From NCBI GenBank assembly GCA_021791795.1, contig JAJYVX010000002.1, positions 21,841-62,068 of the forward strand: 40,228 bases of DNA. The letters are read 5' to 3'. A model generated the notes under the pieces. It worked only from the letters and a program-made list of their open reading frames with translations, did no database searches and was not told the DNA's origin. Made by a program: the position numbers and the translations under genes. Shown one piece after another: positions 1-40,228 of this stretch (position 1 is the first letter of the stretch; the number at the start of each line of letters is the position of its first letter). This DNA comes from Actinomycetes bacterium (GTDB lineage: Bacteria > Actinomycetota > Acidimicrobiia > Acidimicrobiales > Bog-793).

Positions 1-241
1 GCTCGGCGCAGGCGAACGGGCTGTGCGCTCGGGCGAGCGTGGCACGCTTGCAGTCGAGCAGGCGATGATGGAGTCGTTGAGCAACGCCGCCGTCCGAGCC
101 GACTACACAGCGGTCCGTGATCCGGATCACCTCGCGTGCCTCGAGAGCATCGACGCTCCGGTCCGCCTCCTCGTCGCAGCCCGCGTGGGACCGGTACGCC
201 TCATCGACAATCTCGGCGCCGCACCCCCTGCGATCAACTAG
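1..241 (+). CDS. panC: pantothenate synthetase, C-terminal fragment (5' end outside window)
   Basis: Frame-2 reading through the window edge; C-terminus ADYTAVRDPDHL...RLLVAARVGPVRLIDNLGA is typical of PanC; followed 10 nt later by coaX. Confidence 0.85.
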   Translation, partial: LGAGERAVRSGERGTLAVEQAMMESLSNAAVRADYTAVRDPDHLACLESIDAPVRLLVAARVGPVRLIDNLGAAPPAIN

Positions 242-250
242 ACCGTTCAC

Positions 251-1129
251 GTGCTGCTCGCCCTCGACGTCGGCAACACCCACACGGTGATCGGTGTCTT
301 CGACCCGGCCATGCGGTCCGATCCGACCGGTGGCCGCTCGCTCGGCGCATCGCGCTCGAGCTCGTCCACCACAGAGGAGCTGCCCGACCTCAGGTTCCAC
401 TGGCGCATGGCGACCGTGGCAGACCGCACGCCGGACGAGCATGGTGTGCTCCTCGTCGACCTGCTCAGGTTCGTCGGCCTCGACGTCCGCCTCGAGGAGC
501 TGCAGCACCAGCTCACGGGGATCGTCGTCTCGTCATCCGTGCCGAGCGCGATGTCCGCGCTGAGGGAGATGGCGCATCGATGGTTCCCGGTCCCGACCGT
601 CGTGCTGGAGCCGGGCATACGCACCGGGATGCCCATCCTCTACGACAACCCGAAGGAGGTGGGGGCCGACCGCATCGCCAACGCCGTCGGCGCGGTCGAC
701 CTCTTCGCGCCTCCGCTCATCGTCGTCGACCTCGGGACTGCGACGACCTTCGACGTCATATCCGCGGCGGGCGAGTACCTCGGCGGAGCCATCACACCCG
801 GCATCGAGATCAGCACGAATGCCCTCTTTGCCGAGGCGGCCGCTTTGCGCCGCGTGGAGCTCGTCGAGCCGCGCCACGTCATCGGCAAGTCCACGGTCGA
901 GTCGATCCAATCAGGGGTCATCTACGGTTACGCTGCCCTGGTCGACGGGCTCTGCCGACGGATCATGGACGACCTCGGTGAGGCCACCGTCGTCGCGACC
1001 GGCGGCCTTGCCCACGTGATCCGTCCCCTCTCAGAGGTGGTAGACCGCCACGAACCATGGTTGACGCTCCACGGGCTGCGCATCGTGTTCGAGCGGAACG
1101 CGGAGCGTCACGGAGCGCAGACGACATGA
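251..1129 (+). CDS. coaX: type III pantothenate kinase
   Basis: MLLALDVGNTHTVIGVF start (GTG), GADRIANAVGA and VVDLGTATTFDVI motifs; stop overlaps the lysS ATG (ATGA). Confidence 0.95.
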   Translation: MLLALDVGNTHTVIGVFDPAMRSDPTGGRSLGASRSSSSTTEELPDLRFHWRMATVADRTPDEHGVLLVDLLRFVGLDVRLEELQHQLTGIVVSSSVPSAMSALREMAHRWFPVPTVVLEPGIRTGMPILYDNPKEVGADRIANAVGAVDLFAPPLIVVDLGTATTFDVISAAGEYLGGAITPGIEISTNALFAEAAALRRVELVEPRHVIGKSTVESIQSGVIYGYAALVDGLCRRIMDDLGEATVVATGGLAHVIRPLSEVVDRHEPWLTLHGLRIVFERNAERHGAQTT

Positions 1130-2619
1130 CCGGCGCCGAGCCCGAGGACCTGCAGCATTCGCCCCGCTCCGACATCGCCTACGCGGTGCCGGGGACGGAG
1201 CACGCCGCGGACGTCGTGTCCCGTTGTTCTTATCTTGACCAGGGCGAGGAGTCGGGAGAGGTCGTCACCGTCGCAGGGCGTCTCATGCTGCTCCGGGTGC
1301 AGGGCAAGCTCGCGTTCGGCCAGCTCCGGGACTGGACTGGCCGGATACAGCTCTTCGCCCTCGCGCCCGTCACGGACGCCTTCGACGACTTCTGTCGCTT
1401 GAACCTCGGCGACTGGATCGCCGCAACCGGCGAGGTGGTCCGGACGAAGCGGGGCGAGCTCTCCGTAAAGGTGGCTGGCTGGTCGTTGCTGGCACCTGCC
1501 CTTCACGGATTCGGGGACAAGTGGCGCGGGGTGCACGACCCGGACGTGAGGTATCGCCAGCGCGAGGTTGACATGTGGGCGAACGAGGGAGTGCGCGACC
1601 GCTTCCTCGTCCGCTCCCTGGTCGTGAGCACGATCCGCGACCTCATGGGCGCACGCGGCTTCGTCGAGGTCGAGACGCCCGTGCTTCAGCCCCTCTACGG
1701 AGGTGCCAACGCCAAGCCGTTCGTCACGCACTACAACTCCATGCACGCGGACTTCTATCTGCGCATCTCGCTCGAGCTCTACCTAAAGCGCCTCGTGGTC
1801 GGCGGGATCGAGCGTGTATACGAAATCGGGCGCGTCTTCCGCAACGAGGGGATCTCGCCGAAGTACAACCCCGAGTTCACGATGCTCGAGGCATACCAGG
1901 CGTACGGCGACTACACAGACATGGCGGAGCTGGTCGAGTACATCACCCTCGGCGCGGTCGAGGCCGTCCACGGCCGCCCACGGATCACGTTCCAGGGCCG
2001 CGAGGTCGACTTCACGAGACCTTGGCGCAAGGCGACCCTCCTCGAGCTCGTGGAGGAGACGACGGGCGTGGAGCTGGACCTGTCGATGGCGCCCGCCGAG
2101 TTGCGGAAGCGGGCCGAGGGCCTCGGTGTCGCCGTGGAGGACTTCTGGGACGAGGGCGCCCTTGTCACCGAGGTCTACGAGAAGACAACCGAGCCGAACC
2201 TCTGGGGTCCCGTCCACGTCATGGACTACCCGGTGTCGGTGTCGCCCTTGACGAGGCGGCACCGCACGAAGGAAGGCTTCGTCGAGCGGATAACCCCCAT
2301 CGTCGCCGGGCGCGAGCTGGGCGAGTGCTACAGCGAGCTCGTCGATCCCGACGACCAGCGTGCTCGCTTCGTCGCCCAGGCGGAGGCTGCCGCGCGTGGC
2401 TACGACGAGGCGATGGTGCTCGACGAGGACTTCCTCCGGGCGCTCGAGCGAGGCATGCCGCCGACGGGAGGAATCGGCCTCGGCGTCGACCGGCTGGTGA
2501 TGCTTCTCACCGACGTCAGCCATATACGAGAGGTGCTGCTCTTCCCGGCGCTCCGCCCGGAGGCGGGTCGAGAGGCCGAGCGTGAGTCCGAAGGGGAGAT
2601 CGCGTCCGAGAACCCATAG
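1126..2619 (+). CDS. lysS: lysyl-tRNA synthetase, class II
   Basis: Class II aaRS motifs: FVEVETPVLQPLYGGANAKPFVTHYN, YEIGRVFRNEGISPKYNPEFTMLE, GGIGLGVDRLVMLLTD; ATG at 1126 overlaps the coaX stop. Confidence 0.95.
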   Translation: MTGAEPEDLQHSPRSDIAYAVPGTEHAADVVSRCSYLDQGEESGEVVTVAGRLMLLRVQGKLAFGQLRDWTGRIQLFALAPVTDAFDDFCRLNLGDWIAATGEVVRTKRGELSVKVAGWSLLAPALHGFGDKWRGVHDPDVRYRQREVDMWANEGVRDRFLVRSLVVSTIRDLMGARGFVEVETPVLQPLYGGANAKPFVTHYNSMHADFYLRISLELYLKRLVVGGIERVYEIGRVFRNEGISPKYNPEFTMLEAYQAYGDYTDMAELVEYITLGAVEAVHGRPRITFQGREVDFTRPWRKATLLELVEETTGVELDLSMAPAELRKRAEGLGVAVEDFWDEGALVTEVYEKTTEPNLWGPVHVMDYPVSVSPLTRRHRTKEGFVERITPIVAGRELGECYSELVDPDDQRARFVAQAEAAARGYDEAMVLDEDFLRALERGMPPTGGIGLGVDRLVMLLTDVSHIREVLLFPALRPEAGREAERESEGEIASENP

Positions 2620-2699
2620 TCGTGCTGCCCGGCCTCGTCTCCGAGCGGCCTGTCCGCCATGACCTCAGCGGGACGCCAGTCCTGCCTAGCCTGGAGTGA

Positions 2700-3602
2700 G
2701 TGGGCCACGGTGGGCTGCTGGAGCTGGACGGGCTGAGCCGTCGTTTCGGGACGGTCCAAGCACTCGACGACCTCTCCTTCTCGGTCCCCCCCGGCGAAGT
2801 CGTCGGCTTCCTCGGGCCGAACGGAGCGGGCAAGACGACAACCATGCGGGCGGTTTTCGGCCTGACCGAGCTCGACAAGGGCAGCGTCTCCTGGAAGGGG
2901 ACGGCGGTCGGGGCACCGGAGCGGCGCCGGTTCGGCTACATGCCCGAAGAGCGCGGGCTCTACCCAGGGATGCTCGTCGCCGACCAGGTCGAGTACGTCG
3001 GCCGGCTGCACGGGATGGACCGTCCGGCCGCCGTTGCGGCCACCGCCCGATGGCTCGAACGCCTCGAGGTGGCGGACCGGGCGAGGAGTCGCCTCGACTC
3101 GCTCTCGCACGGCAACCAGCAGCGCGTTCAGCTCGCTGCGGCCCTCGTGCACGACCCCGAGCTGCTCGTGCTCGACGAGCCACTCGCCGGGCTCGACCCG
3201 GCAGGGATCGACGCCATCGGGGCGATCCTCGTCGACGAGGCCAGGCTCGGCCGCTGCGTCCTCTTCTCGAGCCACCAGCTCGACCAGGTGGAAGACCTCT
3301 GCGAGTCGGTTGCGATCATCGACCGGGGACGGCTCGTCGTGAGCGGAAGGGTCGATGACCTCGCAACGAGCGGTGCCCGCCGGCTGGTCGTGCGCGTCGA
3401 GGAGGACCGGGACGGCGCTTTCGCCGCGTCCCTGCCGGGCGTCATCGTGTCCGAGCGCCACGCAGGGGCGGTCCGTCTGGTCCTCGACCCGGCCGTCGAC
3501 AGCGACCTGGTTCTCCGCGCTGCCATGCGGGCGGGGAAGGTGACAGAGTTCACCTTCGCCCGGCGCCGCCTCTCCGAGGTGTTCAGAGAGGCCACGGCGT
3601 GA
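2700..3602 (+). CDS. ABC transporter ATP-binding protein (NatA-like)
   Basis: Walker A GPNGAGKTT, signature LSHGNQQRVQLAAAL, Walker B LLVLDEPLAGLDP; followed by an overlapping permease gene. Confidence 0.93.
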   Translation: MGHGGLLELDGLSRRFGTVQALDDLSFSVPPGEVVGFLGPNGAGKTTTMRAVFGLTELDKGSVSWKGTAVGAPERRRFGYMPEERGLYPGMLVADQVEYVGRLHGMDRPAAVAATARWLERLEVADRARSRLDSLSHGNQQRVQLAAALVHDPELLVLDEPLAGLDPAGIDAIGAILVDEARLGRCVLFSSHQLDQVEDLCESVAIIDRGRLVVSGRVDDLATSGARRLVVRVEEDRDGAFAASLPGVIVSERHAGAVRLVLDPAVDSDLVLRAAMRAGKVTEFTFARRRLSEVFREATA

Positions 3603-4942
3603 ACGTGGCGGTGAAGGTCGTCCTCGGCCTGGTGATCGCCGCAACCGTCGTGCTGCGGCTCGTGAAGGCGCGCAGGAGGCGCCGGGCGGCAGGAGATGTC
3701 GCCAGGTCCCCGATCTCATCCAGCGCGGCGCGCCTCGTCCTTCGCGCCACTGCGCGCAGCGACACACTGCTCATCGCCGAGCGTGAGATCCGTGAGCGGC
3801 TGCGCGGGCGGCTGTTTCGGGCGGTGACGCTCCTCATCCTCGGCATCGTGGCTGCCGCGATCCTCATACCTGCGCTGTCCAAGAGCAATTCCGCGCCCGT
3901 GAGAGTTGGTCTCGTGTCGCCTGCCGAGCCGGGCGCTCGTGCAACTGTTCTCGCCGCGGCAAAGGCGGTCGGCGTGAGCGTGACGATCGTGAACGAGGTG
4001 AGCATCACGGCGGCCCGCGCGGGAGTCTCCTCCGGGGGAATCGACGTCGCGGTCTCCGGGCTCTTCACCATCCTCGTCGCCAGGGCGATCAGCCCGAACG
4101 ACTCGTCGGACACGGCACAGCTCGTCGGTGCGCTGTCGTCGTTGCTCGGAAAGACGGCGGCAGAGGCGCGGGCGCACCTCACACCCTCCCAGGCGGCCCA
4201 GCTGGCTTCGGCACGCCCTGTGCCCGTCGTGAGCCTCGAGAAGAAGGAAGCCACGCCGCCGAACCCCCTGAAAGGGTCGTCGATCATCGGCACGATCCTC
4301 GTCTTCATCATGCTCAGCCAGTACTGCGGCTGGACCCTCATCGGTGTTCTCGAGGAGAAGTCGAGCCGGGTTGTGGAGGTCCTCCTCGCGGCCGTCCGCC
4401 CTATACAGCTCCTCGGCGGCAAGCTGCTCGGCATCGGCCTCCTCGCCCTCGCCCAGGCGGGGCTCATAGTCGTCTTCGCCGTCGTTCTCGGCAAGGCTGT
4501 CGGCTCGACCCTGCTGCAGGGCGCCGAGCCGGAGGTGCTCTGGACCTCGCTTCTCTGGCTCGTCCTCGGGTACGCCTTCTACAGCTGGCTCTATGCCGCA
4601 GCCGGCTCGATGGCGGAGCGCCAGGACCAGGTGCAGGCCCTGGCGCTCCCGCTCAGCATCCCGATGATCATCGGGTACATCGTGACGCTCACGGCCGCAA
4701 GCACTGGTAATGCATCTGTTTTCTTCCAGGTGCTCGCGTACCTGCCCCCCACAGCGCCCTTTGCCATGCCGGTACTCCTGGCGTTGAAGGGGGCGACCTG
4801 GTGGCAGTTCGCTCTGTCCGTCGTGCTCATGGTGCTGAGCACGGCCGTGCTGGCGAAGCTCGCTTCGACCGTCTATCGCCGCGCGGTGCTGCGTACGGGC
4901 CGGCGCGTGCGGCTCGGCGAGGTGCTCGGGCGGAGCGGTTGA
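3599..4942 (+). CDS. ABC-2 type transporter permease (NatB-like)
   Basis: Multiple hydrophobic segments; EEKSSRVVEVLLAAVRPIQLLGGKLLGIGLLALAQ is typical of ABC-2 permeases; 4-nt overlap with the ATPase gene. Confidence 0.9.
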   Translation: MNVAVKVVLGLVIAATVVLRLVKARRRRRAAGDVARSPISSSAARLVLRATARSDTLLIAEREIRERLRGRLFRAVTLLILGIVAAAILIPALSKSNSAPVRVGLVSPAEPGARATVLAAAKAVGVSVTIVNEVSITAARAGVSSGGIDVAVSGLFTILVARAISPNDSSDTAQLVGALSSLLGKTAAEARAHLTPSQAAQLASARPVPVVSLEKKEATPPNPLKGSSIIGTILVFIMLSQYCGWTLIGVLEEKSSRVVEVLLAAVRPIQLLGGKLLGIGLLALAQAGLIVVFAVVLGKAVGSTLLQGAEPEVLWTSLLWLVLGYAFYSWLYAAAGSMAERQDQVQALALPLSIPMIIGYIVTLTAASTGNASVFFQVLAYLPPTAPFAMPVLLALKGATWWQFALSVVLMVLSTAVLAKLASTVYRRAVLRTGRRVRLGEVLGRSG

Positions 4943-4948
4943 GGTGTC

Positions 4949-4976
4949 CGCCTGTCGCACCCGGGTGCGGCAGGCG
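4949..4976. terminator. 28-nt near-perfect palindrome between convergent genes (candidate bidirectional terminator)
   Basis: CGCCTGTCGCACCCGGGTGCGGCAGGCG is self-complementary except one T:G pair; lies between the stop at 4942 (+) and the stop at 4986 (-). No U-tract. Confidence 0.65.
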
Positions 4977-4985
4977 TCGCCCTGC

Positions 4986-6020
4986 TCAGCCTGCCAGGGC
5001 TTGGGAGCGCGACCGTGCTCTCGCCGCCGACTCCTCGAGGTCAGACACGGCGAGCATTGCCATCTCGGCGAGCGCTTCCGGTATGGCGGCCAGTCCGCCT
5101 GTGGCGACGTCGTCGATCTCGAGCGCCGCCTTGACGGCCCGGTTCGCATAGTCCCTCGCGACCTCTGCTGCCGAGGACACGCCGGGCGACGAGGCGACGA
5201 GGTGGCGAGCAGTCTCCTTCTCCTCGTCTGTGAGGGGCTGGCCGAGCAGGCTCGCCAGCCTCGGCCCGACGACGCGGTCCGCCAGTGCCCGCTGCACCGG
5301 GAGCGTGTAGATGCCCTCGACCAAGTCCTGCCCGGGCGCCTTACCGAGCTCCTCCTCTGTCGCGATGACGTCGAGGACGTCGTCGCGTATCTGGAAGACC
5401 ATTCCGAAGGCCTCCCCGAAGGCCGTGAGCCCATCGGTCGTGGCCGGATCGAGCCCGCTGCAGAGAGCCCCTATCCGGCACGCGGTACCCATGAGCGCGG
5501 CGGTCTTGTCGGAGATGGCTTGGAGGTAGTCGGGTTCGGTTCGGTCGATCTGGAAAGCCGCGCGGACCTCGGAAACCTGCCCCTGGCACAGCCTCGCCAG
5601 CGTCGCCGCGAGCAGGCCTGCGACCTCTGTCCCGAGGCTCGCAGCTATCTCCGCAGACCGCGCGAGGAGGAAGTCGCCTGCGACGATGGCGATCAGGTTG
5701 CCCCATCTGGCGTTGACGCTCTCCACGCCTCGCCGCCGGGTCGCCTCGTCCATGACGTCGTCGTGGTAAAGGGATGCCAGATGGACGAGCTCGACGGACA
5801 CGCCTCCGAGGAGGATGGCCTCGTCGACCTCCTTTCCGGCGAGCATCGGGGCCATGATCGTGAGGGAAGGTCGCAGGCGCTTTCCGCCCGCCGCTATGAG
5901 ATGCCCGGCCACCTCGTTGAGGAACTGGTCGTCGCCGAGGACGGAGTCCTTCAGGCACGCCTCGAGGCGCGCCAGGTCGCGGTCGTGGACAGGCAAGGCG
6001 AAGAGGTCCGGCTTGCTCAC
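4986..6020 (-). CDS. polyprenyl (long-chain isoprenyl) diphosphate synthase
   Basis: Two Asp-rich motifs: LYHDDVMDEATRRRG and QIRDDVLDV; GGKRLRPSLT. Confidence 0.93.
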   Translation of the reverse strand: MSKPDLFALPVHDRDLARLEACLKDSVLGDDQFLNEVAGHLIAAGGKRLRPSLTIMAPMLAGKEVDEAILLGGVSVELVHLASLYHDDVMDEATRRRGVESVNARWGNLIAIVAGDFLLARSAEIAASLGTEVAGLLAATLARLCQGQVSEVRAAFQIDRTEPDYLQAISDKTAALMGTACRIGALCSGLDPATTDGLTAFGEAFGMVFQIRDDVLDVIATEEELGKAPGQDLVEGIYTLPVQRALADRVVGPRLASLLGQPLTDEEKETARHLVASSPGVSSAAEVARDYANRAVKAALEIDDVATGGLAAIPEALAEMAMLAVSDLEESAARARSRSQALAG

Positions 6021-6305
6021 CAGAGTGTGAGGTTAGGCGCGTTGCCGGGCGAGGCGACACACTCGGGGAAGAGGGCGGCGGCTTGCGCAGGCAAAGACGG
6101 CGGCCATGCTGGCCGTGATCCGACGGGCGGGAGTCCGGCGGGGTTGGAAAATCGACCGGCGCGGTACCGGAAGGGTCGAGGGACTCGTCTTGTTGAACAC
6201 GTAGGCGGGAGATCCCGACAAGCGGTGACGAAGCGTGGTTGCCGGCTATCGAGGTACCCCCTGCCGATACACTTGACACAGTCGCCGTCCACTTAGGGAG
6301 CCGCA

Positions 6306-8795
<2,490 letters not shown>

Positions 8796-8992
8796 CCGCT
8801 CCAGTCAAGTCCGGGTGACAAAGCCGGCTCGGCTTCAGAGCCTCGTGCGCCTACCGCGTGACGTGGTTCGGCTGCGCGCCGCTTGCCGCACGAGCGCGGT
8901 GGGCTGAGAGCCGCTTCCGCGAGTGCGCGTGGTCGGCGCGCGGCGCTGATGCTTCTTCCATGACTGTTACAGCGCGTCCTTAGGGTGTCGCC

Positions 8993-10561
8993 GTGGCAAG
9001 ACCCCGAGTCGTCCATGTGTGCAAGGAGTGCGGCGCCGGGAGCCCCAGGTGGGTGGGGCGCTGCCCGGCTTGCGGCGAGTGGAACTCGCTCGTGGAAGAG
9101 GTGGCTGCCGAGCCGGAGCAGACTGGCCCCGGAACCGGGGGTCGCGCGTTCGGGCTCCGGCGGCACCATGCGCAGCTCGGCGTTCCCCACGTCGCTGCGA
9201 GGTCTCCCGTTGCTCTGGCGGATGTCGACCCTGACTCTGCCTCGCCGTTCGCGACGGGACTGGCGGAGCTGGACCGCGTCCTCTCGGGTGGGCTCATCCC
9301 CGGTTCGGTGACGCTCGTCGGCGGAGAGCCGGGAATAGGCAAGTCGACTCTCGTGCTGCAGGCGGCGTTCAGCCTCGCGGCTCTCGGCGCTGTCACGCTC
9401 GTCGTTGCCGCGGAGGAGTCTGCCGAACAGGTGCGACGGCGGGCCTCGAGGCTCGGCCCTATTGCCCGCTCGTGCTACGTCGTCGCAACGACAGACCTCG
9501 TCTCGACGCTCAACGCGGTGGCAGAGACCCGCCCGAGGGTCCTCGTGGTCGACTCGATCCAGGCGATCGCAGATCCGCTCCTCCCATCCGCGCCGGGCTC
9601 CACCGCGCAGGTGAGGGAATGCGCCTGCGCCCTCGTCGAGCTGGCGAAGGCTACGGGGACGGCCGTGGTGCTGGTCGGACACGTCACCAAGGACGGTTCG
9701 CTCGCCGGTCCCCGTACCCTCGAACACCTCGTGGACACGGTCCTCACCTTCGAGGGGGATCGTCACCACACGCTCCGCCTGCTGGTGGCAACGAAGCACA
9801 GGTTCGGGCCGACCGGAGAGCTCGGTGTCTTCGAGATGGGTGACGAGGGTCTCGTCTGCCTCGAGGACCCTGGGCGGCTTCTCCTCGAGCGCGGTCACAG
9901 CAGAGCGCCCGGCACGGTCGTCGTGCCCACGGCCGAGGGACGGCGGCCCCTGCTCGTGGAGGTGCAAGTGCTCGTGACCGACTCGCACGGTGCGGCACCC
10001 CGAAGAGTGGTGGAGGGAGTCCCCGGCGCGAGAGCCGCTCTCATGCTCGCCGTCATCGAGCGGTGTCTTGGGCTTCGATCAGGCTCGGTCGACATGTACT
10101 GCTCGACCGTCGGCGCAGTTCGCGTGCAGGAGCCGGCGGCTGATCTCGGCCTCGCGCTCGCGATCGTGTCCGCTATGACGGGCCGGCCGATACCAGCGGA
10201 CGTCGTCGTGTTCGGCGAGCTCGCCCTCACGGGCGAGGTGCGCCATACGCCGCGGTCAGAAAGACGGCTCTTCGAGGCTTCCCGGCTCGGTTTCAGGCGG
10301 GCCGTTGCACCCGCCGGCTGCGAAGAGGGCCTGCCTCCCCTCGATGTGCTCCCGGCCAGAACCCTCGCCGAAGCCGCTACACTGGTGAATCTGGTCGCAG
10401 CAGTCGAGGAGCCTCCGAGGAAGTCGCCGGACGGCGGATTGCCGTTCAACAGCAAGCTTCAAGCGAGCAGGTTTCATTCGTCGCAGGACCGTGGATTGAG
10501 GTCGCTCAAACGGGTCGCACTTGCCGAGGGACGGTTCGAGGAAGGCGGATTCCATCCGTAA
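8993..10561 (+). CDS. radA: DNA repair protein RadA (Sms)
   Basis: CKECGAGSPRWVGRCPACGEWNSLVEE zinc finger; GEPGIGKSTLVLQ Walker A; GHVTKDGSLAGPRTLEHLVDTVL. C-terminus about 50-60 aa beyond the usual NLVAAVEE end. Confidence 0.95.
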   Translation: MARPRVVHVCKECGAGSPRWVGRCPACGEWNSLVEEVAAEPEQTGPGTGGRAFGLRRHHAQLGVPHVAARSPVALADVDPDSASPFATGLAELDRVLSGGLIPGSVTLVGGEPGIGKSTLVLQAAFSLAALGAVTLVVAAEESAEQVRRRASRLGPIARSCYVVATTDLVSTLNAVAETRPRVLVVDSIQAIADPLLPSAPGSTAQVRECACALVELAKATGTAVVLVGHVTKDGSLAGPRTLEHLVDTVLTFEGDRHHTLRLLVATKHRFGPTGELGVFEMGDEGLVCLEDPGRLLLERGHSRAPGTVVVPTAEGRRPLLVEVQVLVTDSHGAAPRRVVEGVPGARAALMLAVIERCLGLRSGSVDMYCSTVGAVRVQEPAADLGLALAIVSAMTGRPIPADVVVFGELALTGEVRHTPRSERRLFEASRLGFRRAVAPAGCEEGLPPLDVLPARTLAEAATLVNLVAAVEEPPRKSPDGGLPFNSKLQASRFHSSQDRGLRSLKRVALAEGRFEEGGFHP

Positions 10562-10606
10562 TCTTGGCGGAGCGCCTCTTCGCGGATGGTGGTTAGGAGT
10601 GTTGTT

Positions 10607-11083
10607 TTGTTCGATGTAGGGGACAAGGTCGTCTACCCCCACCACGGTGCTGCGGTCGTCGAGCGGCGAGAGATGAGAGAGGCGTTCGGCGAGAACCGCG
10701 AGTACCTGGTCCTGCGGCTCGCCTACGGAGACCTCACTCTCATGGTGCCATCGGACAACACGGCCGAAGTCGGTCTGCGCGAGGTCATAAACGACGAGGA
10801 AGTCGAGGAGGTATTTGCTGTCCTCCGCAAGAAGGAGGCGCGCATGCCGACGAACTGGTCGCGGCGCTACAAGAACCACGTGGAGAAGTTGAAGTCGGGC
10901 GACATCTACCAAGTTGCCGAAGTCGTCCGGAACCTCTCCATCCGTGACAAGGACAAAGGCCTGTCAGCCGGTGAGAAGCGGATGCTCAGCCGGGCCCGCC
11001 AGATCCTCGTCTCCGAGCTGACGTTCGCGATAGGCGTGAGCGAGCAGGAGGCCGAGGAGCGCCTCGACGCGGCGCTGCCCTGA
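10607..11083 (+). CDS. carD: CarD-family transcriptional regulator
   Basis: FDVGDKVVYPHHGAAVVE...YLVLRLAYGDLTLMVP; TTG start at 10607 with TAGGAG 7 nt upstream is preferred over the ORF-track start at 10586. Confidence 0.92.
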   Translation: MFDVGDKVVYPHHGAAVVERREMREAFGENREYLVLRLAYGDLTLMVPSDNTAEVGLREVINDEEVEEVFAVLRKKEARMPTNWSRRYKNHVEKLKSGDIYQVAEVVRNLSIRDKDKGLSAGEKRMLSRARQILVSELTFAIGVSEQEAEERLDAALP

Positions 11084-11101
11084 CCGGCTAGAGCGACGAG
11101 T

Positions 11102-11782
11102 ATGAGTGACGCCGTCTGGGCGGTTGTCGTTGCCGCGGGTTCGGGGCAACGCTTCGGTGCCCACAAGCAGTTCCTCGAACTCGGGGGAAGGCCACTTTAC
11201 AGCTGGTCTCTCCCTGCGGTGAAGGCCGTCGCCGGTTCGGTCGTCCTCGTAGTGCCTCCCGCCAGGCTGGCGCAGCTCGAGGCGCTGCGAGGCACGGACG
11301 ATCTCGTATCGGAGGTCGTGGCTGGCGGGGCCACCCGGGCCGAGTCCGTCAGGGCGGGCCTCAACGCCGTGCCCGACAGCGCAGAGGTCGTCGTCGTGCA
11401 CGACGCCGTCCGGCCCTTCGCGAGCGAGGGACTCTTCCGCTCGGTCGTCGCTGCCGTCCGCGAGGGCCGTGACGGCGCCATTCCTGGCATCGCGATCACG
11501 GACACCGTGAAGCGAGTGCGCGACGGCATCGTCGTCGAGACCCTCGACCGCTCGGAGCTCGTGAGGGTCCAGACGCCACAGGCATTCCGGGCCGCGACCC
11601 TCCGCTCGGCGCACGCTGCCGGGGGCGATGCCACCGACGACGCAAGGCTTATCGAGGCGCTCGGGGGTGACGTCGCGGTGGTGGCCGGCGAGGAGACGAA
11701 CATCAAGATCACGACGGCGGCCGATCTGGCTGCGGCCGAGCGATTCGCCTCCGGAAAACATGATGCCGAGGTGCGCAGGTGA
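11102..11782 (+). CDS. ispD: 2-C-methyl-D-erythritol 4-phosphate cytidylyltransferase
   Basis: VVVAAGSGQRFGAHKQFLELGGRPLYSWSL; VVVHDAVRPFAS; VQTPQAFR. Confidence 0.95.
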   Translation: MSDAVWAVVVAAGSGQRFGAHKQFLELGGRPLYSWSLPAVKAVAGSVVLVVPPARLAQLEALRGTDDLVSEVVAGGATRAESVRAGLNAVPDSAEVVVVHDAVRPFASEGLFRSVVAAVREGRDGAIPGIAITDTVKRVRDGIVVETLDRSELVRVQTPQAFRAATLRSAHAAGGDATDDARLIEALGGDVAVVAGEETNIKITTAADLAAAERFASGKHDAEVRR

Positions 11783-12261
11783 CCGGTCGCGTCGGCATCG
11801 GCTACGACCTGCATCCGTTCGCTGCCGGAGCGGAGCGGGATCTCGTGCTCGGAGGGGTCCGTTTTGCCGGGGAGCGAGGTCTTTCCGGCCACAGCGATGC
11901 CGACGTCGTCGCCCATGCGGTCGCCGACGCCATGCTCGGCGCTGCTGGCCTCGGAGACCTGGGCGCCCACTTCTCCGATCAGGACGAGCGCTGGGCCGGG
12001 GCGGACAGCCTCGACCTCCTGTCGAGGGTCGCCGGGCTGGTGTCTGGCCGTGGCTATCACCTTGCGAACGCCGACTGCACCGTCGTAGGCGAACGTCCGC
12101 GCATCGCGCCGATGCGGGACGAGATGATGCGGCGCCTCACCGAGGCTGCCGGCGGCCCCGTGCACGTCAAGGCGACGAGGCCGGAGCGGATGGGGGCCCT
12201 TGGGCGTGAGGAGGGGATTGCCTGTATGGCCGTCGTGTTGCTCGAGGCGGCACCGGCGTGA
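11779..12261 (+). CDS. ispF: 2-C-methyl-D-erythritol 2,4-cyclodiphosphate synthase
   Basis: RVGIGYDLHPF, LSGHSDADVVAHAVADAMLGAAGLGDLGAHF; 4-nt overlap with ispD. Confidence 0.96.
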   Translation: MTGRVGIGYDLHPFAAGAERDLVLGGVRFAGERGLSGHSDADVVAHAVADAMLGAAGLGDLGAHFSDQDERWAGADSLDLLSRVAGLVSGRGYHLANADCTVVGERPRIAPMRDEMMRRLTEAAGGPVHVKATRPERMGALGREEGIACMAVVLLEAAPA

Positions 12262-13949
12262 CCGATCGGAAGCCGCCACGGGGGCGGCAAGAGGACAGTC
12301 GAGGCGGCGGTAGCCGCGACGACCGGTACCGCGGCGCCAGCAGCCGCGGGGCCAGCAGCCGCGACGACCGGTACCGCGACGCCAGCAGCCGCGGGGCCAG
12401 CAGCCGCGACGACCGGTACCGCGACGCCAGCAGCCGCGGGGCCAGCAGCCGCGACGACCGATACCGCGGCGCCAGCAGCCGCGGCGACCGATATCGCGAC
12501 GCCAGCAGCCGCGACCCCAGCAGCCGCGACGACCGATACCGCGGCGCCAGAAGCCGCGAGGACCGATACGGTCGCGAGGACCGAGTTGGACGCAACAGGA
12601 TTGGCGGCGAGCGCTCCGGTGCTCCCCGTCGGTCCGGCGGCGGCAGGCCAGGCTCGACTCGTTCGTCTGGCTGGGAGGCGGAGCGGAGCGGCCCCGGCGA
12701 CCGGAGCGGCTCGTCGACCGGGAGGGCGAGCTTCGGCCGTGGCGAGGCGCGCGGCGCCTCACGCGAAGGCACGCGAGGAGCAGCCGGGTCGAGCCGAGGC
12801 GAGCGGGGTGCTGGCGACAGGTCGCGCAACGGTAGGCCATTGAGAGGCGCTCCCGCACCGCCACGGAGTCCGGAGGGCCAGGTCTGGGGCCGCCTCGCCC
12901 GCTCTGGTGGCGGCTTTCGCGAGACGGGTCAGGGGTCCGACAGGAGCTTTGGAGAGGGCAGGCCCGCGAGGCCACGTGATGGCCGAGACGGAGATCGCAC
13001 GGGTGGCCGGCCGAGGGAGCAGGACCGCGTCGGGGGCCGGGACGAGTACCCCCGCTCGGTAGGGAGGGCGGCCACGGTGGGACGGAACCTCTTCACACCA
13101 ACCCCGCGGAGTCAGGGGCGGATGGGACCAGGACGCGGCAGTCGGCCGCCGGCGGGTCGAGATGCCAAGCCAACCGGACCGCGGGCCGACGTCCGCGGTC
13201 TCGGCGGTGAGCAGGTCGAGGGTCGCCAGGCTGTGCGGGAGCTTCTCGCGGCCGGGCTCCGGCCGGTACGCGAGATCTGGCTGACCGAGGGCAGCGACCC
13301 CGCGGCGATCCTCGGGGAGATCGATGCGCTGGCGCGGGAGCAGAAAGTCCCGGTTCGCCTCGTGTCGCCCCGGAGGCTCGAGTCAGTGCAGGCGACCGAG
13401 ACACCCCAGGGCGTGGTGGCGTTCGCCACGCCGCTCGAGACGCGAACGCTCGAAGAGCTCGCAACACAGGACGCTCCTGAGGAGGGCGCCTTCCTCGTCG
13501 TCCTCGACGGGGTGACGGATCCGCAGAACCTCGGTGCAGTGATCCGGAGTGCCGAATGCGCCGGGGCGTCGGGAATCGTTCTGCCTCGGCACAGGGCGGC
13601 CCACGTCACACCTGCCGTGACGAAAGCGGCGGCCGGGGCGGTCGAGTACATCCGCTTCGCCCTTGTGGCAGGGGTGCCGAGCGCCTTGCAGCAGTTGGGA
13701 GAGCTTGCGGTGACGACCGTCGGCCTCGACGAGCGGGCGGAGAAGAGCATCTTCGACCTCGAGCTCGGTTCGGGGCCGATCGCGCTCGTGCTCGGAGCCG
13801 AGGGAACCGGCATCGCCCAGCTCGCCCGCCGCCGATGCGACGTGCTCGCACATGTGCCGCTCACCGGGAAGATCCCCTCCCTGAACGTAGCGGCTGCAGG
13901 GGCGGTGGCCTGTTTCGAGGTGGCTCGCCAGCGGGCGGCGCACGGCTAG
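12258..13949 (+). CDS. rlmB: 23S rRNA (guanosine-2'-O-)-methyltransferase RlmB / TrmH (SpoU) family with a long low-complexity N-terminus
   Basis: C-terminal SpoU domain: EQVEGRQAVRELL, VVLDGVTDPQNLGAVIRSAECAGASGIVLP, LVLGAEGTGIAQLARRRCD, IPSLNVAAAGAVACFE. About 310 aa of Arg/Ser/Gly/Asp-rich N-terminus. Confidence 0.92.
   Translation: MTDRKPPRGRQEDSRGGGSRDDRYRGASSRGASSRDDRYRDASSRGASSRDDRYRDASSRGASSRDDRYRGASSRGDRYRDASSRDPSSRDDRYRGARSREDRYGREDRVGRNRIGGERSGAPRRSGGGRPGSTRSSGWEAERSGPGDRSGSSTGRASFGRGEARGASREGTRGAAGSSRGERGAGDRSRNGRPLRGAPAPPRSPEGQVWGRLARSGGGFRETGQGSDRSFGEGRPARPRDGRDGDRTGGRPREQDRVGGRDEYPRSVGRAATVGRNLFTPTPRSQGRMGPGRGSRPPAGRDAKPTGPRADVRGLGGEQVEGRQAVRELLAAGLRPVREIWLTEGSDPAAILGEIDALAREQKVPVRLVSPRRLESVQATETPQGVVAFATPLETRTLEELATQDAPEEGAFLVVLDGVTDPQNLGAVIRSAECAGASGIVLPRHRAAHVTPAVTKAAAGAVEYIRFALVAGVPSALQQLGELAVTTVGLDERAEKSIFDLELGSGPIALVLGAEGTGIAQLARRRCDVLAHVPLTGKIPSLNVAAAGAVACFEVARQRAAHG
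12318..12575 (+). repeat. 45-bp coding tandem repeat (DDRYR[D/G]ASSRGASSR) with 30-bp variant units
   Basis: Direct reading: GACGACCGGTACCGCGACGCCAGCAGCCGCGGGGCCAGCAGCCGC repeated in units at 12318, 12363, 12408, 12453 (short), 12483 and 12528 (short). Confidence 0.92.
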
Positions 13950-13968
13950 GCTAGGGCTGACCGGCTGG

Positions 13969-14649
13969 GTGCCTGAGGGGTACAGAACGGGCCAAGCCCG
14001 GTTCGTTCCGCCCGCTGGCTCCGAGGCCGGATGGATCCTCTGCCGGCGGGTGCACCCCGATGACGCGTCTGCCCTCTACGAGGCGATAAGCGTTTCGCTC
14101 GACCACCTCAGGCCGTGGATGCCTTGGGCAGAGGGCTACACACGTGAGGCGGCACGTCAGTTCGTCGACCGGAACGCCTCCGCCGAGCCGGGCGAAGCAG
14201 TCTCTGACTCGCCCTACGTCGTAGCGGACCGGGCTGGGCAGGTCCTCGGCTTGTGTGGGCTGCACGCCCGACTCGGGCCGGGTCGCCTCGAGATCGGCTA
14301 CTGGGTCGACATCCGGCACACCCGCCGCGGGGTCGCCACGCTGTCCGCCGCGATGCTGACGGAGCTCGCCTTCAGCATCCCGCAGATCGAGGCTGTCGAG
14401 ATCCATCACGACGAGGCGAACCGACTGAGCGGTCTCGTACCAGCAAGGCTCGGGTTCGAGCGCACAGCGACGGTCAGCTCCCCGCGCCGAGCACCCGGGG
14501 AGAGCGGAGTCGAGTGGCAGTGGTGTCTCAGCCGGGAAGAGTGGCCGGGAAGCCCCGCTGCACGACTGCTCGCGGATGTCCGCGCCACGCCCTCGGCGAG
14601 CGCCCCCGCCGCCCGTGCCGCTGGCTCGGCTGGCGAGGTTGGCCCGTGA
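13969..14649 (+). CDS. GNAT family N-acetyltransferase (RimJ/RimL-like)
   Basis: LCRRVHPDDASALYEAISVSLDHLRPWMPWA...; GYWVDIRHTRRGVATLSAAMLTELAF acetyl-CoA binding region. Confidence 0.88.
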   Translation: MPEGYRTGQARFVPPAGSEAGWILCRRVHPDDASALYEAISVSLDHLRPWMPWAEGYTREAARQFVDRNASAEPGEAVSDSPYVVADRAGQVLGLCGLHARLGPGRLEIGYWVDIRHTRRGVATLSAAMLTELAFSIPQIEAVEIHHDEANRLSGLVPARLGFERTATVSSPRRAPGESGVEWQWCLSREEWPGSPAARLLADVRATPSASAPAARAAGSAGEVGP

Positions 14650-14743
14650 CGACGCCCCCGAGACGTCCTCATCGCGCATCTGGACGTCGCGGGACGACCT
14701 GAGAGGCTCGCCTACACTTCGCTCGGAGGAGGGTCGGAGCGTG

Positions 14744-15829
14744 ATGCCAGCCGGGGCGCAGGAAGAAGGCGCCACGACCAGCGTCGACCCGGCAGCCGCG
14801 CGCCCGGAGCGCCAGCCGCTCGCCGGCGTGGCGGCAGCCGGAGCAGCGGCCGCAGGCTGGGGAGTCGCCGCCGTCTTCGTCAGGCTCGCGCACGACGGAC
14901 CGCTAGTGCTCACCGAGTACCGGCTGGCGCTGGCGGCCCTCCTTCTGATCGGAATGCTCCTCGTGAGGCACCGGCACCGAGGGCAGAGCCGTCGAGGGCA
15001 GAGCCGTCCGGGAGCGCAGAGTGGTCTGCGCCTCGCCGACCTCCGGCTCGTCGTGCTCGGCGGAACGCTGCTCGCCGCGGACATGGCCTGCTTCTTCAGC
15101 TCGATCGAGCGGACGAGCATCGCCGACGCATCGGTGATCAGTGCTCTGCAGCCGGCTCTCGTGATGCTGGTCGCCGGCCCACTCTTCAAGGAACGGGTCC
15201 GCGCCGCTGACGTCGCATGCACGGCCGTCGCCATCGCCGGCGTGAGCGTCGTCGTGGTCGGAGGAGGGTTACCGACCGCAAGCGGCCTCGCCGGCGACTT
15301 GCTCGCCGTGGTGTCGCTGCTCGCCTGGACCGCCTACTTCCTCGTGTCGAAGCGTGCTCGACAGGACGTCGGCGCCCTCGAGTACACGTTCGGAGTGACG
15401 GCGGTAGCGACCGTTGTTGTGCTGCCTCTCCTGGCGCTTTCGCGCGAGCCGATGGTGGTCACCCGGGCGGACACATGGCTTTGGATCGCTCTACTGGCGG
15501 TGGTTCCTGGCTCCGCGCATCTACTCATCAATTGGGCGCACCGAGTCGTCGACGTGTCCGTCTCTTCCGTCGTCGGCTCGAGCAACCCGCTCTTTGCCGC
15601 CGCCGCCGCCTGGCTCGTTCTCGGCCAGCGGCTCATGGTGGTCCAGATCGTCGGCGGCGTCGTGGCTATCGTCGCCATCGGCTTCGTGGCGGGGCGCCGG
15701 CGCCTCCCGTCCTCCGGCGCGGCTCTCGAGCCGGGTCTGGTCGAGGTGATCCCGTCCCACGGGAGTCGGGATGCTCGGGTGTCGAAAACGAGGATCCGCT
15801 GGCGTGACGCTTCGGTTAGGCGCGGATGA
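14744..15829 (+). CDS. EamA/DMT-family transporter
   Basis: About ten hydrophobic segments in two halves; SSIERTSIADASVISALQPALVMLVAGPLFKERV. ATG at 14744 (or GTG 14741) chosen over the ORF-track start. Confidence 0.88.
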   Translation: MPAGAQEEGATTSVDPAAARPERQPLAGVAAAGAAAAGWGVAAVFVRLAHDGPLVLTEYRLALAALLLIGMLLVRHRHRGQSRRGQSRPGAQSGLRLADLRLVVLGGTLLAADMACFFSSIERTSIADASVISALQPALVMLVAGPLFKERVRAADVACTAVAIAGVSVVVVGGGLPTASGLAGDLLAVVSLLAWTAYFLVSKRARQDVGALEYTFGVTAVATVVVLPLLALSREPMVVTRADTWLWIALLAVVPGSAHLLINWAHRVVDVSVSSVVGSSNPLFAAAAAWLVLGQRLMVVQIVGGVVAIVAIGFVAGRRRLPSSGAALEPGLVEVIPSHGSRDARVSKTRIRWRDASVRRG

Positions 15830-15922
15830 CGCAGGCAAGAGGCTGAGTGGAGCTGGATCCGAGCGAGACCACCTCCGGCAGCTCGGCGGGCGACAAGCGG
15901 GCAAGAAGCTCGCGATCGCTGT

Positions 15923-16560
15923 TCATGGCTGAATTCGCCGGTATGTCCAGGCGACGAGCGAGGTGCTCGCCCCCCTTTCGTAGAAGAGGCGCCGGTGGAG
16001 ACGCTCGTCGGATCCCTCCCAGAACTCCATGGTGCTCGGCGACAAGCGGTACGCGTGGTAGGTCGGCGGACGGTCGAGGGAGCGACCCGATCGCAGCAGC
16101 TCGGCGACGGCGGACTGCAGGCGCTCCTCGTCTTCGAGGAGAGCTCCCTGTTCCGAGACGATGGCAGCCGCGCGATTCGCGAAAGGACGTCTCTCCCACA
16201 TCACATCGCTCAACGAGGGATCGAGCGGCTCCGCCACCCCCGTCGCCGTCACCTGCCGGTGGACCTCGCGCCAGTACAGCGCGACGGCAGCGAAGGGATT
16301 CTCGGCGAGCTCGACTCCCTTGCGACTGTATGACTGGCTCTCGAAGAGGAGCCCGTCTCCGTCGTGTCCCTTCAGGATGACGGTGCGTGCCGACGGCCTG
16401 GCCGCTGCCGACGCAGTCGCCAGCGTCATGCAGTCCGGGAAGAGGACACCCTCGTCTCTCGCGCGTGCGAGCCACGAAGCGAAGAGAACGAGCGGGTCGG
16501 ACGGCGGGTCTTCGAGCCCCCAGGACCCGGCGGCCTTGCCCGGTTCCCGAGCCGGGGAGG

Positions 16561-16564
<4 letters not shown>
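15923..16564 (-). CDS. pdxH: pyridoxamine 5'-phosphate oxidase family protein (PdxH-like)
   Basis: DPLVLFASWLARARDEG...MTLATASAAARPSARTVILKGHDGDGLLFESQSYSRKGVELAENPFAAVALYWREVHRQVTATGVAEPL...FWEGSDERLHRRLFYERG. No ATG/GTG/TTG at the expected start; CTG at 16564 overlaps the gltA stop. Confidence 0.88.
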
Positions 16565-17829
<1,265 letters not shown>

Positions 17830-17942
17830 TCCTGGGACCTCCAGTCGGGTACACCAGCGGACCTGGTCTTGCCCCATCCTACGGTCGGTCTCCGCTATTT
17901 CGAGCCCGCGACGAGGAGCCGCGAGCCGCAGAACGCGCCCGC

Positions 17943-18719
17943 TCAGCCTGTCGAAGAGAGACGTTTGGCGAGGAAGTCGGCTGTCCCGAGGAACTCATCC
18001 TCCGGAACAGGACCGTGGCCGCCCATGTTGGCGTGCAGGCGCTTGTCGTCGGTCCCGATGGCTCCGAAGAGCTCGAGAGCGCTCGCGATGGGGAAGAGCT
18101 GGTCCGACCACTGAGCGAGGAAGAGCACAGCGCAGGTGACGCTGCCGGCATCGGTGGCGATACGGTCCCGGGTCGGCCCGGTGAGGCCCATGAGCCCGAG
18201 AACCGCCGCACTCACCCGCTTGTCGGCGGCCACGAAAGGAAGCCCGAGGATCGTGCCCATCGATAGACCCCAGTAGCCGACGGGCAGCCTGATCTCGTCG
18301 AGCAGTAGCAGCTCGTCAAGGGCCGCGCTCCAGTCGCCGACCATCTTGTCGGTGAGATCCGCCTCACTCGACCACACGCGCACGAAGTCGAGGAACTGCA
18401 GCCGTCCGTCGTTGCCGCTGTCCTGCCGCCGGTCGCCGTGCACGGGACCGTCGATCGCAGCGGCCGAGAGCGAGTGTGCGAGCACGAGGTGGCGGGCGAG
18501 GTGCCTCACGTAATCCTGCTGCTTGCTGCCCGACGCGCCATGCCCGATGAGCACGAGAGGTGTTCCTCGGACGTCTCCCTCCCGGGCCGGTCCACCTGCA
18601 GCGCCCGGCTCGTCTGCACCCGGTGTCCAGAGCCCGCCGGGAATCTCGCCATTCGGGCCGTCCACACGGAACTCTCGGTAGCGGACGCCGCCGCCGAGGC
18701 GATCTGACACGAACCGCAT
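17943..18719 (-). CDS. alpha/beta hydrolase
   Basis: LVLIGHGASGSKQQDYVRHLA and GYWGLSMGTILGLPF nucleophile elbow (GLSMG). Confidence 0.82.
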   Translation of the reverse strand: MRFVSDRLGGGVRYREFRVDGPNGEIPGGLWTPGADEPGAAGGPAREGDVRGTPLVLIGHGASGSKQQDYVRHLARHLVLAHSLSAAAIDGPVHGDRRQDSGNDGRLQFLDFVRVWSSEADLTDKMVGDWSAALDELLLLDEIRLPVGYWGLSMGTILGLPFVAADKRVSAAVLGLMGLTGPTRDRIATDAGSVTCAVLFLAQWSDQLFPIASALELFGAIGTDDKRLHANMGGHGPVPEDEFLGTADFLAKRLSSTG

Positions 18720-19186
18720 CAGCCGCCTGTCAGGGAATACCGGTACACGTTCGTCTCCCGCTTGACGAAACCGAGCTTCGTGTACAAGCGGTTAGCGTCC
18801 TCTCTAGTCGGCCTCGACGTGAGGTCGACGTTGCGGGCGCCGCGCCGTGTCGCCTCGACGAGGGCCGCCTTCACGAGCGCAGAGCCGGCACCGCCTCCCC
18901 TCAGATTCTCGTCGACGACCACGTCCTCGATGACGGCGTGCAGCCCCGTCGGGATGCGGTAGGTGACGAGGGTGAGCATTCCGGCGAGATCCGTCGAGGG
19001 GGCCCCCGCGGCCGTCTCGGAGAGGAAGGCGAGGAAGAGGACGCTCCCGGGTGAGGAGGCGATGTCGGCCAGCTGCTCGAGGCTAGGTACGGCCGCCGTG
19101 GACGAGAGCTGAGGGACGAGCCGCCCGACCTGCTCGGCCAGCCAGCCGGTCACCTCGCCCGCCTGGCGGACGACGACCTCGCTCAT
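18719..19186 (-). CDS. GNAT family N-acetyltransferase
   Basis: AVIEDVVVDENLRGGGAGSALVKAALVEATRRGARNVDLTSRPTREDANRLYTKLGFVKRETNVYRY. Confidence 0.88.
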   Translation of the reverse strand: MSEVVVRQAGEVTGWLAEQVGRLVPQLSSTAAVPSLEQLADIASSPGSVLFLAFLSETAAGAPSTDLAGMLTLVTYRIPTGLHAVIEDVVVDENLRGGGAGSALVKAALVEATRRGARNVDLTSRPTREDANRLYTKLGFVKRETNVYRYSLTGG

Positions 19187-19929
19187 CGGCCGGTCCCCCC
19201 GCCCTTTTGCGCCCCGTCCCGCCCGGAGCGCCACACCGGACGGCGCGGCCGGTCGAAGAGGACCTCGCGCGTCTCGTTCCTGATGCTGGCGAAAGCGTGC
19301 TCCTTCCACATGCCTGCACCGGCGAGGGGTGCCGGGAGCGCGTCCTCGGCGAACCAGCCGACGTCCCGGCACTCGAGGGGATGAGCCTTGAGGGCACCGC
19401 CGACGGGCCGGAGCAGGAACACGAGCGAGTACAGGGGCACCTGGCTGATCCCGACCCTCAGGCCGTCGAGCACCATGACGAGGCGATCGGGCTCTGACTC
19501 GATTCCCGTCTCCTCGCGGACCTCTTTCACGGCAACCTCGACGGCCGAGTACCCGACATCGGCCCAGCCCGTCGGGTAGAGCCAGACGCCCGAGTCTGCC
19601 CTCTGCACGAGAAGGATCCTGTCCGTGCCGTCGCCGACGACGGCGCCGACTGCGACCTTGGGCGTGACGTAACCGGCGACTCCCGACCCGACACCCTTCA
19701 GCCATTCGTTGACTATGCCGGACGCCAATCGCTGCCCGACCGCCTGACCCTCTGCCTCGAGCGAGTCGGCGGCAGTGGCCCTGATCTCGCCCGCGACCTT
19801 GAGCACCTCCTCGAAGCGTTCGCGCTCGTAGAGGCTCTCCGTGAAGCCGAGGCCCGTGCGGGCTATGGCCGCGAGGGACTCACTCCAGCGCACAAGGTCC
19901 AGGCTCGAGGGGCCACGAGCATCGGCCAC
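19183..19929 (-). CDS. NUDIX hydrolase with Nudix_N_2-like N-terminus
   Basis: LDLVRWSESLAAIARTGLGFTESLYERERFEEVL N-domain; GWADVGYSAVEVAVKEVREETGI Nudix box; overlaps the GNAT gene by 4 nt. Confidence 0.88.
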   Translation of the reverse strand: MADARGPSSLDLVRWSESLAAIARTGLGFTESLYERERFEEVLKVAGEIRATAADSLEAEGQAVGQRLASGIVNEWLKGVGSGVAGYVTPKVAVGAVVGDGTDRILLVQRADSGVWLYPTGWADVGYSAVEVAVKEVREETGIESEPDRLVMVLDGLRVGISQVPLYSLVFLLRPVGGALKAHPLECRDVGWFAEDALPAPLAGAGMWKEHAFASIRNETREVLFDRPRRPVWRSGRDGAQKGGGTGR

Positions 19930-19962
19930 GGGGCCCGACGCTACAGCCGTTGCCCGGTCGTA

Positions 19963-21075
19963 TCAGCCCGGCATCGAGCCGGTACCTGCTGGTTCTGTCT
20001 CCGGGTCTGCAGAAGACTGCCAGTCCGTCTCGGTCTCGGCCATCTCGTCCATCCCGATCGGGCCGCTCGACGCCCCGGCAAGGAACTGCCGGATCACGGG
20101 ATCCTTGCTGTCGCTCATCTCCTGCTTGGACCCGAAAGCCACAAGGTTGGAACGAAAGAGGACGCCGAGGTAGTCGGCCACCCTCATGACCGACGTGATG
20201 TTGTGCGTGATGATGAAGAAGGTCGCCCCTGTCTCTTTCTGGGCCGTGACGACCAGTTCGTCGAGGTATGCCACCCTCACCGGGTCGAGGCCGGAATCAG
20301 GTTCGTCGAACAGCACGATCTCGGGCTCGGTCACCATGGCTCTCGCAAGTCCGGCCCGCTTCTTCATCCCGCCTGACACCTCACCCGGAAGCTTGTTCAA
20401 ATGGCCGAGCAGACCGACCAGCTCGGCGTTCATGAGGACGAGCTGGCGGATCTCACGTTCGGACTTCCGCGTGTGCTCGCGCAGGGGGAAGGCGATGTTG
20501 TCGTAGAGGTTCATCGAGCCGAAGAGGGCGCCGTCCTGGAAGAGGACGCCGAACTTCTTGCGGATCCGATACAGGTCTGAGTGCCTCATTCCGACGATCG
20601 GCTCGCCGTCCACGTAGACCTGCCCGGCGTCCGGGATGAGAAGGCCGATGATGTTCTTCAGAAGGACCGACTTCCCGGTGCCCGACGGTCCGAGGATCGT
20701 CGTGATCTGCCCGCGCGGCACGTCGAAGGTGATGTCTTCGAGGACGGTGTGCGAGCCGAAGGACTTCGTGAGGCCCTGCACCGAGATGATGGCCCCCTCG
20801 GGCACCGTCCCGCGGTGGGCATCCCCGGCCTCACCGTGGGACGGCGACTCGGGCAGCTCCGGGTTCGTGCCGTTCGCGTGTGTCACCGTTGAGCTCACGT
20901 CGTAGGGAACTGGCCCGATCACCTCTTCTTGCGGTGTGGTGGCCGGCTCGGCGATGGTGATCTCGGCCCTGCGGCGCAGCACTATTCGAGGTCGATCCTT
21001 CCCGCCATCCCTACGAGCGAGAATGAGGTCCGTGTCACCCCCGAAGAGTGCCGCACATGAGCCGGCGAGCCGCAC
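19963..21075 (-). CDS. ABC transporter ATP-binding protein, Mkl/MlaF (MCE-associated) family
   Basis: GPSGTGKSVLLKNIIGLLIPDAG, LFQDGALFGSMNLYDNIAFPL, GEVSGGMKKRAGLARAM, DEPDSGLDPVR. Start uncertain; the first ~95 aa look non-conserved. Confidence 0.88.
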   Translation of the reverse strand: MRLAGSCAALFGGDTDLILARRDGGKDRPRIVLRRRAEITIAEPATTPQEEVIGPVPYDVSSTVTHANGTNPELPESPSHGEAGDAHRGTVPEGAIISVQGLTKSFGSHTVLEDITFDVPRGQITTILGPSGTGKSVLLKNIIGLLIPDAGQVYVDGEPIVGMRHSDLYRIRKKFGVLFQDGALFGSMNLYDNIAFPLREHTRKSEREIRQLVLMNAELVGLLGHLNKLPGEVSGGMKKRAGLARAMVTEPEIVLFDEPDSGLDPVRVAYLDELVVTAQKETGATFFIITHNITSVMRVADYLGVLFRSNLVAFGSKQEMSDSKDPVIRQFLAGASSGPIGMDEMAETETDWQSSADPETEPAGTGSMPG

Positions 21076-21267
21076 ACGGCCGATCTGCTGGCTGCACCCG
21101 CGAGGGCGCCCAATCCGCCGAGGCCGCCGAGCCCGCCGCTGTCGGGCCCGACACTGCCGATCCTTCCGAGCGGGCCTCCAATGCCGCGCAGGTGCTTCAA
21201 GGTCTTTTTCACCGTCTTCTCGACCGTCTTCGGCCGGCCGGCCGAGGCGGCTGCAGCCCGGAGAGCG

Positions 21268-22062
21268 TCAGGCGGAGTTCAGGTTGCCGGACCGGAGCCC
21301 TTCGAGGTCGAGCGTGACGTAGCGATATCCGGCCGCTTTCACGGCTGCCACCAGGGCCTCTCGCTCCTCGACGGCCTCGGCCAGGTCGGCGAGAGGAAGC
21401 TCGATCCTGGCGGAGTCGCCGTAGTGCCTCACCCTGAGAGCAGCAAAGCCAAGCCTGCGCAACCCGCTCTCCGCCCTCCCCACCCGGTCGAGCACCTCGA
21501 AGCTCACGGCCGTCCCGTAGGGGACGCGGGAGGCGAGGCAGGCGGCGGCGGGTTTTGCTGCGGTGCGCAGGCCGAGCTCGCGGGAGATGCTCCTCACCGC
21601 GTCCTTCGACAGCCCTGCCTCGACGAAGGGGAAGCGGGCTCCTCGTTCCCGGGCCGCCTCCTGGCCCGGCCGGTGGTCGGAGAGGTCGTCGGTGTTGACG
21701 CCGAGGACGACCGTTCCGCGGGTGGCGAAGCGTTCGAGGGCGTCCATGAGCTCGCTCTTGCAGTGGTAGCAGCGGTCCCGCCCGTTCGCCCTGTACTCCG
21801 GGCGGTCGAGCTCCCGCGTCGCGACCGGCTGCCAGTCGAGGTCCCACTCGGTCGCAAGGGCCCGGCAATCCTCGAGCTCTTCGGGGGCGAGCGAGGCAGA
21901 CACCGCCGTCACCGCCAGGCTCCGGCTCCGCCCGAGGCCACGGCGGGCGAGGTACGCGAGGAGCGCTGAATCCGCTCCCCCGGAGAAGCCCACCACCGCG
22001 CCCGGAAGTCCCTCGACCACACTCTCGAGGTCTGCGAGGGCGCTCGCGAGAGACCGTGGCAC
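21268..22062 (-). CDS. larE: ATP-dependent sacrificial sulfur transferase LarE (PP-loop)
   Basis: VVGFSGGADSALLAYLA PP-loop; DRCYHCKSELMDAL; AAKPAAACLASRVPYGTAVS. GTG start overlaps the upstream TAG stop by 1 nt. Confidence 0.92.
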   Translation of the reverse strand: MPRSLASALADLESVVEGLPGAVVGFSGGADSALLAYLARRGLGRSRSLAVTAVSASLAPEELEDCRALATEWDLDWQPVATRELDRPEYRANGRDRCYHCKSELMDALERFATRGTVVLGVNTDDLSDHRPGQEAARERGARFPFVEAGLSKDAVRSISRELGLRTAAKPAAACLASRVPYGTAVSFEVLDRVGRAESGLRRLGFAALRVRHYGDSARIELPLADLAEAVEEREALVAAVKAAGYRYVTLDLEGLRSGNLNSA

Positions 22063-22793
22063 TACTCGACCCCGATCTCCCGGAGCACGGCCTCCGGCTC
22101 TCCGACGAGACCGGTGTAGAAGGAACCGAACTCGGCGTAGAGGGCAGACGCCTCGTCGAAGCGCATCGTGTACACGCACTCCTTCAGGTCGTCCATCTGG
22201 ACGGCGAAGAGCGTGACCCCCCACTCGTAGTCGTCGACGCCCGTCGAACCGGTGACGAGCTGGAGCACCCTTCCCCTGAACTTGCGCCCCACCCCGCCGT
22301 GGCCGTACATCAGCTCGAGCCGGCGCTCGTAGGGGAGCGTGTACCAGTTCTCGGCCCCGGGTGCCCGGCGCTTGGACATCGGGTAGAAGCAGAAGGCCGG
22401 CTTCTCCGCCGGGGGCAGCTTCGGGTACAGGCGGGCCAGGCGCATCTCCTCGGGCGCGCCCGCTGCGTACTCGGAGACCTCGGTGAGCGAGAAGTACGAG
22501 TCGGCGACCTCGAGGCCGGCCTGCGCGAGCTCGGTCTGCAACCGCCGAAGCACCTGCAGGTCCGGGCCGAGAGCGAGCACGCACATGTCGGCCTTGTGGC
22601 CGACGATGGAGGTGGTCACGACCTGGTGCTCCTCTTTCGCCGCTCGGGCGATGGCATCAAGCGCACCGGTGGCGTCCGCACCGGGCCGCTGCCTGAGGAA
22701 TAGGTGGAGGACGTTCCAACCTGTCGCAGGACGTGGCCCCGAGTCCTCCTGCGCGGAACGCGACGCCGACGCCTCTCCGTCCTCGTCGATCAC
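22062..22793 (-). CDS. hemQ: chlorite dismutase-like heme protein / coproheme decarboxylase HemQ
   Basis: LARLYPKLPPAEKPAFCFYPMSKRRAPGAENWYTLPYERRLELMYGHGGVGRKFRGRVLQLVTGSTGVDDYEWGVTLFA; GTG at 22793 preferred over the ORF-track start at 22997. Confidence 0.93.
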   Translation of the reverse strand: MIDEDGEASASRSAQEDSGPRPATGWNVLHLFLRQRPGADATGALDAIARAAKEEHQVVTTSIVGHKADMCVLALGPDLQVLRRLQTELAQAGLEVADSYFSLTEVSEYAAGAPEEMRLARLYPKLPPAEKPAFCFYPMSKRRAPGAENWYTLPYERRLELMYGHGGVGRKFRGRVLQLVTGSTGVDDYEWGVTLFAVQMDDLKECVYTMRFDEASALYAEFGSFYTGLVGEPEAVLREIGVE

Positions 22794-22819
22794 GCGTCGA
22801 TCACACGCGCCAGTGTAAG

Positions 22820-22862
22820 GCTGCGCCGCTGCGCCGCTGCGCCGCTGCGCCGCTGCGCCGCT
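22820..22862. repeat. 8-bp tandem repeat (GCTGCGCC)x5 plus partial unit
   Basis: Direct reading: ggctgcgccgctgcgccgctgcgccgctgcgccgctgcgccgctcg. Confidence 0.95.
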
Positions 22863-22893
22863 CGTCCGCGCCACTCCCTCGAGCCGGAACGAA

Positions 22894-22919
22894 GACAGGG
22901 GCGCCGGAGCGCCCCTGTC
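22894..22919 (-). terminator. stem-loop downstream of groEL (candidate terminator)
   Basis: GACAGGGGCGC-CGGA-GCGCCCCTGTC, a perfect 11-bp stem with a 4-nt loop, 56 nt beyond the groEL stop. No U-tract. Confidence 0.75.
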
Positions 22920-22974
22920 CACAGTGCTTGGGTTCTCTCGCAGCCCGGAGTGCCCTCCGTGCTGCTCCTTCGGA

Positions 22975-24600
<1,626 letters not shown>

Positions 24601-24634
24601 CTAGTACGTCCTCCTTGCTCGGGTCCCCGAGCGT

Positions 24635-24661
24635 TTGGCACTCTCATCGATCGAGTGCCAG
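24635..24661 (-). promoter_or_regulatory. CIRCE element (HrcA operator), copy 1
   Basis: TTGGCACTC-tcatcgatc-GAGTGCCAg against consensus TTAGCACTC-N9-GAGTGCTAA; 35 nt upstream of the groEL ATG. Confidence 0.9.
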
Positions 24662-24662
24662 G

Positions 24663-24689
24663 TTAGCACTCGCGCTCGGTGAGTGCTAC
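24663..24689 (-). promoter_or_regulatory. CIRCE element (HrcA operator), copy 2
   Basis: TTAGCACTC-gcgctcggt-GAGTGCTAc, consensus except the last base; 1 nt from copy 1. Confidence 0.93.
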
Positions 24690-24769
24690 CCGGCCTCCGC
24701 CGCTTCGTGAGAGGCACCGGCGCCACGTGCGACGGGAAGCCCGAGGGCAGCTCCTGCGTTGCACCCGGC

Positions 24770-25999
24770 GTGGCCCAAGCCCGATCCTCCGTCGGCGTCG
24801 CCGCGCCGGGTGCGCTTTCGCGGCGCCTCGTCGTCGTGCTCGCGGTAGCGGTCGGGGTTTCGGTCGCGAGCAACTACTACGCGCAGCCGCTGCTCGCGAC
24901 GATCCGGCACTCCTTCGGCGCGGGTGCAGGTGAAGCCGGGCTCGTCGTCACGGCGTCCCAGGTCGGCTATGCGCTCGGGCTGGTGCTCTTGCTGCCGCTC
25001 GGGGATCTCATCGAACGCAGGCGCCTCGTAGTCGTCATGTCCGGCGTGACGGCACTCGCTCTCATCGGAGCAGCGTCCAGCCCGAGCCTCGGGTTCCTCT
25101 TTTCTGCAGCAGCTCTCGTGGGTGCCACGTCCGTCGTCGCCCAGGTGTTGGTCGCGTTCACGGCTTCGCTCTCGTCCGACGATGAGCGCGGGCGGATGGT
25201 CGGCGCCGTCATGAGCGGGCTCCTCCTCGGAATCCTCCTCGCCCGGACGGCGGCGGGCTACATCGCCCAGGCCTCGTCCTGGCGGGTGGTGTACCTCGTC
25301 GCCGGCGCTCTCATGGTCGTCGTGGCCGTCGTCCTCGCGAACTCGCTCCCCGAGCATCGTGAGCAGTCGGGGTTGACCTACCCGCAAATCCTCGGCTCCG
25401 TGTTGCGCATCTTCCGCGAGGAACCCGTCCTCCGCCGGCGGTCGCTCTACGGAGCGTTCTCCTTCGGGGCGTTCGCCGTGCTCTGGACGAGCCTCGCCTT
25501 CCTGCTGGCGGCGCCGCCCTACCACTACGGCTCGGGCACGATCGGCCTCTTCGGGCTTGTCGGCGCAGCGGGCGCCGGGATGGCGTCGATCGCCGGCCGT
25601 CTCGCCGACCGCGGACTGCAGGTGGTGGTGACGATGTCCACGGCCGCGGCGATGCTCGCCGCCTTCTTCATCCTCTGGGCCGATCCGAGGTCACTCCTCC
25701 CCCTCCTCGCCGGCATCGTCATCCTCGACCTCGGCTGCCAGGGCCTCCACATCTCCAACCAGAGCGAGATCTACAAGCTCGTCCCGAACGCCCGCAGCCG
25801 GGTGAACGCCGCGTACATGACCGGCTACTTCGTCGGCGGCACGCTCGGCTCAGTCGGTTCGGCCTTCTGCTACCAGAGCTTCGGTTGGGGAGGGGTTTGC
25901 GGGCTCGGGGCAGGTTTTGCCGGGCTCGCCGTGCTCCTCTCGCTGTCCGAACCTCGCTTCACCGCCCGCCGGGCGGCGATCGCAGCCGCCGGGACCTAG
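24770..25999 (+). CDS. MFS transporter
   Basis: About 12 hydrophobic segments; SNYYAQPLLATIRHSFGAGAGEAGLVVTASQVGYALGLVLLLPLGDLIERRRLV. GTG at 24770 preferred because the ORF-track start (24683) lies inside CIRCE copy 2. Confidence 0.88.
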   Translation: MAQARSSVGVAAPGALSRRLVVVLAVAVGVSVASNYYAQPLLATIRHSFGAGAGEAGLVVTASQVGYALGLVLLLPLGDLIERRRLVVVMSGVTALALIGAASSPSLGFLFSAAALVGATSVVAQVLVAFTASLSSDDERGRMVGAVMSGLLLGILLARTAAGYIAQASSWRVVYLVAGALMVVVAVVLANSLPEHREQSGLTYPQILGSVLRIFREEPVLRRRSLYGAFSFGAFAVLWTSLAFLLAAPPYHYGSGTIGLFGLVGAAGAGMASIAGRLADRGLQVVVTMSTAAAMLAAFFILWADPRSLLPLLAGIVILDLGCQGLHISNQSEIYKLVPNARSRVNAAYMTGYFVGGTLGSVGSAFCYQSFGWGGVCGLGAGFAGLAVLLSLSEPRFTARRAAIAAAGT

Positions 26000-26277
26000 A
26001 GCGCCCCTCCGGCGACGGCGGGCACGATGCTCATCGTCTGGCCGTCGTGGACGTCGGTGTCGAGGCCCTCGAGAAAGCGGACGTCCTCGTCGCCGACGAA
26101 GACGTTCACGAATCGCCTGAGCGAGCCGTCGGCGTCGAGCAGCCTCTCGGCCACCCCCGAGTACTGCGAGTCGAGCGAGGCGATCATCTCCCGCACGCTG
26201 CCTGCGGGCAGGGCCACCTCGCCGGCCCCGCCCGTAAGGGACCGCAGCTGAGACGGGACGCGGATGGTGACGCTCAT
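25996..26277 (-). CDS. MoaD/ThiS-family ubiquitin-like sulfur carrier (CysO/MetO-like), C-terminus AVAGGAL
   Basis: MSVTIRVPSQLRSLTGGAGEVAL...QYSGVAERLLDADGSLRRFVNVFVGDEDVRFLEGLDTDVHDGQTMSIVPAVAGGAL; resembles mycobacterial CysO; ATG overlaps the upstream gene stop. Confidence 0.92.
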   Translation of the reverse strand: MSVTIRVPSQLRSLTGGAGEVALPAGSVREMIASLDSQYSGVAERLLDADGSLRRFVNVFVGDEDVRFLEGLDTDVHDGQTMSIVPAVAGGAL

Positions 26278-27521
26278 TCGACGCCTTCCCGCGCCAGCGC
26301 TTCATAGACGGCCTCGAGCGACGGGGCGACCGTCGGCGGTAGGCGCAGATGCCCGGCGAGGGCCTCGACGGTCTTCAAGCCGTTCCCGGTCACGTATGCG
26401 ACGACCCGCTCGTCGCTGCGCACGACGCCTGCTCGGGCGAGCTTGCGCAGGGTGGCGATCGTCACACCGCCCGCCGTCTCGGCGAAGATGCCCTCGGTCC
26501 GCGCGAGGAGGTGTATGCCGTCCACGATCTCGTCGTCGCTCACGGACTCGATCACCCCGCCGGTGCTGCGGGCGACCTCGAGGGCGTACCAGCCGTCGGC
26601 CGGGTTCCCGATCGCGAGCGATTTCGCGATGGTCGACGGCTTGACGGGCTGTACGACGTCAGCGCCCGCCCTGAACGCCGTGGCCACTGGCGAGCAGCCG
26701 TCGGGCTGGGCGCCCGAGACGCGCACGGCTCCGGTCTCCCGTCCGGCCACGAGCCCGAGCTCCACGAGCTCGCCGAAGCCCTTGTGGATCTTCGTCATCT
26801 GGCTGCCCGAGGCGATCGGCACGACGACATGGTCGGGCAGCTCCCAGCCGAGCTGCTCGGCGACTTCGAAGGCGAGGGTCTTCGAGCCTTCCGAGTAGTA
26901 GGGGCGCAGGTTCACGTTCACGAACGCCCAGTCCTCCCGCTCGTTGGCGAGCTCCGCGCAGAGCCGGTTCGCGTCGTCGTAATTGCCGTCGAGGGCGACG
27001 AGAGAGGCGCCGAACACGGCGGTCGTGAGCAGCTTCACGCTCTCGAGATCGTGCGGCACGAAGACGACGGCCTGCATGCCGGCCGCGGCAGCGTGTGCGG
27101 CGACCGAGTTGGCGAGGTTTCCTGTCGACGCGCAGGCGGCGACTTTGAAGCCGAGCTCGCGTGCCTTCGTGAGGGCGACCGAGACGACCCTGTCCTTGAA
27201 CGAACCCGTCGGGTTGCGCGTGTCGTCCTTTATGTAGAGCTCGCCGAGACCGAGCTCGGATGCCAGGCGGTCAGCCCGCACGAGCGGCGTCATCCCTGCT
27301 CGCAGGCTCACCGGCGCCCGGTCGTCCACCGGGAGGAGCGCGGAGTAGCGGAACATGTCGGCAGGCCCGCGGGCGATCGACTCTCGGGTGACCTCGCCAC
27401 GCTGGGCGTCCCGGTCGTAGTGCACCTCGAGCGGGCCGAAGCACCGTTCGCAGACATGGAGGGCGGCGACGGGATAGAGCGCCCCGCACTCCTTGCAGAC
27501 AAGCTGATCGGCGAAACTCAT
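26274..27521 (-). CDS. thrC: threonine synthase-family PLP enzyme (ThrC-like; proposed MetM-type homocysteine synthase)
   Basis: N-terminal CxxC pairs (CKECGALYPVAALHVCERCFGPLEVHYD), PLP motif DDTRNPTGSFKDRVVSVAL, CASTGNLANSVAAHAAAAGM; SAM-I riboswitch upstream. Family assignment firm; substrate is inference. Confidence 0.92.
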   Translation of the reverse strand: MSFADQLVCKECGALYPVAALHVCERCFGPLEVHYDRDAQRGEVTRESIARGPADMFRYSALLPVDDRAPVSLRAGMTPLVRADRLASELGLGELYIKDDTRNPTGSFKDRVVSVALTKARELGFKVAACASTGNLANSVAAHAAAAGMQAVVFVPHDLESVKLLTTAVFGASLVALDGNYDDANRLCAELANEREDWAFVNVNLRPYYSEGSKTLAFEVAEQLGWELPDHVVVPIASGSQMTKIHKGFGELVELGLVAGRETGAVRVSGAQPDGCSPVATAFRAGADVVQPVKPSTIAKSLAIGNPADGWYALEVARSTGGVIESVSDDEIVDGIHLLARTEGIFAETAGGVTIATLRKLARAGVVRSDERVVAYVTGNGLKTVEALAGHLRLPPTVAPSLEAVYEALAREGVE

Positions 27522-27531
27522 CGGATCTCCT

Positions 27532-27631
27532 CTCATCGGTCGGGCGTTGGCACCTGGTTCCCACACCGGGGTGGGGAGCTGGTTGTCGCGGCGTCAAAGG
27601 GCCCGTCCCTCAGCCGCTCTTGATGATGAAG
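27532..27631 (-). promoter_or_regulatory. SAM-I (S-box) riboswitch in the leader of the threonine synthase-like gene
   Basis: Minus-strand RNA: cttcatcATCAAGAGcGGctGAGGGACgGGCCCtttGAcGCCgcgaCAACCagctccccaccccggtgtgggaaccaGGTGCcAAcgcCcgaccgatgag. Matches S-box conserved blocks; P1 (UUCAUC/GAUGAG), P2 (GCGGC/GCCGC) and P3 (CCCAC/GUGGG) form. Confidence 0.92.
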
Positions 27632-27635
27632 TCCG

Positions 27636-27641
27636 AGTGTA
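27636..27641 (-). promoter_or_regulatory. candidate -10 box (TACACT) for the riboswitch transcript
   Basis: TACACT on the minus strand 5 nt before the first P1 base region, placing the start of transcription close to the riboswitch 5' end; no good -35. Confidence 0.4.
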
Positions 27642-27690
27642 GAGCGCGGCGAGCCGGGTGTGCACACGCGGTGCCTATCGTGTCCGCGAC

Positions 27691-28494
27691 ATGGCTCCGA
27701 TAGCTGAGGCTCGTTCCCGTGTGGCCCGCTTCCGCCACGAGCAGTTCCGTGCCCGCGATCTGAGGGAGGCGAAGGGCACCGCGACGGTCACCGTGTTGAT
27801 CCCGGCGCGGGACGAGTCGAGGACCATCGGCCCGATCGTCCATTGCGTCCGCCGCGAGCTCTGTGCGCCCGGCGGAGCCGGACTCGTCGACGACCTCGTC
27901 GTCGTCGACGACGCCTCGAGCGACGACACGGCCGCGGTGGCCGCCGCGGCCGGAGCAGAGGTGCTCGCCGGCCCGGGGGTGGGAAAGGGCGGTGCCATGA
28001 GCCTCGCCCGGGGAAGAGGGGACCTGGTCGTCTTTCTCGACGGCGATGTGACCAACTTCGGCCCGCACTTCGTCACGGGCGCGCTCGGTCCGCTCCTCTT
28101 CTGCCGCGACGTCACGCTCGTGAAGGGCGCCTACGTGCGCGAGCCGGCGTCCCGCCTGGCGCCGCCCGCCGGTGGGGGGCGGGTGACCGAGCTCGTAGCG
28201 AAGCCGCTCGTCTCCCTTCTCTTCCCCGAGCTCTGCACGCTTGCCGACATGTCACAGCCGCTCGCCGGCGAGACGGCGGTGCGCCGGGAGGTCCTCGACG
28301 CCGTCGCCCTCGAGCCTGACTACGGGGTCGAGATCGGTCTTCTTATCGACGTGGCGAGGAGGTACGGGACCTCGGCCGTGGCCGAGGTCGACCTCGGGGT
28401 GCGCCAGCACCGCAACAGACCGCTCGGCGAGCTCTCTCACCAAGCCAGGCAGGTCATGGAGGCGATGCTGTCGCGAGCGGGGGTGATCACGTGA
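27691..28494 (+). CDS. gpgS: glucosyl-3-phosphoglycerate synthase
   Basis: TVTVLIPARDESRTIGPIV; LVVVDDASSDDTAAVA; GKGGAMSLA; LVVFLDGDVTNFGPHFVTGALGPLL; KPLVSLLFPEL; MSQPLAGETAVRREVL; YGVEIGLLID. Confidence 0.93.
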   Translation: MAPIAEARSRVARFRHEQFRARDLREAKGTATVTVLIPARDESRTIGPIVHCVRRELCAPGGAGLVDDLVVVDDASSDDTAAVAAAAGAEVLAGPGVGKGGAMSLARGRGDLVVFLDGDVTNFGPHFVTGALGPLLFCRDVTLVKGAYVREPASRLAPPAGGGRVTELVAKPLVSLLFPELCTLADMSQPLAGETAVRREVLDAVALEPDYGVEIGLLIDVARRYGTSAVAEVDLGVRQHRNRPLGELSHQARQVMEAMLSRAGVIT

Positions 28495-28557
28495 GCGGGG
28501 GTTCCGGCGTGCGCGGGGTTCCGGTGTGAGCGGGGTTCCGGTGTGAGCGGGGGCAGG
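28473..28557 (+). repeat. 17/18-bp degenerate tandem repeat (GTGAGCGGGGTTCCGGT) spanning the gpgS stop and the GT20 start
   Basis: Units at 28473, 28491, 28509, 28526 and a partial unit at 28543, read directly. Confidence 0.85.
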
Positions 28558-29973
28558 CCGAGACTCGTCGTCGCGTCGAACCGCGGCCCGTTCACTCTCG
28601 AGGAGCGCAGTGACGGTTCGGTTGCTCTGCACCCCGGTGCCGGCGGCCTCGCCCCTTCGCTCGCCGCCGCGCTCGCCGGGAGGACCGACACCGTCTGGGT
28701 GGCCGCAGCCTTGAGTCCTGCCGACCGCACGGCAGCCGGCCGGTCGGAGGACGTCGCCGTCGAGTCGGATCAGAGCGGCCTCGCGCTGCGCTTCGTCGAC
28801 ATCGACGACGAGACCTTCCGGAGCGCCTACGACGTGGTCGCGAACGCCACGTTGTGGTTCTCGTTCCATGGGCTCTTCGACGCGTCGAGGAGGCCGCTCT
28901 TCGACCGCCGCTTCTACGAGGCCTGGGAGAGGTACCGCCTCTACAACCTTGCCTTCGCCGCGGCGGTCGACGCGGTGGCGGCACCCGGAGCGGTGGTGCT
29001 CGTGAACGACTACCACCTGCTGCTGACGGGCTCCGCCCTGGCGCAGGCGCGGCCCGACCTCTTCACTGTCCACTTCTCTCACACTCCCTTCCCGGGCGCC
29101 GAGGAGCTCGAACTGCTGCCCCCGTCGGTACGCGCCGAGCTGCTCGGCTCCATGAGCTGTTTCGGGGCGTGCGGCTTCCACACGGCGCGGTGGGCGGGCG
29201 GCTTCCGCCGATGCGCGGACGCGGCCGGGATCGAGGCACCCCCGACGTTCCATGCCGGCCTCGGGGCGGATCTCGAGCGCTTGCGAGCGTTGGCCGGGAG
29301 CGAGGCCGTGGGCCGGCATGCGAGCGCCCTCGAGGAGCGCTTCTCGGGCAGGAGGCTCATCGTCCGCTCGGACCGGATCGAGCTCTCGAAGAACATCCTC
29401 CGTGGCCTCAGGGCCTTCGACCTCGTCCTTCACGAGCATCCGGCACTGAGAGGCCGTGTGACCATGCTCTCTCGCGGCTACCCGAGCCGCGAGGGGCTGC
29501 CCGAGTACCTCGCCTACAGGGCCGAGGTCGAGCACCTGACCGAGCTCGTGAACGAGCGGTGGGCCACCTCGACCTGGACGCCGGTCGAGCTCGACGTCGA
29601 CGACGAGTTCTCGGCGACGGTCGCGGCTCTCATGCGCTACGACGTCCTCCTCGTCAATCCCGTCCGGGACGGCATGAACCTCGTTGCGAAGGAGGGGCCG
29701 AGCCTGAACACGCGCGACGGGGTGCTCGTGCTCTCGCGCTTCGCCGGGGCCTACGAGGATCTCGGTGAGGACGCTCTCTCGATCCACCCCTTCGACGTCT
29801 CCGACACCGCTGATGCTCTCGTGCGGGCGCTCGAGATGCCCGCGGGAGAGCGGAGCCGCCGTGCGGCGGCGCTCCGCAGCAAGGCGCAGCACCTCGCCCC
29901 GGCGGCGTGGCTCGAACAGGTGCTCTCCGAAGCGCGCCTGTCGGGGCGGGCTGTCACACGCCCCTCTTGCTGA
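28543..29973 (+). CDS. otsA: GT20 family glycosyltransferase (trehalose-6-phosphate synthase-like)
   Basis: LVVASNRGPF, LVNDYHLLL, SDRIELSKNILRGLRAFDLVL, VNPVRDGMNLVAKEGP, GVLVLSRFAGAYEDL. Confidence 0.85.
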   Translation: MSGGRPRLVVASNRGPFTLEERSDGSVALHPGAGGLAPSLAAALAGRTDTVWVAAALSPADRTAAGRSEDVAVESDQSGLALRFVDIDDETFRSAYDVVANATLWFSFHGLFDASRRPLFDRRFYEAWERYRLYNLAFAAAVDAVAAPGAVVLVNDYHLLLTGSALAQARPDLFTVHFSHTPFPGAEELELLPPSVRAELLGSMSCFGACGFHTARWAGGFRRCADAAGIEAPPTFHAGLGADLERLRALAGSEAVGRHASALEERFSGRRLIVRSDRIELSKNILRGLRAFDLVLHEHPALRGRVTMLSRGYPSREGLPEYLAYRAEVEHLTELVNERWATSTWTPVELDVDDEFSATVAALMRYDVLLVNPVRDGMNLVAKEGPSLNTRDGVLVLSRFAGAYEDLGEDALSIHPFDVSDTADALVRALEMPAGERSRRAAALRSKAQHLAPAAWLEQVLSEARLSGRAVTRPSC

Positions 29974-30784
29974 GAAGTTCGGCGGCGGCGACGAGGACGT
30001 CTCGCACCTGGGACGGGTCGACGAGGACGTAGTCGGCCTGCTCGAGCAGCTGTGGCGGCGCCTCCGTGCTCGAGACGGCGACCCGGAGCACGCTCGCCCG
30101 CCCGGTCGCGGCAACCTCGCCGAGGGCCTCGAAACCGAGCAGGTCGCTCACGTCGTCCCCGAAGAACAGGAACCTGAGGAGGCGTCCGGACCCGTGGGGC
30201 GCGAGGCGGCCGACCCACTCGAGGAGAACGCTCCCCTTGTCGATCCCGACCGGAGGCACGAGCTCGACGCTTGCCCTGCCCTTCCTCAAGGCCAACCCGC
30301 TCGCCACGGCTGCCCGGTCGGCCAGGGCGGTGGCAGCGCGCGCCACGGCGGCGGGATCCGCCGCCCTGCGCCAGTGGAGCGTGAAGCCGAAGACCTTGTC
30401 CTCGAGCTCGGATCCGTCCGGCATCGAGGAGAGCACGAGGCCGCGGGCATGCTCGACGGCCGGCTGCCAGGCAAGAGCCGCATCCGCCGTCTCGATCGCG
30501 CCGCCGGACGAGTGCTCGAGACCGTGCAGCCCGTAAGCCTGGATCGCACCGGGCATGTCGCCGAGGCGCAGCTTCGAGACGATGAAGCCTGCCGGGCGCC
30601 CCGACACGACGCAGACGACCGCGAGGTGTGCCGAGAGCTCGCGCAGGGCTTCGACAGCACCCTCGAGCGGGGCCGCGGCCGCCGGGTCCGTGACGACGGG
30701 GGCGAGGGTCCCGTCGAAGTCGGTGAAGAGCGCTGTGCGGGCGGGGTCCTCGACGAGAAACGCGACGATCGAGTCGTGGCTCAA
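29954..30784 (-). CDS. otsB: trehalose-phosphatase-like HAD phosphatase (OtsB family)
   Basis: LFTDFDGTLAPVVTDP, VVCVVSGRPAGFI, GLHGLEH, FFGDDVSDLLGFEAL. TTG at 30784 overlaps the upstream TGA stop (TTGA). Confidence 0.87.
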   Translation of the reverse strand: MSHDSIVAFLVEDPARTALFTDFDGTLAPVVTDPAAAAPLEGAVEALRELSAHLAVVCVVSGRPAGFIVSKLRLGDMPGAIQAYGLHGLEHSSGGAIETADAALAWQPAVEHARGLVLSSMPDGSELEDKVFGFTLHWRRAADPAAVARAATALADRAAVASGLALRKGRASVELVPPVGIDKGSVLLEWVGRLAPHGSGRLLRFLFFGDDVSDLLGFEALGEVAATGRASVLRVAVSSTEAPPQLLEQADYVLVDPSQVRDVLVAAAELLSKRGV

Positions 30785-31038
30785 CGTGGTGGCTGGAGAG
30801 CCGCTCCTCCGGAGATGCGGGCCTTCTCGCGTAATCTCGTCCTCCGCTCCAGCCGCTTCATCACGAGGGGGTCGTACTCGACAGCCTCCGGCGAGCCCGC
30901 GAGCCGCCGCAGGGCGGCGTAGTAGGCAGCCGGAGTGCAGCCGAGTCGCTCGCGTATCGCACGCTCCTTCGTCGGTGACGAGAGCCACCAGTCACGCTCG
31001 ATGTCGAGGATCGTGCGCTCCCTCGAACTGAGTGCCAT
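30781..31038 (-). CDS. DUF3263-like small DNA-binding-type protein
   Basis: MALSSRERTILDIERDWWLSSPTKERAIRERLGCTPAAYYAALRRLAGSPEAVEYDPLVMKRLERRTRLRE; HTH-like composition. Confidence 0.82.
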   Translation of the reverse strand: MALSSRERTILDIERDWWLSSPTKERAIRERLGCTPAAYYAALRRLAGSPEAVEYDPLVMKRLERRTRLREKARISGGAALQPPR

Positions 31039-31144
31039 GCACAGACGACAATGCCAATTAAGGCGGTGCGAAGCAAGCATTGCGCCTTCCGCCGGGCGCG
31101 GCGGGTGACGCGCCGGCCTCGTTTTCCGCTATGCAGTAGGCCGG

Positions 31145-31897
31145 ATGGCCCCCGGTGTCAGCTATTTCGCGGCATTTGGAGGAGGTGTCGCCTCCTTCCT
31201 GTCGCCATGCGTGCTCCCGATAGTGCCCGGTTACCTGTCGCTCGTGACCGGGCTTGACCTCAGCGCGCTCGAGGGTGGCGTGAGGCAGCATGCCGTGCGC
31301 ATCGTGCGGGAGACGGCGCTCTTCATGGTCGGTTTCGCCGCGGTGTTCATCCTGCTCGCCGTCACCGCCACCTCGGTCGGCCAGGCGGTCGTGCGAAACC
31401 ATGTCCTGCTCACGCGCGTGAGCGGCGCGGTCATGCTCGCGATGGCCGTGTTCCTCGCGGCCGGGCTCGTCATGAACGCCTCCTTCCTCTACCGGGAGGC
31501 GCGGTTCCACCCCGACCTCTCCCGTTTCGGGCTCCTCGCCGCGCCCGTCGCCGGCGTCGCCTTCGGCTTCGGCTGGACGCCGTGTCTCGGGCCGATCCTC
31601 TCCTCGATCATCGCCCTTGCCGCAAGCAGCGCGAGCCCGGGGAGCGGAGCGCTTCTGCTCGCCGTCTACTCTCTCGGGCTCGGAGTCCCCTTCCTCGTGG
31701 TGGGGCTCGGCTTCACCCGGCTCACCGGAGCTCTCAAGTGGGTGCGCCGGCACTCCCGCGCCGTCACGCTCATCTCGATCACCGTGTTAGCGGCGTTCGG
31801 CGTGCTCCTCGTCCTCGACCGCCTGACGGAGGTGACAAGCCTGCTCGAGACGGCCATGCGTGCGGTCGGCCTCGGCCGCCTTGTCAAGCTGGGATGA
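31145..31897 (+). CDS. ccdA: cytochrome c biogenesis protein CcdA
   Basis: GGGVASFLSPCVLPIVPGYLSLVTG and FGFGWTPCLGPILSSIIALAA Cys-Pro motifs; six or so TM segments. Confidence 0.94.
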   Translation: MAPGVSYFAAFGGGVASFLSPCVLPIVPGYLSLVTGLDLSALEGGVRQHAVRIVRETALFMVGFAAVFILLAVTATSVGQAVVRNHVLLTRVSGAVMLAMAVFLAAGLVMNASFLYREARFHPDLSRFGLLAAPVAGVAFGFGWTPCLGPILSSIIALAASSASPGSGALLLAVYSLGLGVPFLVVGLGFTRLTGALKWVRRHSRAVTLISITVLAAFGVLLVLDRLTEVTSLLETAMRAVGLGRLVKLG

Positions 31898-33459
31898 TGC
31901 CCGAAGATCCACACGAGCAGAGTGCCGGCGTCGCCTACAGGGACGTCCCGGCGACGCTCGACGACCTCGCACACGGCACCATCACCTCGGCCGAGCTCGT
32001 GTCGACCCTCATCGAGCGGATCGAGGCGATCGACGCCGGCGGACCGCAGCTGAGAAGCGTGCTGCAACTCGACGAACGGGCTGTGGACGAGGCGGGAGAG
32101 CTCGACTCCGAGAGGCGGAGCGGGAGGCTGCGCGGTCCGCTTCACGGTCTGCCGGTCCTGGTGAAGGACAACCTCGACACCGCGGCACCGCTCGACACGA
32201 CGGCCGGCTCGTTCGCCCTCTCCGGCCCGGCGGGCCTCGACTGCCCGGTCGTCTCGCAGTTGCGGGCCGCCGGGGCGATACTGCTCGGGAAGGCGAACCT
32301 GTCGGAGTGGGCGAACTTCCGCGGGCGCCTATCGTCGAGTGGTTGGAGCGCCCGGGGCGGCCAGGTGCTCAACCCGCACGCCCTCAACCGGACGCCTGGA
32401 GGGTCGTCCGCCGGCTCGGCCGCCGCGGTGGCGGCTGGCCTTGTACCCTTCGCCGTCGGTACGGAGACGGACGGGTCGATCATATGTCCGTCCGCGCTCT
32501 GCGGTGTGGTCGGCCTCAAGCCCACCGTGGGACTGCTCAGCCGTACGGGCATCGTGCCGATCGCCTCCAGCCAGGACACCGCCGGGCCTATGGCGCGAAG
32601 CGTGGCCGGCGTCGCGCTCCTCCTCGAGGCGATGAGCGACGGACCGCTCGACGGGAGCGACGAGGCGATGCGGGCGCGACCGGCCCGGCGTGAGGGCGCC
32701 TACGTGCAAGCGGTCACCGGGGGTGTGGACGGGATGGCGGTGGGTTTCGTTCGGGGAGAAGGGGTGTCCGGCTACCACGACCGCGCCGATTGGCTCGCCG
32801 AGGCGGCCTGCGGGGCCCTCCGGGCAGCCGGGGCCAAGGTCGTCGACCCCGTGCCCGCACTGGACAGGGCATGGCAGGAGGATGAGATGACGGTCCTCTG
32901 CACCGAGTTCAAGGCCGGGCTCGAGCTGTACCTCAGGCGGAGGAGGAGCGCCCTCGCCGGGCGAGGCGAGGACGTCGGGGAGCTCCCCACGTCGCTCGAA
33001 GACGTCGTCGCCTTCAACGCGGGGTCACCGGCCGAGAGGCTCGACCTGTTCGGCCAGGACATCCTCGAGCTGTCGGCGGCTGCAGGAGGGCTCGACGGCT
33101 CCCCCTACCTCGAGGCGCGGGAACGCAATTGGTCGCGCACGAGGGCGGACGGGATCGACGCCCTCTGCGAGCGGCACGGCGTGCAGGCGCTCGTCGCCCT
33201 CGCCGCGGCACCCGCTTGGCAGATAGACCACGTCAACGGCGACAGCTACACAGGCTCGTCCTGGTCGGAGGCGGCCGTCGCCGGCTACCCCTCCCTCACC
33301 GTGCCGGTGGGAGACGTGCTCGGACTCCCCGTCGGAGTCACGGTCTACGGACCCGCCTGGAGCGAGGCGACGCTGCTCGCCATCGCCGGCTCGATCGAGC
33401 GTGCGCTCGGACCATGCAGGCGTCCCTCCTTCGCTCGCTCCGTGGCGATGCTCGCCTGA
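31894..33459 (+). CDS. amidase (amidase-signature family)
   Basis: GLPVLVKDN, TPGGSSAGSAAAVAAGLVPFAVGTETDGSIICPSALCGVVGLKPT; ATG overlaps the ccdA stop. Confidence 0.93.
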   Translation: MMPEDPHEQSAGVAYRDVPATLDDLAHGTITSAELVSTLIERIEAIDAGGPQLRSVLQLDERAVDEAGELDSERRSGRLRGPLHGLPVLVKDNLDTAAPLDTTAGSFALSGPAGLDCPVVSQLRAAGAILLGKANLSEWANFRGRLSSSGWSARGGQVLNPHALNRTPGGSSAGSAAAVAAGLVPFAVGTETDGSIICPSALCGVVGLKPTVGLLSRTGIVPIASSQDTAGPMARSVAGVALLLEAMSDGPLDGSDEAMRARPARREGAYVQAVTGGVDGMAVGFVRGEGVSGYHDRADWLAEAACGALRAAGAKVVDPVPALDRAWQEDEMTVLCTEFKAGLELYLRRRRSALAGRGEDVGELPTSLEDVVAFNAGSPAERLDLFGQDILELSAAAGGLDGSPYLEARERNWSRTRADGIDALCERHGVQALVALAAAPAWQIDHVNGDSYTGSSWSEAAVAGYPSLTVPVGDVLGLPVGVTVYGPAWSEATLLAIAGSIERALGPCRRPSFARSVAMLA

Positions 33460-33487
33460 GCAAGGCCTGATCGCCGTCCTGCCCTGC

Positions 33488-33503
33488 GCCGTCCGGAGAC
33501 GGC
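33488..33503. terminator. short stem-loop between convergent amidase and acnA
   Basis: GCCGTC-CGGA-GACGGC; 6-bp stem with the same CGGA loop as the groEL hairpin; between stops at 33459 and 33524. Confidence 0.5.
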
Positions 33504-33523
33504 TCGGCCTCGCCCCGCCGCTG

Positions 33524-36235
33524 CTACGCGAGGGCGAGACGCCGGACCATGTAGTTGAGGATGCCGCCGTGGCGGAAGTACTCCGCCTCGCCCGGAGTGT
33601 CGATGCGCAGCTTGACGCCGAATTCCTTGTCGCCGGCGCGCACGGTGAGCCGCCTTCCGACGAGATCGGCCGCCGTGGTACCGGCTACACCTGACACCTC
33701 CACCACCTCGTGGCCGCTCAGGCCGAGGGACCCGACGCTTTCGCCGTCCTCGAACTGGAGGGGCAGCACTCCCATCCCGATCAGGTTGGAACGGTGTATG
33801 CGCTCGAAGCTCTCGGCGACGACAGCCCGGACGCCGAGGAGCATGGGACCCTTGGCCGCCCAGTCGCGTGACGAGCCGGAGCCGTACTCCTTCCCGGCGA
33901 GGATCACGAGCGGCACGCCCTCTGAGCGGTAGCGCTCGGCCGCCTCGAAGATCGTCATCTGCTCCTCGTCGGGCAGGTGCAGGGTGACCCCGCCCTCCGT
34001 GCCGGGGGCGAGGCGGTTGCGGATGCGCGTGTTGGCGAACGTGCCGCGCATCATGACCTCGTGGTTCCCGCGGCGGGACCCGTAGGAGTTGAACTGCGCC
34101 GGCTCCACTCCGTGCTCGACGAGCCACCTCCCGGCCGGGCTCGCCGTCTTGATGGACCCGGCCGGCGATATGTGGTCGGTCGTGACGCTGTCCCCGAGCA
34201 CGGCCAGCACCCGCGCCCCGCGCACGTCGGCGAGCGGCTCCGGCTCGGGAGTGAGGCCCTCGAAGAAGGGTGGTCGCTGCACGTAGGTGGAGGAGAGGTC
34301 CCAGGAGTAACGGTCGCCACCCGGGACATCGAGCGAGGTCCATGCCTCGCCGCCCGTGAAGACCGCCGCATAGTCCCTGCGGAACATGTCAGGCTCGACG
34401 GAGCTCTGCACCGCGGCGGAGACGTCTTGCAAGCTCGGCCAGATGTCGCGGAGGAACACGTCCTTCCCGTCGGCGCCGGTGCCGAGCGGCTCCGTCACGA
34501 GGTCGATGTCCATGCGCCCTGCGAGCCCGTAGGCGACGACGAGGGGAGGCGAGGCCAGGTAGTTCATGCGCACGTCAGGATGGATGCGCCCCTCGAAGTT
34601 CCTGTTCCCTGAGAGGACCGCCACACAAGCGAGGTCGTTCTCGTTGATCGCGGCCGAGATCTCGGGAAGGAGCGGGCCCGAGTTCCCGATGCACGTCGTG
34701 CAGCCGAACCCCACCAGTGCGAACCCGAGCCCGGCCAGCGGCTCGAGGAGCCCGGCGCGTTCGAAGTAGTCCACCGCGACTCTCGAGCCCGGGGCGAGGC
34801 TCGTCTTCACCCACGGCTTCGCCCTCAGCCCGCGGGCGGCGGCGTTCCGGGCGAGAAGCCCCGCGGCGAGCATGACCTGCGGGTTGGACGTGTTCGTGCA
34901 GGAGGTGATAGCGGCTATGACGACGCTCCCGTGGTCGAGCTCGAACGTCGTGCCGTCGCCGAGGGTGACCGGGACCGGCTTGCTCGCGTGGCCGTTCGAC
35001 TCGGCCGTCGAGCTCTCGCCGCCGTCGGGCAGGACCTTGGGCAGAGCCTCGGCGAAACGCGCCTTCGCTCTCGCGAGCCCCACCCGGTCCTGCGGTCTGG
35101 CCGGTCCGGCCAGGCTCGGCTCCACACTCGAGAGGTCGAGCTCGACGTGCTCGCTGTAGGCGGGTTGCGCAGACGGATCGTGCCAGATGCCCTGGGTCTT
35201 GGCGTAGGCCTCGACGAGGCTCAGCAGCTCGGCCGGCCGTCCCGTGAGCGCGAGGTAGCGAAGGGTCTCCTCGTCGATCGGGAAGATGGTGACGGTCGAG
35301 CCGTACTCCGGCGACATGTTGCCGATGGTCGCCCTGTTCTCGAGCGGAACACTTGCGACGCCGGGGCCGTAGCACTCGACGAACTTGCCGACCACGCCGT
35401 GGGCGCGGAGCAACTCCGCGATCGTGAGCACGAGGTCCGTGGCCGTGGCACCTTCGGGCAGCTCGCCGCCGAGGCGGAGGCCGACAACGGGTGGGACGAG
35501 CATCGAGATGGGCTGCCCGAGCATGGCGGCCTCTGCCTCGATCCCTCCGACTCCCCAGGCGAGGATGCCGAGGCCGTTCACCATGGGGGTGTGGCTGTCG
35601 GTCCCGACGACGCTGTCGGGGTACGCCGCCCCTTCGGCGTCCACGTAGACGACCCTGCTCAGGTACTCGAGGTTGACCTGGTGGCAGATGCCGGTGCCCG
35701 GCGGCACCACCCTCAGGTCGGAGAACGCCTGCTGGCCCCAGCGCAGGAAGCGGTAGCGCTCCCGGTTGCGCTCGTACTCGAGCGCGGTGTTGACGGCCAT
35801 GGCGTCGGGGCGGGCGTACACGTCGGCGACGACCGAGTGGTCGACGACGAGGTCGACCGGCAGCTGCGGATTGATGCCCGCAGGCTTCCCGCCGAGCGTG
35901 TCGACCGCGTCCCGCATGGCCGCGAGGTCGACGACGCAAGGCACGCCGGTGAAGTCCTGCAGCAGGACGCGTGCCGGTGAGAACGCGATCTCCCTCGTCG
36001 GTGTCACCCCACGGCCCGCGTCGCGGGCGATCGCCTCCACGTCCTCGGGACGCACGTGCAGACCGTCGGTGTGCCGGAGAAGGTTCTCGAGCAGGAGCTT
36101 CAGCGAGAAGGGCACCCGGCTCAGGTCGCAGAGCTCGGAAAGAGCGGAAAGCGCGTGGATCGCATAGGTGTCGTCGGCCACACGAAGGGTCCGGCGCGAT
36201 CCGAAGGTGTCCGAAGGAGGCTGTTCCGATGCCAT
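33524..36235 (-). CDS. acnA: aconitate hydratase
   Basis: [109 protein letters not shown]. Confidence 0.98.
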
Positions 36236-36354
36236 GTCGTCCTCCGTCTCGTCGTGGCGTTCCGCTGGGCGACCCTACCGGCTGGTGCGTCGCCGTCGTC
36301 AGCCTCCGCCCTGTGGCGACTCCTCACGGATGGCGAGACGTTGCGTGAGGGTGC

Positions 36355-36846
36355 TCAGGAGCTGAGGCGGGTGGCGCCCGGGTTGACCCGGTCGCGCAGC
36401 CGCTCGAGGAGCCTCAGGAGCACCTCCCGTTCCTTCTTCTCGTAGAGGCCGTCGAAGACCTCCTCGAGGCGCGACCGGTGGCACTCGAGGGCCGCGACCA
36501 TCCTCGCCGTGCCCGCCGCCGTCAGCCTGGCGAACTGACCACGGCGGTCCTCCGGGCAACTCTGGCGCTCGGCAAGGCCGGCTTCGCACAGCCTGTCGAC
36601 AGCGCGCGTGAGCCCGCTCGGGGTGAGGGACGTCTGCGTGGCGAGATCGCTCATCCGCAGGCGCCGGCCGGGTGAGCGGGCCAGGCGGACGAGGACCTCG
36701 AAGCTCTGTGCGGGCAAGCCGTAGTCCCGCTCGAGCGAGGGACCGACTTGGCGCCGTAGTCCGGCGGCCGACTCGAAGACGAGCCCGGCGAGGGTTATCG
36801 GATCGACGGCTCGACAACCGTCCGAGTGCTCCCCAGCGCTTCCCAC
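36355..36846 (-). CDS. MarR-family transcriptional regulator
   Basis: LSPxQSFEVLVRLARSPGRRLRMSDLA... winged-helix: MSDLATQTSLTPSGLTRAVDRLCEAGLAERQSCPEDRRGQFARLTAAG. GTG at 36846 proposed in place of TTG at 36885, which lies in the palindrome. Confidence 0.9.
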   Translation of the reverse strand: MGSAGEHSDGCRAVDPITLAGLVFESAAGLRRQVGPSLERDYGLPAQSFEVLVRLARSPGRRLRMSDLATQTSLTPSGLTRAVDRLCEAGLAERQSCPEDRRGQFARLTAAGTARMVAALECHRSRLEEVFDGLYEKKEREVLLRLLERLRDRVNPGATRLSS

Positions 36847-36870
36847 AGCTCGAAGTCTAGCGAAAAGTGG

Positions 36871-36946
36871 TTGCGTAAGAAACAATTGTTCTGCTACTCT
36901 GATTGCACAAGCAAATGTCGTTCAAGCAACTTGTCAGGCAACTTGT
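36871..36946. promoter_or_regulatory. divergent marR/yceI control region: palindrome AACAATTGTT plus direct repeats GCAACTTGT x2
   Basis: TTGCGT (36871-36876), perfect palindrome AACAATTGTT (36881-36890), TACTCT (36895-36900), GCAACTTGT at 36926 and 36938; AT-rich against a GC-rich background. Confidence 0.6.
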
Positions 36947-36970
36947 GACATCTCGAAACGGAGGCAGTAG

Positions 36971-37555
36971 GTGAGCAGCACGGCAGCTGAGAAAGAGACA
37001 AGAGAGCTGGCGGGGTTGACGATCCCCGGCCCGGGCACGTTCAGCATCGACGTCACGCACAGTCACGTCGGCTTCGTGGTACGGCACATGAAGGTCGCGA
37101 AGGTGCGCGGCCAGTTCACCGACTACGCGGGCACGATCGTCCTTGCAGAGGACCCCCTCGAGTCGTCGGTCGACGTCGCGGTGCGGACGGCGAGCGTCGA
37201 CACGCGGGAGGAGAACAGGGACAACCACCTGCGCTCCGGTGACTTCTTCGAAAGCGACACGCATCCCGAGATGAGCTTCAGGAGCACCAAGCTCGAGCAC
37301 GTCGGCGAGAACGAGCTCCGGCTCACGGGCGATCTCACGATCAAGGCAGTGACGAAGCCCATCACTCTCGACGTCGAGTTCGACGGCGTCGTGCAGGACC
37401 CGTATGGCAACGAGCGGATCGGGTTCTCCGCAAAGGGCGAGCTCGACCGGTTCGACTACGGCCTCACCTGGAACGCCGCCCTAGAAGCGGGCGGCCTCGT
37501 GGTCAGCCGCAACGTCGCGATCCAGCTCGAAGTGGAGGCGACGAGAGCCTCCTGA
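36971..37555 (+). CDS. YceI family protein
   Basis: PGTFSIDVTHSHVGFVVRHMKVAKVRGQFTDYAGTI...SVDTREENRDNHLRSGDFFESDTHPEMSFRSTKLE; GTG start with GGAGG upstream. Confidence 0.94.
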   Translation: MSSTAAEKETRELAGLTIPGPGTFSIDVTHSHVGFVVRHMKVAKVRGQFTDYAGTIVLAEDPLESSVDVAVRTASVDTREENRDNHLRSGDFFESDTHPEMSFRSTKLEHVGENELRLTGDLTIKAVTKPITLDVEFDGVVQDPYGNERIGFSAKGELDRFDYGLTWNAALEAGGLVVSRNVAIQLEVEATRAS

Positions 37556-37569
37556 AGAACCCGAGGGAA

Positions 37570-37596
37570 CCCGGTGGCGGACCTTCCGCCGCCGGG
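37570..37596 (+). terminator. stem-loop downstream of yceI
   Basis: CCCGGTGGCGG-acctt-CCGCCGCCGGG, 11-bp stem with one T:G pair, 15 nt after the yceI stop; no U-tract. Confidence 0.65.
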
Positions 37597-37636
37597 GTCC
37601 CAACCCCGCTCTGAGCCATTCGGTACGCTCCCGGCC

Positions 37637-38995
37637 ATGCCGCCAAAAGATAGGGACTCCTCCCCCGACCAGTCGCGTTCGGCTGGCTACCTCGAGGGGG
37701 TCCTCGCGTCGCTCCCGGCTGCCCTCCTGGTCATCGACTCGAACGGGACGATCACCTATGCGAGCGGCCAGTTGAACAGGATGGGTTCGCGCACCCCGGG
37801 CTCGCTCAAGGGCGCTGCGATCGGCACTCTCGTCACGCCCGAGGATCGTGAGGCCGTCGACCAGCTCATCAAGCTCGCAGCGGCGAGGGCCGAAGGCCAG
37901 ATGGTCGGCCCCGTCCGCGTCTCCTACGTCGACGAGGTGAGGGGCCCGCGCGTGACCCAGGCGTGGGGTCTCAACAGGTCGGCCGACCAGAGCATCGGCG
38001 GGGTGATCCTGCTCATGCTGCCCGAGTCCTCCTACGAGCGGTTCGATCAGGTGCTGGAGTCGATATCGCTCGGGGCCACCCTAGAAGAGACGTTCGCTGC
38101 TCTGGCAGAGGCCCTGCGCTACCCGCCCGCCGAAGCGGAGTGCTTCTTCCTCGCTCCGGCCCGTGACGACCGCGGCGTGCTCCGCGCGCCTGACATCCAG
38201 CAGGTGCCGGGGCCACCTTCTGCCGGACCCTGGGACGACGTCTGGGCCGGTGCTCATGTCGTCTCGCACGACAACCTGACAGTGCTCTCGCCCGCTCTCC
38301 AGACGGCCGCCCGGGCGGCTGGCTTCCATGCCGTCTCGGCGTTCGGCGTTCACCAGCGGGCCGACGGGCGCTACGACGCGTGCCTCGTCATGTGGCGGCG
38401 GGAGGAGGGCCCGATGAGCGGGTTCGCAGCTGCCAACGCGCAGCGCGCCATCGCCATCGCTTCGCTCGCCATGTCCCATGCAGCCGAGGAAGCCGGCCTC
38501 AAGGAGGCGACGCAACGGGACTCGCTGACGGGGCTCGCGAGCAGGACCGGTTTCTTCGAGCTGTTGGAAGCGCGCGTGAGGGCAGGTGAGCAGTCGGCGA
38601 TCCTCTACATAGACCTCGACGGCTTCCGGCAGGTGAACGAGACCCTCGGGCACCTGGCCGGAGACGCGGTGCTCCGCGTCTCCGCTCGCCGGCTCGCCTC
38701 GGTCATGCGGCCGACCGACGACCTCGCCCGCCTCAGCGACGACGAGTTCGTCGTCCTCTGCAGCGGGAGCGTCACCGAAGAGCAAGTGGGTGCGATCGCA
38801 GAGCGGATCATCGCTAGTCTGTCGCGTCCTCTCGCCGTCGCCGACGGCGAGACGGTCAACATCGGAGCGAGCGTCGGCGCGGTGCTCGATCTGCCGGTGG
38901 GGACGCCCGCGGATGCCCTGCTTGCGAAGGCCGACCATGCCCTTTACCGCGCCAAGCTGAAAGGACCTGGTCAGTGGGTAGTGGCAACGGATTGA
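37637..38995 (+). CDS. PAS-GGDEF domain protein with degenerate SDDEF motif
   Basis: PAS-like LLVIDSNGTITYAS; GGDEF-domain RDSLTGLASRTGFFELL, ILYIDLDGFRQVNETLGHLAGDAVLR, RPTDDLARLSDDEFVVLCSG, SVGAVLD, ADALLAKADHALYRAK. Confidence 0.93.
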   Translation: MPPKDRDSSPDQSRSAGYLEGVLASLPAALLVIDSNGTITYASGQLNRMGSRTPGSLKGAAIGTLVTPEDREAVDQLIKLAAARAEGQMVGPVRVSYVDEVRGPRVTQAWGLNRSADQSIGGVILLMLPESSYERFDQVLESISLGATLEETFAALAEALRYPPAEAECFFLAPARDDRGVLRAPDIQQVPGPPSAGPWDDVWAGAHVVSHDNLTVLSPALQTAARAAGFHAVSAFGVHQRADGRYDACLVMWRREEGPMSGFAAANAQRAIAIASLAMSHAAEEAGLKEATQRDSLTGLASRTGFFELLEARVRAGEQSAILYIDLDGFRQVNETLGHLAGDAVLRVSARRLASVMRPTDDLARLSDDEFVVLCSGSVTEEQVGAIAERIIASLSRPLAVADGETVNIGASVGAVLDLPVGTPADALLAKADHALYRAKLKGPGQWVVATD

Positions 38996-39819
38996 CGAGG
39001 GGGGTCGCGGCGGCTGTTCGCTCGCTTGACACTCCCGCCGAAGGGACCGAAGGTCTGCCGGCCGGCGTCTCGGGGCGGCCGTCCCTGCTGGCCAAGACGT
39101 GCGCCGCGCCGAGAAGGGCCACGGAGGCGGCGCCGTCCCGCAAGCTTGCTCGCTCGACGTCCCTCGTCACGGCCGGAGTTCTTCTTGCCGGTCTCTTCCT
39201 CGCAGCGTGCGGCGGCGCCCCGACCTCGAGCTCGAACGGCATCGCGAGCAAATCGCCCGACCAGATCGCCTCGTCGGCGGCCTCTGTGATCCGCAAGGCG
39301 AAGTCGGTGCACCTGATCGGCTCGTACAGCGGCAGCACGCTCGATGTGTACCTCTACTCGAACGGAGACGTCTCCGGCTCGGTGTCGAAGTCCGGGTTGT
39401 CCTTTGACATCCTCACCATCCATACCTCGGCCACATACGTGAAGGCGTCGGCCTCCTTCTGGGAGCACGGGGCCAACGTCCCCGCCGCGACGGCGTCAGG
39501 CTTCAACAACAAGTGGGTGAAGCTCCCCGGAAGCACCCTCTCGCCTCCCGGCGTCTTCACCATCGCCTCGCTCGCCTCTGCGCTGAGCAGCCACAAGGGC
39601 AAGCTGAGCAAGGTCGGGACGAAGACCATCGACGGCCAGAGCGTGGTCGGTGTCCACTCGACGGTCGGCGGGACGATGTGGATAGCCACGACCGGGACCC
39701 CCTACCCGGTCGAGCTGACGGCGCCGAGCGGCACGGGCTCCATCACCCTGAGCGGATGGAACCAGTCGAGCGCGCCGAGCGCGCCGGCCCACGCCATCCC
39801 GCTTCCGAGCATCGGCTGA
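38992..39819 (+). CDS. predicted lipoprotein (LppX/LprG-like beta-rich architecture possible)
   Basis: Hydrophobic segment plus lipobox VLLAGLFLAACGGAP; TTG at 38992 overlaps the preceding stop (TTGA); start uncertain. Confidence 0.75.
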   Translation: MTRGVAAAVRSLDTPAEGTEGLPAGVSGRPSLLAKTCAAPRRATEAAPSRKLARSTSLVTAGVLLAGLFLAACGGAPTSSSNGIASKSPDQIASSAASVIRKAKSVHLIGSYSGSTLDVYLYSNGDVSGSVSKSGLSFDILTIHTSATYVKASASFWEHGANVPAATASGFNNKWVKLPGSTLSPPGVFTIASLASALSSHKGKLSKVGTKTIDGQSVVGVHSTVGGTMWIATTGTPYPVELTAPSGTGSITLSGWNQSSAPSAPAHAIPLPSIG

Positions 39820-39858
39820 CATCACATCGCGCCGGGCGTGATATAGCGTCGCCCGCCT

Positions 39859-40228
39859 ATGAGTCGCGGCCGCCGTCAGTCGTTGGCGGCCGTGACCCTC
39901 CTCCTCGTGCTGGCCTTGACCGCGGCGGCATGCACGTCCTCGCCGGCGACGGTGCACACGAGCGGCGAGGTCGTCACCGGAGGACCGACCGGCACGTACC
40001 TCGTGCCGCCCGGGATCCACAAGATCAAGCACGTCATCCTCGTCATGCAGGAGAACAGGTCCTTCGACAGCTACTTCGGCACCTTCCCAGGGGCTGACGG
40101 CCTCAAGTTCAAGAACGGGCGCCCGGTCGCCTGCGTGCCCGACCCTCACCTCCACCACTGCGTCCGGCCGTTCCACGACACGGCTGACCTCAACGGCGGT
40201 GGGCCCCACGGGTATGTGGAGGCCGTCT
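39859..40228 (+). CDS. phosphoesterase family protein (phospholipase C / acid phosphatase-like), lipoprotein; 3' end outside window
   Basis: My translation: MSRGRRQSLAAVTLLLVLALTAAACTSSP...IKHVILVMQENRSFDSYFGTFPGADGLKF...; not in the ORF track because no stop lies in the window. Confidence 0.9.
   Translation, partial: MSRGRRQSLAAVTLLLVLALTAAACTSSPATVHTSGEVVTGGPTGTYLVPPGIHKIKHVILVMQENRSFDSYFGTFPGADGLKFKNGRPVACVPDPHLHHCVRPFHDTADLNGGGPHGYVEAV

Follow-up and report, generated by a model that had tools for sequence, protein, structure and literature searches.

A SAM-I riboswitch whose P1 helix borders the Shine-Dalgarno sequence of a predicted metM-metO pair in an acidimicrobial bacterium

We analysed a stretch of 40,228 nucleotides from an acidimicrobial actinomycete (the window), in which the leader on the minus strand is very probably a translational SAM-I OFF switch with almost no expression platform, controlling the gene pair metM-metO. 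The register between the P1 helix of the aptamer and the Shine-Dalgarno sequence (SD), and its conservation, were established by comparing 80 leader sequences. For the window switch itself we infer the binding of SAM, the transcription start, the repression and the activity of the enzyme in this organism. The features are collected in Table 1.

Table 1. Features of the leader and of the genes downstream of it in the window
Feature	Position	Strand	Basis
Predicted -35 element, TGCACA	27659..27664	-	matches the TTGACA peak of relatives, 36-38 nt before P1
Predicted -10 element, TACACT	27636..27641	-	[TC]ANNNT in relatives; here at -15; 17-nt spacer
SAM-I (S-box) aptamer, RF00162	27530..27629	-	cmscan, 55.1 bits, complete model
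P1 5' strand, UCAUC	27622..27626	-	cmscan alignment; UCAUC/GAUGA conserved in relatives
P2 loop CGGG, 5' half of pseudoknot	27602..27605	-	sequence; covariation with J3/4
J3/4 CCCG, 3' half of pseudoknot	27541..27544	-	sequence; covariation with P2 loop
P1 3' strand, GAUGA	27533..27537	-	cmscan alignment; UCAUC/GAUGA conserved in relatives
SD, AGGAG	27527..27531	-	sequence; register in relatives
metM homologue, 415 aa	26274..27521	-	PF00291, NF006050/TIGR00260; MetM clade, support 100/99
metO-like ThiS-fold sulfur carrier, 93 aa	25996..26277	-	PF02597; best PDB match CysO-type 3dwg

The aptamer and the register between P1 and the SD

The preliminary description had recognised an S-box core in the minus-strand leader and named the RF00162 and SAM-IV models as the check. 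The cmscan search bore this reading out with a full-length RF00162 (SAM-I) match (model positions 1-108, E 3.4e-10), whose score of 55.1 bits lies above the gathering cut-off of 44.4 bits. RF00162 was also the best model of the SAM clan for this stretch, RF00634 being no better, which rules out SAM-IV or another SAM class for the window leader, and even at permissive settings no other plausible RNA family was found there. RF00162 matches nowhere else in the genome, a 3.45-Mb acidimicrobial assembly that is 92% complete. We rejected the notion that the divergent S-box RNAs form a variant class: their core changes preserve pairing and their scores exceed the SAM-I cut-off. The pseudoknot between the P2 loop and J3/4 is demonstrated on comparative grounds, as the paired position is G-C in 89 of 139 aptamers, C-G in 11, A-U in 10 and U-A in 4; with kinship ignored, the compensation (G/A versus C/U) gives a Fisher p of 6e-13.

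Five uninterrupted standard pairs make up P1 in the window, UCAUC (27626-27622) with GAUGA (27537-27533). The 3' strand had been described as GAUGAG, and its last letter has to be given up, G27532 being mismatched with A27627 at the sixth position. P1 had also been said to adjoin and overlap the purine run that holds the SD. This is correct for the run as a whole; AGGAG itself begins 1 nt past the end of P1, so the helix overlaps the purine run and not the SD. The start codon (27521-27519), AGGAG at 27527-27531 and the 5-nt spacer between them are placed as in that description. The ATG lies 11 nt from the 5-bp P1 and is separated by 8 nt from the aptamer end.

The register set consists of the window and 79 other leaders. 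In 62 of these 80 the first SD nucleotide is at the same time the last paired one of P1, so that the two share it, and in 73 the SD starts within -2..+1 nt of the P1 end. The SD lies 2-19 nt beyond P1 in seven leaders, one of which (L070) was misparsed and is tight by eye, its SD beginning on the last P1 nucleotide. The SD is never wholly inside P1, and the window, having a 1-nt gap, is not the tightest case. Four leaders (L083, L084, L103 and L107) have an 8-bp P1, and there the helix is 3 bp longer and the SD is shifted by exactly 3 nt, thus the register is kept; in a fifth 8-bp leader, L098, the gap is wider. Fisher's test of 5-bp versus 8-bp leaders gives 2e-6, although three of the four register-keeping 8-bp leaders look closely related and may therefore represent, with the fourth, perhaps only two independent changes. 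At the sixth P1 position 14% of the 80 leaders of the order have a standard pair, whereas in a comparison set of 93 RF00162 hits drawn from other orders and classes the share is 89%, which argues that P1 has been trimmed at the point where the SD starts. On the same figure we rejected an extension of P1 into the SD.

Predicted promoter and the proposed mode of repression

Aligning the upstream DNA of 79 leaders on P1 brought out two peaks separated by a 17-nt spacer: TTGACA at -37 and a TANNNT-like motif at -14/-13. TTGACA with at least five of six matches is found at -37 in 20 of the 79 leaders (mean 1.1 per position), [TC]ANNNT at -14/-13 in 55, and an A at -1 relative to P1 in 68. A promoter at a constant distance from P1 implies that the mRNA starts at P1; the predicted start lies at or within ~3 nt of the helix, in the window at about 27627-27629. 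The putative -35 element of the window matches the consensus at 4/6 positions and was therefore missed by the consensus scan. Since the window elements are weak alone, the promoter call there rests on the comparison with relatives.

The leader had been described as having no room for a separate terminator, and the block as working with no distinct anti-SD element; both claims agree with our data. No intrinsic terminator-like site was found in 25900-27800. No conserved anti-SD was found in the variable P3 region of the 80 leaders, where the longest complement to the SD averages 3.55 nt versus 3.25 nt in shuffled sequences. One would argue that in a translational OFF switch SAM could also free a hidden anti-SD, by an exchange within the aptamer or with the early coding sequence. 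The P3 loop of the window does contain AGCUCC, with four nucleotides complementary to the SD, and when P1 is enforced the folding prediction pairs part of the SD with the early coding sequence. Additionally, the SAM-I met riboswitch of Xanthomonas campestris, which likewise acts on the translation of methionine genes, differs from the window leader in having a separate anti-SD hairpin and in sensing tRNA-fMet (PMC7270179). However, the complementarity barely exceeds that of the shuffles and CCTC or CTCC occurs in the variable region of only 21 of the 80 leaders, thus we regard a hidden anti-SD as unlikely.

Folding predictions give the P1 of the window a probability of ~0.13 in the absence of ligand, and enforcing the helix costs ~1.3 kcal/mol there (median 5.0 over the set). 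The predicted mean accessibility of the SD is 0.46 with P1 and 0.55 without it in the window, and the corresponding medians of the set are 0.37 and 0.43. As the accessibility is nearly the same in both states, base pairing alone does not explain repression, and any block would have to be mainly steric. Taken together with the lack of a terminator and of a conserved anti-SD, this makes occlusion of the 30S subunit by the adjoining helix the best explanation. Direct occlusion of the ribosome by P1, with no separate anti-SD, thus appears well supported at the level of sequence comparison.

In the mechanism that we propose, RNA polymerase would start at or a few bases from the P1 5' strand, so that the mRNA would open with the aptamer. 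Once SAM is bound, the 5-bp P1 would close and hold the mRNA 5' end beside the SD; the 30S subunit could then not pair with the SD, and metM-metO would not be made. The ligand-free P1 would rarely be formed, and SAM would pay the cost of forming it. At low SAM the unstable helix would open and free the SD. The obstacle would be the adjoining helix occluding the 30S subunit, plus the shared base in those leaders that have one.

An action of SAM mainly on transcription or mRNA stability, through Rho-dependent termination after blocked translation or through protection of a 5' end held in P1, is very unlikely: the predicted 5' end does lie inside P1 and coupling to Rho is documented as a secondary effect of riboswitches that act on translation (PMC10907184), but there is no intrinsic terminator, an mRNA stabilised by SAM would have the wrong sign, and a conserved SD-P1 register would not be needed. 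Returning to occlusion by P1, we put forward tentatively a broader view, that the SAM-I switch may have been driven to its limit in this order of actinobacteria. The promoter would set the start of transcription on the 5' strand of P1 and the SD would begin on its 3' strand, the 5' end of the mRNA would be the regulatory strand of a purely steric clamp with no platform, and this arrangement would have evolved from platform-bearing relatives.

Identity of the downstream gene pair

Family models label the 415-aa gene a threonine synthase, and NCBIfam equivalog models score above their cut-offs. A cyanobacterial homologue with threonine synthase and deaminase activity is described in a 2025 paper (PMC12172450), thus bifunctionality is possible. 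Nevertheless, we consider it improbable that SAM here controls an ordinary threonine synthase. Each of 13 genomes tested has two threonine-synthase-like enzymes (one genome has a distant third), and in the tree the window gene groups with the Streptomyces-type gene in one clade, whereas the second copy of each genome (ThrC) falls in the other. Both clades are well supported (100/99), and all 13 genomes have one member of each; the Streptomyces-type member was taken as MetM from its riboswitch and metO and is not a named sequence. The second copy of the window genome stands beside an ORF which we take to be a homoserine dehydrogenase. The metO-like gene overlaps the end of metM, and in relatives this linkage to a sulfur carrier is constant, with metO adjoining metM in 80 of the 80 fetched, most of them named Acidimicrobiales or Acidimicrobiaceae. 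The Streptomyces orthologue is also reported to be a homocysteine synthase: Hasebe et al., as cited in PMC12172450, described it as MetM, which acts with the carrier MetO, and the citing paper adds that in S. albulus a SAM riboswitch precedes metM. In S. lividans, RF00162 was found before SLIV_16930-16925, then labelled threonine biosynthesis (PMC8079986).

By phylogeny and linkage, the 415-aa gene is a member of the MetM clade. The two genes are probably a methionine-biosynthesis pair, with homocysteine synthase activity predicted in this organism. Clade membership together with a sulfur carrier in all 80 relatives makes homocysteine synthesis the most likely target of the switch, and a SAM-sensing leader fits this better than threonine synthesis. 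The automatic label is thus corrected from threonine synthase to likely homocysteine synthase, and with such a target, acting with MetO, SAM would feed back on methionine synthesis.

The window MetM has 56% protein identity to that of a Streptomyces-like genome (G219). The window MetO ends in ...AVAGGAL, therefore trimming would be needed; most relatives end in GG, and a few carry one or two extra residues. The window genome has one JAB peptidase and two Cys/Met-metabolism PLP enzymes. The search for MetX in this genome gave one weak 70-residue match only, an apparent absence which is no more than a hint in an assembly that is 92% complete. Elsewhere in the window, a trehalose-phosphate synthase gene (Glyco_transf_20; 28543-29973, +) and a gene that reads as trehalose-phosphatase (29954-30988, -) lie tail to tail with an overlap of ~20 nt.

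Known systems and related leaders

Direct translation attenuation, defined by a distance of at most 15 nt between P1 and the start codon, was described by Barrick and Breaker in 2007, with SAM-I as a main user and with the highest frequency in Actinobacteria and Cyanobacteria (PMC2258182). The start codon lies at most 15 nt from P1 in the window (11 nt) and in 76 of the 80 leaders, and the ribosome binding site is at the P1 3' side as in that class. However, the SD is inside the stem there, while here it abuts P1 and shares at most 1-2 nt with it, and the promoter-P1 spacing is also conserved. The Streptomyces metM-metO riboswitch has the same aptamer family and an orthologous gene pair. In the G219 type (L173-L175), 66-86 nt separate the aptamer end from the aligned MetM start, against 8 nt to the ATG in the window, although a seemingly real ATG, judged by eye, lies nearer in these three. 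The preQ1-I riboswitch of Thermoanaerobacter tengcongensis, where only the first base of the ribosome binding site is within the aptamer, is a precedent (PMC10907184) with another ligand and another fold, an H-type pseudoknot.

Direct attenuation by the SAM-I P1 (PMC2258182) and a SAM riboswitch before Streptomyces metM (PMC12172450) are thus already known. What appears to be new is the lock between SD and P1 with compensating P1 length, and the fusion of promoter and P1; a limited literature search found no report of a fixed SD-P1 register, of the promoter-P1 spacing or of the contrast with platform-keeping relatives.

Other riboswitches were observed alongside. Three same-order SAM-I aptamers with P1 directly beside the SD (L046, 4906-5004; L054, 779-867; L194, 2955-3051; all on the minus strand) precede genes for unknown proteins and a TPR protein, with no evident methionine link. 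Locus L045 of genome G083 carries SAM-IV, SAM-I and SAM-IV at 5906-6011, 5161-5251 and 4012-4118 (-), within 2 kb, and each of the three precedes a small gene of its own. Two of these small genes have a match to the peptide-binding chaperone family TY-Chap3, an odd target for SAM control. A sample of 79 genomes of the order yielded no SAM-IV. Contig DAHVAJ010000065.1, 46 kb long, holds the riboswitch-metM-metO unit twice (L081 and L126).

Outside the order, metM riboswitches mostly lie further from the gene, with a gap of ~31-250 nt that holds a separate platform, and within the same class this gap often contains a GAGGCGCUC...GAGCGCG hairpin. Close spacing recurs there in single cases, for example before metM (L180) and before a metX-like gene (L031). 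Nature thus offers a series on one gene, with platforms of mostly tens to hundreds of nucleotides outside the order and acidimicrobial leaders that lack them. Whether the ribosome can be stopped by nothing more than a helix that ends at the first nucleotide of the SD could be cleanly tested on the metM series.
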